A stretch of 64,000 bases of DNA from Crocinitomicaceae bacterium (GTDB taxonomy: Bacteria > Bacteroidota > Bacteroidia > Flavobacteriales_D > Crocinitomicaceae), in contig JAKVAR010000014.1 of NCBI GenBank assembly GCA_022447585.1, forward strand, positions 1-64,000. The letters run 5' to 3'. Below the pieces are notes generated by a model. It ran no database searches. It was not told the DNA's origin and saw only the letters and a list, made by a program, of their open reading frames with translations. This document shows, one piece after another, positions 1 to 64,000 of the stretch (positions are counted from its first letter, which is position 1; each line of letters starts with the position of its first letter). Both the position numbers and the translations under genes were made by a program.

Positions 1-1
1 T

Positions 2-238
2 AAGGTGAAAGATTTTACGGAAGGTTATGCTGCAGTTCGAAATGGTGCTTCTTGGGGCTTTATTGATAAATCAGGGAAAGAAGTGATATCACCTAAATTC
101 ATCAATGTCCGAAAGTTTAAAAATGGTTATGCAGCGGCATGTCAAGTAAAAGATAAGTGGGGTATAATTGATACAAAAGGTAATTGGGTGTTAGAACCAA
201 ATTATCTCCGTGTTTTAGATGTTGATGTGGTTAAATAG
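2..238 (+). CDS. WG-repeat protein, C-terminal fragment (runs off window start)
   Basis: Repeats WGFIDKSGKEVISPKF and WGIIDTKGNWVLEPNY; frame open to the window edge. Confidence 0.85.
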   Translation, partial: KVKDFTEGYAAVRNGASWGFIDKSGKEVISPKFINVRKFKNGYAAACQVKDKWGIIDTKGNWVLEPNYLRVLDVDVVK

Positions 239-243
239 AGCGC

Positions 244-1767
244 TCACTCAACTGTATCATTTAAAAATCGCTCCCAGCTTTTAGCTTGACTAATCGTCAT
301 TACGCGAGGAAATTTTGATTGTCCTCCTAATTTGTTTTGATATTGCAGAAAATCATAGAAGTATTTTGGCTTTAACTGTTTAACTTGAGGTTTCTTAAGT
401 AATATTTTACGGACAGCATTGTAATCGTCGTTTAGTATGCAAAGTACATTATTTATTTCGACGGATAATTTGTTGATGTCAACATGGTCATTTGTCCCGA
501 TATACCAATAATGACAGTTGTTTTTAATGGATGGGTATACGCAGTATTCTTGAATAGAGATATTCATTTTTTTCTGCACAGATGACATTACAGTTTTGAT
601 GTTTTCTTCAGACAAATGCTCCCCCATAAGGTTGATGTTGGATGCAACTCTTCCCTTTAGTTTGATAAGGTACTTTTCAGTGTCGTCGAATGAAATTACA
701 TCACCAATAATGTATCGCCAAAGGCCAGAGCATGTTGAAATTACCAAGGCGTAATTCTCATTCGGTTTTACATTGTTTAAACAAACAGTTGGAATGTTTT
801 CTATGATACCTTTATTGATTCTATTGAAGTACTTTTCTTCAATGAACTCATAAAAGACACCTTGATTAATTATGAGTTTCATGGCTTCGCCTTCAGCTAT
901 TTGATAGGCAAAATATCCTTCACTAGCCAAATACGTGTTTTGAAAAATGACTTTTTCACTGAAGCACTTTTGTAGCTTTTCTTTATAAGGGTCTATAAAA
1001 ACACCTCCATGAGTGTAAAGCTTTAGGTTAGGCCAAATGTCATGTATTGTTTTCAGATTATATCGATCAATTATTCTTTCTAGCAATAAAAGAACCCAAG
1101 AAGGGACACCGGCAATTGCTCCTATGTTCCAATTGGGAGCCTTCTCAATAATCACTTCCATTTTTTCGTTCCAATCCGTAATTTTTTGTGTTTTCTTTTT
1201 AGGTTTGGTGAAAGGTGCAAAGCCAATCGACTTATTCTTACTTAGAATTCCGCTTAAATCACCTTCCTGATAATGTTGAGTTTTGTTTAATTTGGTTGAA
1301 CCTCCAATGATTAATAGTTTTGAATCATAGAAAGAGCTCGGGAGGTCGAAGTTGTGTAAGTTGACAATTTGACGGAGAGACGTTCTGTGGAATTCGCGGA
1401 GCATTTCTTCAGATACGGGTATCTTTTTGCTTGCAGCTCCAGAAGTACCAGAAGTTAACGCGTAATTTGTAATGTGACCTGACCAAAAAATGTCTTTATT
1501 ACCTGAAAGTGCTAATGAAATCCAATCGTTGTAAAAGTTCTCATAATTGGTCAATGGAACTTCTTCTTTAAACTGACGTACTAAATGTCTAGAGTTTATT
1601 ATGCGGTTGAATTTATTGTAAGTTCCGAAATGTGTTTTTCGCGCTGAATAGACGAGCTTTTTAAGTTGCTCTAGTTGCAAGCGCGTGCCCGTGGTGTCAG
1701 ATTCCTTCGTTGCTTTGGAGTATTTATAGCGAGTGGATTCTTTTATAATATTAGCTATCAGATGCAT
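244..1767 (-). CDS. GH3 auxin-responsive promoter family protein (acyl-acid-amido synthetase-like)
   Basis: Adenylation motifs TSGTSGAASKKIPVS, YLASEGYFAYQ, GLWRYIIGDVISF. Confidence 0.85.
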   Translation of the reverse strand: MHLIANIIKESTRYKYSKATKESDTTGTRLQLEQLKKLVYSARKTHFGTYNKFNRIINSRHLVRQFKEEVPLTNYENFYNDWISLALSGNKDIFWSGHITNYALTSGTSGAASKKIPVSEEMLREFHRTSLRQIVNLHNFDLPSSFYDSKLLIIGGSTKLNKTQHYQEGDLSGILSKNKSIGFAPFTKPKKKTQKITDWNEKMEVIIEKAPNWNIGAIAGVPSWVLLLLERIIDRYNLKTIHDIWPNLKLYTHGGVFIDPYKEKLQKCFSEKVIFQNTYLASEGYFAYQIAEGEAMKLIINQGVFYEFIEEKYFNRINKGIIENIPTVCLNNVKPNENYALVISTCSGLWRYIIGDVISFDDTEKYLIKLKGRVASNINLMGEHLSEENIKTVMSSVQKKMNISIQEYCVYPSIKNNCHYWYIGTNDHVDINKLSVEINNVLCILNDDYNAVRKILLKKPQVKQLKPKYFYDFLQYQNKLGGQSKFPRVMTISQAKSWERFLNDTVE

Positions 1768-1928
1768 AATGTTAAAACTTTAATCAAAACTACGCTCAAA
1801 TAAATAGTTGGGTGTTATTTCAATATTAAAATTGTGTCTTCAAAGATTAATTAATGGTAATAAAGAAATAATGTGATTTTCAGCAGCTGTTGTTCAAAAA
1901 ATCATTAATTTTGATAAAAAAATAAATC

Positions 1929-2027
1929 ATGTCGGATAATTATTTTGAAAAATCAACAGTAGCACTTGGAACAATTGTAACAATCGTTTTGATTTCAATT
2001 GTAGTTTCAATTGTTATGTTTGGATAA
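1929..2027 (+). CDS. Small single-TM protein, 32 aa (MSDNYFEKSTVALGTIVTIVLISIVVSIVMFG)
   Basis: Manual translation: ATG at 1929, TAA at 2025-2027; hydrophobic stretch of about 20 residues; terminator-like hairpin just downstream; not in the supplied ORF track (below size cut-off). Confidence 0.5.
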   Translation: MSDNYFEKSTVALGTIVTIVLISIVVSIVMFG

Positions 2028-2053
2028 GTCGGAAGAAGCTTATATAAAGTTAT

Positions 2054-2089
2054 TGTCCTATCTGTCTTTTGACTGATGGGATTTTTTTT
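2054..2089 (+). terminator. Putative intrinsic terminator after the 32-aa ORF
   Basis: Imperfect hairpin tcctatctgtc-tttt-gactgatggga followed by a T run. Confidence 0.55.
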
Positions 2090-2110
2090 GATTTAAATAC
2101 TAAAACCTGA

Positions 2111-3625
2111 ATGCCTTTCAATTCTATTTTTGCCTGGATGATGAAAAAGAGGATACATCAAATTGACCTCTTTCGAATGTATCCACATGAAGTGCAAAAA
2201 GAAGTTTTTGAGAACCTTATTGAAAAAGGGGGGCAAACGGAGTTTGGCCGATTACACGGTTTTGGTAAGATTCGATCGTATAAAGATTTTCAAAAAGTAC
2301 CCCTTCAATTTTATGAAGATATCCAGCCTTCGATTGATCGTGCAATGAATGGTGAACAGGCTATTCTTTGGCCTACTGATACGAAGTGGTTTGCGAAATC
2401 ATCAGGTACTACAAATGCCAAAAGTAAGTTGATTCCAGTAAGTAAAGAATCCTTAGAAGATTGCCATTATAAAGGTGGAAAAGACTTACTTGCGATGTAT
2501 TATCATAATCATCCTAACCGTAAATTATACAACGGAAAACACCTGATTATTGGGGGCAGTGCTCAAATAAATCACCTTTCTGCGGATTCATATTTCGGAG
2601 ATTTATCTGCCATTATTGTAAAAAACCTGCCTTGGTGGGCTGAGATTAGAAGAACTCCTTCTCGGGAAATAGCGCTTATGAGTGAATGGCAAGAGAAGAT
2701 CGAACGAATGGCAAAATCAACGATTAAGCAAGATGTTTATATCATTGCCGGAGTGCCAAGTTGGACAATGGTTTTGGCGAATAAAGTCCTTGAGGTTTCT
2801 GGTAAATCCAATTTGAAGGAGGTTTGGCCTAATTTAGAATTATTCATGCATGGTGGGGTTAGTTTTGAACCGTATCGGGAGCAATTCAAAAAACTCATTC
2901 CAGATCCGAATATGAATTATGTTGAAACCTATAATGCTTCGGAAGGATTCTTTGGAATACAAGATCAAGTGAATTCGGATGAAATGTTATTGATGCTGGA
3001 TTATGGGGTGTTCTTTGAGTTTATTCCAATGTCTAGTTTTAATGGAGTTGATTCAACAGAGGTGTTCTCTTTGGAAGATGTTGAGTTGGGTATAAACTAC
3101 GCTATTGTAATTTCTACAAATGGAGGGCTTTGGAGGTATATTATGGGAGATACCATTCGGTTTACTTCTGCTACGCCTTATCGATTTAAAATTACGGGAA
3201 GAACCAAGAGTTTTATCAATAGTTTTGGGGAGGAGGTAATTGTGGAAAATACCGAATTAGCAATCGCCCAAGCTTGTGAAAAGACAGGAGCTCAAATTAA
3301 AGAGTATTCAGTTTGCCCCATATTTATGGAGGGTGGCGAGCGTGGTGCGCATGAATGGGTGGTAGAATTCATAAATGAACCCAGTGAAATGGATCGTTTC
3401 AATGCAGTATTGGATGAATGTTTACGTGGCTTGAACTCTGATTATGATGCGAAACGTCATCACAATATGGTACTAGATAAGCCCGTTATAAATACGGTTA
3501 AATCTGGAACATTTGATGCTTGGTTAAAATCAATTAATAAATTGGGGGGACAAAATAAAGTACCTCGATTATCAAATGACCGTGTTATTCTGGAACAAAT
3601 TTTGCAAATTGCAGAAGTGCAGTAA
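2111..3625 (+). CDS. GH3 auxin-responsive promoter family protein (second paralogue)
   Basis: Motifs SSGTTNAKSKLIPVS, YNASEGFFGIQ, GLWRYIMGDTIRF; similar length and layout to 244..1767. Confidence 0.87.
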   Translation: MPFNSIFAWMMKKRIHQIDLFRMYPHEVQKEVFENLIEKGGQTEFGRLHGFGKIRSYKDFQKVPLQFYEDIQPSIDRAMNGEQAILWPTDTKWFAKSSGTTNAKSKLIPVSKESLEDCHYKGGKDLLAMYYHNHPNRKLYNGKHLIIGGSAQINHLSADSYFGDLSAIIVKNLPWWAEIRRTPSREIALMSEWQEKIERMAKSTIKQDVYIIAGVPSWTMVLANKVLEVSGKSNLKEVWPNLELFMHGGVSFEPYREQFKKLIPDPNMNYVETYNASEGFFGIQDQVNSDEMLLMLDYGVFFEFIPMSSFNGVDSTEVFSLEDVELGINYAIVISTNGGLWRYIMGDTIRFTSATPYRFKITGRTKSFINSFGEEVIVENTELAIAQACEKTGAQIKEYSVCPIFMEGGERGAHEWVVEFINEPSEMDRFNAVLDECLRGLNSDYDAKRHHNMVLDKPVINTVKSGTFDAWLKSINKLGGQNKVPRLSNDRVILEQILQIAEVQ

Positions 3626-3634
3626 TTAAAGCGT

Positions 3635-4456
3635 ATGCTCAGAGTATTTTTCTTCTTAATTTCAATGTTTGCAGTTGGTCTTTCCTATGGTCAAGATTCA
3701 TTGGATTATGCATGGAAAAAAGTGAGGTCTTATCCAATTGGTCAAGACGAAATTTGGGTAGTAGATGTACTTGAGAATATTTACATCTCAGACAAAGGAC
3801 TTATCAATAAATATGATTCTTCAGGGGTGCTTTGGTTCTCACAAAGTATCAAGTCTTTAGGGAACACGACTCAGTTGATCCCAATTAATTCAATGAAGTT
3901 GATTCACTTTTCTGAAGAGCAACAAACATTATGTTATTTTGATAATACGCTTTCGTCAATGAATGATTGCGTTGATTTAACCGACCAAGATATAGTAAGT
4001 GCAGAGCTGGTATGCGGATCAAGTCAGCCCAATAAGATTTGGGTTTTAGATAATTTGAACTCAACATTGAATTTATTATCTCTAGATAACCTAAGTCAAA
4101 CGCAAGAAGTGAAGAATTTAAGAGGTGTTTTAAATTTAGATGAAGTAACTCAAATTAAGGAAAGGTATAATAGGCTTTATTTACTAGATAAATCTAAGGG
4201 AGTTTATGTTTTTGATTTATATGCAACATTGATTGAATTTATACCAGAAGAAAGTATTCAACAAATAGAGGCTTTTGAGAATACGTTATTCACAGTTCGA
4301 GGAAATCTATTGAATGTGAGGTCGTTAATTACGTCGGATAATTTTGACGTAGAACTACCCATAGACAATGTTTCAGAGCTAGGCTATAGGAATCAATTTT
4401 TCTATTTCCGATCGAATGGAAATGTTCATAAATATGAGCTCCAATTCTCTGAATAA
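3635..4456 (+). CDS. Exported hypothetical protein, possibly beta-propeller
   Basis: Signal peptide MLRVFFFLISMFAVGLSYGQ; 9 bp after the GH3 gene. Confidence 0.6.
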   Translation: MLRVFFFLISMFAVGLSYGQDSLDYAWKKVRSYPIGQDEIWVVDVLENIYISDKGLINKYDSSGVLWFSQSIKSLGNTTQLIPINSMKLIHFSEEQQTLCYFDNTLSSMNDCVDLTDQDIVSAELVCGSSQPNKIWVLDNLNSTLNLLSLDNLSQTQEVKNLRGVLNLDEVTQIKERYNRLYLLDKSKGVYVFDLYATLIEFIPEESIQQIEAFENTLFTVRGNLLNVRSLITSDNFDVELPIDNVSELGYRNQFFYFRSNGNVHKYELQFSE

Positions 4457-4511
4457 AACTTGATTCTTGAGTCAAAGTTTGTAATTTAGTCAGTCCAAAA
4501 ACACGAGTAAA

Positions 4512-5126
4512 ATGCACATTGCAATAGCAGGGAATATAGGTTCAGGTAAAACAACGTTAACTAGAATGTTGGCGAAACATTTTGACTGGGACACACACTT
4601 TGAAGATGTAGAACAAAATCCATATTTGAATGACTTCTATGAAGACATGCAACGGTGGTCTTTTAACCTCCAGATTTATTACTTAAATAGTCGTTTTACT
4701 CAAATTCAAGAAATTCAGAAAACGGAGAAAACAGTTATTCAAGATAGAACCATTTATGAGGATGCATTCATTTTTGCACCGAACTTACATTCTATGGGAT
4801 TAATGACTACGCGTGATTTTGAGAACTATTTTTCTCTATTCAACCTAATGGATTCATTTGTATCTTCTCCAGACCTCTTAATTTACTTGAGAGCAAGCGT
4901 ACCAACTTTGGTTAATCAAATTCAACAAAGAGGCAGGGATTACGAAGAAAGCATCCGTTTGGATTACCTAAAACGGTTGAACGAGCGTTACGAAGCGTGG
5001 ATTTCTACCTACGACAAAGGAAAGCTTTTAGTCATTGATGTTGATAATAACAACTTTCCTGAGAGTCAAGAAGATCTTGGTAAAATCATCAATGCGATTG
5101 ATGCTGAGATTAACGGATTATTCTAA
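4512..5126 (+). CDS. Deoxynucleoside kinase family protein
   Basis: P-loop GNIGSGKTTL, DRTIYEDAFIFA, RASVPTLVNQIQQRGRDYE. Confidence 0.9.
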   Translation: MHIAIAGNIGSGKTTLTRMLAKHFDWDTHFEDVEQNPYLNDFYEDMQRWSFNLQIYYLNSRFTQIQEIQKTEKTVIQDRTIYEDAFIFAPNLHSMGLMTTRDFENYFSLFNLMDSFVSSPDLLIYLRASVPTLVNQIQQRGRDYEESIRLDYLKRLNERYEAWISTYDKGKLLVIDVDNNNFPESQEDLGKIINAIDAEINGLF

Positions 5127-5141
5127 TAAAAAATACTAAAC

Positions 5142-6107
5142 ATGATTGTAGTAACGGGTGCGGCTGGATTTATTGGAAGTTGCCTAGTAAGTCGGTTGAA
5201 CAAATCGGGGTACGAAGATATTGTTGTGGTTGATGATTTTTCTAAAACGGAGAAAGACGGAAACCTGGAGGGAAAAACAATCAAAGCCAAAGTAGGTCGT
5301 AAAGACTTCATTCAGTGGTTAGCTGATTTCGGCCAAGAAGTTGATTTCATTTATCATATTGGTGCGAGAACTGACACTACGGAATTTGATGTTTCGATTT
5401 TTGATGAATTGAACGTTAATTTCTCTAAAGATGTATGGAATGCATGTGTTAAATTCAATATTCCTTTAGTTTATGCTTCTTCAGCTGCAACCTATGGTTT
5501 GGGAGAGTTTGGATATAAAGATGATCATTCAATTATCGAAAAGTTGAAGCCATTGAATCCTTATGGAGATTCTAAGAATGATTTTGATAAATGGGTGTTA
5601 GAGCAAACTGAATTACCGCCATTTTGGGCTGGTTTGAAATTCTTCAATGTGTATGGACCAAATGAATTCCATAAAGGAAGAATGGCATCTGTAATTTTTC
5701 ATGCGCACAAGCAAATTGGAGAAACAGGAGCAATGAAGTTGTTCAGGTCTCATAATCCTGATTATACAGATGGTGGACAATTAAGGGATTTTGTTTATGT
5801 TAAGGATGTTGTTGAGGTATGTCATTATCTGATGGATACGCCTCCTCCTTCTGGAATCTACAACTTGGGGTCTGGAACGGCTAGAACGTTCTTAGATCTT
5901 GTTAAAAACACATTTAAGGCAATGGGGAAAGAAGAGTCTATTTCTTTCATTGATACGCCTGCGGATATTAGAGATAAATATCAGTACTATACTGAAGCTG
6001 ATATGTCTAAGCTAGTTAATTCTGGTTTTGATAAAGGTTTCCATTCTTTGGAAGATGGCGTAGCAGATTACGTTACCAACTACCTTGAAACCAATACGTA
6101 CTATTAG
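5142..6107 (+). CDS. hldD: ADP-L-glycero-D-manno-heptose-6-epimerase
   Basis: SDR motif TGAAGFIGSCLV, GARTDTTEFD, YASSAATYG, NPYGDSKNDFDKW, KFFNVYGPNEFHKGRMASV. Confidence 0.92.
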   Translation: MIVVTGAAGFIGSCLVSRLNKSGYEDIVVVDDFSKTEKDGNLEGKTIKAKVGRKDFIQWLADFGQEVDFIYHIGARTDTTEFDVSIFDELNVNFSKDVWNACVKFNIPLVYASSAATYGLGEFGYKDDHSIIEKLKPLNPYGDSKNDFDKWVLEQTELPPFWAGLKFFNVYGPNEFHKGRMASVIFHAHKQIGETGAMKLFRSHNPDYTDGGQLRDFVYVKDVVEVCHYLMDTPPPSGIYNLGSGTARTFLDLVKNTFKAMGKEESISFIDTPADIRDKYQYYTEADMSKLVNSGFDKGFHSLEDGVADYVTNYLETNTYY

Positions 6108-6128
6108 TTTAAAACATTTTAATGTAAA

Positions 6129-6160
6129 AGTCCTTCTGATATTTCAGAAGGGCTTTTTTT
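6129..6160 (+). terminator. Intrinsic terminator after hldD
   Basis: Perfect 8-bp stem ccttctga-tatt-tcagaagg followed by a T run. Confidence 0.8.
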
Positions 6161-6223
6161 ATAAAACTACTTTAACTGCAAGTTTTTTGAATAGATGGCT
6201 ACAAAAAATAAAAAAGACACGTT

Positions 6224-7771
6224 ATGTATTTTATTAAACATGTATTTCTAACTCTATTTTTCATTCCATTTAGCGGTTTCGCTCAGCTTGAAGGAGATAG
6301 CTTATTTGCCACAGATCAGGTAATGACAATTGAATTGACTTTTAGTCAAACTGGTTATTGGGATAGCTTAGAAGCTAATTATACGACAAGTACTTACATG
6401 TCTGCGGATATGACAATTACTACGCTAGATGGAACCAGAACTTTTCCTAATATTGCCGTTAGGTTAAAAGGAAATTCAACTTACAATCACCCCAACAATA
6501 AGAAACCATTCAAAATTGACTTTAATAAATATGTCTCAGGTCAAGATTTTGATGGAATCAAGAAATTGAATTTGAGTAATGGATTTAAAGATCCTTCATG
6601 CATGCGTGAAAAATTGTTTTTTGATTTCTGTCATGAAGTAGGTGTTAATGCTCCAAGAGCTAATTTTGCTAATCTTATTATTAATGGTTCACCGCTCGGG
6701 TTTTATACTGTGGTAGAACAAATTGATGATCAATTTTTAGATTGGGCTATTCTTGATGATGATGGAAACTTATTTAAGGCTGGTGATAATTTTGGTGGAG
6801 GCCCTGGAGGTGCGGGAACTCCTGCAGACTTAATGTATTATGGCAATGCAGCAACGGATTATACAGATAGATATGAGTTGAAAACCAATGAAGACCTGAA
6901 TGATTGGACAGATTTTATTGAGTTGTTGAATTATATCAATAACTCAACGGATACGGATTTTAAAAACCAATTCCATACACGATTCGAAAAGCAAGAATTG
7001 TTAAGAGCGTTCGCTATTGATAATCTTTTTAGTAACCTCGATAGTTACACTGGATCTGCAAGAAATTACTACCTCTATCATAATTTAACTACGAATAAGT
7101 GGGAGTGGATAAAGTGGGATGCTAACGAAGCATTTGGATCATATACGAATAATCAAGCTCCGTTAACATTGGGTGTTGATTATCAGGCCAATAATAGACC
7201 TTTGCTAGAGCGTATTTTTGATAATGAAGATTTGAATAGAGATTATAAAAATGAATTATGTGCATTGGTTGAAGATTATTTTAACAATGCCTATATGGAT
7301 AGTAAAATTGATGCTATTTATAATTTGATTAAAACAGATGTTTATGCGGATGTTAATAAAATGTTTTCAGATGCAGATTTTGATAATAACATTGATTCAG
7401 ATATTACGAGTATAGGAGGGCCTGGAGGAGGAAACTCAATTTATGGATTAAAATCTTTTATTTCTTCGAGAGAATTAAATGTTTTAAGTCAGGTTGATTG
7501 TAATTATTACAATTCAATTCAAGAGATTCATTCTGAAGGGTTTAAATTGTATCCTAATCCAGTAAGTGATTTCGCGTTAGTTGAGTTTGAAGGGGAGATA
7601 GCGCAAATAGAATTGCGGTCAATAACGGGACAATTAATTAAGCCTATTGAATTATTGGAAAGCACGGATAAGATTAAAGTACCTGTGTCCGATTTACCGG
7701 AAGGAATATATCTAATTGTTTTATCAACTGGTAATGCTACGAGTATTCAAAAACTTATGGTAAATCGATGA
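6224..7771 (+). CDS. CotH kinase family protein with T9SS type A sorting domain
   Basis: RLKGNSTYNHPNNKKPFKIDF, NLIINGSPLGFYTVVEQID, WEWIKWDANEAFG; C-terminal GFKLYPNPVSDFALVEF. Confidence 0.88.
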   Translation: MYFIKHVFLTLFFIPFSGFAQLEGDSLFATDQVMTIELTFSQTGYWDSLEANYTTSTYMSADMTITTLDGTRTFPNIAVRLKGNSTYNHPNNKKPFKIDFNKYVSGQDFDGIKKLNLSNGFKDPSCMREKLFFDFCHEVGVNAPRANFANLIINGSPLGFYTVVEQIDDQFLDWAILDDDGNLFKAGDNFGGGPGGAGTPADLMYYGNAATDYTDRYELKTNEDLNDWTDFIELLNYINNSTDTDFKNQFHTRFEKQELLRAFAIDNLFSNLDSYTGSARNYYLYHNLTTNKWEWIKWDANEAFGSYTNNQAPLTLGVDYQANNRPLLERIFDNEDLNRDYKNELCALVEDYFNNAYMDSKIDAIYNLIKTDVYADVNKMFSDADFDNNIDSDITSIGGPGGGNSIYGLKSFISSRELNVLSQVDCNYYNSIQEIHSEGFKLYPNPVSDFALVEFEGEIAQIELRSITGQLIKPIELLESTDKIKVPVSDLPEGIYLIVLSTGNATSIQKLMVNR

Positions 7772-7847
7772 TAGACTATCATTGGTTTAAATGTAAAGCT
7801 CTTCTCAATGTTGAATGAGGACTTTTTTATGAATTGTCTTATCTTAT

Positions 7848-8555
7848 TTATAGTCCAATTAACTCAAAGCTTTTATGCTCGTATTTATAGTTAATGCTGT
7901 CATTTTTGACTTTTATCCTATCTTCCATTTTTAAATTGATTAATGAATCAGATTCAAAGTTGAAATAGAGTGTGTTTTCCAATTCAGATACTCGTATAAT
8001 TTCAATTAAATTGGTGTTATATTCTGTTTCATATGGAGATTCAACTTCTATTTTACCTATAAACTCAATCGTTCGATTTTGTAAAAGAAAGGCTTCACCG
8101 CCATAATTTTCTTCATCCCCTAATTGACAAATGATTATGACTTTATTATTCTCAGAATTGCGGTAGAAGAAAGGTTCATATTGATATGGATCACCCACTG
8201 GTTTGGACTCAAACAAAATGGAATCACCTTCCATCATGATTAATCGATCTCCCCAGCTTGTTGGTGCTGCCGAAGATTCTAGATCACCATCCGAGTATGC
8301 AATGACGATGTTAATTGAATCAAAACTATGAGTAGTTTCAATTTGATAATTAGTGATCTCTATTCCATGTATTTGATTGGGTTGAAATCTTTCGTATTCA
8401 ATTTTGATTGAGACTGGTTGCTTATTTTCCGTAATTGACTGATTGTCTTTTGCGTTTTCTTTTGTTACTATGGTTTTTCTTAATTCGTTTTCAACAGGTG
8501 TAGAGCAAGAGACTATTAATGAAATAAGAAAAATTGAATAAACTAGTTTTGTCAT
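7848..8555 (-). CDS. Hypothetical lipoprotein
   Basis: Lipobox-like MTKLVYSIFLISLIVSCSTP. Confidence 0.6.
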   Translation of the reverse strand: MTKLVYSIFLISLIVSCSTPVENELRKTIVTKENAKDNQSITENKQPVSIKIEYERFQPNQIHGIEITNYQIETTHSFDSINIVIAYSDGDLESSAAPTSWGDRLIMMEGDSILFESKPVGDPYQYEPFFYRNSENNKVIIICQLGDEENYGGEAFLLQNRTIEFIGKIEVESPYETEYNTNLIEIIRVSELENTLYFNFESDSLINLKMEDRIKVKNDSINYKYEHKSFELIGL

Positions 8556-8699
8556 GTGAAGAAACTTATGTTGTATACATATGATTTAGTTGGATTTAAT
8601 CAGTTCGAGCGATCTTTCTGGTGCTTAATCATATTCTTCCTTTAAATATCGCATATTTTGTGGAATAGTCATTTCAATTTTAATTCCTACTTATTGATT

Positions 8700-9210
8700 G
8701 TCATCTCCATTCAGTTAATAGATTCCAGGGTCTAAATAACAAGATTCGCTACCAAAGGGTAAAAGCACTCTCGCAAGGATTTCATCAGCACCAGCTGTTT
8801 GATTTCCAATTGTAATGGCCCTCAAGTGTTTTTTGAAAGAGCATTACTTTGTGACTCGTCTCATCATTACGTATGTAACTATTTCCTTGATATTATTTTG
8901 AAATGCCACCTGTAAGATAGTTACTATTCCATTTTAGTGTCCCAGGTAAATCAGACTCATTTTCTATAATTTTAATCAATTCTGCGGCTTCTCTCCTAAT
9001 TAGCAAGTTCCCTAATCTATATGTCGTTGAATTGGCATAATTTCTTGAATCAATGACTTGTTATCCTCTGAATTAAATCTACGCCTGAATTTATAGTCTA
9101 TATCTAGTTCTAGAATTTTTAGGTGGATCTATAAGTAATTAAAATTCTGTACCATCAATGTTACCTTTTTCATCAGGTACTTTGGTTAAGATTTCAGTAA
9201 TTCAATTACT
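8700..9210 (-). pseudogene. Degraded S41-family peptidase remnant
   Basis: Reverse-strand fragments in several frames: SYIRNDETSHKVMLFQKTL and AITIGNQTAGADEILARVLLPFGSES resemble the S41 C-terminal region (TqSqAEf...viGsqTAGADGnvs.ivLPgg), interrupted by frameshifts and stops. Confidence 0.62.
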
Positions 9211-9219
9211 TTTTGGATA

Positions 9220-10200
9220 TTATGGAATAACAATTACATTCCCTTTTTTTCTTCCCGAGTCTACATATGAATGCGCTTCTTGAATCTTCTCTAATGGGTA
9301 AACTCTATCAATTACAGTTTTTAATTTTTCTGATGCCAGAAAGTCTCGGACTCGTATTAAATCGCGTATTTGTAATTCTTCTTTTCTTAAGCCAGTTGCT
9401 GCGAATTTTAGTTTATTTTTCGAAAAAGGTGAGACAAATATCAAGAGTATTAAAGTACTAAATGTCATGACTGGTGTTAGAAAAACGCCATTTGATTTTA
9501 AGTGTTTTTTCGACTTGAAATATGATAGTTTTCCCACGGTATCGAAAATTACATCATATTTTTTTTTGCTTTTTAAAAACTCATTCTTGGTGTAGTCTAA
9601 AACATAGTCTGCACCCAAATCCTGAACGAGTGCTTTGTTTTTTGTACTGCAAATCCCCGTCACTTCTCCTCCCATTTCTTTGGCTATTTGAACAGCTGCA
9701 GTGCCAATGCTCCCTGAGGCACCATTAATTAGAATACGTTGGTCTCGCTTAATAGTTGTTTGATCAGTAAAAAATGCAAGAGTTGTCGATGCCCCGTCTA
9801 TAATTCCTGTTGCTTCTTCTGGACTTATGTTTGTTGGGCGATGAACAATAACAGCGTCAGATGGAAGGCAAATATACTTTGCGTATGCTCCACAATTTAA
9901 CCCTGTTTCGGCCATTATTTGATCTCCAATTTTAAAATTAACCACCTCTGATCCAATGGCTTCAATTATACCGGCTAAATCTGTTCCTGGAGTTTTAACT
10001 TTTGGTTTCCTTAATCCAAGGAATAGCCTACCAAATTTTGGTTTCCCCATCCGCATCATTGTGCTCGCTGCTGTAATTGACGTAGCTTCAATCTTGATTA
10101 ATATTTCATTTGACTTTGGAGTAGGCTTTGGAATTTCCTTAATTTTTAAAACCTCAGGACCTCCATAACCGCTTACTTGCACTGCCTTCATAACTTTCAT
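9220..10200 (-). CDS. NAD(P)-dependent alcohol dehydrogenase / quinone oxidoreductase (MDR family)
   Basis: MKAVQVSGYGGPEVLKIKEIPKP, GTDLAGIIEAIGSEV, ILINGASGSIGTAAVQIAK. Confidence 0.9.
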   Translation of the reverse strand: MKVMKAVQVSGYGGPEVLKIKEIPKPTPKSNEILIKIEATSITAASTMMRMGKPKFGRLFLGLRKPKVKTPGTDLAGIIEAIGSEVVNFKIGDQIMAETGLNCGAYAKYICLPSDAVIVHRPTNISPEEATGIIDGASTTLAFFTDQTTIKRDQRILINGASGSIGTAAVQIAKEMGGEVTGICSTKNKALVQDLGADYVLDYTKNEFLKSKKKYDVIFDTVGKLSYFKSKKHLKSNGVFLTPVMTFSTLILLIFVSPFSKNKLKFAATGLRKEELQIRDLIRVRDFLASEKLKTVIDRVYPLEKIQEAHSYVDSGRKKGNVIVIP

Positions 10201-10251
10201 TTTTAATTATAAAACAAAGTTGAGGCTAATAATTTCTTCAATCGTTCCAGA

Positions 10252-12060
10252 TTATAAATCAGAACTTATTTGCTTGAGATAGGCTTTAGGAGTCATACCC
10301 ATTTTCTTTTTAAAAAAGGTATTGAAGACAGTTTTTGAATTAAAACCACTATCATATGCTAATGCAAGTATTGTTAATTTATGTGCATTGGAATTTTTTA
10401 GTTTTAATTTGAAATTCTCTAGGCGATAAGTATTTAAAAAATCAGAAAAGTTTTTATTTATCCCTTTATTTAAAAGTTGCGACATATGATTAGGAGAAAG
10501 ATTCATGTAATTTGCTAAAGAACGCAGGGTTAATTCAGGATTCAGGTACAAATTTTCATTCTCCATTAATTCTTTTAGTCGCGATTTATATAGTTCTATT
10601 TCCTGTGCTGTGAATAACTCTTTTTTGTAGTAGCTTTCTTTTTTATTTGGCTCAAGATGTTTTGAAGTGTCTAAGATTCCAGCGATTAATTTTTTGAACT
10701 CAGGCAAATCATGTAGTGGTGAAGCAAGAGGTTCGGTAGGTAGCAATAATACTAATGGGAATTGATTATCTATTCCCATTTTAATATAATCAATAGCGGT
10801 TTTAAAGTTATTCAATTGAGCATGAGCAAGAATTAGAAAGTTTATCGCATTGCCAACAGATGATGTGTTAAGATATGATTCAAGTTCAGTTATTCCCTGA
10901 TAAGCTTTTGTTTTATTTCCTATAACTGCATGAGTAATAGTGATTCCTCCTAATTTTGCCAGAAAACCGGTATTATCATCTGGCAGGTTGGAAAAATAAG
11001 CTAGTGCTTCTTCTGAATCACCTAGGAGCAAATGACAAGCGCCAATGTTCACAACAGGAAATGGTAATTCTGGCTGAATATTTAAACTGCGTTTAAAGAA
11101 GGGTAACGCTTCACTGTATCTGCCAGAAAGATAATGGAGGAATCCTTTATAGTTAATATTAACGGAAGAAAAAGGTGCTAATTCGAGTGCTTTTTCTACA
11201 TATTTTGCTGCAAGATCTAGCTTTCCTTCAATTGTAAGGAAATTTGCCATAGTTAAGTACATTGGGTCTGTAGCTTTCAAGCTTAAAGCTCTATTTAAAT
11301 GTTGATAAGCTTTTTCTGAATCCCAATTTTGCCAAAAACTAATCCAGGCAAGGTTTAATTGAGTCTCTGGTAGATCTTCTTTTAGTTGTATTGCTTTTTC
11401 TATGAATGGCTGTGCTTTCTTAAAACCTTCAAAAGCTGGGATGATGCCCATAGTTCCCATATAGGTGTATCCTTGGTTAATATCTAAATAAGGCAATGGA
11501 AAATCAGGCGATTCTGCAATAACCTCTTCAAAGATAGTTATAGCCTTTGTTGTATTGCTGTAATCAAGTTTCATCAGGTAAAACCGACCTTTTAAGTAAT
11601 TTTTGTACGTTTCAAATGATACATTGTACGAGTCAACCAAATGTTCATCTAGGTTAAAATGTCCTATGTTTTCCCTTAATTTATCTGCTATATTTAAACT
11701 AATTTCATCTTGAACTTCAAAAATATTGTCGAGGTTTCTATCAAATGAGTCAGACCAAAATTGAAATTCACTTTTAGTTTCAATCAGTTGAACTGAAATT
11801 CGTGCAGTAGTCCCGCTTAATCGAACGCTACCTTCTAGAATTATCGAAACGTTCAATTTTTCTCCAATTTCGGAGATTTTATACGTACTATTTTTGAACG
11901 TAAATGATGAAGTTCGGGATGTAACCTGCAGTTCTTGGATTTTACCTAAAGCATTAATGATCTCCTCGGTGAGTCCATCAGAGAAATATTCAGCCTCTTT
12001 ATTGGAACTCATATTCACAAAAGGAAGAACTGCTATCGACTTGTTGTAATTTATATCCAC
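10252..12060 (-). CDS. FlgO/TolB-like + TPR + AraC-type HTH regulator
   Basis: N-term SIAVLPFVNMSSNKEAEYFSDGLTEEIINAL; central TPRs; C-term LRSLANYMNLSPNHMSQLLNKGINKNFSDFLN...AYDSGFNSKTVFNTFFKKKMGMTPKAY. Confidence 0.88.
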   Translation of the reverse strand: MDINYNKSIAVLPFVNMSSNKEAEYFSDGLTEEIINALGKIQELQVTSRTSSFTFKNSTYKISEIGEKLNVSIILEGSVRLSGTTARISVQLIETKSEFQFWSDSFDRNLDNIFEVQDEISLNIADKLRENIGHFNLDEHLVDSYNVSFETYKNYLKGRFYLMKLDYSNTTKAITIFEEVIAESPDFPLPYLDINQGYTYMGTMGIIPAFEGFKKAQPFIEKAIQLKEDLPETQLNLAWISFWQNWDSEKAYQHLNRALSLKATDPMYLTMANFLTIEGKLDLAAKYVEKALELAPFSSVNINYKGFLHYLSGRYSEALPFFKRSLNIQPELPFPVVNIGACHLLLGDSEEALAYFSNLPDDNTGFLAKLGGITITHAVIGNKTKAYQGITELESYLNTSSVGNAINFLILAHAQLNNFKTAIDYIKMGIDNQFPLVLLLPTEPLASPLHDLPEFKKLIAGILDTSKHLEPNKKESYYKKELFTAQEIELYKSRLKELMENENLYLNPELTLRSLANYMNLSPNHMSQLLNKGINKNFSDFLNTYRLENFKLKLKNSNAHKLTILALAYDSGFNSKTVFNTFFKKKMGMTPKAYLKQISSDL

Positions 12061-12266
12061 AATTGCAATTTACTAGTTTTTTCAGTTTAACATGCCAGGG
12101 ATATATTAGCATCTATTTTGCGTTTTAGTCTGAATCAAAATCGAATATTTTAAAATTCCCTGAGGTTAAAGTTTCCTTTTTCGAGTAACTGGATATCCTA
12201 GTTTTTATAATAAACAGGCTATTCTAATGCTAAAAAAGAAAAGTCATCAATTTGTCTGAGGTTTTT

Positions 12267-12653
12267 TTAATCATTATTATCGCTTTTAACTTTAAGGAAA
12301 AACTCTAAATTATCTTCAGGTTGTCTTATATATAAAGTGTCACCTATAACCTGGTAGCTGAAGCCCATTACTTTTTCATCTGAATTGATTAGCAAAAAGT
12401 TGTCATTGTAAGTTACCCAGTTTATTCTTTCTTTTTTAAACTGCTTGATATCTTCAGTGACTGTAACGTTTTTATCTTTTGAACCAATTCCATTACTGTA
12501 AAGATCTAAATGATACCTGCCATTTCTGACCCATTTCCCAACCAAGGAAGTATCATTGTTTGTGTTTTTAGGCGTTTCTGGCTCTGAATTTGCACAACAC
12601 GATAAAAGACTGGCTATTGAATAAAATCCGATTAAAAAAATGAATTGTTTCAT
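12267..12653 (-). CDS. Hypothetical lipoprotein
   Basis: MKQFIFLIGFYSIASLLSCCANSEP; lipocalin-like short beta-rich protein. Confidence 0.6.
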   Translation of the reverse strand: MKQFIFLIGFYSIASLLSCCANSEPETPKNTNNDTSLVGKWVRNGRYHLDLYSNGIGSKDKNVTVTEDIKQFKKERINWVTYNDNFLLINSDEKVMGFSYQVIGDTLYIRQPEDNLEFFLKVKSDNND

Positions 12654-13196
12654 ATTACCTTTTGAGTGTTTTGAAGTTTTTCTACTCTCAGTTAAAGGTA
12701 GGTATATTTGAGAATATTAACTTAAAGGTTTTACTAGACTTTTATAGATTCAACGGTAATAAAGTGGATTTCTTCGAATTTTATAATTTTCTTCTTTTTA
12801 GGTATAAAAAATACAGGCGTTCTAAAAATGTCACTTTCCATTCCAAGTATATTAACTAAGAATCAAATCATTCCTTTCAATGAGCTAACAGCTATTTGTT
12901 CTCAGATCCATTAATTCTGATGATTTATGTTAGTATTGAAAGTACTTTGAAGAACAGATTGGGGTAGGATATCAATTGGTGCAATCATGTGATCTATTGC
13001 TATCATAGATATGGAAGTTGAGTAGTATATATTCTGGTTTTTTTAATGGATAGTTGGTTGTGGCATAGGAGTGAAATAGAAGTAGTTTTTATCATTATGA
13101 TCTAATATAGCATTACTCATTTCCTCTAACAAAACAACTTTTTTCTATTAATCGGTAGAGCGATATCGAATGGTATTTATTCAGGAGATGGATAAA

Positions 13197-14030
13197 TTAA
13201 TCAAATATCCAAATGGCTGATAAACCATTGCATTCAATTCTAGAGTTACCTATTATTTCTGTTGTTGGATCCGTGTATTGGTTTAGTTTAATATAAAATC
13301 GGTTGATGGTTGGTACGATATCTTTTTCCTTAAAGTGAAGTTCAATAAACTGGTCTCCATTATAAAATCGTGTATATTCATCATGCGTTGTTCTTTTTAC
13401 AAAGCCGATTTGGTTCAGGTAATTTGCAATTACTAGACTGTCTTTTTTTTGTAAGCTTAAACGAAGGCCTTCAACATCGTTCATGAGGTAATTGGAGGCT
13501 GAATCCGATTCTTCTAAACTATTATAGTCCACGGGCAGAAAGGATACAGAGTCGTGATATTCTTTTTTTGTCCAGCTCTCGTATTGCTTTTTCGTCATTT
13601 CCCAAGTTGTCAAAGGAACTATGGAATCTTCTAGAATAATGGAAAGCAGATTGTAATTCTCATTTTCTTTATATTGAATTGATGGGGGTGCAAGTTTGTC
13701 CAGTGTTTTAATATAATTTGCTTGAAGAGATGCCGTACATACCCAAATATCTCCTGGGTTTAATTTTTCTCCTTGAAAACTATTCTCGTGAAAAATTTCA
13801 ATATAGTTCGTTTTTCCAATGAGATAAAACCCTTCATAACCAATGAGTTTTTTCTCGTGAGAATAAGCAAATTTAGCTATGAATTCTGAATGAATTGCAG
13901 CTTCATAGGTGGTTGAGTCAACTACCAGTAAGGAGTGGTTAAAACAAATCAAATCTGAGGTGTTTTGGCTAAAAGAAGAGGTGCTATGAAGAATAAATAA
14001 GCACCAAGAAATAATTAGTTTAATTCTCAT
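13197..14030 (-). CDS. Exported hypothetical protein
   Basis: Start MRIKLIISWCLFILHSTSSFSQ preferred over the ORF-track start at 14048. Confidence 0.55.
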   Translation of the reverse strand: MRIKLIISWCLFILHSTSSFSQNTSDLICFNHSLLVVDSTTYEAAIHSEFIAKFAYSHEKKLIGYEGFYLIGKTNYIEIFHENSFQGEKLNPGDIWVCTASLQANYIKTLDKLAPPSIQYKENENYNLLSIILEDSIVPLTTWEMTKKQYESWTKKEYHDSVSFLPVDYNSLEESDSASNYLMNDVEGLRLSLQKKDSLVIANYLNQIGFVKRTTHDEYTRFYNGDQFIELHFKEKDIVPTINRFYIKLNQYTDPTTEIIGNSRIECNGLSAIWIFD

Positions 14031-14314
14031 GTTTCTAAAACAAATCATCGTTGCTAAAAGTTACATGTCGTTTTAATAAATAGCAAATTGCGTATTACAT
14101 CATATCAAAGGAGATTCTTTTCAGGTATCAGAGATTTCCGAATAGCATTGTCGAATGTGAGATTGATCTTTTTTTATGATTTTTTTAAATATTTGAAATA
14201 AAGATTGTTGATCCGAATCTTGCGCATAATTGAAGAGAAATAGTAAATGTTCAGGCAGCCTTCACGTGGTATCGGTGTTTAGTTTTATTGATAAGGTGTT
14301 GAATGTTCTATTTT

Positions 14315-15136
14315 TTAAGCCTGATCTATTAGTTGATGTGGTTTTGGTATATACATTACTTTCCCGTAGTTTTTGGCTATTAATGCCGTTGAAACAGTGT
14401 TACCAGTTCTCTTGTCTATTTTTCTTTGCCAAATTTCATTTGATCTAAAGTATTGTTCATCTTTCTTTATAAAAGAATGGTTCTTTTCTAATACTCTATA
14501 GGAAAATGATAGTTCCTTATCAACTAGTAACTCTCCTTCTAATAATTCGCTAGATAGCCACAAATTAATTTGATAAGTTCTATTGGTGTTATTGGTTAGT
14601 TGAAAATCTAAATAATTATAAAATACAGCGGCTCCGCTCGCCCATGGCAGAACCCTTCCGTCATCTGGAAAAGGATCTAAACTGTGATGATGCCGCTCAT
14701 TAATTGTAAGAGGAGAGTGCAAAGCCAGCCAATGCAGCATATTCGCACTTTGACAAATTCCTCCTCCAATTCCGGGGCGCGCTTTACCACCAGATATTTC
14801 CATTCCCATTTTATAGCCTTTGCGCTTTGTTGGCAGGCCTACAGTTTTGCAGAAAGAGAGCGTTTCACCTGGTTTTATAATTACGCCATTAATTCGTTTG
14901 ATTGCAATTTCTAGGTTCTTTATTTTGTTCTCCTGCATCCACATTTCAGTGTCACCAAGTTTTCTTCGAAGTCTTGATTGATGTTTTTTCACTCTGAATT
15001 CTAGTTTATCAGCGCGTTTTTCTGATGTATACACCTTATTATCGAGGTTCCATGAAACAGTTCTTCGAATTCGTTTTTCCCAAATGGAAATGAAGTAGAA
15101 GAACGGATGTCTTTGAGATAAGAGTTTTTTGGCCAT
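14315..15136 (-). CDS. VanW family protein
   Basis: IKPGETLSFCKTVGLPTKRKGYKMGMEISGGKARPGIGGGICQSANMLHWLALHSPLTINERHHHS. Confidence 0.88.
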   Translation of the reverse strand: MAKKLLSQRHPFFYFISIWEKRIRRTVSWNLDNKVYTSEKRADKLEFRVKKHQSRLRRKLGDTEMWMQENKIKNLEIAIKRINGVIIKPGETLSFCKTVGLPTKRKGYKMGMEISGGKARPGIGGGICQSANMLHWLALHSPLTINERHHHSLDPFPDDGRVLPWASGAAVFYNYLDFQLTNNTNRTYQINLWLSSELLEGELLVDKELSFSYRVLEKNHSFIKKDEQYFRSNEIWQRKIDKRTGNTVSTALIAKNYGKVMYIPKPHQLIDQA

Positions 15137-15166
15137 CTAAATCAAATTGCTTGCTGATTATTTTAC

Positions 15167-16777
15167 TTAGGATTTCTTGGGCTTTGCGATGAAATTCATC
15201 CATCCAGGTTTAACCCAGAATGGGTAAACAAAGAATACATGGGTAAAGAAACCTATGAGCAGTAAATAGAATGGAGCACTTCTTTTTAAAGTATAATATG
15301 CTTCATTATAACTCATATTATTTGGGTCATAGCTCGTTGGGTCTAAATACAAATACTGATCAAAATAAGGCCAATGCCAAAAGTCAAATAAGTCATTCAA
15401 TGTTATTAAAGTAAAGAATGGTATGAATGGAATTAAAAGATGCGGAATCATTAATAAAAAGGCTCCTCTTTTTCTGCGTACTGGAAGTTGCCTTTCTATG
15501 ATAGCAAAAATAAAGAGTACAATAAATTCTATCCAGAAGATACCGTATCCGATTTCTTCGCCTGCCCTTGTCACAACTAATAATATCACTGTTATTATTA
15601 GTGATAGCGCAATAATTACGACACCAACCAAGAATTCCGCCCAGTCCATATTTTTAAACAAGGCAAGAATTAAAGCGCAAATGGTGAAGAACATCAATAT
15701 ACCCCATAAGAATTCATAGCGCGTGAAAAAGAAATTTTTGTATTTACATAGCGATATATAATTTATTTCTCGAATAAAACGATGAGAGACTTTATCGAAT
15801 TCTCGAATGTAAGCGTCTTCTTGGGTATGATATACTTGGGAATATTTGTGGTTTCTAAAAAGGGTATAAAGTGCGTTCACGTCCATTTCCAGTTTTCCGC
15901 CGTTGAACTCTTCTAAATTGGATATGAGTTTCTTGAATTTATCACATATGAAAGACTCGTTTTGATAGTTTTGATAGAAATAAATTTTCTTTACAGAATC
16001 AGCACTGTAATTCTGCACTCCTTTATTAAACTCGAATAAAGATCCGTTTGGGGTGTTAGAAAATTCATAAAAGTAAATAGGGTAGAGCATCGGTCTACTC
16101 TTACTGAATACGCCACGATGGTTTTCGATGGAATCTAGTAATATTTGTCTCGAATTATTTTCTGCTTGTGTGAAGTTATCTCCAAATGATTTACTGTTTA
16201 CGATTGATTGAAAATACTCTTGCTCATTTTTGAAATAATCAAACTCTAAATAAGCTTCATTTGAGTAATGGTGATAATTATAGTCGTATTCGGAGTAATT
16301 ACCCGAACCATAGTTGAATGTAAAAAATGGCTGAGCTTCTTCGAATGATACTTTGTAATTGTTGATTTTCTCCTCTGTAATTAGATTTGCGTTTCGATAA
16401 GTCAAAACTATTCCAATGATGAACGGAATAATTACTGGTAAAATGAATTGCCCAACATAAGACGGGATTTCTATCATGTTATGTCGTAAAGTCCGATTGC
16501 CATATAGTTTTTCTGAATTATATTTTACCTGACGATAAATGATGAAAATCCACCACAAAATTGCAGGGATAAAAGCTAAACTGAACCATACTTCAACACT
16601 AACTGTTCTGTTCGGTGCAATTGGGATGATAAAGGCAAAAAATAGAGCAAGCGTAAACAGAACTGCTGCAATGCAAAGTTGTGTAAGCCATCCCATTGAC
16701 CAGGTTTTTGGGTAGTTTGAAGCCCAGAGCAAGGATTTCTTATTGAACTTGCTGATAAGTTGGGAAAAGAAATTCAT
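15167..16777 (-). CDS. Multi-TM membrane protein, probable partner of the adjacent ABC ATPase
   Basis: N-terminal TM helices, large polar region, then several TM helices; 4 bp from the ATPase gene. Confidence 0.6.
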   Translation of the reverse strand: MNFFSQLISKFNKKSLLWASNYPKTWSMGWLTQLCIAAVLFTLALFFAFIIPIAPNRTVSVEVWFSLAFIPAILWWIFIIYRQVKYNSEKLYGNRTLRHNMIEIPSYVGQFILPVIIPFIIGIVLTYRNANLITEEKINNYKVSFEEAQPFFTFNYGSGNYSEYDYNYHHYSNEAYLEFDYFKNEQEYFQSIVNSKSFGDNFTQAENNSRQILLDSIENHRGVFSKSRPMLYPIYFYEFSNTPNGSLFEFNKGVQNYSADSVKKIYFYQNYQNESFICDKFKKLISNLEEFNGGKLEMDVNALYTLFRNHKYSQVYHTQEDAYIREFDKVSHRFIREINYISLCKYKNFFFTRYEFLWGILMFFTICALILALFKNMDWAEFLVGVVIIALSLIITVILLVVTRAGEEIGYGIFWIEFIVLFIFAIIERQLPVRRKRGAFLLMIPHLLIPFIPFFTLITLNDLFDFWHWPYFDQYLYLDPTSYDPNNMSYNEAYYTLKRSAPFYLLLIGFFTHVFFVYPFWVKPGWMNFIAKPKKS

Positions 16778-16781
16778 AATG

Positions 16782-17987
16782 TTAGTCGCTAAAAAGTTGA
16801 ATAGTACTGTTCGTAATGTCTCTGAAGTAAGTGAGTTCTAGGCCCGAATCGAGAAGAGTTCGAATCATGTCTGACGAAGAATGGGTTTTATCAAATTTAA
16901 TGTTGTTTACTTTAGCAGAAAGATTTACAGAGTTAACACCTTTAATATTAAGTAATAAGCGACCCAAATCATCAGGGTGTTTCGCTAGTGAAAATTCAAT
17001 TATTCCTTCCTCCCGTGTTTCCTCAAATTCTGATTTTAGTCCGCTAAAAATTGGTTTTCCGTTCTTCAAGAAAAGGATTTTGTCTGCAATCTGTTCAACC
17101 TCATGTAGTTGCTGAGAAGTCAATAGAACTCCTATGGGATGAATAGAGCTATTTGCAAAAAATCGAAGGTCATCTAACAGGTATTGCGTTGCTTGTATAT
17201 CTAGGTTCGCAAGAGGCTCATCTAGTATTAAAATGTCAGGTTCCCAAACCAACATTTTAGCGAGTTCAAAGCGCAACTTATATCCTGTTGAGATTTGATT
17301 CCATGTTAGGCCTGTGAAAGCAGAAAGCCCCATTCGATGAATTACATATTCTACAATCTCATCATTTTTAGCCCCTTTAAACCCATGAATGGCAGCGAAA
17401 AAAGTCAGGTTCTCCATTAACGTCCCTCGCCATTTTGGAATGCGTTGAGGAATGAAAGCAGTTCTGTTTTTCCGTTTATATTGATCTTCTGCCGCAATGT
17501 CTGCAAGGTTGTAATTGTATGTAATTTGTCCAGTGTCTCGCGTAATTTCTTCTTGAAGTAGACGAAGGAATGTCGTTTTACCATTGCCATTTTCGCCGAC
17601 AACACCAACAATATTCCCTTTGTCGATATCCATATCTAATGGTCCAAAAGAAAACGCTTTGGCACGGTGAAGAAAAGTTTTTGTTAGGTTTCTAATTTGA
17701 ATTAGATGTTCCGTGTTTTGCTCACTATTTGGATCTACGACTTTCTCCAGTTGACTAAGAATTTCATTGATTTTCGATTTAAAATGTGTTCTTTCGGTCG
17801 CCTCTAGTTCTTGCTGACCAAGAGATTTAGATAAGTTATATTTTTTCCTTAATGCGATACTGCTCGCATATTGCTGAGATTCTCTTGAGTAATACCATGC
17901 AAAGTCCAATAAACGTTTGGTCGCATTTTCAATATTATTACTTAATAAGTATTGCTTGATTTCACTCGTGATCTGTGCAGTGCTCAT
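16782..17987 (-). CDS. ABC ATPase with N-terminal helical (EAD-like) extension
   Basis: Walker A GENGNGKTTFLRLL, signature ISTGYKLRFELAKML, Walker B DILILDEPLANLD; about 85-residue helical N-terminus before the ABC core. Confidence 0.88.
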   Translation of the reverse strand: MSTAQITSEIKQYLLSNNIENATKRLLDFAWYYSRESQQYASSIALRKKYNLSKSLGQQELEATERTHFKSKINEILSQLEKVVDPNSEQNTEHLIQIRNLTKTFLHRAKAFSFGPLDMDIDKGNIVGVVGENGNGKTTFLRLLQEEITRDTGQITYNYNLADIAAEDQYKRKNRTAFIPQRIPKWRGTLMENLTFFAAIHGFKGAKNDEIVEYVIHRMGLSAFTGLTWNQISTGYKLRFELAKMLVWEPDILILDEPLANLDIQATQYLLDDLRFFANSSIHPIGVLLTSQQLHEVEQIADKILFLKNGKPIFSGLKSEFEETREEGIIEFSLAKHPDDLGRLLLNIKGVNSVNLSAKVNNIKFDKTHSSSDMIRTLLDSGLELTYFRDITNSTIQLFSD

Positions 17988-18074
17988 GTATTAATCTTAG
18001 GTTAGACTGATTGGCTATCATCTAATGTAAGATTTAAATTGAAGAGCGTTTCAAAAGAATTGTTAATGAACTAA

Positions 18075-18686
18075 TTAATCGATTAAATACTTGAACTCTT
18101 TGGCAATACTGGATGCTTTTAAATCTTCGATATTGTCCACGTCATTCAAACTAATCAAGGTTTTTGTGCTATATCCCTTCTCCTTTAATTCTTCAAGTGT
18201 GACAGTCAACAAGGCTTCGGTACTCCATGGTTTATTTTCAAAAATACATGGTGTTGATTGACGCATACCAACTAGATAATAACCGCCGTCTTCAGAGGGC
18301 CCGAAAACAGTATCGTTTTTCTCCAATGTTTTTAGACCTAATTCCATTAGTCCAGCATTCAAGTCTGGGAGATCAGAGCCAACACCAATGATACGCTTGT
18401 ATCCTTGAGCAAATCCATCTTCGAATGCATTCATCATTCTTTGTCCTAAATCATCCCCTTTCTGAACGAACTTCTTGGTGTCCGGCCAAGCTGATTCAAT
18501 GACTTCATCAGAAAAGTAGACATGTAAATCACAATTAGAAACCTTTAGTGATTCTTGCTGTGTGATATTGAGTAAACGCTTGTATACATCAAATGCACCA
18601 AGGTCGCCAACAGATTTGGCAAGACGCGTTTTTACTTTACCAAATGCTACATTTTTGGCAAAAACAATTAATAAATTTTCAGACAT
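18075..18686 (-). CDS. TIGR04282 family glycosyltransferase (DUF2064; arsenosugar-type)
   Basis: LLIVFAKNVAFGKVKTRLAKSVG, IGVGSDLPDL, FGPSEDGGYYLVGM. Confidence 0.88.
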   Translation of the reverse strand: MSENLLIVFAKNVAFGKVKTRLAKSVGDLGAFDVYKRLLNITQQESLKVSNCDLHVYFSDEVIESAWPDTKKFVQKGDDLGQRMMNAFEDGFAQGYKRIIGVGSDLPDLNAGLMELGLKTLEKNDTVFGPSEDGGYYLVGMRQSTPCIFENKPWSTEALLTVTLEELKEKGYSTKTLISLNDVDNIEDLKASSIAKEFKYLID

Positions 18687-18696
18687 TAAATTAAAT

Positions 18697-19185
18697 TTAA
18701 TAAACCACCATTCCGTTTTTCACCCATTTTCCCCAATCTTTCGAATATCCGTGAATTTTATTGGTATCATTCCCTTCAGAGTCAACCATTGGGTAGCCAA
18801 TATTAGCCCAATGAAATAAGCCTCCATATAAGTTTTTAATACGAGTGTAGCCTGCTTTTTTCAATTGCTCACCGATGTTTTGACTTCGTGCTCCAATACT
18901 ACAATAAACGATTATTTCTGCATTTTTAGGAATAAAGCGAACTGAACTTAGGCTGAAATCATCATATCCAACTTGAATCGCATTTTCTAAATGACTGATG
19001 TTGTATTCATCTTTTGAGCGGGTATCTAAGAAAAAAACACCATTCGAATTCAGTTTATATTTTGCTTGTTCAGGCGATATGGTTGGGAAGTCATTGTAAT
19101 GCTCTTTCAACATGTTTTTGTACTCTTCAGATTGACACAATCCAAGCAATGGTATAAGTACAAAAAGTATACTAAATAGTTTCAT
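18697..19185 (-). CDS. Exported rhodanese-like domain protein
   Basis: Signal peptide MKLFSILFVLIPLLGLCQ; FLDTRSKDEYNISHLENA; active-site loop VYCSIGARSQ. Confidence 0.88.
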   Translation of the reverse strand: MKLFSILFVLIPLLGLCQSEEYKNMLKEHYNDFPTISPEQAKYKLNSNGVFFLDTRSKDEYNISHLENAIQVGYDDFSLSSVRFIPKNAEIIVYCSIGARSQNIGEQLKKAGYTRIKNLYGGLFHWANIGYPMVDSEGNDTNKIHGYSKDWGKWVKNGMVVY

Positions 19186-19220
19186 GTTGTTTTGACGGTT
19201 TAACGTTTTTTTAATTACAA

Positions 19221-20168
19221 TTAAGGTTGACAAATTAAAGTATCAAAGGTAGGGGAATATCCGGCCCAAACTCCGAGTGCTCCACCTTCAATATTAGAAG
19301 GAATATTTGTTGGTGTTGCAAATGGATTTCCAGAAGTAGCTAATTGCGTGTATTTTTTCTCCATAAATTCATAGACAGCTGCATCCATTTTTGAAAACTT
19401 GATTACTAATGTGTCGCCCAACTCATAGAGTCCGGCAATTTCGTCTAATACGCCATCTTCGTATCCATTCGGATTGTCATAAAAGAAATCAAAAGTGAGT
19501 CCATCAAAGAAATCGTCATTAAAAACAGGGCTAAATGGTTCTGTGAAGTTGGCCTCAGATTCTTCTCCATCAGCATTTAAGTTAATCTTTTTAACTTCCC
19601 ATTTGTAAGCGTCAAATTGCCCTGCAGGATCAGCAAGTGTACCCCAAGCGTAACCATAGTTTGTTAGGTCACCGTCGGGTTTCCAAAACAAATTTTGAAG
19701 ATCGGTTGGTGGCATAATCGTCGTTTGTGAGGTAAAGATGTCTCCTTCTACCTCAACAGTTAAGTAATATGTTTTTCCAACCTGACCAAAGATAGACGAG
19801 TTTAAAGAGGTATACCCACAAATTGCGTAGTTTGCCAAGTCAGATTCTGGTATTCCTAATATTCCTGATACAATTGCTTCACTTCCAGGTGGTAAATTAT
19901 CGGAACACAATTCGTCTAAAACCACGGTTGTTGTCCCATCTGAAACGGTCACTATGGCACCTGATACAAAACCATTTAGAAACGCATCTAAATCGGTGGG
20001 GGCGTATATGTTTTTAGATTTTGAGATTAAAACAAATGGTGGCTGATCAGTTTCAATTAGACCGTCAACAACCATTTCTTCTTGGTATCCCGGGATCTCA
20101 ATTTCTACTTCTTTTGTGCAAGCGGTAAGTAGTATTAGACCGGTTATTATGTGTATTAAATGCTTCAT
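19221..20168 (-). CDS. DUF4249 family lipoprotein
   Basis: MKHLIHIITGLILLTACTKEVEIEIPGYQEEMVVDGLIETDQPPFVLISKS; directly downstream of a TonB receptor. Confidence 0.82.
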   Translation of the reverse strand: MKHLIHIITGLILLTACTKEVEIEIPGYQEEMVVDGLIETDQPPFVLISKSKNIYAPTDLDAFLNGFVSGAIVTVSDGTTTVVLDELCSDNLPPGSEAIVSGILGIPESDLANYAICGYTSLNSSIFGQVGKTYYLTVEVEGDIFTSQTTIMPPTDLQNLFWKPDGDLTNYGYAWGTLADPAGQFDAYKWEVKKINLNADGEESEANFTEPFSPVFNDDFFDGLTFDFFYDNPNGYEDGVLDEIAGLYELGDTLVIKFSKMDAAVYEFMEKKYTQLATSGNPFATPTNIPSNIEGGALGVWAGYSPTFDTLICQP

Positions 20169-20170
20169 CT

Positions 20171-22567
20171 TTAAAATTCAAAATTCCATGTAACACTGGG
20201 TATAATGGGGAACAGCGTTACTTGTTTTACCTTAATTTCAAAATCTCCTGCTAAAAAATCTCCATCGTTATCTACATAAAGAAAGTACGGGTTTGCCCTG
20301 TTGTATACATTATAGATAGAGATGACTACGTTAGTTCTTAGTTTCTTCTTTACTTGGATTGTTTCACCTGTTTCTCTATCAACTTTGTCTTTGTATTCTT
20401 TTCCATACCAAGTTGCAGAGATGTCTAAACGATGATAAGGTGCCATTCTTGTTGAATTTCTTTGTCCATAGTTGAAAAGCAATGATTGATTTTGAACGTA
20501 CCATGAGGTCGGTAGCGTTAATGTATTCCCTGATGCAAAGATGAAAGCACTACTGATTAACCAATTTTTATTGATTTTGTAACTTGCTACAATTGACAGG
20601 TCATGGCGTCTATCGTATTTCGCTGCAAATGCCTTGCCGTTGTTTAAGTCATCAAAAACACGTTCAGTTTTACTCAAGGTATAGCCAATCCAGCCAGTAA
20701 GTTTCCCTATGCGTTTTTTCAAGAAAAATTCAACTCCATAACTCCAGCCTTTTCCAAATACCAGTAAATTATCTGTATTGTCTTGAATATTGTCGCTCGG
20801 AAGGGCTCCTTCTTTATATTCAATCAGATTATTCATCCCTTTGTAATATAATTCTACTGAAGCTTCTATTTTGTTTTGAGAAAAATTTCTAAAGTACCCA
20901 ACAGATGTTTGCCACCCTTTTTGAGGTTTGGCTTTATTTGTTGTTGGATACCAAATGTCGGTCGGGAGCGAAACCGCACTTAAAGATGTTAGATGTACAT
21001 ATTGATAATTATAAGAGTAACCGGCTTTGAATGAACTTCGATCCGGTAGCATCCATCGCAGTGAAATTCTTGGTTCCAGGCCATGATAGAATTTTATTAC
21101 CTCTCTTTTTCTATATTCGATTGTGGAGTCTGGTTTACTAATATCTCCATTGACATATCGCGTAAAAGGCCCTACATGTTGAAAGGTACTATATCTCAGT
21201 CCAGCATTAATTCTAATACTTTCGTTTATATCAAATTCATCTAATAAATAGACGGCCGATTCATGGCTAAATAACTTTTGTGCAAGCCCGGTATCGAAAA
21301 CTGTATCGTCATTTTCTGCCGAAACGCTTACTGGAGTGAAGGTGTGGTAGATATAGTCTATTCCAAATTTCACTTTATGTCTAGAGTTAGGAAAGTAAGT
21401 GAAGTCCATTTTAGCTCCATAATCTCTAATTCCGGAGTTAAGCGAAAATGTAAATTCATCTTGTGAAGAACCAAAACTAAAATTATAATCAGTAAAGGTT
21501 CCAGTAACATTCATAAATAACTTACTTGAAAAAATATGGTTCCATCGTAAAGCTCCAATTCCATTACCCCAAGGCATATCAACCTGAAAGTTGTCGTCTA
21601 AATTTCCAAAACTAAATTCATCTTTTCCATAATATCCGCTAAGGAATATGTTATCTTTTTCAGTGATTTCATAATTCATTTTCAGATTGAAATCGTAGAA
21701 ATAATAACTAGATCCAGCAAATGGAGATGTTTTTGGAATTGCAGCTTTCATAATTAAATCGAGGTATGTTCTTCTTCCAGAAATAATAAATGAGCCTTTG
21801 TCTTTCTTCAATGGTCCCTCGATTGTTAGTCGCGATGATATTGCTCCTATTCCTCCCTTTACGCCAAATTTCTTTTTGTTTCCTTCGTTCATGTTGACTT
21901 CAAGAACTGAGGACATTCGGCCGCCAAAGTTAGCTGGCATGCCTCCTTTAATCAGATTTACTCCTTTTACAGCATCTGCATTGAATACAGAAAAGAATCC
22001 GAATAGGTGCGCCGCGTTATAAACAACAGCTTCGTCCAATAGAACAAGGTTCTGGTCAGGGCCTCCTCCTCTAACATAAAAGCCTTGTCCGCCCTCTGCA
22101 GCTGAAGAAACTCCAGGTAACAGTTGAATTGTTTTAATGATATCCACTTCCCCCATAAAAGCCGGGAGCGTTTTAATTTCATCAATATCTAATTCAATTT
22201 GACCGATTTTTGTGCTCTTAGTATTCTCTTCAGAATCTGCTATAACAGTTACCTCTTCTATGTTTTGAAGGTTTGATCCGATTTCTTTGTCGAGCCGAAC
22301 ATCATCAGATAAATCGATTATTTTTGTCTCAGTTTCCATGCCTCCCATTCTAAATTCTACTAAGTAGGTTCCTTTCGGTATAGTGAGTGAATAGAAACCG
22401 TAATTATTGGTAATTGTACCTTTTCGAACTTCTGGAATGTATACTTTCGCGCCAATTAGTGTTTCACCGCTTTTTCCGTCTTTTATATATCCACTAAGGG
22501 TGCTTGTCTCTTGAGCCGATAGAGCGGTTGTAATCAAAATCGTAAAGACGATTAAGAGACGTTTCAT
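20171..22567 (-). CDS. TonB-dependent receptor with carboxypeptidase-regulatory-like N-domain
   Basis: SGYIKDGKSGETLIGAKVYIPEVRKGTITNNYGFYSLTIPKG; plug GEVDIIKTIQLLPGVSSAAEGGQGFYVRGGGPDQNLVLLDEA; start MKRLLIVFTILITTALSAQ preferred over 22633. Confidence 0.92.
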   Translation of the reverse strand: MKRLLIVFTILITTALSAQETSTLSGYIKDGKSGETLIGAKVYIPEVRKGTITNNYGFYSLTIPKGTYLVEFRMGGMETETKIIDLSDDVRLDKEIGSNLQNIEEVTVIADSEENTKSTKIGQIELDIDEIKTLPAFMGEVDIIKTIQLLPGVSSAAEGGQGFYVRGGGPDQNLVLLDEAVVYNAAHLFGFFSVFNADAVKGVNLIKGGMPANFGGRMSSVLEVNMNEGNKKKFGVKGGIGAISSRLTIEGPLKKDKGSFIISGRRTYLDLIMKAAIPKTSPFAGSSYYFYDFNLKMNYEITEKDNIFLSGYYGKDEFSFGNLDDNFQVDMPWGNGIGALRWNHIFSSKLFMNVTGTFTDYNFSFGSSQDEFTFSLNSGIRDYGAKMDFTYFPNSRHKVKFGIDYIYHTFTPVSVSAENDDTVFDTGLAQKLFSHESAVYLLDEFDINESIRINAGLRYSTFQHVGPFTRYVNGDISKPDSTIEYRKREVIKFYHGLEPRISLRWMLPDRSSFKAGYSYNYQYVHLTSLSAVSLPTDIWYPTTNKAKPQKGWQTSVGYFRNFSQNKIEASVELYYKGMNNLIEYKEGALPSDNIQDNTDNLLVFGKGWSYGVEFFLKKRIGKLTGWIGYTLSKTERVFDDLNNGKAFAAKYDRRHDLSIVASYKINKNWLISSAFIFASGNTLTLPTSWYVQNQSLLFNYGQRNSTRMAPYHRLDISATWYGKEYKDKVDRETGETIQVKKKLRTNVVISIYNVYNRANPYFLYVDNDGDFLAGDFEIKVKQVTLFPIIPSVTWNFEF

Positions 22568-22718
22568 AGATAAGTTTTTTGTAAAAGTCGTAATTTTTAG
22601 AATCTGATTCAAATAAAGTAGCGCATTTAACATTCTTGATACTTAAGATGAATTCGGCCTATTAGTCAAGGGAATAGCTTCGGAATTTAGCACAGAAAAT
22701 GGTACTTTTGTAATCTGA

Positions 22719-24806
22719 ATGAATAAGAGGTTTCTATCCATATTTTTTTTCCTGATATTCACCGTGTTTGGGATTGCTCAGGAGTATAAGATTGATAGTC
22801 TTAAACTTTTACTAGAGCAAGCTGATACAAAAGATGAAAAGATTAAATTGTACAAGCAATTGGGAAGATGTGATCAAGAATTGTCTGCCGCAATTTCATA
22901 CTTGAATCAAGGGTTGGTCCTAGCAAAAGGATATTCATTTGAATATGAATCCAAATTATATTCTTCTTTTGGCCGCATTTATTTTAAAGCGCAAAATGCT
23001 GATTCTACATTTTACTATGTCAATAAAAAGCTTGACCTCTGGAAGAAACAAGGCAACCAAGAAAAGATAGCTGAGAGTTTTATCCTTAGAGGAAAATACC
23101 AAAAACGTTTTCAAATGTTTGATGCGGCTATTCTGTCTTTTGAAGAAGCGAACGTTATATTCAAAAAAAAACAAGATATATCAGGGCAAATTCAAATGCT
23201 AAATAGTCAAGGAATTATTCATATGAATGTTGAGAATTATGCTCATGCGCTTATTTTATATTATGAAGCTTATGAGCTTGCTAGAGTAAATAAAATACCA
23301 AAGAGTTTAGCGTCAACTTCGGTAAATATAGGAGTGGTTTTAAAGAAACAAGGGGATTATGAAGCAGCCGTCGATTACTTTAAACGAGCGAAAGAAATTT
23401 ATGAAGTAGAGGCGCATGATGCGGGTTTGGCTAATGTTTATAATAATATTGGAAATGTTCAGCGCGCTCAGGGAGATTTCAGTAATGCCTTGAAGAACTA
23501 TAGTCTATCGATTAACTATAGAGAAAAAACAAATAATAATCTTCGAATTGCATATACATACAATAACATTGCTTTAATTCACACTGAGAAAAAAGAGTTA
23601 GACAAGGCGATAGAGTTCTTGAAGAAATCAGAGAAGATCAAAATTAAACATGAAGACTTTGAGTCTTTGGGGTCTACTTACCTGAATTATGCTGATATTT
23701 TTTTGATAAAAGGAGATGAACAGAAGTTTGTATATTATTCTGGATTGGCAGAGCAAATGGGGGGGAAGTTTTTACAGCGAGATGTAGTTAGAAAAAGTAT
23801 GATCAATCGAAGTGAATTTGAAGCGAATAGAAATGATTTTGAATTGGCGTATACCTATCTTTCTCATGTTTATGACGAGCTAGATACGTTAGATGAAAAA
23901 GAACAGAAAATTCTAAATGCAACCCTTTTAGCACATTATAAAAATGAACAAAGTAAGTTAGCAATATCTAAGTTGTCTGAAGAAAACTCAACCCTTGAAT
24001 CGCAAAAGGCAAGTTTGCTAGAAGATGATAGGTTATCTCAAAAGTTAATCGTTGCAATGGGGTTGTTAACCTTTGTATTGATCGTAACATCAGTATTATT
24101 TTTCTATAAGCAAAGAGCTTTTGCATACAAAAGTAGAGAACTTGCTAGAACGAATGAAGTATTAAAGCAAACTACGATTGGTATTGAAGAGAAAGAAATA
24201 TTACTCAAAGAAATTCATCATCGTGTCAAGAATAATCTTCAAATTATAAAAAGTTTAATTCGATTACAAAATTCAACTATTGAAGAGGAAAAAACTCGAC
24301 TTTTACTTCAAGAATTTGAACAGCGTGTTTCATCTATGGCTCTTGTACATGAGTCGTTGTATAAAAGTGGAGATATTGGTAAGGTCAGGGTGGATGATTA
24401 CTTTCAAGAACTCATTCAATACCTTGTAGAAGCCTATAAGTTGCAGCAAGAAGTAACTACAAATATTGTTATAGAAATTGGTGATTTAGGAATAGATACA
24501 TTGATTCCTTTGGGACTTTTAACAAACGAAATTATATCAAATTCATTAAAACATGGCTTCGAACCGAATTCAAATGGAATTATTACGGTAGATTTGAAGA
24601 AAATTGATAAAGAATTTTACCAGCTTTACATTGGTGATGATGGTAAAGGCTTTGACTTTGAGGAAGAAAGAGGTGGTCAAGAATCGCTCGGTACAGAATT
24701 GATACATGCATTAGTGGATCAATTAGATGGAAAATACGAGTTTTTCAATGAAAATGGCGCTTATTATAAAATCAAGTTTAAGCTACAAGAAAAAAATAGA
24801 GCATGA
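22719..24806 (+). CDS. TPR sensor histidine kinase (HisKA_2 type)
   Basis: Signal peptide, TPR repeats, TM LIVAMGLLTFVLIVTSVLFFY, EIHHRVKNNLQIIKSLIRLQ, HATPase GDDGKGFDFEEE. Confidence 0.9.
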   Translation: MNKRFLSIFFFLIFTVFGIAQEYKIDSLKLLLEQADTKDEKIKLYKQLGRCDQELSAAISYLNQGLVLAKGYSFEYESKLYSSFGRIYFKAQNADSTFYYVNKKLDLWKKQGNQEKIAESFILRGKYQKRFQMFDAAILSFEEANVIFKKKQDISGQIQMLNSQGIIHMNVENYAHALILYYEAYELARVNKIPKSLASTSVNIGVVLKKQGDYEAAVDYFKRAKEIYEVEAHDAGLANVYNNIGNVQRAQGDFSNALKNYSLSINYREKTNNNLRIAYTYNNIALIHTEKKELDKAIEFLKKSEKIKIKHEDFESLGSTYLNYADIFLIKGDEQKFVYYSGLAEQMGGKFLQRDVVRKSMINRSEFEANRNDFELAYTYLSHVYDELDTLDEKEQKILNATLLAHYKNEQSKLAISKLSEENSTLESQKASLLEDDRLSQKLIVAMGLLTFVLIVTSVLFFYKQRAFAYKSRELARTNEVLKQTTIGIEEKEILLKEIHHRVKNNLQIIKSLIRLQNSTIEEEKTRLLLQEFEQRVSSMALVHESLYKSGDIGKVRVDDYFQELIQYLVEAYKLQQEVTTNIVIEIGDLGIDTLIPLGLLTNEIISNSLKHGFEPNSNGIITVDLKKIDKEFYQLYIGDDGKGFDFEEERGGQESLGTELIHALVDQLDGKYEFFNENGAYYKIKFKLQEKNRA

Positions 24807-27235
24807 AAGTTTCGTACAATTGGTTAAAACAATATGTAGATACAGACTTATCTCCTGTTGAGATAAGTGAAATATTAACAGATACAGGTTTAGAGGTTGA
24901 AGGACTGAACAAAATTGAAGCTGTTAAAGGTGGTTTGGAAGGTGTTTTTGTAGGTGAAGTATTATCTACGGAGCAACATCCTAATGCTGATAGGTTAAAG
25001 GTTACTTCAGTTACTGTTGGTGGGGAGCCTCTTCAAATTGTTTGCGGAGCAACAAATGTGCGCCCAGGAATTAAAGTTGTTGTTGCAACCGTTGGTTGCA
25101 CGCTATGGCCAAATCCAGAAGAAGCTTTCAAAATAAAGAAATCCAAAATTCGAGGGATTGAATCTTTTGGAATGCTTTGTGCCGAAGATGAATTAGGTCT
25201 TGGTGAAGGTCATGAAGGAATTTTAGAGTTAGCTGATTCGGCTGTGGTTGGAACTCCTGCTGCAAAACACTTTGAGTTAGAAGATGATTATGAGATTGAA
25301 ATTGGTTTAACGCCAAATAGATCTGATGCAATGGGACATATAGGCGTGGCAAGAGATCTGGTTGCTTACCTTAATGTGCATAAGAAAGCTGGATTATCGC
25401 TTAGAATGCCATCTATTGATGCGTTTAGCATTGATGATAATAACTTAAAAATAAATATTTCTGTAGAGGCAACAGATGTTTGTCCTCGTTATATGGGGGT
25501 GACTATCTCGGGTGTGCATGTTGAACCATCTCCGGCTTGGTTACAAAAAAGTTTACGTTCAATTGGACTTTCTCCAATTAATAATATCGTGGATGTTACG
25601 AATTATGTAATGCATGAGTTAGGTACTCCGTTACATGCTTTTGATGCTGAAAAATTAAAAGGGAATTTAGTGGTTAAGACTGCGAATGAGGGAGAAGTAT
25701 TCAAAACATTAGATGATGTTGATCGTAAACTAGCTTCTTCAAACTTGATGATTACGAATGGTTCGGATAACCTTTGCATAGCAGGCGTACTTGGAGGCAT
25801 TGACTCTGGTATTAAGAGTGAAACCGTAGATGTCTTTTTAGAATCAGCCTATTTCAACCCTGTATCAGTTAGAAAAACGGCTAAAATGTTTGCGTTAAAT
25901 ACGGATGCTTCTTTCAGGTATGAAAGAGGAGTTGATCCAAACTTAACGGATTATGCTTTAAAGAGAGCGACATTATTAATTCAAGAAGTAGCTGGTGGAA
26001 AGGTAAGTATGGATGTAGTTGATACTAACTCAAGTCCTGTAGAAAATAAAGTTGTTACGTTTGACTATGATCGTTGCAATAAATTAATCGGACATGATTT
26101 GTCGCAAGAAATGATTAATGATATCTTGACAAACCTTGATATTAAAATCGTTGCTAGAAATGGATCTGAAGTTGAATTAGACATCCCTGCATATAGAGTA
26201 GATGTTACTCGTGAAGCTGATGTTATTGAAGAAGTACTTAGAATATACGGATTCAATAATGTTCCAATTCCAGAAAAATTAAATTCTTCCATTACTAAAT
26301 TCATTAAACCAGATATTGAAAAAGTACAAAACGTAATTTCTGAAATGTTGGTTGGAATGGGCTTTTCGGAAGCGCTAAATAATTCATTAACCAAATCTGA
26401 ATATTCAGTGAAGTTGGGTGGTGATGTTGTTAGGGCGGATAGAAATGTAGAGATGCTTAATCCATTGAGTCAAGATTTAGATGTAATGCGTCAAACTCTA
26501 CTTTTCAATGTTATGGAAATGGTTCAGCATAACCAGAATCGGCAGAATTCTGATTTGAAATTGTATGAATATGGTAAGACTTATCACAAGTATGAGGACA
26601 GATATCAAGAGAACAAAAGATTAGTTTTAGGACTTACAGGACGCAAAGAACAAGAAAGCTGGAATGCTACTAAAGATAGGAACTCATTCTATACGGTGAA
26701 GGGAACTGCTTTAGCAATTTTTAAGCGTTTAGGAATGAGCGGTATGGTTAAAGAGAAAGCCCTGGAAAACTCTTTGTTACAGGATGGAGTTTCTTTATAT
26801 GTTTTGAAAAATAAAGTAGGTGAAATTGGTTGGGCTTCAACTAAGATGAAAAAGCATTTCGGTGTTAAAAACGATGTGTTTATTGCTGACTTAGATTGGG
26901 ATGCAATTATTGATAGCTTAAAGTATACCAAAATTAAGTTTACGGAGTTACCTAAGACTTTCGCAGTTAGACGGGATTTTTCTTTATTGTTGGATAGTAC
27001 AGTTAATTTTTCTGAAATTACAGCAATCGCAAATAATTGTGATCGTAAGATTTTGAAGGAGGTTGGACTGTTCGATGTATACGAAGGAAAGAATTTGGAA
27101 GAAGGAAAGAAATCCTATGCGGTTTCATTTAAATTTCAAGATTCTGAGAAAACATTGAAGGATAGCCAGGTTGATGCTGTAATGGATAAAATTAGAGGTC
27201 AATTGGAGTCCAAGTTGAACGCCCAATTAAGATAG
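24803..27235 (+). CDS. pheT: Phenylalanine--tRNA ligase beta subunit
   Basis: MKVSYNWLKQYVDTDLSPVEISEILTDTGLEVEG; EMAP/tRBD LSTEQHPNADRLKVTSVTVG; B5 and FDX-ACB domains. Confidence 0.97.
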   Translation: MKVSYNWLKQYVDTDLSPVEISEILTDTGLEVEGLNKIEAVKGGLEGVFVGEVLSTEQHPNADRLKVTSVTVGGEPLQIVCGATNVRPGIKVVVATVGCTLWPNPEEAFKIKKSKIRGIESFGMLCAEDELGLGEGHEGILELADSAVVGTPAAKHFELEDDYEIEIGLTPNRSDAMGHIGVARDLVAYLNVHKKAGLSLRMPSIDAFSIDDNNLKINISVEATDVCPRYMGVTISGVHVEPSPAWLQKSLRSIGLSPINNIVDVTNYVMHELGTPLHAFDAEKLKGNLVVKTANEGEVFKTLDDVDRKLASSNLMITNGSDNLCIAGVLGGIDSGIKSETVDVFLESAYFNPVSVRKTAKMFALNTDASFRYERGVDPNLTDYALKRATLLIQEVAGGKVSMDVVDTNSSPVENKVVTFDYDRCNKLIGHDLSQEMINDILTNLDIKIVARNGSEVELDIPAYRVDVTREADVIEEVLRIYGFNNVPIPEKLNSSITKFIKPDIEKVQNVISEMLVGMGFSEALNNSLTKSEYSVKLGGDVVRADRNVEMLNPLSQDLDVMRQTLLFNVMEMVQHNQNRQNSDLKLYEYGKTYHKYEDRYQENKRLVLGLTGRKEQESWNATKDRNSFYTVKGTALAIFKRLGMSGMVKEKALENSLLQDGVSLYVLKNKVGEIGWASTKMKKHFGVKNDVFIADLDWDAIIDSLKYTKIKFTELPKTFAVRRDFSLLLDSTVNFSEITAIANNCDRKILKEVGLFDVYEGKNLEEGKKSYAVSFKFQDSEKTLKDSQVDAVMDKIRGQLESKLNAQLR

Positions 27236-27237
27236 TT

Positions 27238-27852
27238 ATGTCTAAGAAATTTGCAATTACTGGTATCGGAACCGATGTTGGGAAAACTGTGGTGAGCTCA
27301 ATTGTAGCGGAGGCATTGAGCGCAACTTACTGGAAACCTTTACAGGCAGGAGATTTAGAAAACTCTGATTCAATCAAAGTCGCTAGATATACTTCAAATG
27401 TTAAGGTTTTAGAAGAAAGGTTTAGACTAACAGAACCAATGTCTCCCCATGCGGCAGCTGAAATAGACGGGGTTAAGATTGTCTTAGATGATCTACAATT
27501 ACCAGAAGTGGATTCAAATTTCATTGTTGAAGGTGCAGGAGGGTTGATGGTTCCATTGAACAATGAGGGGTTGACTTTTGCAGATGCTATTGAATCATGG
27601 GGAATACCTACTATTATTGTTTCTCGCCATTACCTCGGGAGTATAAATCACAGTTTATTGACTGTTGATGTTTTAAAATCTCGTCGAGTTGATATTGCGG
27701 GAATAATTTTCGTAGGAGATGAGAACAAGGCTACTGAATCCATTATATTGAAGTATTCAGGTCTTCAAATGATTGCTCGAATTCCAATGGCTGAAGCCTT
27801 AGATAAAACGTTTATAGGTCAACAAGCAAAAAAGATAAGTTCACAATTATGA
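27238..27852 (+). CDS. bioD: Dethiobiotin synthase
   Basis: FAITGIGTDVGKTVVSSIVAEAL, YWKPLQAG, VEGAGGLMVPLN. Confidence 0.93.
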   Translation: MSKKFAITGIGTDVGKTVVSSIVAEALSATYWKPLQAGDLENSDSIKVARYTSNVKVLEERFRLTEPMSPHAAAEIDGVKIVLDDLQLPEVDSNFIVEGAGGLMVPLNNEGLTFADAIESWGIPTIIVSRHYLGSINHSLLTVDVLKSRRVDIAGIIFVGDENKATESIILKYSGLQMIARIPMAEALDKTFIGQQAKKISSQL

Positions 27853-29129
27853 GTTCAATTGTAGAGAAGGATAAAAGGTTCGTTTGGCACCCTTTTACGC
27901 AGCACTTTACCGCAGATGATCCCATTGAGATTGTTAGAGCGGAGGGAGTACGTTTGTATGATGCTGAAGGAAAGGATTACATCGATGCAAATTCATCTTG
28001 GTGGGTCAATGTACACGGTCATGGAAATGAATACATTGGTAAAGCAATGTTGGATCAATTCAACGCGATAGATCATATAGTTTTTGCAGGAGTAACACAT
28101 CCTAAAGCCGTTGAATTGGCAGAACGGATTGTTAAGTTAACACCAAAGCACCTTCAAAAAGTGTTCTTTTCAGATAATGGCTCGACTTCAGTTGAAATCG
28201 CCTTAAAAATGATTGTTCAATATTGGCATAATAGAGGGGAGAAGAAGGACCGATTTTTGGCAATGCATGGCTCATATCATGGAGATACGTTTGGAGCAAT
28301 GTCAGTAGGACAGAGAGGTTATTTCAATGCGCCTTTTGAACCTTTTTTCTTTGATGTGGATTATATCGATTTCCCAAATGGAGGTAATGAGGAAGCTATT
28401 CTGGCAGGGGCCAAATCACTTTTTGAAACGAATGAATTTGCAGGGATGATTATAGAGCCATTGGTTCAAGGTGCAGCAGGAATGCGCATGTATTCATCGC
28501 AGTTTTTAGACAAACTGGCAACTTTAGCTAAGGATAATGGTGTTCTTATTATATATGATGAGGTAATGACAGGGTTTGGTAGAACAGGAAAGATGTTTGC
28601 TACTGATTATTGTGAGGTCAAGCCAGATTTCATGACAATGTCCAAAGGATTAACCGCAGGTGTTATGGCCTTGGGGCTTACAGTTACTTCTGACGAGATA
28701 TACAACGCGTTTTTAGGAAAAGAAACAACGAAAGCCCTGCTTCATGGGCATTCGTTTACAGCGAATCCAATATCATGTGCTGTTGCATGTGCTAGCTTAG
28801 ATTTATTTGAGCAAGAAACTGCGATTCAAGGGATGGCCAACTTGGAGAAATGGAATTATGATTTTCAATTAGAGTTGAAGAAGTTTGACTTCGTTACCAA
28901 TATTCGACAGCAAGGAACAATCTTAGCGTTTGAAATTGAAACTGGAGAAGGGAATACTTATTTCTCGGATATTAAAGCAGAGGCTTACGCGCATTTCATG
29001 GATGCTGGAATTTTATTGAGACCTCTTGGTAATGTCATATTTATTAATGCCCCTTTTGTGATTTCAAAAGAAGATTACAAACTAATTACAGATTCCATTA
29101 TAAGGTTTTTAAGTAAGGGAAATGATTGA
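27849..29129 (+). CDS. bioA: Adenosylmethionine-8-amino-7-oxononanoate aminotransferase
   Basis: RFVWHPFTQH, SSWWVNVHGHGN, HGSYHGDTFGAMSVG, DEVMTGFGRTG, MSKGLTAG. Confidence 0.95.
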   Translation: MSSIVEKDKRFVWHPFTQHFTADDPIEIVRAEGVRLYDAEGKDYIDANSSWWVNVHGHGNEYIGKAMLDQFNAIDHIVFAGVTHPKAVELAERIVKLTPKHLQKVFFSDNGSTSVEIALKMIVQYWHNRGEKKDRFLAMHGSYHGDTFGAMSVGQRGYFNAPFEPFFFDVDYIDFPNGGNEEAILAGAKSLFETNEFAGMIIEPLVQGAAGMRMYSSQFLDKLATLAKDNGVLIIYDEVMTGFGRTGKMFATDYCEVKPDFMTMSKGLTAGVMALGLTVTSDEIYNAFLGKETTKALLHGHSFTANPISCAVACASLDLFEQETAIQGMANLEKWNYDFQLELKKFDFVTNIRQQGTILAFEIETGEGNTYFSDIKAEAYAHFMDAGILLRPLGNVIFINAPFVISKEDYKLITDSIIRFLSKGND

Positions 29130-29266
29130 TGAATCATCGTTTGCATGCTGCGCGGCGAGATTTAGATGAAAACCGATTGAGTTTAGGTTTGTTGTTCAGT
29201 TTCGTTTTACCATTCCTATTTTATAGGCCATGTTTAGATCTGATTTTACTTCATGCAGATTATTGA
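29129..29266 (+). CDS. Putative 45-aa ORF in stop-start overlap with bioA
   Basis: TGATG junction; translation MNHRLHAARRDLDENRLSLGLLFSFVLPFLFYRPCLDLILLHADY; no recognised family. Confidence 0.25.
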   Translation: MNHRLHAARRDLDENRLSLGLLFSFVLPFLFYRPCLDLILLHADY

Positions 29267-29412
29267 TGCGGTTTCCTGAAGACTTAATATAGTCTTTTTA
29301 GACAGCTTTTTTTAGGAGTTAGGAATAGCCTGTATTGTTTTGATTAAACGATAATGGCATGAGTGGAATAGTTTACCTTAAACTCAAAAGGTTAAAACCA
29401 ATAAAGAGACGT

Positions 29413-29450
29413 AAAAAAAACCTCAATGAGTGATCAATGAGGCTTTTTAC
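29413..29450. terminator. Putative bidirectional intrinsic terminator
   Basis: aaaaaaaa-cctcaatga-gtga-tcaatgagg-cttttt, one mismatch, between convergent genes. Confidence 0.7.
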
Positions 29451-29461
29451 TTTGGGGTTTA

Positions 29462-30346
29462 TTAAAATTTTATACCAGCAGAAAGGCTAATGACATTTAA
29501 GTTGTGTCTATTATTATCTAGATTGAAACCCGCATTTATACGCGAATAATTCAGACCAACAGCTAAAATATTAAATCGATATTTTAATTCTGTTCCTATG
29601 GTATATCCAGTTTCTCCTTCAAAGTCGCCGCTTCCAAATGAAACAAAAGGATTGAAGTTTAACATGGAAAATCCTCCCGTCAAATTAAATTCCATTCCAT
29701 GCCTATCGTTAAACTTAAGCGCATTAGTGATTCCTACGTTTAATGGTGATAACGAATAAGACCCATATCCTTGACTAGGATTAACATGAATTCCGAATTT
29801 CATCCATTGAACCTGTAGACCTGGACGATAGCGCTCATTTTGTCCAAAATACCATTTATGACCAATTCTAAAGTTCATAGAAGGAGTTGCATATACTTGA
29901 TTGTTTTGAGTCACTTGAATGATTGGTTCAGGTAATAGATTTCCGAACTCATCATACCAAATTTCATTAGTATAGGTGTTTACTCTAGAAACATCAGTAT
30001 AACCAAACATTAAATCAAGGTACATTCCATTGTCAAATAGTGGGTCTCGTCCAGAACGAGAAAGTCTTCTTGGTCTCGAAGTTATTATTACTTGTTCTTC
30101 TTTAATTTCTTCTTCTTTGAATTTTTCCCAATCTCCGTTATCATAAATGATTTCAGCAACTTCTGAGATATTAATGTTTCTTAAAGGTCCTTCTTCTTGC
30201 TCAAATTTCTTGTACTTAATCGTTGTACTCGTAATTTCGATGACCTTTGATTGAATTTTCTCTCCATTTCTTTTTACAATAACGTCTTGGGATATTCCCG
30301 TGAGTGAGATTAGTGTAAAAAGGAACAATACAATAATTGTTTTCAT
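29462..30346 (-). CDS. Outer-membrane beta-barrel protein
   Basis: Signal peptide, VIVKRNGEKIQSKVIEITSTTIKYKKF, alternating C-terminal strands ending in F. Confidence 0.65.
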   Translation of the reverse strand: MKTIIVLFLFTLISLTGISQDVIVKRNGEKIQSKVIEITSTTIKYKKFEQEEGPLRNINISEVAEIIYDNGDWEKFKEEEIKEEQVIITSRPRRLSRSGRDPLFDNGMYLDLMFGYTDVSRVNTYTNEIWYDEFGNLLPEPIIQVTQNNQVYATPSMNFRIGHKWYFGQNERYRPGLQVQWMKFGIHVNPSQGYGSYSLSPLNVGITNALKFNDRHGMEFNLTGGFSMLNFNPFVSFGSGDFEGETGYTIGTELKYRFNILAVGLNYSRINAGFNLDNNRHNLNVISLSAGIKF

Positions 30347-30440
30347 AAAATTGTGTTTAAATTTAGTCTAATGTACGAAATGTTTATAATCAAGAACAAC
30401 GAGGTAGACAATAAAAAAATTGTATATAGACATCCATTAT

Positions 30441-31700
30441 TCATTTTTTTATGAAAGGTATGCTATTTTCTATTGTATTATTTAAATAAACATAATAGAG
30501 ACCTGGGGCGTAAGAATCTAATTCTAAAATTAAACTATTGAAGATTTCTTTTTTCACTATTAACCTTCCAAATGCATCCATTATATGCAGATCTGAAGAT
30601 TGAGCTTCTATCGATTGATAATTGATCTTTAAATAATCAGTTGCAGGGTTTGGATAAATATCAAAAGTGGAGTATTTACAAGAACTCGTTAATACCGGAT
30701 ATTCAGTTTTGGTACCATCTTTATCATGTTCTACTACTCTGAAATATTCAATTGTATTTTGACGGCTAACCTGGTATTCGTAATGATTTGTCTCAGTTGA
30801 GTTACCTGCTGAGTTTATTGTGTCTAATACGATAAATTCTCCTTGTTCATTTCTGCGTTCTATCGAAAAGTGACTGCTATTGTTTTCGGAAATAGTAGTC
30901 CATTCTATTTTGGATGAATTATTTTCGCAAACAAAATTATATTGATCTAATTCTACAGCTAAAGTTGAATTGACAACAACTAAGATAGTATCCGAAGAGT
31001 TACATGGTGGCGTTCCTAAGTCGTATGTAATAATAAAGGAGCCTGATCCGCTTGTGGTTGGGGAGAATACTCCGTCTGATGACACACCTGTTCCGCTCCA
31101 TGTACCTCCTCCGTTGACTGCCGTCATTTGATAATCTAATGAGTTGTCAAATAGCGTAGTCGTTACATTGTTTATTGTGGGCGAAGGTGGTCCAGTTTGA
31201 GCTGCAGGAACAGGGCCAAGTTGTAAGGTGAAATTACTTGATGATCCTGACCAATTTTCAACTACTATCATTAACTTGTCTCCTGCTAAAACATTTGGCG
31301 AAGGAACACTTGATGGGCAGCTGAAATATGTCCCGATTTGATTGCACCCTGATGCTGAAGAAGCATAGTTACACGAAATTTCATTTGTAGTAGAATTTAT
31401 TGCAGTGCATGGGTCTTCACCTGGTGGAATTTTAAAAATAGCTACATCTAGAAAACCGGAGTTTGCGTCACCATTTATTAACATTTCTAATGGTCCATCC
31501 TGAGTTATGTACAAGATTATATAAGAATAACCTGGCCCGAAAAAATCGAGGCATGAACTTACAGATGATCCAGGAGTTGAAAAGGTAAATGGTCCCGCTG
31601 TTCCTGAGGTACATATTGAAGTATTAACGTTACATTGAGCGTTTGTTTTAAAAGGGCTAAATAGAACAGTTATAATTAGAGTATAAAATAAACGTTTCAT
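30441..31700 (-). CDS. T9SS type A sorting domain protein
   Basis: Signal peptide; WTTISENNSSHFSIERRNEQGEF; C-terminal TFDIYPNPATDYLKINYQ. Confidence 0.85.
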   Translation of the reverse strand: MKRLFYTLIITVLFSPFKTNAQCNVNTSICTSGTAGPFTFSTPGSSVSSCLDFFGPGYSYIILYITQDGPLEMLINGDANSGFLDVAIFKIPPGEDPCTAINSTTNEISCNYASSASGCNQIGTYFSCPSSVPSPNVLAGDKLMIVVENWSGSSSNFTLQLGPVPAAQTGPPSPTINNVTTTLFDNSLDYQMTAVNGGGTWSGTGVSSDGVFSPTTSGSGSFIITYDLGTPPCNSSDTILVVVNSTLAVELDQYNFVCENNSSKIEWTTISENNSSHFSIERRNEQGEFIVLDTINSAGNSTETNHYEYQVSRQNTIEYFRVVEHDKDGTKTEYPVLTSSCKYSTFDIYPNPATDYLKINYQSIEAQSSDLHIMDAFGRLIVKKEIFNSLILELDSYAPGLYYVYLNNTIENSIPFIKK

Positions 31701-32314
31701 AATATTATAATTAGTGAATAATAAATTTGTTAGTCCAAGATTTTGTTGAACGTAAGTCGTTTATTCTATTGCAAAAAGCATGTTTTTTTTATTTTATGAT
31801 GAAAAAGTGCCAGTTTTAAAGAGAAACAGACGTTTTTTGTAAATTTGCCAACTGTCCCAAAAAGAGATTGCGTCCCATTTTGGTTATAATTCCATTTGTA
31901 ATAGATGCATATATAATTCTTCTGGTGCGAAATAGTTTTATTGGGTTCTCTTCCTTATTTAGTTGTTGTGGTTTTAATTGAAGGTCTATCTATCGTAATT
32001 ATGGATGTGTTTGGGCGGTTGCTTTTTATATTGTTTAATCCCTGGTTAAGGGATAGTGAAAACTTCAGTAATGGGAATGTTAATGTGAGCTCAATTTAAC
32101 TTTAAAGCCAATGTAATTTTAGTTTCTTTCTTGAATAATTACATCTATTTATATAGGTCGACATTTTTATTGCCCCAATATAGTTGATTTTGAAAGCATT
32201 TATTTTTCGAAAACGACGCTCGATATTGGTAGATTTGCGCTTACTTAATATGTCTTGATTAATATATGTAAAAGAAGTTACGAAAAGTACGGATGATATT
32301 TTCTATTGTTGGTC

Positions 32315-33502
32315 TTATTTGGTCTCAGCAATTGAGTCTGAAATGATCTTTGCTGCATTTCTTATTTCTTCCTCTGTAATATTGATCGGAGGTGAAAGCC
32401 TAAAGCTGTGAGGGTGTGATAAGAACCAGAAACTAATGAGTCCCTTTTCTAGGCATTTCTTTACTACTTTTTCAACACGCTCGAATGACTGCATGTCAAA
32501 AGCGAACATCATTCCCTTTCTTCGGATTTCAGTTATTTCATCATTTGATTTGAGCAGATCTTCAAGTATTTGGCCCAGGCGCTCAACTTCATCTAGGTTG
32601 ATTTCTGTTTCCAAGACTTCCAAGCACGCATTTGCTGCAGCACAAATGACCGGGTGTCCTCCAAAAGTCGTAATGTGACCTAGCATTGGGTTATAGGTGA
32701 ACTCGTATAGATTTTCTTTTGAAGAAACCACTGCTCCAATGGGCATTCCTCCTCCTAAAGCTTTGCCTAGAGTTAGAATGTCAGGTGTAACATTGAAATG
32801 CTCAAAAGCGAACATTTTTCCTGTTCTTCCCATTCCGCATTGTACTTCATCAAAGATTAGTTGAGCACCTGTTTCATAACATTTATTTCTAATCTCATCC
32901 ATAAATGCTTGCGACGGAGTTCGAACTCCTGCGTCTCCTTGGATAGTTTCGATAATGACCCCGGCAGTTTTTGATGAAATATTATTTAAGTCGTCAATGT
33001 TGTTAAATTCTAGAAACTTAACATCCGGTAATAGAGGTCTGAAAGCTTCTTTTTTAGTTTCATTTCCTGAAACACTCATGGAGCCATGTGTAGATCCGTG
33101 ATAAGAGCCTTTGAAAGAAATGAGTTCTGTTCTACCTGTAATGCGTTTTGCCAGTTTTAAGGCTGCTTCATTGGCTTCCGTACCTGAGTTAACCGTATAT
33201 ACTGAATTTAAATTTTGCGGAAGTATAGCTCTTAACTTTGCGCAAAAAGCTAATTGAGAGTCTTGAATAAACTCTCCATATACCATAACATGAAGGTGTT
33301 TGTCGATTTGAGCGTTTAGAGCGTTAATGACCTTTGGATGCCTGTGGCCAATATTGTTCACGGCAACCCCAGCAATCATATCCATATATGATTTACCAGA
33401 TTTATCATAAATATATATTCCTTCCGCTCGGTCTACGTCTATTAAATAAGGTGATTGATTTGTTTGTCCTTGATAGGAAAGAAACTCGTCTTTTCTGCTC
33501 AT
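32315..33502 (-). CDS. Class-III aminotransferase (acetylornithine/aspartate aminotransferase family)
   Basis: GVAVNNIGHRHPKV, NSGTEANEAALKLAKR, FKGSYHGSTHGSMSVSG, DEVQCGMGRTGKMFAFEH, LGKALGGGMPIGAV. Confidence 0.9.
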   Translation of the reverse strand: MSRKDEFLSYQGQTNQSPYLIDVDRAEGIYIYDKSGKSYMDMIAGVAVNNIGHRHPKVINALNAQIDKHLHVMVYGEFIQDSQLAFCAKLRAILPQNLNSVYTVNSGTEANEAALKLAKRITGRTELISFKGSYHGSTHGSMSVSGNETKKEAFRPLLPDVKFLEFNNIDDLNNISSKTAGVIIETIQGDAGVRTPSQAFMDEIRNKCYETGAQLIFDEVQCGMGRTGKMFAFEHFNVTPDILTLGKALGGGMPIGAVVSSKENLYEFTYNPMLGHITTFGGHPVICAAANACLEVLETEINLDEVERLGQILEDLLKSNDEITEIRRKGMMFAFDMQSFERVEKVVKKCLEKGLISFWFLSHPHSFRLSPPINITEEEIRNAAKIISDSIAETK

Positions 33503-33505
33503 TTT

Positions 33506-34003
33506 TTATCTTTGCGTTCCTTTAGAAGGGGTATTGCCTTGCGGTTTTCTTCCTTCGTTTAGTTTGTTAAGTAGTTCTCTTTTAAAACGTTGTTCCAAAC
33601 TTAAGAGTTTTACAGCTTTCTTATATCCAATAACTCCAGCAATTTTATTGATATGAAACTTCTTGATTTCTACTTCTTTGGTTTGACTATCGAAAATGGC
33701 GTTAGTTTTAGTTTTAATTTCTGTATCTGAAAGCGTTATTGAATTATTTTTTAGTTCGTAGGTATTCTTTTTCTGAATTCTTTTTTCTTGTCGAATTGCC
33801 GTTTGCATATCATTATATATGGGCCAGAAAACTATTGCTTCCTCCTCCGGTAAATCCAGTTCTGTGGAGAAAAATGCAATCTTCAATTGTTCAATCTTTT
33901 CTTTTTTTTGCTGACGAGCTCCTCTTTCTTGGCTAAAAGAAATGCCTGCAAATAATAATGCAATTAATAAGAGCGCTGTTTGTTTGAATATGCCTGATGT
34001 CAT
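33506..34003 (-). CDS. Exported protein, 'sensor of ECF-type sigma factor' type
   Basis: Signal peptide; KIAFFSTELDLPEEEAIVFWPIYNDMQTAIRQEKR; follows anti-sigma-like gene. Confidence 0.65.
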   Translation of the reverse strand: MTSGIFKQTALLLIALLFAGISFSQERGARQQKKEKIEQLKIAFFSTELDLPEEEAIVFWPIYNDMQTAIRQEKRIQKKNTYELKNNSITLSDTEIKTKTNAIFDSQTKEVEIKKFHINKIAGVIGYKKAVKLLSLEQRFKRELLNKLNEGRKPQGNTPSKGTQR

Positions 34004-34014
34004 AATGTGAGTGG

Positions 34015-34509
34015 TTATATGAATAAGTCTTCCTCTAAGTCTGTAATGTCGATTTCTTCCGTATTTAAGTATTCTAAAATGTCTTCTTCCGAAATTTCAT
34101 CAAATGTAATTGAAGGTTCTTCATGAGTCATTTTGACTTCTTTTAAGGTTTCAGTTTGATCAGTTTCATCAAGCGTCGATTCTGGAATAGACTCTATGAA
34201 CAAATCTATATCGAAATCCTGAATATTATCATCTATGTATTCAAAAATTTCAATCTTTTCGATGTTATTAAAGGCAAGAAGCGCTGGTGTTTCAATCTCT
34301 GTCGAATTATTAAGTCTTAGAACAGAGAAAAGTATAATTCCGATAGCCGCTGCTGAAGTCATCCAAAATGTTGGTTTCTTATAAATCGGGATAACTATTG
34401 TTTTATTCTCACTAAGGATTTTATCCGCAAGCCCAGAAAAATAGTCTGCTGACGGCTCTTCAGGTTTAACTGACTTAATAAAGTCAAATATGTCTTTTTC
34501 GTTTTTCAT
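34015..34509 (-). CDS. Single-TM protein, probable anti-sigma factor
   Basis: Cytoplasmic N-term, one TM (FWMTSAAAIGIILFSVL), immediately downstream of ECF sigma gene. Confidence 0.6.
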   Translation of the reverse strand: MKNEKDIFDFIKSVKPEEPSADYFSGLADKILSENKTIVIPIYKKPTFWMTSAAAIGIILFSVLRLNNSTEIETPALLAFNNIEKIEIFEYIDDNIQDFDIDLFIESIPESTLDETDQTETLKEVKMTHEEPSITFDEISEEDILEYLNTEEIDITDLEEDLFI

Positions 34510-34531
34510 TCTATTTCTTAGATAGTTGAGA

Positions 34532-35098
34532 CTACTGATGGTTTAATTCGTTTAGAATAAATTTTTGAATTTTTTGTTTTGCAATGTGAAAGCTCGCTTT
34601 TAGTGCTCCTTCGCTTGTTGATAATTGAGCAGAAATTTCGGAATATTTCATCTCATCAAAATATTTTAGTTGAAATATGATGGCTTGCTTTTCAGGCAGC
34701 GAGTCAATGGCTTTCTGTAATAATTCAAGAATTTTCTCAGGGGTTGAGCCATCCAATATATCGTACCCACTTATAATTTCTAGGGTAGGCGGGTCAATGT
34801 CAATTCCGGATCTTCTTTTTTCCTTTTCGATATAGTTTAGCGTTTCGTTTCTTGCGATACGATAAATCCATGTATATAATGAAGAGTCCTGATTAAATCC
34901 ATCAAGATTTTGATAGATTTTAATCAGGACATTTTGTAAGACATCATTTGTTAACTCATGGCTACGCGTTATACGTCTTATCTGACTGTATAATTTTTCT
35001 CCATAGTTAGAAACAATAGCTTTGAAGGCAATGTCAATATGTTTTCCACCTCGATTAAATAATTCAATTATATGTTTATCATCAAGGGGTTTACTCAT
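34532..35098 (-). CDS. RNA polymerase ECF sigma factor
   Basis: NDVLQNVLIKIYQNLDGFNQDSSLYTWIYRIARNETLNYIEKEKRR; region 4 LPEKQAIIFQLKYFDEMKYSEISAQLSTSEGALKASFHIAKQKI. Confidence 0.93.
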   Translation of the reverse strand: MSKPLDDKHIIELFNRGGKHIDIAFKAIVSNYGEKLYSQIRRITRSHELTNDVLQNVLIKIYQNLDGFNQDSSLYTWIYRIARNETLNYIEKEKRRSGIDIDPPTLEIISGYDILDGSTPEKILELLQKAIDSLPEKQAIIFQLKYFDEMKYSEISAQLSTSEGALKASFHIAKQKIQKFILNELNHQ

Positions 35099-35101
35099 AA
35101 T

Positions 35102-36064
35102 TTATTTTCGCGCAATTACTTTTATAGCAGCTTCAATAATGTTTGGAGTGTCAATGTTATATTTTGTCAGTAAGTCTTCTGGCTTACCACTTTCTCCAAA
35201 GCTATCGTCTACAGCAACGTATTCTTGAGGAACAGCATTGTTTCTAGCTAATACTTGAGCAACTGAATCACCAAGACCACCATTCATCATGTGCTCTTCT
35301 GCTGTTACAACGCATCCTGTTTTGGCTACGCTTTCTAAGACAGCTTTCGCATCTAAAGGTTTAATCGTATGCATATTAATTACTTCTGCAGAAATTCCTT
35401 TTGATTGCAGTTCTTTTGCCGCCTCAATCGATTTCCATACTAAGTGTCCACAAGCTATAATAGAAACGTCAGTACCTTCAATGATTTTATCTGCAACGCC
35501 TACTTTGAATTCCGCATCTGGTTTAACGAAGATTGGAACTGATGGACGACCGAACCTTAAGTAAACTGGTCCTGCATGATCTGCAATAGCAATTGTTGCT
35601 TGTTTCGTTTGGTTAAAGTCGCATGGGACAACAACGGTCATGTTTGGAAGCATTTTCATCATTCCAATGTCTTCCAGAACTTGGTGCGTTGCACCATCTT
35701 CCCCTAAAGTCAATCCAGCATGTGAGGCACAAATTTTTACGTTTTTCTGAGAATATGCGATTGATTGGCGAATTTGGTCATAAACTCGGCTTGTAGAAAA
35801 GTTTGCAAAAGTACCCGTATAAGGGATTTTACCTCCTATCGTCATTCCTGCAGCCATTCCCATCATGTTTGCCTCAGCAATCCCTACTTGGAAAAAACGT
35901 TCAGGGAATTCGTTTTCGAATCCATTCATTTTTAACGATCCTGTTAAATCAGCGCATAATGCAACAACGTCATTATTAAGCTTCCCTATTTCTAAAAGTC
36001 CTTCTCCAAATCCAGAGCGCGTGTCTTTTTTACCTAATACTTCAATGTCGATTTTATCGGTCAT
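35102..36064 (-). CDS. Transketolase C-terminal subunit
   Basis: [70 protein letters not shown]. Confidence 0.93.
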
Positions 36065-37413
36065 AACTTTAATGATATCGTTTTGTTTGAATTTATTCTA
36101 AAAGTTTTCTCCAACGTATAAGTTGATGATTTTAGTTTTTTCTGTCTGTAAACCAGTTTGTATTCACCCGGTTGTAGTTGCCAAGTATCAGTTTTGCTAC
36201 CATCTTTCAAGTTGCAAACCCAGTCCCAAGTCCCATTGCTATTTTCTGTGAATATTTGTCCTACAATTCCATTTCCCGCCGTATATCGGATAATTCCGGG
36301 TGCTTGAATATCAAGGTGAGTTGTTTTACTTTGATTGATATCTGCGGTAATATATATCCTAGGTAGGGTAAGTATTTCAACATCATATTTTCCAACAATG
36401 TACTTGTCAATTTCGCCAATTTTCTGCGTGTTAAGCGTTATATTTTTTCCAGCTTTCATAATTCGAGCTTCGAATTGGTATGGTTTAGCTGCATTTAAAA
36501 AGCGTACCTTTAAACTTCCTTGCGGCGAGTCCGCAACGATCGTATTGTGCTGGTTTCGCTTTATTTCAATGTTATTTTTGAATACCCTTGGAGTTGTGTT
36601 GACTACCAGGTCATATTTGTATTGAGGGTCTAAAATTAATGTGTCAGGATTGCCAAATTTATTTAATGTATGTGTATAGGTGTATTTAAGTTCATTTGTT
36701 CCAGATTTGTATAAGAACATGGTTACATTTGTCTCAGATGGAGTACCGTAAACATCGTTGAGGTTGATTTGAGCAGTTGTATTCAAAAGGGCCTTCGCGA
36801 CAACTGTTTTTAGGACTTGCTCGAAAGTTGACTTTGTTTCAGCATCTGCATAGGTTCCAATGCATTTGAATTTTTCTAAGTAAGAAAGATCCATGCCTAA
36901 CCCAATAACAAAAGGTGTTACTTTGACTCCTTTATCCTTTAGTTTTCTAGCGATAACGCAAGGGTCGTTATCACATGCTTCTAGACCATCTGTTATAAGA
37001 ATGATAATATTTCGAGATCTATTGTCGGGGAAATCTCCAGCTGCTGCCTCTAATGATCTAGCGATTGGAGTTGTTCCCTTTGCATAAATCGATTTTATTC
37101 TTGTTTTTACTTGATTAAAATTGTCCCTTCTAAAAGGCACTTCAAGTTTTGTGTCGTTGCAATCTTGAAATGTTGCAGTAATAGGAGATTGATGCCCATA
37201 TACTCTTAAACCTATTTCCAGGTTTTCGACATCATGTAAATCATCAACAGTTTTAGCTAAAAGTTCTTTTGCCGCTTCAATTCTAGTTTGCTCTCCCCAT
37301 TTTGCATTCATACTATTGGAAGCATCGAGAATAAATAATATTCGCGTTAAATCTTCCTGTCCGAAACTAATCGCACTAAGAAGCGTAAATGCTATGAGTA
37401 TGAATTTTTTCAT
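36061..37413 (-). CDS. VWA domain protein (exported)
   Basis: Signal peptide; MIDAS-like [39 protein letters not shown]. Confidence 0.87.
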
Positions 37414-37415
37414 TT

Positions 37416-38258
37416 TTAGTAATCCCCTAATGTCTCTTCTAATTGGTTTAGAGCACTTTCAAGTTGTTCTGCATTTGGAGCAGCTCCGTGCCATTTATGA
37501 GTCCCCATCATGTAATCAACTCCTTGCCCCATTTCTGTCTTCATTATAATTACAATTGGCTTTCCATTCCCTGTTAAACCTTTTGCTTTATCCATAGTTG
37601 ATTTGATTTCATCGATGTTGTGTCCATCCATTTCAAGTACTTCCCATCCAAAAGCTTGCCACTTTTGAGTAAGGTTACCTAACGAAAGAACATCATCACA
37701 GTCTCCATCTATTTGGCGACCGTTATAATCAACTGTAGCAATTAAGTTATCAACTTTATTTGCGGCAGCATACATAGCAGCTTCCCAAATTTGTCCTTCT
37801 TGTAATTCACCATCTCCATGAAGTGTGTATACAATATTGTTTTCTCCATTTAGTTTTTTTGTCTCAGCTGCGCCGAGAGCGCATGAAAGGCCTTGTCCTA
37901 AAGATCCAGAAGCCATACGAACTCCGGGAAGTCCTTTGTCTGTTGATGGGTGTCCTTGAAGTTTACTTCCCATTCTTCTAAAACCGCTTAAATCGGAAAT
38001 AGGAAAGTATCCTACTCTTGCAAGAACACTATACAACACAGGAGATATGTGGCCATTTGACAAGAAAAAAACATCCTCGTTTAAAGCGTCCATTTTAAAC
38101 TCTTTTGGGTTGTGTTGCATTTGTTCAAAATACAGAACCGTTAAAAAGTCTGCACAACCTAAAGACCCACCAGGGTGACCAGAACTAACTGCTGATACCA
38201 TTCTAACAATATCTCTTCTAACTTGTGATGCTATGTTTTGTAATTCTTGCGTTTCCAT
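37416..38258 (-). CDS. Transketolase N-terminal subunit
   Basis: SSGHPGGSLGCADFLTVLYFEQM, FFLSNGHISPVLYSVLA, HGDGELQEGQIWEAAMYA, DYNGRQIDG. Confidence 0.94.
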   Translation of the reverse strand: METQELQNIASQVRRDIVRMVSAVSSGHPGGSLGCADFLTVLYFEQMQHNPKEFKMDALNEDVFFLSNGHISPVLYSVLARVGYFPISDLSGFRRMGSKLQGHPSTDKGLPGVRMASGSLGQGLSCALGAAETKKLNGENNIVYTLHGDGELQEGQIWEAAMYAAANKVDNLIATVDYNGRQIDGDCDDVLSLGNLTQKWQAFGWEVLEMDGHNIDEIKSTMDKAKGLTGNGKPIVIIMKTEMGQGVDYMMGTHKWHGAAPNAEQLESALNQLEETLGDY

Positions 38259-38494
38259 ATGCCTTTTTTGAATGCTATTTTATATAGGTGCAAAATTAAG
38301 TTTTATTATTAAAAATAGTTAAGCTAATTCTATTTGTTTATCATCAATTTAAGCTTGTTATAAACAATATCATATTGTTAATTAGTTGATTTGGTTACGA
38401 ATTCGATCTTAGAATTTCTTGAATTACAATAAATCTTGTACCTCTGAAGCTAACCTTTCTGATATTTTCGTAATTTTAACAATCTTTGAAAGGG

Positions 38495-38521
38495 AGTGTT
38501 ATAAAAAAAACACTTTTTTTT
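38495..38521 (+). terminator. Terminator-like hairpin upstream of 38590 CDS
   Basis: agtgtt-ataaaaaa-aacact followed by a T run; lies in a divergent promoter region. Confidence 0.4.
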
Positions 38522-38589
38522 AGAGTTTGAACAACTTATCATGAGCTTTGTTCGTCTTACACCAAAGAACTAAATTTTAAATAGATTTT

Positions 38590-38949
38590 ATGAAATTAAT
38601 TTCAATCGTACTTATGAGCATTTGTTGCTCATTTGTCAGTTTCTCGCAAGAACTAGATTCAAGGTTGCTAGAGCGCTACTCTTCTTTGGAGCTTGCGGAA
38701 TTGGCAAAGGATAATCCTGCGGAGTATAAATTCTTAGTGCATGCTCTAGATAACGCCATTTACATAATAGATTTACCCAAAGGAAAGGAGGTTGAATTAG
38801 AGTCAATTGAAATTAAAGGTAAAGAATTGAATTTTATTGATTTAGGCCTATCTATTGAAGATAGAACTCAACATTTCAAAGTGATAGGAGAGGATAAATT
38901 ACTCGTAGTTAAATCTAGACATCTATTAAACTTGAACTTAAATAAATAA
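38590..38949 (+). CDS. Small exported hypothetical protein
   Basis: Signal peptide MKLISIVLMSICCSFVSFSQ; 5 bp before the T9SS gene. Confidence 0.6.
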   Translation: MKLISIVLMSICCSFVSFSQELDSRLLERYSSLELAELAKDNPAEYKFLVHALDNAIYIIDLPKGKEVELESIEIKGKELNFIDLGLSIEDRTQHFKVIGEDKLLVVKSRHLLNLNLNK

Positions 38950-38954
38950 GAATT

Positions 38955-41387
38955 ATGATGAGATATAATTTTTTAGTTTTAATCATTGTGTGCGGATTCA
39001 TAAATATGTTGAATGCACAAATGTTGATTACAGATGCTGATTTTGATGCGACTAATCCACTTGACTGCGCTACTATAGCCGGAGGTTTGCCTGCGGGGGG
39101 AGCGACGAATTTTACAGATGGACCAACTAACTATTCCTCAAATATGAATGATACAATAGTTTTTTGTCCAGATTTATCTCAAGGATCTAAGGTTGGTATT
39201 TCTTTTGGAACTAATATTGGTTTCGAATGGAATGTTGATGGAACCGATACATTATATGTGTATGACGGAAATAGTACTGCTGCACCTTTAATTGGATCTT
39301 ACAATTCAGTTACTGATCCTTCAAGCTTCTTTGTGCAAGCTTCGTGGAATAATCCGACCGGATGCTTAACATTAGTTTTTGTTTCAGATGGCGCTAATGA
39401 AGGAACAGGATGGGTTGCAAATGTTTCTTGTGGAAATCCATTTCAACCATTTGAACCCCATTTAGAGGCTTATATTAATGGTGTTGGTACTGATGCAATC
39501 AACCCTTCTGATACAGGTTATGTAGATGTTTGTTTTGGAGATTCGATTTTATTTATTGCTAAACCTGATTTCCCGAATTCATTCGAGACTAATGGTTTTG
39601 GATATGAACAAAATGTTGAAAATTGTAGTTTTAACTGGACTATAAGTAATGTAGGTCAATTCACAAATGATAGTTTATGGTTCACACCTCCCGCTAGAAC
39701 AGGTTACTATCTAGACCTAAGAATTACAGATGTTTTTCCACTAAATGATAGAATTACTTGTAAAGTGAGAGTATCTCAATTGCCAAATTTTACCGGTACT
39801 GGCCCTATGGAAGATACGGTTTGCATGGGCATGAATACAAGTTTAGTAGGAGGTGTTACTGCAACAGATACTGTAGGGATTGATATACCCGTTGGATCAT
39901 TAGATATTGGAGGAGTTTTTGCTGAGTTAACCGCTCTTCCTGATGGTAATGGGGTTCAATATGATTCCGATATTGGATTTGCAGGTTTTGGAGATGCAGT
40001 TATCACAAGTGTAAATGATATTGAGCAATTATGTATTGATATCGAACATTCTTACTTGGGAGATTTAGAAATTTCTCTTACCTGTCCAAATGGAACATCG
40101 GTTTCATTGGTTAATGCGTATACTGGTGCGGGTGAAATGACTGCTGGAGGATGTGCGGGAGGAGGAGTCGCTTTAGGGAATGATACGGATGTTGATGGTG
40201 GAGTTCCTGGTTCTCCGGTATGGACTTACTGCTTCTCTGAGTTAAACGCAACTTTAGGGACGATTTGTAATGAATTAGGTAACACTGTGGTTAATGACTA
40301 TGGAAATAATTCTATAGACCCAGCTGGGGTATATCTTCCTGATGGCGGTTTTACCCCGTTAATTGGTTGTCCAATTAGTGGTCCTTGGACTATTACAGTG
40401 CAGGATAATCAAGGTATTGATGATGGTTACATTTTTCAGTGGGGGATTGATTTTAATGCCGCTCTTTATCCGGAGCCAGAGGGGTATCAGAATTCTGTGG
40501 TTTCAGAGGATTGGCAGGATCATCCTACAATCATTTCAGGACAAAATGATACTTTATTAGTAGTTCAACCTGATTCTCCGGGATATTCATATTACGTTTA
40601 TGAAATAACAGATGATTTTGGGTGTGATTATGATACAACGGTAGCTCTTTATGCTTTGCCTCAGCCAATAATCTTTAGTGATACCATTGGGTGTAATCTT
40701 GGTTATTTTGTGAATGGTACAGAATCTTATAATGGCGGTACTTGGTCAGCTTCGGATACTGCTATTTCTTTTTCGCCAAGTGCAGATGTAGAGAATCCAG
40801 CAATTTATACTTCGACACCGGGTGTATATACGATTACATTTACGGATAATGCCTGTAATACTGCTGTTACTGCCGAAATTGATTACCCTCCATATCCTTA
40901 TACCTATTTTACAGATACTACTTTGTGTAATGGTGTTATTTATAACCTAACGGCTCCAAATACAAATGAGTATGAAACCACATATCAATGGGTCAATGGG
41001 CCGGCAGGTGAAACTATTAGTATTTCTGAACCTGGAACTTATACAGTACAGATGAGCAATATTTGTCATTCTGGACAAGACTCAATTGTTGTTGATTATA
41101 GGTTATGTGATATTGATGCTCCAAATGTACTTTCATTAGCAGAAGGTTCGCAGAATTCTTTATGGTATGTTAAAGCGGAAGGTTTAGCAAGCTTTAATTT
41201 GACAATAACGAATCGTTGGGGGAATGTTGTCTATGAGTGTAACAATTCAGATGGAACATGTTATTGGGATGGTAGAAATAAAGGAGGGCTTTTCGTGGAA
41301 GCAGGTACTTATTTTTACATTATTGATGCAACTATTGAAGGTGGAGAAGAGTTACAGAAACATGGTTTCTTAGAAGTTCTTCGTTAA
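38955..41387 (+). CDS. Secreted protein with CUB-like and proprotein-convertase P domain and gliding-motility-type C-terminus
   Basis: SIGNAL + YSSNMNDTIVFCPD...TLYVYDGNSTAAPLIGSY; P-domain IDIEHSYLGDLEISLTCPNGTSVSL; C-term LTITNRWGNVVYEC...YWDGRNKGGLFVEAGTYFYII. Confidence 0.82.
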   Translation: MMRYNFLVLIIVCGFINMLNAQMLITDADFDATNPLDCATIAGGLPAGGATNFTDGPTNYSSNMNDTIVFCPDLSQGSKVGISFGTNIGFEWNVDGTDTLYVYDGNSTAAPLIGSYNSVTDPSSFFVQASWNNPTGCLTLVFVSDGANEGTGWVANVSCGNPFQPFEPHLEAYINGVGTDAINPSDTGYVDVCFGDSILFIAKPDFPNSFETNGFGYEQNVENCSFNWTISNVGQFTNDSLWFTPPARTGYYLDLRITDVFPLNDRITCKVRVSQLPNFTGTGPMEDTVCMGMNTSLVGGVTATDTVGIDIPVGSLDIGGVFAELTALPDGNGVQYDSDIGFAGFGDAVITSVNDIEQLCIDIEHSYLGDLEISLTCPNGTSVSLVNAYTGAGEMTAGGCAGGGVALGNDTDVDGGVPGSPVWTYCFSELNATLGTICNELGNTVVNDYGNNSIDPAGVYLPDGGFTPLIGCPISGPWTITVQDNQGIDDGYIFQWGIDFNAALYPEPEGYQNSVVSEDWQDHPTIISGQNDTLLVVQPDSPGYSYYVYEITDDFGCDYDTTVALYALPQPIIFSDTIGCNLGYFVNGTESYNGGTWSASDTAISFSPSADVENPAIYTSTPGVYTITFTDNACNTAVTAEIDYPPYPYTYFTDTTLCNGVIYNLTAPNTNEYETTYQWVNGPAGETISISEPGTYTVQMSNICHSGQDSIVVDYRLCDIDAPNVLSLAEGSQNSLWYVKAEGLASFNLTITNRWGNVVYECNNSDGTCYWDGRNKGGLFVEAGTYFYIIDATIEGGEELQKHGFLEVLR

Positions 41388-41403
41388 ATAAAATAATTTT
41401 AAA

Positions 41404-41443
41404 TAGACAAAAAGGGTGGCCAATTGGTTACCCTTTTTGTCTA
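41404..41443. terminator. Perfect 14-bp inverted repeat, likely intrinsic terminator
   Basis: tagacaaaaagggt - ggccaattggtt - accctttttgtcta. Confidence 0.75.
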
Positions 41444-41499
41444 TAGATGATTAATATTTTCAATTCATCATTACTTTTATATAAATCAACATATTCAAA

Positions 41500-42489
41500 A
41501 TGAAAAAAATTGGTGTTAACGGCTTTGGTCGTATAGGAAGATATTTTACTCGAATGGCGTTAGATAATTCTAATATCGACATTGCTGTAGTAAATGATTT
41601 AGCAGATATCAATACCCTTGCTCATTTGTTTAAGTACGATAGTGTACATGGAAAATTAAAACACGAGTTTGTGGTTGAAGGAAGTAAGATTCTTTTTTCT
41701 AATGGGAAAGAGATTTGTTTTATTTCGGAGCGAAATCCAGAAAACATTAATTGGTCAGACTTTGATGTCGAGATTGTGTTGGAGGCGACAGGTGTTTTCC
41801 GAACTAAAGAGTTAGCCTCTAAACATTTACTCGGAGGAGCAAGTAAAGTTGTGATTTCTGCTCCTCCTAAAGATGTAGAAACAAGAACAGTTGTTCTGGG
41901 GGTAAATGATGATTTGTTAGAAGATACCGATATTGTTGTATCGAATGCGTCCTGTACAACAAATTCTGCGGCACCTATGGTCATGGTCATGAAAGAGCTC
42001 TGTGAGATTCAAAGTGCATTTATAACAACAGTTCATAGTTATACTTCTGATCAAAGATTGCATGATGCCCCTCACGTTGATTTAAGAAGGGCTAGGGCGG
42101 CAGCTGAATCAATTGTACCAACAACAACTGGAGCGGCTAAAGCATTATCTAAAATCTTTCCGGAGCTAGAAGGGCATATTGGTGGTTGTGGTATTCGTGT
42201 TCCAGTTCCGAATGGATCAATGACAGACCTTACTTTCGTAGTGAAAAATCCGCCTTCAGAAGAAGAGATTAACAATGCAATGAAGAAAGCTTCTAAGGGG
42301 AGTTTGAAAGGAGTGCTAGCTTACACATCTGACCCAATAGTTTCTGTAGATATCATTGGTGAGTCAAATAGTTGTGTTTTTGATTCTTTATTGACTAGTG
42401 TAATTGGCAATATGGTTAAAGTTGTAGGGTGGTATGATAATGAGGCTGGTTATTCCAATCGACTGATAGAGTTGGTGCAAAAATTGTAA
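41500..42489 (+). CDS. gap: Glyceraldehyde-3-phosphate dehydrogenase, type I
   Basis: KIGVNGFGRIGRYFTRMA, SNASCTTNSAAPM, HSYTSDQRLHDAPH, WYDNEAGYSNR. Confidence 0.95.
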   Translation: MKKIGVNGFGRIGRYFTRMALDNSNIDIAVVNDLADINTLAHLFKYDSVHGKLKHEFVVEGSKILFSNGKEICFISERNPENINWSDFDVEIVLEATGVFRTKELASKHLLGGASKVVISAPPKDVETRTVVLGVNDDLLEDTDIVVSNASCTTNSAAPMVMVMKELCEIQSAFITTVHSYTSDQRLHDAPHVDLRRARAAAESIVPTTTGAAKALSKIFPELEGHIGGCGIRVPVPNGSMTDLTFVVKNPPSEEEINNAMKKASKGSLKGVLAYTSDPIVSVDIIGESNSCVFDSLLTSVIGNMVKVVGWYDNEAGYSNRLIELVQKL

Positions 42490-42498
42490 GAAATTCAA

Positions 42499-43941
42499 AT
42501 GAGGAGTTTTTTACTGTTTGTTATATTGTTTTTTGGATTTCAGAAGAATGTTCTTGCGCAAAATTCCTTTGGATCACTTCATAGTAATTATGCTCCAAGC
42601 AATAGTTTGTATCTGAATCCTTCAAATATGTTAGATGCTAAGGTTTGGTTAGATGTCAATATTGTTGGGGCTGGTACATATATTAATAATGATCTGGTTT
42701 ATTTAAAGAACCGAAAGATATTTAATGTGTTTAGAGATGAGGTATCCATAGAGGAAGATGACATATATTATAATCAGAGTCGAAATAATTACCATGCCTA
42801 TAATAGAACTTTTGCGTCATTGCCAAGTGTTGTCTGGAGCCAAGGCGATCATGCACTTGGTTTGTCTTTCGGGGTTCGGAGTTATACTGGATTAAGGAGA
42901 GTACCAGATTTTGTTACAAATTTCATTGAAAATGGTGTTCCTGATTATACGCAGCAACATGATATAGATTATTCTGTGAAAAACTTGAAGTTAGCATCAA
43001 TTACATTTGGTGAAGCCAAGCTCTCTTATGCATATACTTTCTTAAAAAAGAGAAAGAACATGTTTATGGGGGGTATAAGTGTTTCAAAATTCTTTACAAT
43101 TGCCGGAGGGGCATCGAATGTTTATGAGTTTAATTTTAATGTAGATAATGATTCGGTAATTGATGTTGAGATTTTGAATGCAGATGCGATGTTCACGCCA
43201 GAGCCTATTTTTCATGGGAAAGGAGGCTTGGGATTTGATTTAGGTTTTACATTTCAAAGAATGATACGCAGTGCTGATTATTATTACCCAAATAGTTCAA
43301 GATATGGTTGTCGAAAGAATAATTATAAGTATAAAATTGGAGTTTCAATAATTGATATTGGTTCAGTTAAGTTTGATCAAGGTGATTATTTATTTGCGGG
43401 ATACAATTTTGATGATTTTAATTGGCTAAATTATACTGAGACTGATGTAAATGAGGATAATCCATTAGATTTATTTGAAGAGCAAGAGGCTGATATAACT
43501 CAAGGGACTGTTAAAAGAAAAGAAAAGATTAGACTGCCTACATTTATCTCTGCTCAGTTTGATTATAATTTGTGGGATTCTAGAGTCTATATCAATGGAA
43601 CGGTTATTCAGGGGATTAACACGAGTAAAAGGAGGTTCGGATTAAGGCATGCAAATAGTCTTTCGGTTACTCCCCGATTCGAATCTTACTGGTTTGACTT
43701 TGCTTTACCGTTTAGTATGTATGAGTATCAACATCCTCAATTAGGCGCTAGTATGAGGCTTGGGCCATTAACTATAGGAACAGATAAACTGATCAACTGG
43801 ATTTTTAGGTCTGATGTATATGGCGCAGATATATATGTTTATCTAAAAGTACCTCTACATTATCATCCAAAATGCAGAGATAAAGCCAAGATAAATAAAA
43901 GAGGTTGGAAAGACAGGTCTCCAACAAGGTGCACATACTAA
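42499..43941 (+). CDS. DUF5723-like outer-membrane protein
   Basis: Signal peptide; SLYLNPSNMLDAKVWLDVNIVGAGTYINNDLVYL; beta-strand-rich. Confidence 0.6.
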   Translation: MRSFLLFVILFFGFQKNVLAQNSFGSLHSNYAPSNSLYLNPSNMLDAKVWLDVNIVGAGTYINNDLVYLKNRKIFNVFRDEVSIEEDDIYYNQSRNNYHAYNRTFASLPSVVWSQGDHALGLSFGVRSYTGLRRVPDFVTNFIENGVPDYTQQHDIDYSVKNLKLASITFGEAKLSYAYTFLKKRKNMFMGGISVSKFFTIAGGASNVYEFNFNVDNDSVIDVEILNADAMFTPEPIFHGKGGLGFDLGFTFQRMIRSADYYYPNSSRYGCRKNNYKYKIGVSIIDIGSVKFDQGDYLFAGYNFDDFNWLNYTETDVNEDNPLDLFEEQEADITQGTVKRKEKIRLPTFISAQFDYNLWDSRVYINGTVIQGINTSKRRFGLRHANSLSVTPRFESYWFDFALPFSMYEYQHPQLGASMRLGPLTIGTDKLINWIFRSDVYGADIYVYLKVPLHYHPKCRDKAKINKRGWKDRSPTRCTY

Positions 43942-43942
43942 C

Positions 43943-45139
43943 TTACTTCCATTCGTAAACCCACCCATTTGGAGCTACATCCTTTAACGACGAAAGATCA
44001 GATTGCGCCTCTGCTCGTGAAGCAAACGATTTAATACTTACAAGGTTCATGCCTCTTCCTTTTCCAATTTTTACTTGGTATCCTGCCGCGCGCATTTTCT
44101 CACCAAGCCGATCTGCATTTGATTCCGATGTAAACGCTCCAGCAATGATATGGAAAGGTAAGTCTTGATCTGAATTTTGAGTGTTTACTACTTTCTCTAT
44201 GACTTCTTCCTTCGCCGTTTCCTTTTCTTGAGTCATATCCTCTTCTAGTAGATCTTCTGTAGCTTCTTCAAGTATTTCTTCTTCTTCAATAACTTCCTCA
44301 TCGTTTTCATTAGCATCTCCTTTCAACAGTTCCTCCATTTGCTCTAGTTGAGATGTTTCAGAAAGATCGTTTTGCTCCTTTTTGTCAGCTAAAAATGGGA
44401 TGTGCTGTTTGTAATTATCATAATTAACCCCCAGAAAAGTTCCGCCTACCAATAAAAGTAGAATTAGTACTACAAGCATATAGAACCCTGCACCTCGCTT
44501 TTTCTTCTTCTTGTGATCATCTTGTTCTTGTTTCAATTGATCAAGTTTTGCAGCTGTCGCTTTTTTTTCTTCTTTTTCAAGAATGTTTAGTTCTTTTTTT
44601 TCCGTTTTCGGAGGGGTATATGTGTTCTCTATTTTTGGTTTTACTTCTTCCGTCGGTTTTTTGATAGAAATTGTGCTTTCTGGTTGCTTTTTCTCAGTTT
44701 TAACTTCTTCTTTTACCTCTTCAGTCTTTTTTTCTTCGTTCGGAGTTGGAGGGGTAAGGATGTTGTCTTCTTCTTTGCTCTCTTCTACAATTAGAGTTGG
44801 AGGAGTGCTCTCTTCCGAAGGGTGCATTGCTGCCCAGCTTTTAAAATCTACTTCTCCGTCATTTTTGTAGAATGAACCAAATTGATACATGTCGTAGGAT
44901 TCTCCCTTGTCAAGTTCCAAATGAATTTCTCGAACGTATTTAGCAACAAGGTTCTTTGCTTCATTCTCATCCATTCCTTCTTTTTCCGAGATGTAAGACG
45001 TTAATTTTCCATCATCATGTTTAAGGTAGGACATAAACATAATCTCTCCTTTGTTAGAATTTGTAATGGTCAATGCTCCGAGTCCCGGAATTATAATTGT
45101 GTTGACGTCTTTAAGGATTTCTAATAGATACTTGTCCAT
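43943..45139 (-). CDS. HU-CCDC81-like and SPOR domain protein
   Basis: N-term NTIIIPGLGALTITNSN...MYQFGSFYKND; central acidic/KE-rich linker and TM; C-term PFHIIAGAFTSESNADRLGEKMRAAGYQVKIG. Confidence 0.82.
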   Translation of the reverse strand: MDKYLLEILKDVNTIIIPGLGALTITNSNKGEIMFMSYLKHDDGKLTSYISEKEGMDENEAKNLVAKYVREIHLELDKGESYDMYQFGSFYKNDGEVDFKSWAAMHPSEESTPPTLIVEESKEEDNILTPPTPNEEKKTEEVKEEVKTEKKQPESTISIKKPTEEVKPKIENTYTPPKTEKKELNILEKEEKKATAAKLDQLKQEQDDHKKKKKRGAGFYMLVVLILLLLVGGTFLGVNYDNYKQHIPFLADKKEQNDLSETSQLEQMEELLKGDANENDEEVIEEEEILEEATEDLLEEDMTQEKETAKEEVIEKVVNTQNSDQDLPFHIIAGAFTSESNADRLGEKMRAAGYQVKIGKGRGMNLVSIKSFASRAEAQSDLSSLKDVAPNGWVYEWK

Positions 45140-45174
45140 TGGTTAAGTTTTAGGGAAGTGGAAGATACAAAAAA

Positions 45175-46029
45175 TCAAAATAACTCTGAAAATTTGAATG
45201 TCTCTTTAAGTCGGATTCCTTTTTCTGTTTTTTGTAATGTACAGCATTCACTTGCGATATCATGTTCCAAAAACAAAATGTAATTGTTTTTTTCAGCTGT
45301 TTTTAGGAATTTTTCTTTTTCAGAAAGTGTGATTAATGGTCGTGTATCATATCCCATAACATATGGAATCGGTATATGACCTGTACTTGGGAGAAGGTCG
45401 GCCATAAAAACCATTGTTTGGTTTTTATAATGGATGTGCGGAATCATCATACTTTCTGTATGTCCATCAACGAAAAGCACATCAAAATTGTTGAATACAT
45501 TTTTAGTGAAATCACCTTGTCGATCGACAAATTTCAATTGTCCACTTTGTTGAATAGGAAGTATGTTTTCCTTTAAAAAGGATGCTTTTTCTCTAGCGTT
45601 CGGTTCAGTAGCCCATTGCCAATGCTTTTCAGTGCTCCAGTATATTGCGTTCTTAAACACTGGTTCAAATCCAGTTCTGTCTTTGTTCCATTTAATAGCT
45701 CCGCCGCAATGATCAAAATGCAAATGAGTTAGAAATACATCTGTTATGTCATCAACAGAAAAACCAAGTTTATTTAAGTTGGGTTCAAGGCTGTTTTCAT
45801 CCGATAGATAATAGTGAGAGAAGAATTTTTCTGATTGCTTATCACCGATTCCAGTATCTACTAGTATTAAACGATCGCCATCTTCAATTAATAACGATCT
45901 CATTGTCCAATCACACATGTTTTTGGCATCTGCTGGGTTGGTTCTTTCCCAAAGAGATTTAGGGACAACACCAAACATAGCGCCGCCGTCTAGTTTGAAA
46001 TTCCCTGTATTGAGCGGGTGTATTATCAT
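45175..46029 (-). CDS. MBL-fold metallo-hydrolase
   Basis: LVDTGIGDK, THLHFDHCGGAI, VDGHTESMMIPHIHY. Confidence 0.92.
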   Translation of the reverse strand: MIIHPLNTGNFKLDGGAMFGVVPKSLWERTNPADAKNMCDWTMRSLLIEDGDRLILVDTGIGDKQSEKFFSHYYLSDENSLEPNLNKLGFSVDDITDVFLTHLHFDHCGGAIKWNKDRTGFEPVFKNAIYWSTEKHWQWATEPNAREKASFLKENILPIQQSGQLKFVDRQGDFTKNVFNNFDVLFVDGHTESMMIPHIHYKNQTMVFMADLLPSTGHIPIPYVMGYDTRPLITLSEKEKFLKTAEKNNYILFLEHDIASECCTLQKTEKGIRLKETFKFSELF

Positions 46030-46045
46030 GATATTTCTAATTTAA

Positions 46046-46912
46046 TCAGTTTGCAATATACAAAGTTGTTATGGCTAATATTGCAGCAATCAAACCTAAT
46101 ATTTTTTTGGGTGTTTTGTTTTCTTTAAATACGATAAATCCAACTAGGGCGGAGCAAAGAACAACCGATACATTTGTAATTGCTAAGACTGTTGAATCAG
46201 TCCATCCAGTGGTTCTATATGAAAGCAGTAGTAGGTAGATCGAGAAATAGTTTGGTATGCCTAAGATGATGCCGGCTAATACGTTTTTGAAAGCTAAAAA
46301 CATTTTTTTTTGAATGATCCTAACAATAAGGATTAGGCTTCCAATGATACCAGCTGCTCCAAGTCCTAAGGCAGTAAAGATTGATGGTGTCATTTCTCCT
46401 AATGTGTTTTTTTGAATGTAATTGAGTAAGAAGTCTAATCCACCGCTTCCAATAAATAGCAAGCCTAACATCCAGGTAGCATTTACTTTACTAGATTTTT
46501 TTTTATCCGGGGAAGACACCAGAAATACGCCGATGAATGCCAGAATGATTCCGATTAACTTAAGCAGAGATAGGTTCTCGGAATAGCCTATCATCATTAG
46601 TATAAGTGATATTGCCATACTCATTTTTACGGCAATTGAGGTTGAGGCTACACCATTTGCCTGTGAGCTTCTACCCATAATGAAGAATAAACCAATAAAC
46701 ATGAATGCACTTATGATTACAAATGGAATCCAGTTTCGATTTTCAAATGAACTACTATTCCATTCATTACCATACAATGCGAAACCAATAATAGCTGCCG
46801 TAAAGTAGTTGAAAACAATAGCTTGAAATGTGTCAATTTTTAATTTGTCAAAGTATTTGAAGATAACAAATATTAGTGTTGATGAGCAAACGGATAGTAG
46901 TAATGGAATCAT
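46046..46912 (-). CDS. EamA/DMT-family transporter
   Basis: Ten-TM hydrophobic pattern, LIGIILAFIGVFLVSSPDKK. Confidence 0.8.
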   Translation of the reverse strand: MIPLLLSVCSSTLIFVIFKYFDKLKIDTFQAIVFNYFTAAIIGFALYGNEWNSSSFENRNWIPFVIISAFMFIGLFFIMGRSSQANGVASTSIAVKMSMAISLILMMIGYSENLSLLKLIGIILAFIGVFLVSSPDKKKSSKVNATWMLGLLFIGSGGLDFLLNYIQKNTLGEMTPSIFTALGLGAAGIIGSLILIVRIIQKKMFLAFKNVLAGIILGIPNYFSIYLLLLSYRTTGWTDSTVLAITNVSVVLCSALVGFIVFKENKTPKKILGLIAAILAITTLYIAN

Positions 46913-47928
46913 ACCTTGAAATAAGTTTTTATCGTATCATCAAAGAACGATTTTGACTCTGTGTGTTCATAATTGAATGTTGGCGCAAGTGTTCCTTCTT
47001 TTATATCTTCCTTTCCCGTAATAATAATAGCTTCATCCCAAAGTTCATCCTCAATGAATGAATCTAGAGTAGCTTTTCCTCCTTCAATAAGCACAGAGTT
47101 AATTCCTAATTCAAACAAGGTTTCGCAAATAGTTTTTGGTGAAATTATATTCAGTTGAATCCAACTTTTATTATCTTTTTGATCTGTTTTTAAAGTGTTT
47201 AAGATAATCGTTTTCGAGTCATTATTAAAGAGAGCTTTGTCTTTAGATAGTTTAAGTTCGGGATCAATAACAATTCGAATGGGGTTTGCTCCTTTTACTG
47301 CTCTAACTGTTAGTGAAGGGTTGTCATGTTCTGCCGTTTTTCTTCCGACTAAAATCGCTTGAGTCTCACTACGGATTTTATGAACAACACTTTGCGTCTC
47401 AGGACCCGAAATCCAGTGTTGTTTATTGTCTTTGTCAATGAAACCGTCTGGAGATTGAGCCCATTTTAAAGTGATATACGGTCTCTTTTTTTCATGAAAA
47501 CAGAAGAAATGTTTATTGAGATCAAGACATTCCTTTTCAAGAATTCCGAGTTTTACTTCAATGCCCTGTTCTTCAAGCATTTTTATCCCTTTTCCATTTA
47601 CTTCTGAAAACGTGTCAAAGCTTCCAATCACCACACGTTTAAACTTTTTCTCGATGAGTAATAAGGCACAGGGAGGTGTTTTTCCAAAATGAGCGCATGG
47701 TTCTAGAGAGACATATATAGTTGCATCTTTTAAAAGTGAAGTTTCTTTAACGCTGTTCACAGCATTTACTTCTGCATGCGCGAAACCGTATTTTTCATGA
47801 TAACCTTCTCCGATGATTCTATCGTTATGTACTATTACTGCCCCAACCAATGGGTTAGGTGCTACACGTCCTTTTCCAAGCTTGGCAAGTTGGATACAAC
47901 GTTTCATGAAGAATTCATCGTTATGCAT
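46909..47928 (-). CDS. ribD: Bifunctional riboflavin deaminase/reductase
   Basis: GRVAPNPLVGAVIV, HAEVNAVN, YVSLEPCAHFGKTPPCALLLIE, ISGPETQSVVHKIRSETQAILVGRKTAEHDNPSLTVR. Confidence 0.95.
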   Translation of the reverse strand: MHNDEFFMKRCIQLAKLGKGRVAPNPLVGAVIVHNDRIIGEGYHEKYGFAHAEVNAVNSVKETSLLKDATIYVSLEPCAHFGKTPPCALLLIEKKFKRVVIGSFDTFSEVNGKGIKMLEEQGIEVKLGILEKECLDLNKHFFCFHEKKRPYITLKWAQSPDGFIDKDNKQHWISGPETQSVVHKIRSETQAILVGRKTAEHDNPSLTVRAVKGANPIRIVIDPELKLSKDKALFNNDSKTIILNTLKTDQKDNKSWIQLNIISPKTICETLFELGINSVLIEGGKATLDSFIEDELWDEAIIITGKEDIKEGTLAPTFNYEHTESKSFFDDTIKTYFKV

Positions 47929-47981
47929 AGAACGAAGATAAAGTTTAGGATTTAAAGGTTATCAATTTCTTTTATATTTTC

Positions 47982-49256
47982 GTGGGCATGAATACACTTA
48001 CTACAAAAAGCAAATTCAAGTATTTATTTAGTTTGCCAGTTATTGTTGCTGCTCTCGGTTATTTTGTGGATATATACGATTTAACACTTTTCGGAATTGT
48101 TCGTGTCGATAGTTTGAAAGATTTGGGGTTAGATATTGACCATGCTGGATCTTTAATATTGAATTGGCAAATGTTTGGACTTTTACTTGGGGGAATTCTT
48201 TGGGGGGTATTCGGAGATAAGAAAGGTAGGCTTTCGGTACTTTTTGGATCTATTTTGGTCTACTCACTGGCTAATGTAGCCTGTGGGTTTCTTCCTCAAA
48301 TGCAGTTTATGGACACTACTGTGCTTTATTGTATACTAAGGTTTATAGCTGGAGTTGGTTTAGCTGGAGAGTTGGGAGCAGGGATTACATTAGTGTCAGA
48401 GTCTTTACCAAAAGAACTAAGAGCAATAGGAACTTCTTTGGTTGCAGGATTTGGTTTGTTAGGAGCTGTTGTAGCTAAATTAACAGTTGGGTTTTCTGGT
48501 GATTGGACAGTGACTTACTTTATTGGTGGTGGTCTTGGATTAGCCTTGTTGTTGCTAAGAGTCGGGGTTGTAGAGTCAGGAATTTATAAAGAGGTTAAGA
48601 CGAATCTGAATGTGAAGAAAGGGAATTTTATTTCCTTTTTTACGAATTACTCGAGGTTTGTTAAGTACGTGAAGTGTATTGCGATAGGTTTGCCAACTTG
48701 GTTTTGTATTGGAATTTTTGCCTTTTTTGGAAATCAATTTGCTGAGCCTTTGAGTATCAATGGTGAAATTGATCCTGGTGCTTGTATTATGTGGGCCTAT
48801 ATTGGAATCTCTGTCGGAGATTTCGCAAGTGGTTTTTTAAGTCACCTTTTAAATTCAAGAAAAAAAGCAATTTTTTGGATGTTAATGTTTACCCTTCTCG
48901 GTGTCGTGTTGTTGATTTCCGGTGCGGCCAACTCTGTTAATATGTATTACTTTTTTATGGCTTGGTTGGGATTAGGTACTGGGTATTGGGCCATGTTTGT
49001 TACTGTTGGAGCAGAGCAATTCGGAACGAATATTCGATCTACTGCGGCAACTACTATACCTAATATGGTTAGAGGTAGCTTGCCCTTGATGGTTATTCTC
49101 TTTAACTATGTTAAGAGTGATGTTTTTAATGACTCGAACCATGGCGTGCTGGTGGCGGCAATAGTGGTAGGTGTGATTTCTTTCGCTTTATCTATTTATT
49201 CCACCTTGACTATAGAAGAAACGCATAATAAAGATCTTGATTTTATTGAAGAGTAG
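47982..49256 (+). CDS. MFS transporter
   Basis: 12-TM pattern, GGILWGVFGDKKGRLSVLFGSI, FIAGVGLAGELGAGITLVSESLP. Confidence 0.87.
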   Translation: MGMNTLTTKSKFKYLFSLPVIVAALGYFVDIYDLTLFGIVRVDSLKDLGLDIDHAGSLILNWQMFGLLLGGILWGVFGDKKGRLSVLFGSILVYSLANVACGFLPQMQFMDTTVLYCILRFIAGVGLAGELGAGITLVSESLPKELRAIGTSLVAGFGLLGAVVAKLTVGFSGDWTVTYFIGGGLGLALLLLRVGVVESGIYKEVKTNLNVKKGNFISFFTNYSRFVKYVKCIAIGLPTWFCIGIFAFFGNQFAEPLSINGEIDPGACIMWAYIGISVGDFASGFLSHLLNSRKKAIFWMLMFTLLGVVLLISGAANSVNMYYFFMAWLGLGTGYWAMFVTVGAEQFGTNIRSTAATTIPNMVRGSLPLMVILFNYVKSDVFNDSNHGVLVAAIVVGVISFALSIYSTLTIEETHNKDLDFIEE

Positions 49257-49259
49257 GTT

Positions 49260-50066
49260 TTATTTGTATTCCCAGCTGAGTTCGCGTTGAGAAATATTGT
49301 GGTGAAGAATTAAGTATTTTTCATTTATTGTTCCTGATTCTAGCCCTGAAGCTAAGTATATAATACCATCTGCTGTTTTGTATTCAAATTTATTAGTGAA
49401 TAGGCCTAAATCACCTGCTAAGCATAAAACTTCAATGTTTCTACTTCTCAATTCTTTCAATCTTGGGTAAATTGTTGTGTAAAAGTTATTTGGAAATAAC
49501 GAATGGCTATATGGTTCAAGATGACCGTTAGATACATGTGGGATTTGATCGTGTAATATTGGATGGTCAACCATCCATAATAATTTGTGTGTTAGTAGTA
49601 TTAAATGTGAAGAGTTGGAGATTGTGTCAACTACATTGTTGAATAATTCCAATTGTTCATCTATTATCGAACAATTGTCCTGTTGCGTATCGAGTACCAG
49701 AAAAGTGATGTCATTATGAAAAAATGAATAGAACGGTTTTCGATTTGTATAATCTTTAATTAAACTAGTGTCCGTATAGTCATGATTTCCTAAGCTCCAA
49801 AGTGTTTTGGGTGAGGAGATTCGAAATGTGCTTTCAATCAATTCCATTATGGTGTTGTCAGCTGATGTTTCAAAAGCAAGGTCCCCACCGAGTAATGTAA
49901 GGTCGTAGTTTAGGTAATTAATGTTTTTTGAAATTGAGTTGATGTCAGAGTTGTTATTCATTCTAGTATGTGAGATATGAATGTAGTCCTTGATAATATC
50001 CTCAGGTACTTTGTCTTTTGCGCAAGACGTTAGTGCTAGAATTGATATGAATAACAGAAGTTTCAT
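49260..50066 (-). CDS. Metallophosphoesterase-like lipoprotein
   Basis: LLGGDLAFETS, WSLGNHDY, LILLTHKLLWM, CLAGDLGLF; lipobox LALTSCAKD. Confidence 0.78.
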   Translation of the reverse strand: MKLLLFISILALTSCAKDKVPEDIIKDYIHISHTRMNNNSDINSISKNINYLNYDLTLLGGDLAFETSADNTIMELIESTFRISSPKTLWSLGNHDYTDTSLIKDYTNRKPFYSFFHNDITFLVLDTQQDNCSIIDEQLELFNNVVDTISNSSHLILLTHKLLWMVDHPILHDQIPHVSNGHLEPYSHSLFPNNFYTTIYPRLKELRSRNIEVLCLAGDLGLFTNKFEYKTADGIIYLASGLESGTINEKYLILHHNISQRELSWEYK

Positions 50067-50095
50067 TGAGTAGAGTTAGTTAAAATTCTTACGAG

Positions 50096-50127
50096 GAAAA
50101 AAAGCCGCTCAAAAAAATGAGCGGCTC
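50096..50127 (-). terminator. Intrinsic terminator of the peroxiredoxin gene
   Basis: Minus strand tgagccgctca-ttttt-tgagcggcttttttt; perfect stem gccgctca/tgagcggc. Confidence 0.85.
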
Positions 50128-50144
50128 AAACTAAAGTTTAGCTC

Positions 50145-50777
50145 TTAGTGTTTTTCTAAGTATTCGGCAACTCCTTCAAAAGAGGCTTTCATACCTTCAT
50201 CGCCTTTATGCCAGTTAGCCGGACAAACTTCGCCATTCTCTTCGAAGAATTGCAATGCGTCCACCATTCTTAATGCTTCATCAACATTTCTTCCTAATGG
50301 GAACATGTTGATTAATTCGTGCATTACAGTTCCTTCTTTGTCAATTAAGAATAAACCTCTGTAAGCAATCATTGGTCCGTTAGCAACCATGTTTCCGTCC
50401 ATATCATAGTCATACTCTCCAGCTAAAACACCGTAAGCATCAGAAATAGTTTTCGACGTATCCGCAACGATTGGATATTTTACTCCTTGGATTCCTCCTT
50501 TTTCTTTTGGTACTTGTAGCCAACCCCAGTGCGACTCTTCAGTATCTGTTGATGCAGCTACAACTTTTACTCCTCTAGCCTCGAATTCATCAAGTTTCGC
50601 TTGAAAAGCGTGTAATTCAGAAGGACAAACGAATGTGAAATCTTTTGGGTAAAAGAACAATAATACGTGGTTCTTTCCAATGTATTGGTCTAAAGAAAAG
50701 TCTTCAACTATCTCCATTCCGTTAACTACTGCAGCTGCCTTAAATGATGGCGCTTTTTTTCCTACTAATACTCCCAT
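50145..50777 (-). CDS. Peroxiredoxin (AhpC/Prx1 2-Cys type)
   Basis: FFYPKDFTFVCPSELHAF; resolving-Cys region GEVCPANWHKGDEGMK. Confidence 0.94.
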   Translation of the reverse strand: MGVLVGKKAPSFKAAAVVNGMEIVEDFSLDQYIGKNHVLLFFYPKDFTFVCPSELHAFQAKLDEFEARGVKVVAASTDTEESHWGWLQVPKEKGGIQGVKYPIVADTSKTISDAYGVLAGEYDYDMDGNMVANGPMIAYRGLFLIDKEGTVMHELINMFPLGRNVDEALRMVDALQFFEENGEVCPANWHKGDEGMKASFEGVAEYLEKH

Positions 50778-50829
50778 TATATTTTTTTGTTAGTTGTTTA
50801 ATAATTGTTATTCAAAATTAATAAATATG

Positions 50830-51276
50830 TTACTGTTGTAGCCATGATTTGAACATCCAATTTGTTTTTTCTTTTTCTCTTATTAAGTCGCTCATTAAAG
50901 CGTTAGTTCCCTCGTCGCCCATTTCTCCTGATATATCAAGTAATTCTCTCTCAATTTTAAGAATCGATTTTTGTGCTTCTAAGATGTAGTTAACGCCTGT
51001 TTTTCCGTCGTGAATAATCTCGTTTTCTGATAGAGAAGATGTTTTTAAATAATCACTAAATCGAGATATTGGTGTTTCTCCAATCGATAGAATTCTTTCT
51101 GCTAATTCATCAATAACTTCTTGAGATCGAGTGTAAAGTTCTTCGTATTTGAGATGTAATTCAAAGAAAGATTGTCCCTTGATGTTCCAATGAAGAGATC
51201 TTAAGTTTTGATAATGTAATTGATAATTAGAAAGTAATTCGTTGAGTTTGGTAATGTATGTCTCGCTATTCATCAT
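50830..51276 (-). CDS. dps: Dps family ferritin-like protein
   Basis: LHYQNLRSLHWNIKGQSFFELHLKYEELYTRSQEVIDELAERILSIGETP; DLIREKEKTNWMFKSWL. Confidence 0.92.
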   Translation of the reverse strand: MMNSETYITKLNELLSNYQLHYQNLRSLHWNIKGQSFFELHLKYEELYTRSQEVIDELAERILSIGETPISRFSDYLKTSSLSENEIIHDGKTGVNYILEAQKSILKIERELLDISGEMGDEGTNALMSDLIREKEKTNWMFKSWLQQ

Positions 51277-51363
51277 GCTTCGTTTTATTTGTTATTACAA
51301 ATTTAGCTCGAAGAAGCAATAGTTTTAATTGATTGTTTCTATATTTATATAAATTTTCCCTAT

Positions 51364-52281
51364 ATGATTTCTATTCAACAAATGGAGTATATTGTGGCTC
51401 TTAATGAGGAGCGACATTTTCAAAAGGCGAGTGAACGCTGTTTTGTAACCCAGCCAACGCTTTCTATGCAGATTAAGAAAGCGGAAGCTTCATTGGGGAG
51501 GTTGATTTTTGATCGCGATAGAACTCCACTTGAATTGACGGCTTTTGGAGTAGAACTTCTAAAGGTTGCTAGAGATGTCTTGAGAGAGAATGATAGAATT
51601 AAAGAATTGGTGGATAGGTCTGATGGGATTTTTAAAGAGGAGCTTAAGATTGCTGTAATTCCCACTATTGCTGGGTATTTACTTCCGGATATGTATGCCG
51701 AATGGCGTGAAGCATTAACAGGTGTTCATATTACAATTGAAGAGATGAAGACTACGGATTTATTGAAAGCAATGGATGAGAAGGGCATTGATATGGCGAT
51801 ACTCGCAGGACCACATAATGATGCGAGACTTAGAACTATTCCCTTATTTCATGAGGAGATAAAGGCATACTTGCCTGGTGAGTGTGGTTCAATAATAGCA
51901 ATTAATGAATTAACTAAGTTTCATCCGTGGTTGTTGACTTCTGGTAATTGCTTGAGGACTCAAATGGTACATTTTTGTGAGATAGAAAATGAAAATGATG
52001 AAGATGAATGGGATTACGAAGGAGGTAATATTGACTTGTTAAAACGAATGGTTGAACTTCATGGGGGGTATACTTTAGTTCCTCAGAATTATATCAAGAA
52101 AGAGGAAAATGCTTATAAAACAATAAAAAATTCAATAGGAGAATTACCAGCACGTGAGGTTATTGCTATCGTTTCACATCGTTCTCGTAAATGGGAGTTC
52201 CTTGAGCCAATTGTTCGTTTAATTCAGCATCGTTACGGGGGAAAGGATAAATCCAATTTTCAAGTACTTAGCTGGAAGTAA
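51364..52281 (+). CDS. oxyR: LysR-type regulator, OxyR type
   Basis: QQMEYIVALNEERHFQKASERCFVTQPTLSMQIKKAE; redox Cys pair GNCLRTQMVHFC. Confidence 0.9.
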   Translation: MISIQQMEYIVALNEERHFQKASERCFVTQPTLSMQIKKAEASLGRLIFDRDRTPLELTAFGVELLKVARDVLRENDRIKELVDRSDGIFKEELKIAVIPTIAGYLLPDMYAEWREALTGVHITIEEMKTTDLLKAMDEKGIDMAILAGPHNDARLRTIPLFHEEIKAYLPGECGSIIAINELTKFHPWLLTSGNCLRTQMVHFCEIENENDEDEWDYEGGNIDLLKRMVELHGGYTLVPQNYIKKEENAYKTIKNSIGELPAREVIAIVSHRSRKWEFLEPIVRLIQHRYGGKDKSNFQVLSWK

Positions 52282-53485
52282 TTTTGTCGTATATTTTTTG
52301 AGATGCTCCCGTGTTTTCTTCAATAAAATTGTTCGCTCTTTTTTGGTAGGAATCAAGATCATTTTCAATTTTAACCAAAGCGTCTTCAATGTCTTTTTGG
52401 TTTTCAATGCTGAATCCAAAGTTGTTATCAATAAAAGCTTGTGCTTCTGGAAAGCGATGGTGTTTTGGCCCAAAAATTACGGGTATTCCAAAAACTGCAG
52501 GTTCTAGTATGTTGTGAAGTGCCCCGGAAAAACCTCCCCCAACATAGGCTATTTTACCGTATGAATATGCATTCGATAATTGGCCAATAGTGTCTAGGAT
52601 TAAAACTTGTGCTACGCTATCTTTTGATAGTTGGTATTTCGTGTATTTTACGGCCTTGCAAGTTAGTTTGTTGATTATGTTTTTGATGTGGTTTGAGTCT
52701 ACGTTATGCGGCGCTATAATTGCTTTAATTGATGTCGCGTTCAAGATGTTTAGTATGTTTTTTTCATCTGCTGGCCATGAGCTCCCAATAATCAATACTT
52801 GTTCTCCATTACAGAAATCATCCAATTTTGGATCGCCGGTAACTTTTTTCTTGTTGTCTATTACTCTGTCATACCTGCTGTCTCCGCTTACTGACACACA
52901 TTCAATATTGATTGATTTAAGAAGGTTTTTTGATTTTTCATTTTGAACGAAAAACCAATCGAATGAATGCAGTGTTTTGCGGAAAAAACCGCCATACCAT
53001 TTAAAGAATCTATGTTTTTCTCTAAAAATGCCACTTATGTTATAGAGTTTTGAGTGAATGATTTTTGCTTGAAAAATATAATTGGACCAAAATTCATATT
53101 TAACAAAATAGCTTTCGCTTGGTTTGAAATGATTGATGAATTTTTTTGCATTCTTAACAGTGTCTAGCGGCAGGTACATGACATGATCTGCTAAGTGATC
53201 TCTCTTGTGGTAGTGTTGCATCCCTGATGGGGAAAAGAAAGTAATGAGCAGGAAACAATCTGGATTATTTTTTTTGATTATCTCCATTAAGGGCAGGCCT
53301 TGGTCAAATTCGCCTAGTGAGGCACAGTGAAACCAGATAACATTTTTACTTTCGGTTGACGGAAGGTTTTGGAAAATAGACTTTCTGCCATTGACCCAAG
53401 ATTTTGATTTTTCGGAAAATAATCCAAGGATTCGCATTACAAATCCAAGAGAATGAATTCCTATGTTGTATAATAAGTGCATCAA
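52268..53485 (-). CDS. waaA: 3-deoxy-D-manno-octulosonic acid transferase
   Basis: WFHCASLGEFDQGLPLM, YVGGGFSGALHNILEPAVFGIPVIFGPKHHRFPEAQ. Confidence 0.93.
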   Translation of the reverse strand: MMHLLYNIGIHSLGFVMRILGLFSEKSKSWVNGRKSIFQNLPSTESKNVIWFHCASLGEFDQGLPLMEIIKKNNPDCFLLITFFSPSGMQHYHKRDHLADHVMYLPLDTVKNAKKFINHFKPSESYFVKYEFWSNYIFQAKIIHSKLYNISGIFREKHRFFKWYGGFFRKTLHSFDWFFVQNEKSKNLLKSINIECVSVSGDSRYDRVIDNKKKVTGDPKLDDFCNGEQVLIIGSSWPADEKNILNILNATSIKAIIAPHNVDSNHIKNIINKLTCKAVKYTKYQLSKDSVAQVLILDTIGQLSNAYSYGKIAYVGGGFSGALHNILEPAVFGIPVIFGPKHHRFPEAQAFIDNNFGFSIENQKDIEDALVKIENDLDSYQKRANNFIEENTGASQKIYDKITSS

Positions 53486-54258
53486 TTAAAATAATACTCT
53501 TTTGGCACTCTCTTGTAAATCGGTATTAACCATGCTACCTTGAATCCATATTGAATGTCAATCATGAGATCTTTTGAAACGGGTATATCGGGTTGATCGA
53601 AAAATATGTTTCTTCTATTGTAAGTATAACCTTGTTGCGCATAGAATCCAGCGTAAAAGTTTAAAGCTCCTTGATTGGCCATAAATGAATAACCAATGAA
53701 CTGGTGTGTATTTAATCCTGTAGTAAGTCGGTCATATCCTTTTCTATATTCTAATTCTAAAGAAGGAATAACTTGGTCTTGAGTTTCTACTCTAATTTTA
53801 TGAGCAAGGAATCCCAATCCTGCGTTTACATATATTCCCGAATTTTTATTTGGACTGAATACTGGGAATATTTTTCCTACCAATGCATTTACGTGGAATC
53901 CCCTTGATAATACTTGCACCTTTGCGATATCTCCATTAATGTCAGTTATGTTTCCTTTGGAGTCAACGAGATGGTCGAAAATGCCTTCAACGCGAATGTC
54001 ATTTCCAAACATAAAATTTCCTTCGAGGCCTACAATCCAGTTTGTTTTCGTTTTGTATCCTGCAAAAGCTCCAATTTGGTTCATTAATCCATGCTTTTTT
54101 GCAATGTCTCCACCTGTCCAGTTTAGTCCGTACTCCACACTAATCCATGGAGTTCCAATGATAGAGTCTTTAACGTTTCTTTGACTAAAAGTCTGGAAGG
54201 TTAAAGCAAAGGCAATGAGTGTAAAAAGCGACTTCATTGTGTTTTTGTTTAAGCTCAA
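53482..54258 (-). CDS. Exported outer-membrane beta-barrel-like protein
   Basis: Signal peptide MKSLFTLIAFALTFQTFSQ (alternative start 54237); EYGLNWTGGDIAKKHGLMNQIGAFAGYKTKTNW. Confidence 0.6.
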   Translation of the reverse strand: MSLNKNTMKSLFTLIAFALTFQTFSQRNVKDSIIGTPWISVEYGLNWTGGDIAKKHGLMNQIGAFAGYKTKTNWIVGLEGNFMFGNDIRVEGIFDHLVDSKGNITDINGDIAKVQVLSRGFHVNALVGKIFPVFSPNKNSGIYVNAGLGFLAHKIRVETQDQVIPSLELEYRKGYDRLTTGLNTHQFIGYSFMANQGALNFYAGFYAQQGYTYNRRNIFFDQPDIPVSKDLMIDIQYGFKVAWLIPIYKRVPKEYYFN

Positions 54259-54359
54259 TTTTTGAATTTTATAATTCCAAGGACTAAATTACGCTTTTTA
54301 GACAGGAATATTGTGAAAACGCGCTTTACTGAGTTAATTATTGTTTAAAAGAGAGAAAA

Positions 54360-55172
54360 TTAAGGTTTAAGTGTCTGTCTAGATGCCATGAACCAGTTGT
54401 TTTGAAGGTTTTCCCGATTGTAAGTCATTGGTCTATTTGTTTTGTAGTCGATTACATTTGAATTTGCGAAAAGACAAATTGCATGGCCAGCGGCTATATC
54501 CCACTCCATAGTTGGAATAAATCTAGGGTATATATGAGCTGATCCCTCTGCGATCATGCAAAGCTTTAAGGAGCTACCAACATGCTTTATCTCAATTTTT
54601 CCGTATTGTCTTTCCAGGGTTTTTATAAATAGGTCTGTTTCTTTTGATGAGTGTGATCTACTCGAAACGATAGTGAAGTTTTGAGGAGGACTTTGGCAGG
54701 GAAGAGAGATCGAATTGTTTATTAGGTTTTCTGCAGATTCGTTTCCTGATATGTTGTTTAGTTTGAATGAGCCAATGTTTTTAGCTGCAAAATAAATGGT
54801 ATCGATCGCTGGCGCATAAATCACGCCTAAAATTGGGTTTTCATTTTCAACAAGTGCAATGTTTATGGTGAATTCACCATTCCTGTTTATGAATTCTTTG
54901 GTGCCGTCGATAGGGTCAATTATCCATAATCTAGACCATTGTTTTCTTTCTGAGAAAGGAGCGTGTTTTCCTTCTTCAGAAAGTATGGGTATGTTCGTTT
55001 TTGATAGCGTGTTTGAGATCATTTCGTGAGCAAGAAGATCCGCTTTAGTTAAAGGGGAATTATCTTCTTTATGCGCAATTCCAAAATCATCAGTCATGTA
55101 GATGTTCATAATTTCCTGCCCTGCTTCTATTGCGCAATTAATGGCTTTGGATAGTAGTTGGTCTAGATTCAT
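54360..55172 (-). CDS. cysQ: 3'(2'),5'-bisphosphate nucleotidase
   Basis: SPLTKADLLAH, LSEEGK, WIIDPIDGTKEFINRNGEFTINIALVE, EWDIAAGHAI. Confidence 0.94.
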   Translation of the reverse strand: MNLDQLLSKAINCAIEAGQEIMNIYMTDDFGIAHKEDNSPLTKADLLAHEMISNTLSKTNIPILSEEGKHAPFSERKQWSRLWIIDPIDGTKEFINRNGEFTINIALVENENPILGVIYAPAIDTIYFAAKNIGSFKLNNISGNESAENLINNSISLPCQSPPQNFTIVSSRSHSSKETDLFIKTLERQYGKIEIKHVGSSLKLCMIAEGSAHIYPRFIPTMEWDIAAGHAICLFANSNVIDYKTNRPMTYNRENLQNNWFMASRQTLKP

Positions 55173-55176
55173 GCCT

Positions 55177-55773
55177 TTATTTATAGGATATTGAAGTCTT
55201 AATTTTTGAAATTATCGCTTTCAGTTTTTCTTCATAATCACTAGATTCAAATGAAATTTCAAAATCGGAATTTGAAGGTGGTTGATAAGGAGCTGAAATG
55301 CCTGTGAAATCATCAATGTCACCAAGAATAGCTTTAGCGTAAAGACCTTTGTTATCTCTTTTGATGCAAGAGTCTAATGGCGTGTTAACGTATATTTCGA
55401 CGAAATTCTCTTCTCCAACAATATCCTTTATTGTCGTTCTGTTTTCGATTAGAGGGGATATAAACGAGGCTATGACAACACTGCCTGAATCCATCAGTAA
55501 TTTAGCTGTTTCACCTATGCGCCTAATGTTTTCTTCTCGATCAGTAGTTGAGAATCCCAAATCAGAATTAAGTCCTGAGCGAATGTTGTCGCCATCCAGT
55601 AACATGGTTTTTATTCCAGCCTTAAATAATTTTGATTCTAATCTGTTAGCAATGGTTGATTTTCCCGCTCCTGAAAGTCCAGTGATCCATATGGTAATGC
55701 TTTTGTGTCCATTCAATTTTTCCCTTTCGGAACGGGTAATGTCAAATTCAAAATGAGTAAGATTTTCAGGCAT
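55177..55773 (-). CDS. cysC: Adenylyl-sulfate kinase
   Basis: WITGLSGAGKSTIANRLE, LLDGDNIRSGLNSDLGFSTTDREENIRRIGE, FVEIYVNTPLDSCIKRDNKGLYAKA. Confidence 0.95.
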   Translation of the reverse strand: MPENLTHFEFDITRSEREKLNGHKSITIWITGLSGAGKSTIANRLESKLFKAGIKTMLLDGDNIRSGLNSDLGFSTTDREENIRRIGETAKLLMDSGSVVIASFISPLIENRTTIKDIVGEENFVEIYVNTPLDSCIKRDNKGLYAKAILGDIDDFTGISAPYQPPSNSDFEISFESSDYEEKLKAIISKIKTSISYK

Positions 55774-55979
55774 AACAAGTCTGGTTGAGTTTTTTTTACG
55801 AAAATAGTTTAACCATATTGGACAAAGATATAAGATTGAGCCGATTTCTCCGTTAGGGATAAGGGGTTTAGTTGAATTGGACCTGTTCTATTTTAAGTAA
55901 TATTAAGTGCGTTGTTGTGAGGGAATATCATAAGGATTATTTATCTTTATCGCCTTGTAATAACTGAATTTAACATCCT

Positions 55980-57116
55980 TTGATGAAAAAAATACAAATG
56001 GTCGACCTAGTGTCGCAATACCAGGAGATCAAACCTGAAGTAGATAAGGCAATAACTGGCATTTTAGAAACGGCTCAATTTATAAACGGGCCAGTTGTGA
56101 AAGAGTTTCAAGCAGACTTAGAGTCATACCTTGGGGTGAAGCATGTGATTCCATGTGCAAATGGTACAGATGCATTGCAAATTGCTTTAATGGCGCTAGG
56201 GTTGAAGCCAGGAGATGAGGTTATTACTCCTTCATTTACTTTTATTGCTACAACGGAAGTTGTTGCTTTACTTGGGTTAAAACCAGTGTTTGTAGATGTC
56301 GATGAAGAAACATTCTGTATTGATGCAGGTAAAATCGAAAATGCAATTACGCCTAATACAAAAGCAATAGTACCTGTGCATCTTTATGGCCAAGCGGCGA
56401 ATATGGATGAAATAATGGCTATTGCTAAAAAACATAATGTTGCCGTTATTGAGGATAATGCACAAGCAATTGGAAGTGATTATCATACTGAAAATGGGGA
56501 TGTGAAAACAGGCTCAATTGGCCATGTTGGATGTACTTCGTTTTTTCCATCCAAGAATTTAGGTTGTTATGGAGATGGGGGAGCAATTTTTACAAATGAC
56601 GATGAATTGGCGGCTCAAATGAGGAAGATTGTAAATCATGGTCAAAGTAAACGATACTACCACGAGACTGTTGGGTGTAATTCAAGACTTGATAGTATTC
56701 AAGCTGCCGTGCTGAAAATTAAGTTGGCAAAACTGGATCAATATATCGATGCGAGAAGAAAAGTGGCAGACTATTATGATAATTTCTTATCTCAGTTTGA
56801 AGGCGTAATAGCGCCAGTTAGAGGTGAAAAGTCACGTCACGTTTTTCATCAGTATACGATGAGGTTGATTGGAATTGATAGAAATGCGTTAAATGCATAT
56901 TTGGCTGATAATGGTGTACCCTCTATGATTTATTACCCAGTTCCGGCACACAAACAAGAAATGTTTGCAGAATTTGGAAGTTACGCTACTGATTTACCTG
57001 TAACCGATTTGTTAACAACTCAGGTGCTCTCATTACCTATTCATACAGAGATGGAACAAGAACAATTGGATTTTATCTGCGGGCATATTGCAGATTTTAT
57101 AAATGCACAAGCATAA
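55980..57116 (+). CDS. DegT/DnrJ/EryC1-family sugar aminotransferase (WbpE-like)
   Basis: QMVDLVSQYQEIKPEVDKAI, HVIPCANGTDALQIALMALGLKPGDEVITPSFTFIATTEVVAL, PSKNLGCYGDGGAIFTND. Confidence 0.93.
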   Translation: MMKKIQMVDLVSQYQEIKPEVDKAITGILETAQFINGPVVKEFQADLESYLGVKHVIPCANGTDALQIALMALGLKPGDEVITPSFTFIATTEVVALLGLKPVFVDVDEETFCIDAGKIENAITPNTKAIVPVHLYGQAANMDEIMAIAKKHNVAVIEDNAQAIGSDYHTENGDVKTGSIGHVGCTSFFPSKNLGCYGDGGAIFTNDDELAAQMRKIVNHGQSKRYYHETVGCNSRLDSIQAAVLKIKLAKLDQYIDARRKVADYYDNFLSQFEGVIAPVRGEKSRHVFHQYTMRLIGIDRNALNAYLADNGVPSMIYYPVPAHKQEMFAEFGSYATDLPVTDLLTTQVLSLPIHTEMEQEQLDFICGHIADFINAQA

Positions 57117-57119
57117 GTT

Positions 57120-58445
57120 ATGAAGAAAATTGCTGTTGTTGGAACAGGTTATGTTGGTTTAGTTACTGGAACTTGTTTTGCAGAGACAGGGAACCAAGTT
57201 GTCTGTGTTGATATTGATGAAAATAAAGTTAAGAAAATGAGAAACGGTGAGGTACCAATTTATGAACCTCATTTAGATGTTGTTTTTGAAAGGAATATTG
57301 CTGCTAAAAGAATTTCATTTACGACGAACTTGAAAGAAGCAATTGATTTTGCTGAGATCGTTTTTCTTGCATTGCCAACTCCTCCGGGAGAAGATGGTTC
57401 TGCCGACCTAAGTTATGTCTTGAATGTAGCAAATGAGCTTGGTCAAATTATGACAGAGTATAAAGTTATTGTAGATAAGTCTACGGTACCTGTTGGCACA
57501 GCTGAGAAAGTTAAATCCGAAATTAAAAAGCATGCTTCAGTAGAGTTTGCTGTTGTTTCTAATCCTGAGTTTTTAAGAGAAGGGTTTGCAGTAGATGATT
57601 TTTTAAATCCTGATCGTGTCGTTATCGGAACTTCTGATGAAAGAGCCGTGAAAATCATGACGGATTTGTATAAACCGTTTATTCGTGATGGACATCCGCT
57701 GATTGTAATGGATGAAAAGTCAGCGGAGCTAACAAAATATGCGGCAAATTCATTTTTAGCAACAAAAATTACGTTCATGAATGAGGTAGCTAACTTCTGT
57801 GAGAAGGTAGGGGCTGATGTAGATAAAGTTCGTGAAGGGATTGGATCTGACTCCAGAATCGGTCACAAATTCCTTTATCCCGGTATTGGATTCGGAGGGA
57901 GTTGTTTTCCAAAGGATGTTAATGCTTTAGTTAAGAGTGGAATTGAAGCCGATTATAATTTTGAAATTATCCAAAGTGTTCTTGATGTCAATGAAAAGCA
58001 AAAAGTTGTTTTAGTTGATAAGGTTAAAAGTTACTATGGTGATTTAACTGGAATGAAATTCGCGCTGTGGGGCTTGGCTTTTAAACCCGATACAGATGAT
58101 ATCCGCGAGGCTTCAGCGTTATACATGATTGAAGCATTAAATGAAGCAGGTGCTAGTGTCGTAGCTTTTGATCCAGAGGCGATGCCTAATGTTAAAGAGG
58201 TTGTAGGTGATAATGTTGAGTTCGTGACGGATCAATATGATGCTCTTAACGATAGTGATGCTTTGCTGATTGCTACAGAGTGGTCAGCATTTAGAAATCC
58301 TGACTTTAATAGGATTAAAGATTCATTGAAGGAGCCTGTCATTTTTGATGGTCGTAATATTTACGATTTGGAGGATATGAAGAATAAAGGTTTTTACTAT
58401 AATTCAATTGGAAGAAGAACAGTTTCTCCATTTGTAAATAAATAG
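57120..58445 (+). CDS. UDP-glucose 6-dehydrogenase
   Basis: [50 protein letters not shown]. Confidence 0.94.
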
Positions 58446-58449
58446 TTGG

Positions 58450-59445
58450 ATGTCAGAAAGAAAGAAAATTTTAATTACTGGAGCCGCAGGTTTTTTAGGA
58501 TCGCATTTATGCGACTTCTATGTGGACAAAGGTTTTCATGTAATTGCTATGGATAATCTAATTACGGGTCGCATAGAAAATATAGAACACTTATTTCCGT
58601 TAGAGAATTTTGAGTTTTGTAATCATGATGTTACCAAGTTTATTCATGTTCCTGGAGATTTAGATTACATATTACACTTTGCTTCTCCGGCTAGTCCAAT
58701 TGATTACTTAAAAATTCCTATTCAGACTCTTAAGGTAGGTTCGCTTGGAATTCATAATTGCCTGGGGCTGGCTAAAGCAAAGAATGCGCGTGTATTGATT
58801 GCCTCTACATCTGAGGTCTATGGTGACCCAGAAGTGCACCCTCAAACAGAGTCTTATTGGGGACATGTGAATCCAGTTGGACCAAGAGGTGTTTATGATG
58901 AAGCCAAGCGTTTTCAAGAAGCTATAACTATGGCTTATCATACTTTTCATGGGGTGGAAACAAGAATTGTCCGTATTTTCAATACATATGGTCCTAGAAT
59001 GCGGCTGAATGACGGTCGTGTTTTACCTGCTTTTATTGGTCAAGCTTTAAGAGGGGAGGATTTAACCATTTTTGGAGATGGATCTCAAACAAGATCATTT
59101 TGTTACGTTGAAGACTTAGTTGAAGGGATTTACAGGTTGCTTTTAAGTGACTGCGCTGACCCGGTAAATATTGGGAATCCTTCTGAGATTTCTATTGGAG
59201 ACTTTGCGGAAGAAATTATTAAACTGACTGGAACAAACCAAAAAGTAATTTACAAAGACTTACCAATCGATGACCCTAAGCAGAGAAGGCCCGATATAAC
59301 TAAGGCTAAAAGTATACTGAATTGGGAGCCAAAGGTAGATAGAGAAGAAGGACTCAAAAGAACTTATGCATATTTTAAAAGTTTACCTGAAGAGGAGCTA
59401 ACAACAACTGCTCATTATAACTTTGATAAGTACATTATAAGATGA
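58450..59445 (+). CDS. UDP-glucuronate decarboxylase (UDP-xylose synthase-like SDR)
   Basis: [81 protein letters not shown]. Confidence 0.93.
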
Positions 59446-60020
59446 TCGGATTTTTTGCACATGAATCAGCAGTAATAGATGAAGGGTGTCAAATCGGTGA
59501 TGGAACCAAAATTTGGCACTTTTCTCATATAATGCCTAAATGCATAATAGGTGAGAACTGTAATATCGGCCAAAATGTCGTTGTTTCGCCCGAAGTCGTG
59601 CTAGGATGTAACGTAAAGGTTCAGAATAACGTTTCTTTATATACCGGTGTTGAATGTGAAGACGATGTTTTCTTAGGTCCATCAATGGTGTTTACAAATG
59701 TGATTAATCCGAGAAGTGCAGTTAATAGAAAGGCTGAATACGCAAAAACTATTGTACGTAAAGGTGCTAGCATAGGCGCGAATGCAACAATTGTTTGTGG
59801 ATATGATATTGGACAGTTTGCTTTTATAGGTGCCGGGGCAGTTGTAACGAAAACTGTTCCAGCTTATGCACTTGTTGTTGGTAATCCGGCCAGGCAAATA
59901 GGCTGGATGAGTGAGTTTGGACATCGATTAGAGTTCGACTCAAAAGGAATCGCAATTTGCAAAGAAAGTAAAGAGATTTACAAGTTAGAGAATAAAATAG
60001 TTTCTAAAATAGAAGAGTAA
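59442..60020 (+). CDS. Left-handed beta-helix acetyltransferase (WbpD-like)
   Basis: Hexapeptide repeats, [55 protein letters not shown]. Confidence 0.92.
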
Positions 60021-60021
60021 G

Positions 60022-61056
60022 ATGCAAGAGAATCAAAGAATAAAATTTGCAGTTGTAGGAGCTGGACATATTGGTAAACGTCACGCTGAAATGATCTCCA
60101 GAGAGGATGAGGCTGAATTAGTTGCTATGGTTGATATTCGTTCTCAGGAAGAATGTGACGCTCAAAGGTTTGATGTGCCTTTTTTCAAGTCCTTAGAAGA
60201 GTTGGTAAATTCAGGTGTTGAATTTGATGTTGCAAATATTTGTACGCCTAATGGGCTTCATTCATCTCAAAGCATTGTCGCCTTGCAGGATAAGAAACAT
60301 GTGGTTTGTGAAAAACCTATGGGGCTTTCAAAAGATAACTGTGAAAAGGTAATTTTTAAGTCGCTCCAAATGTCAAAGAACGTATTTTGTGTAATGCAAA
60401 ATAGATATTCCCCACCTTCAGAGTGGATTAAATCAGTGATTGAAAATAAGGTGTTAGGGGAAACTTTTATGGTTCAATTGAACTGCTATTGGAATAGAGA
60501 TTCTAGGTACTATAAAAAAGGTGGATGGAAAGGAACATCTGATTTAGATGGTGGAACCTTGTTTACTCAATTTTCTCACTTTATAGATATCATGTATTGG
60601 CTATTTGGAGATATTGAGAATATTCAGGGGAAATTTGCAGATTTTACACATCAAAATTCAACAGATTTTGAAGATTCGGGTTTTGTTAGTTTTGATTTTA
60701 TTAACGGTGGAATGGGAAGTTTAAACTATTCGACTGCTGTGGCTAATCAAAATTTAGAAAGTTCAATGACTATCATTGGGAGTAAAGGAAGTGTTAAAAT
60801 TGGAGGTCAATATATGAACGAAGTTGAGGTTTGTAATGTTGATGGATATGAAATGCCAACTTTAAGGGAGTCAAACCCTGCAAATGATTACGGGCCTTAT
60901 AAAGGTTCTGCTGCAAATCATAATTATGTAATTAAAAATGTGATTGATACACTAAAAGGGCGAACAACTGCTACTACAAATGCGCTTGAAGGACTTAAAG
61001 TGGTTGAGATAATTGAAAGAATTTATAAAGTAAGAAATGAACAACTCGGTATATAA
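60022..61056 (+). CDS. Gfo/Idh/MocA oxidoreductase (WbpB-like)
   Basis: KFAVVGAGHIGKRHAEMI, VCEKPMGLS, MQNRYSPPSEWIK, GGTLFTQFSHFIDIMYWLFGD. Confidence 0.9.
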   Translation: MQENQRIKFAVVGAGHIGKRHAEMISREDEAELVAMVDIRSQEECDAQRFDVPFFKSLEELVNSGVEFDVANICTPNGLHSSQSIVALQDKKHVVCEKPMGLSKDNCEKVIFKSLQMSKNVFCVMQNRYSPPSEWIKSVIENKVLGETFMVQLNCYWNRDSRYYKKGGWKGTSDLDGGTLFTQFSHFIDIMYWLFGDIENIQGKFADFTHQNSTDFEDSGFVSFDFINGGMGSLNYSTAVANQNLESSMTIIGSKGSVKIGGQYMNEVEVCNVDGYEMPTLRESNPANDYGPYKGSAANHNYVIKNVIDTLKGRTTATTNALEGLKVVEIIERIYKVRNEQLGI

Positions 61057-62341
61057 TAAATTAATCAATAGGGAAGCTAAGTTAGCTGTTATTGGTTTAG
61101 GGTACGTTGGATTGCCAATCGCATTAGAATTTGCTAAAAAGATTCAAGTTATAGGGTTTGATATTAATGAAGAGCGTGTAGAAATGATGCGTAATCATGT
61201 TGATCCAAGTAACGAATTAGATGCTTCTGAGTTTGATGGATGTGATATTGAATTTACGACTAAAATAGAGGACTTAGCAGATGTTCAGTTTTTCGTTGTT
61301 GCAGTGCCAACGCCAATTGATGATGCAAACCTTCCGAACTTAACACCTTTAATTGGCGCAAGTAAAACGGTTGGACAGGTTTTGAAGAAGGGTGATTATG
61401 TTGTGTTTGAATCCACTGTTTATCCTGGTTGTACGGAAGAAGATTGTATTCCGGTTTTAGAAGAAGTTTCTGGATTGAAATTCATGAAGGATTTTATGGT
61501 GGGGTATTCTCCTGAGCGTATTAATCCTGGGGATAAAGAACATACCTTGCAGAACGTGATTAAAGTTGTTTCTGGATGTTGTCATGAATCTTTAGATAAT
61601 ATTGCTAAAACATACGAATTAGTAGTTGGAGCAGGTGTGCATAGGGCTTCTTCGATTAAGGTTGCAGAGGCAGCAAAGATTATTGAAAATACACAGCGAG
61701 ATGTTAATATCGCCTTGATTAATGAGTTATCAATTATCTTTAATAAGCTAGATATTAATACCTTTGATGTGCTTGAAGCTGCTGGTACAAAGTGGAACTT
61801 TTTAAAATTCTCTCCAGGTCTGGTTGGCGGACACTGTATTGGTGTTGATCCGTATTATTTAACTCATAAGGCTCAGCAATCAGGATACCATTCAAAAGTA
61901 ATTACTAGCGGACGTTATGTTAATGATTCAATGGGATTCTACATTGGTAAACAAACGGTAAAGAAAATTCTTGCAAAAGGTAAGCACATTCAAGATGCTA
62001 AAATCTTGGTTATGGGAGCAACTTTTAAAGAAGATGTTAGCGATATTAGAAATTCCAAAGTTATCGATATCATTAATGAATTGAAGTCTTTTCAAGTTAA
62101 AGTTGATTTAGTAGATCCTCATGCTTCCTCTGATGAAATGGAACAGGAATATGGCGTTGCACTTACTGTTAATCCTTCGAATGATTATGATGCGGTTATT
62201 GTAGCGGTTAATCATAAAGAATACAAGGTGATGGAAGAAAGTGATTTTAGAGTTTTCATGAAAGATGATTTAGGAATTTTTGTAGATGTTAAAGGAATCT
62301 TCAAAGGCCAAATTGAGAATATGGAATATTGGAGCTTATAA
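61037..62341 (+). CDS. UDP-N-acetylhexosamine 6-dehydrogenase (WbpA/TviB-like)
   Basis: KLAVIGLGYVGLPIALEFAKK, VPTPIDDANLPNLTPL, ESTVYPGCTEEDC, YSPERINPGDKEHTLQNVIKVVSG, GLVGGHCIGVDPYYLTHKAQ. Confidence 0.93.
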   Translation: MNNSVYNKLINREAKLAVIGLGYVGLPIALEFAKKIQVIGFDINEERVEMMRNHVDPSNELDASEFDGCDIEFTTKIEDLADVQFFVVAVPTPIDDANLPNLTPLIGASKTVGQVLKKGDYVVFESTVYPGCTEEDCIPVLEEVSGLKFMKDFMVGYSPERINPGDKEHTLQNVIKVVSGCCHESLDNIAKTYELVVGAGVHRASSIKVAEAAKIIENTQRDVNIALINELSIIFNKLDINTFDVLEAAGTKWNFLKFSPGLVGGHCIGVDPYYLTHKAQQSGYHSKVITSGRYVNDSMGFYIGKQTVKKILAKGKHIQDAKILVMGATFKEDVSDIRNSKVIDIINELKSFQVKVDLVDPHASSDEMEQEYGVALTVNPSNDYDAVIVAVNHKEYKVMEESDFRVFMKDDLGIFVDVKGIFKGQIENMEYWSL

Positions 62342-62342
62342 T

Positions 62343-63401
62343 ATGAGTTATACGAGAAATATATTGATAACGGGTGGTGCTGGATTTATTGGTTCACACC
62401 TGGTTCGTTTAATGGTAAATAAATATCCTCACTATCGCATTGTAAATCTGGATAAGTTAACCTATGCGGGAAACTTAAAGAATTTGTCTGATGTTGAGGA
62501 GAAGACGAATTATACTTTTGTTAAAGCGGATATTTGCGACCAAAAAGCAATAATTGATGTATTCTCAAATTATCAAATTACTGATGTTATTCATTTAGCT
62601 GCGGAGTCACATGTGGATCGCTCAATTGAAGGTCCAATGGAATTTGTTATGACAAACGTTGTAGGAACTGTGAATCTCTTACAGTGTGCTAAGGATGCAT
62701 GGAAAGATACAGAAGGAAATATTTTTCACCATGTTTCAACAGATGAAGTGTATGGTTCATTGGGTGCTGAGGGACTTTTTAAAGAGACGACTTCATATGA
62801 TCCAAGATCGCCTTATTCATCTTCTAAAGCGTCTTCTGACCATTTTGTAAGAGCATTTCATCACACATATGGAATGAATATCAAATTATCTAATTGCTCA
62901 AACAATTACGGAAGTCATCAGTTTCCAGAGAAATTAATACCGCTAATGATCAATAATATTGTCAATAAAAAACCACTTCCGGTTTATGGAAAAGGTGATA
63001 ATATAAGGGATTGGCTTTGGGTCAATGATCATGCAAGTGCCATAGATCGAATTTTTCACGACGGGCGCATTGGTGAAGCGTACAATGTTGGTGGCCTTAA
63101 TGAATGGACTAATATTGATTTAGTTAAATACCTGTGTGGCTTACTTGATGAGAAGTTAGGTAGGGCAAGTGGTGAGAATGAATCGTTAATTACTTATGTT
63201 GCTGATAGAGCAGGACATGATATGCGTTATGCAATCGATGCTACTAAATTGGAAAATGAGCTAAATTGGAGGCCTTCTTTAGAGTTTGAAGAAGGGTTGT
63301 CTATTACTGTTGATTGGTACCTCGAGAATAGTGAATGGATTGAAGATATCACTTCAGGTTCTTATATGGATTACTATAACGATATGTATAAAAATCGCTA
63401 A
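62343..63401 (+). CDS. rfbB: dTDP-glucose 4,6-dehydratase
   Basis: ILITGGAGFIGSHLVRLMVNKYPHYRIVNLDKLTYAGNLKNL, AAESHVDRSI, HVSTDEVYGSLG, YSSSKASSDHFVRAFHHTYG; start placed at MSYTRNI rather than 62286. Confidence 0.94.
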   Translation: MSYTRNILITGGAGFIGSHLVRLMVNKYPHYRIVNLDKLTYAGNLKNLSDVEEKTNYTFVKADICDQKAIIDVFSNYQITDVIHLAAESHVDRSIEGPMEFVMTNVVGTVNLLQCAKDAWKDTEGNIFHHVSTDEVYGSLGAEGLFKETTSYDPRSPYSSSKASSDHFVRAFHHTYGMNIKLSNCSNNYGSHQFPEKLIPLMINNIVNKKPLPVYGKGDNIRDWLWVNDHASAIDRIFHDGRIGEAYNVGGLNEWTNIDLVKYLCGLLDEKLGRASGENESLITYVADRAGHDMRYAIDATKLENELNWRPSLEFEEGLSITVDWYLENSEWIEDITSGSYMDYYNDMYKNR

Positions 63402-64000
63402 ATGAGCTTTTGGAATAGAATTTTTTCGAAAAATGAAGAATCATTTCCAAACGTAGATTTGTCAATATTTCAAGTTGATATGCATAGCCATTTGATTCCT
63501 GGGATAGATGATGGATCGAAAACGATGGACCATACGATTGCAATGTTAGCCAAGTTTCAAAGTTTGGGTTATCATAAAGTTATTACTACTCCTCATATAA
63601 TGAGTGATTACTATCGCAATACACCTGATATTATTTTGGGGGGATTAGAGAATGTTAGAGCTGAACTCAAAAAGCTCAATTTAAAAATAGAAATTGAAGC
63701 TGCAGCGGAGTATTATTTTGACGATGCTCTTATGAAAAAATTAATCAACAAGGAGCCCTTGTTGACTTTTTCAGGTAAACATGTGTTATTCGAGTTTTCG
63801 TTTCATTCACAACCAGAGCAAATTGATAAGTTAATATTTGAATTGGTTACTCAGGGTTATATACCGGTGCTAGCACATTTTGAGCGTTACGTTTATTTTC
63901 ATGGTTCAGTAGATAAGGCTATTGAGTATAGAAAGTCTGGAGTTTTAATTCAATTGAATTTCAATTCTATTTTTGGACATTATGGTCCTGATGTAAAAAA
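63402..64000 (+). CDS. CpsB/CapC-type tyrosine-protein phosphatase (partial, runs off window)
   Basis: Manual translation MSFWNRIFSKNEESFPNVDLSIFQVDMHSHLIPGIDDGSKTMDHTIAMLAKFQSLGYHKVITTPHIMSDYY...PVLAHFERY; PHP-type metal motifs; absent from the ORF track because no stop occurs in the window. Confidence 0.9.
   Translation, partial: MSFWNRIFSKNEESFPNVDLSIFQVDMHSHLIPGIDDGSKTMDHTIAMLAKFQSLGYHKVITTPHIMSDYYRNTPDIILGGLENVRAELKKLNLKIEIEAAAEYYFDDALMKKLINKEPLLTFSGKHVLFEFSFHSQPEQIDKLIFELVTQGYIPVLAHFERYVYFHGSVDKAIEYRKSGVLIQLNFNSIFGHYGPDVK

Follow-up and report, generated by a model that had tools for sequence, protein, structure and literature searches.

The window analysed here, a stretch of 64,000 nucleotides of Crocinitomicaceae DNA, carries on its minus strand a gene coding for an ABC ATPase and, 4 bases further, a gene coding for a membrane protein, hereafter its partner. 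The ATPase gene (16782-17987) starts with an ATG and encodes a 401-amino-acid protein in which three domains can be distinguished. The features of this gene pair are as follows:

16782..17987, minus strand: ABC ATPase with an N-terminal helical domain (Pfam ABC_tran, E 7.5e-22; AlphaFold, mean pLDDT 86 for the full protein)
17733..17987, minus strand: N-terminal four-helix domain, residues 1-85 (AlphaFold; recurs N-terminally in the same ABC family)
17034..17708, minus strand: ABC nucleotide-binding domain, about residues 94-318 (Pfam, family alignment, AlphaFold)
16788..17009, minus strand: C-terminal alpha/beta domain of the NosF/PmtC type, about residues 327-400 (DSSP of the model; Foldseek)
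15167..16777, minus strand: partner membrane protein, 536 aa, eight transmembrane (TM) segments (layout prediction; conserved beside the ATPase in relatives)

The ABC ATPase and its membrane partner

The ABC_tran match spans residues 116-260 of the ATPase, and about 90 residues therefore stand before the ABC core. The nucleotide-binding domain contains a Walker A motif (GENGNGKTT, residues 131-139), a signature-like STGYK (233-237) and a Walker B motif (ILILDEP, 252-258), all of them invariant or near-invariant across 18 family members. Searches with Foldseek matched the modeled protein to NosF (7osf/7o14), PmtC (6xji), TM_1403 (4yer) and ABCA, in some cases including the C-terminal domain. 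ATPases of the DrrA/NosF/PmtC/ABCA type, which are among these best matches, also combine a nucleotide-binding domain with a C-terminal alpha/beta domain, and the window ATPase resembles the DrrA/NosF/PmtC type further in having the Walker A, signature and Walker B motifs and an adjacent membrane subunit. DrrA obtained the top NCBIfam score, yet far under the DrrA cut-off. Three features set the window family apart from this type: the additional N-terminal four-helix domain, the presence of STGYK or SSGYK where the LSGGQ signature is usual, and a partner with eight TM segments and no detectable ABC-2 membrane family. PADLOC returned nothing for the N-terminal domain; its sole notable match, to mad3 at residues 230-310, falls in the ATPase core and was read as generic ABC similarity.

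The partner is predicted to comprise three TM segments, a loop of about 229 residues and five further TM segments, a layout that is near-invariant among the partners of relatives. The distribution of charges suggests that both ends are cytoplasmic and that the loop between TM3 and TM4 is periplasmic; a large loop at this place is reminiscent of LptF/LptG. The partner follows the ATPase in three close orthologue loci, in twelve wider loci with or without the N-terminal domain (two of these loci being incomplete) and in most of the loci read later. It recurs in many Bacteroidota although it has no match in the family databases searched (Pfam and NCBIfam), and no solved structure was matched by sequence. 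Since it belongs to no recognisable transporter family, it is from the ATPase and the eight-TM layout that we infer transport by the two-gene unit. The remaining neighbours differ between loci and are mostly housekeeping genes (alaS, dnaK, leuS and others, as judged by eye). A gene directly downstream in the window on the same strand (14315-15136) encodes a VanW-like protein (Pfam VanW, 4e-39); we did not include it in the ABC unit because it occupies this place in the window only and not in the orthologue loci.

The N-terminal domain and its distribution

A preliminary description of this DNA had placed an extension before the ABC core, and the extension was borne out: the stretch quoted there corresponds to residues 6-83, coded within 17720-17987. 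AlphaFold predicted four helices (residues 3-15, 19-33, 38-55 and 63-83/84) both in the full protein and in the domain modeled alone, the latter with a pLDDT of about 92. The domain is 41-45% identical in three orthologues. Given this conservation and the confidence of the predicted helices, the extension is conserved protein rather than the product of a mis-called start. Searches of the PDB by sequence returned short helical matches only, and a PDB fold search returned no significant match, the Death-domain fold being absent among the matches listed.

When genomes of the order (295) and of the class (388) were searched with the domain profile, none yielded more than a single match. The matching open frames are nearly all some 380-440 aa long, and the matches that were read fall at the N-terminus of the same ABC ATPase. 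The window-type domain and a shorter type with the pattern LxxGDxxLGxRxLxDCVLDT are homologous and belong to a single family (hhalign 96.6%, P 5e-10). One ATPase clade, with proteins of 302-306 aa, lacks the domain, and in a tree of the core only, whose root is unplaced, domain-bearing and domain-less members are split by a 100/99 branch. The partner differs between the two groups as well, its TM3-TM4 loop measuring 229-307 residues where the ATPase carries the domain versus 150-159 residues where it does not (loci L082-L093 and the window), a correlation that rests on a single phylogenetic split. The N-terminal domain is thus a routine component of one Bacteroidota ABC ATPase family and no accidental fusion. 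To call its attachment to a transporter ATPase unexpected, as had been done, is misleading, because the domain is routine there and this family is the only home found for it, barring one weak match. The latter (L081, G655:C216:17786-17986) is the sole match outside an ABC-sized frame; it lies in a frame of 2049 aa and covers profile positions 18-84 (E 5.7e-4).

Resemblance to effector-associated domains

The domain had also been described as having a layout like that of EAD11, one of the effector-associated domains (EADs) of conflict systems. As expected of an EAD, it is small, non-enzymatic, alpha-helical and located at a protein terminus; EAD11 (Pfam PF19964) is likewise all-helical, terminal, about 80 residues long and likely made of four helices. 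Pfam profiles matched the window ATPase below threshold, with EAD9 (PF19962) at E 0.015 (15.5 bits against a cut-off of 25) and EAD11 at E 0.026 (14.9 bits against 26), both about 10 bits short. The two matches cover separate parts of the domain: EAD9 only 26 residues, in the last helix, a match that no other scanned member showed; EAD11 residues 6-54. EAD11 reappeared below threshold in two distant members, L094 (E 0.046) and L117 (E 0.015), in a shared register (window 6-54 on profile positions 2-49, L094 8-57 on 3-51, L117 6-45 on 7-45). None of the family members scanned exceeded the EAD11 or EAD9 cut-off, and most gave nothing or scattered noise; matches to CARD_2, DUF7149 and other Pfam families in one or two members were likewise taken as noise.

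Genuine EAD11 domains were gathered from Bacteroidota genomes for profile-profile comparison with hhalign. The four-member window clade matched EAD11 at 70-71% (P about 4e-5) over 70 collinear columns, the same clade with L104 added at 90% (P 1.7e-6) over 72 columns, and the full 39-member family at 89% (P 2.3e-6) over 43 columns, with scores of 27-34. These scores are above those of all the profile controls: column shuffling of the window clade (200 replicates) gave a maximum of 18.5 and shuffling of the full family (150 replicates) one of 13.5, while 61 windows taken from the ATPase core and the partner families did not exceed 15.7. Among 900 random protein windows compared as single sequences the best, a TPR hairpin, scored 19.3; when treated in the same way, L094 and all but one of the four window-clade members scored higher than every one of these windows, and most other family members did not stand out from them. 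The likeness is weak but above chance, and borderline rather than imaginary: no Pfam EAD match attains its cut-off, yet the signal between profiles is collinear and exceeds the controls. Four remote but true EAD11 sequences, used as a positive control, scored 92 against the remaining EAD11s, about three times the score of the N-terminal domain. The N-terminal domain is thus not an ordinary EAD11; the profiles would be compatible with a remote relation and also with a generic helical hairpin.

Both origins can be reconciled with the role that we favour below. On the first, which we regard as a tentative possibility, the domain would be a remote EAD11 homologue, co-opted to dimerise the ATPase homotypically inside its own transporter, with no external effector. 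The order and lengths of the helices look alike, judging from sequence, and the family-wide P of 2.3e-6, above shuffles and unrelated windows, lies below the pairwise P < 1e-4 used as the criterion for EAD-EAD edges (PMC8195603). However, a pairwise P of 2e-6 amounts to an E of about 0.06 against 25,000 families, the family-wide match is confined to about 43 columns, from helix 1 into the beginning of helix 3, and no members but the window clade with L104 also match EAD11 in its second half (RYN...LG...NRI...LL). The second origin, towards which we lean slightly, is that the domain shares with EAD11 only a generic helical-hairpin pattern (L-x-x-G-D-x-x-x-A-x-x-x-L-L) and no ancestry. EAD11 itself weakly matches TPR proteins such as kinesin light chain and Rap phosphatase and scores 18.6 against the TPR profile; the top random window was a TPR hairpin; the reciprocal search retrieved no EAD11; and the fold search in the PDB was without significant match. 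Against this, the N-terminal domain scores only 9-14 with the TPR profile, well below its score with EAD11. Membership of the domain in the TPR family was rejected on this ground.

Genomic context and the proposed role of the domain

According to Kaur et al. 2020 (PMC7159879), the defining mark of an EAD is that the domain recurs on effector or signalling proteins, which are frequently encoded in one operon with it. The preliminary description had noted that such domains usually couple a sensor or effector to a partner with a cognate EAD, and had suggested that the fusion could mark a recruited or regulated membrane complex. A profile search of the window's own genome found no second copy of the domain, the next best match having an E of 0.11, and neither EAD11 nor EAD9 was detected above cut-off in that genome, which leaves the ATPase with no detected cognate EAD protein there. 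One EAD11 match on contig C11 (E 0.17) was discounted; it concerns a TPR-like membrane protein of 238 aa beside recF-like and ribH-like genes (by eye). In the loci read, the ABC unit has ordinary neighbours and no conserved linkage to conflict genes, sensors or effectors. Unlike EAD11, the domain is attached to a transporter ATPase, falls below the cut-off in every scanned member, and occurs without cognate copies or a conserved effector or conflict-system context. A literature search for EAD11 together with ABC transporters retrieved nothing relevant.

The two families also tend to occur in different genomes. Among the relatives and in the phylum sample, no genome that carries the ABC family also had an EAD11 above cut-off, and only one of 17 EAD11-bearing genomes, G539, possesses the ABC family. 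When 15 EAD11-bearing genomes were searched with the window-clade profile, the best match was the ABC protein of G539 (E 0.03) and not their many EAD11s. In the EAD11-rich genome G539 (L129, G539:C131, 6073-6820 and 7462-10204), a TIR gene continued by EAD11 coding sequence stands tail-to-tail with the ABC unit, some 640 bases separating its end from the partner gene. It shows TIR_2 (E 3.5e-14) followed by EAD11 (E 2e-15), its second half being in another frame. With about eight EAD11 matches in the 6.1 Mb of this genome, we estimate the chance of such proximity at roughly 1%, for a single case among many loci looked at, and the adjacency is possibly due to chance.

A true EAD11-type adaptor, whose homotypic contact with the cognate EAD of an effector or sensor would recruit the latter to a membrane complex, would account for this gene, for the sub-threshold EAD11 matches that share one register in three family members and for the hhalign match, which reaches 90% across 72 collinear columns. 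We consider it very improbable, given that the window's own genome holds neither a second copy of the domain nor an EAD11 above cut-off, that the ABC family and EAD11 are so largely found apart, that in EAD11-rich genomes the profile retrieves an ABC relative instead of EAD11s, and that genuine remote EAD11s score 92 where the domain scores 27-34. The recruitment of an effector is not supported in the window's own genome; the profile signal and the G539 gene leave some room for an adaptor link. A broader proposal appears unlikely, namely that the Bacteroidota ABC ATPase acquired, or gave rise to, a homotypic domain of the EAD11-like type, which would control assembly of the ATPase or link the transporter to EAD11 effectors where these are present, a link at which the TIR-EAD11 gene of G539 might hint. 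Of what the preliminary description advanced, some EAD similarity persists and the functional reading is unsupported; the domain is a standard part of one ABC family, which is half of the outcome that the description had named as refuting.

We thus propose, as the probable explanation, that the four helices at the N-terminus form a cytoplasmic domain intrinsic to the ATPase subunit of a so far uncharacterised family of two-gene ABC transporters in Bacteroidota, where this domain would regulate or stabilise assembly and would not act as a conflict-system adaptor. Two ATPase subunits may dimerise beneath two copies of the eight-TM partner, and this dimer would drive a cycle of export or mechanotransmission acting on the periplasmic loop of the partner. 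From its position and conservation, the domain most likely contributes to the regulation or assembly of this machine, either through the ATPase dimer or by docking to cytoplasmic segments of the partner, and would not recruit a separate EAD-bearing effector; it may perhaps share a helical ancestor with EAD11. A possible link to conflict systems thereby gives way to an unnamed two-gene transporter family of Bacteroidota whose ATPase has a helical domain of its own. Were the remote relation to EAD11 true, it would hint at an origin of some effector-associated domains among the ordinary helical domains through which membrane machines make homotypic contacts.

For contrast, what is likely a genuine EAD11 system occurs in a genome of the window's own taxonomic family (L027, in G036), where a 205-aa frame encoding an EAD11 protein comes directly after a gene for a caspase-like, C14-type peptidase (by eye).
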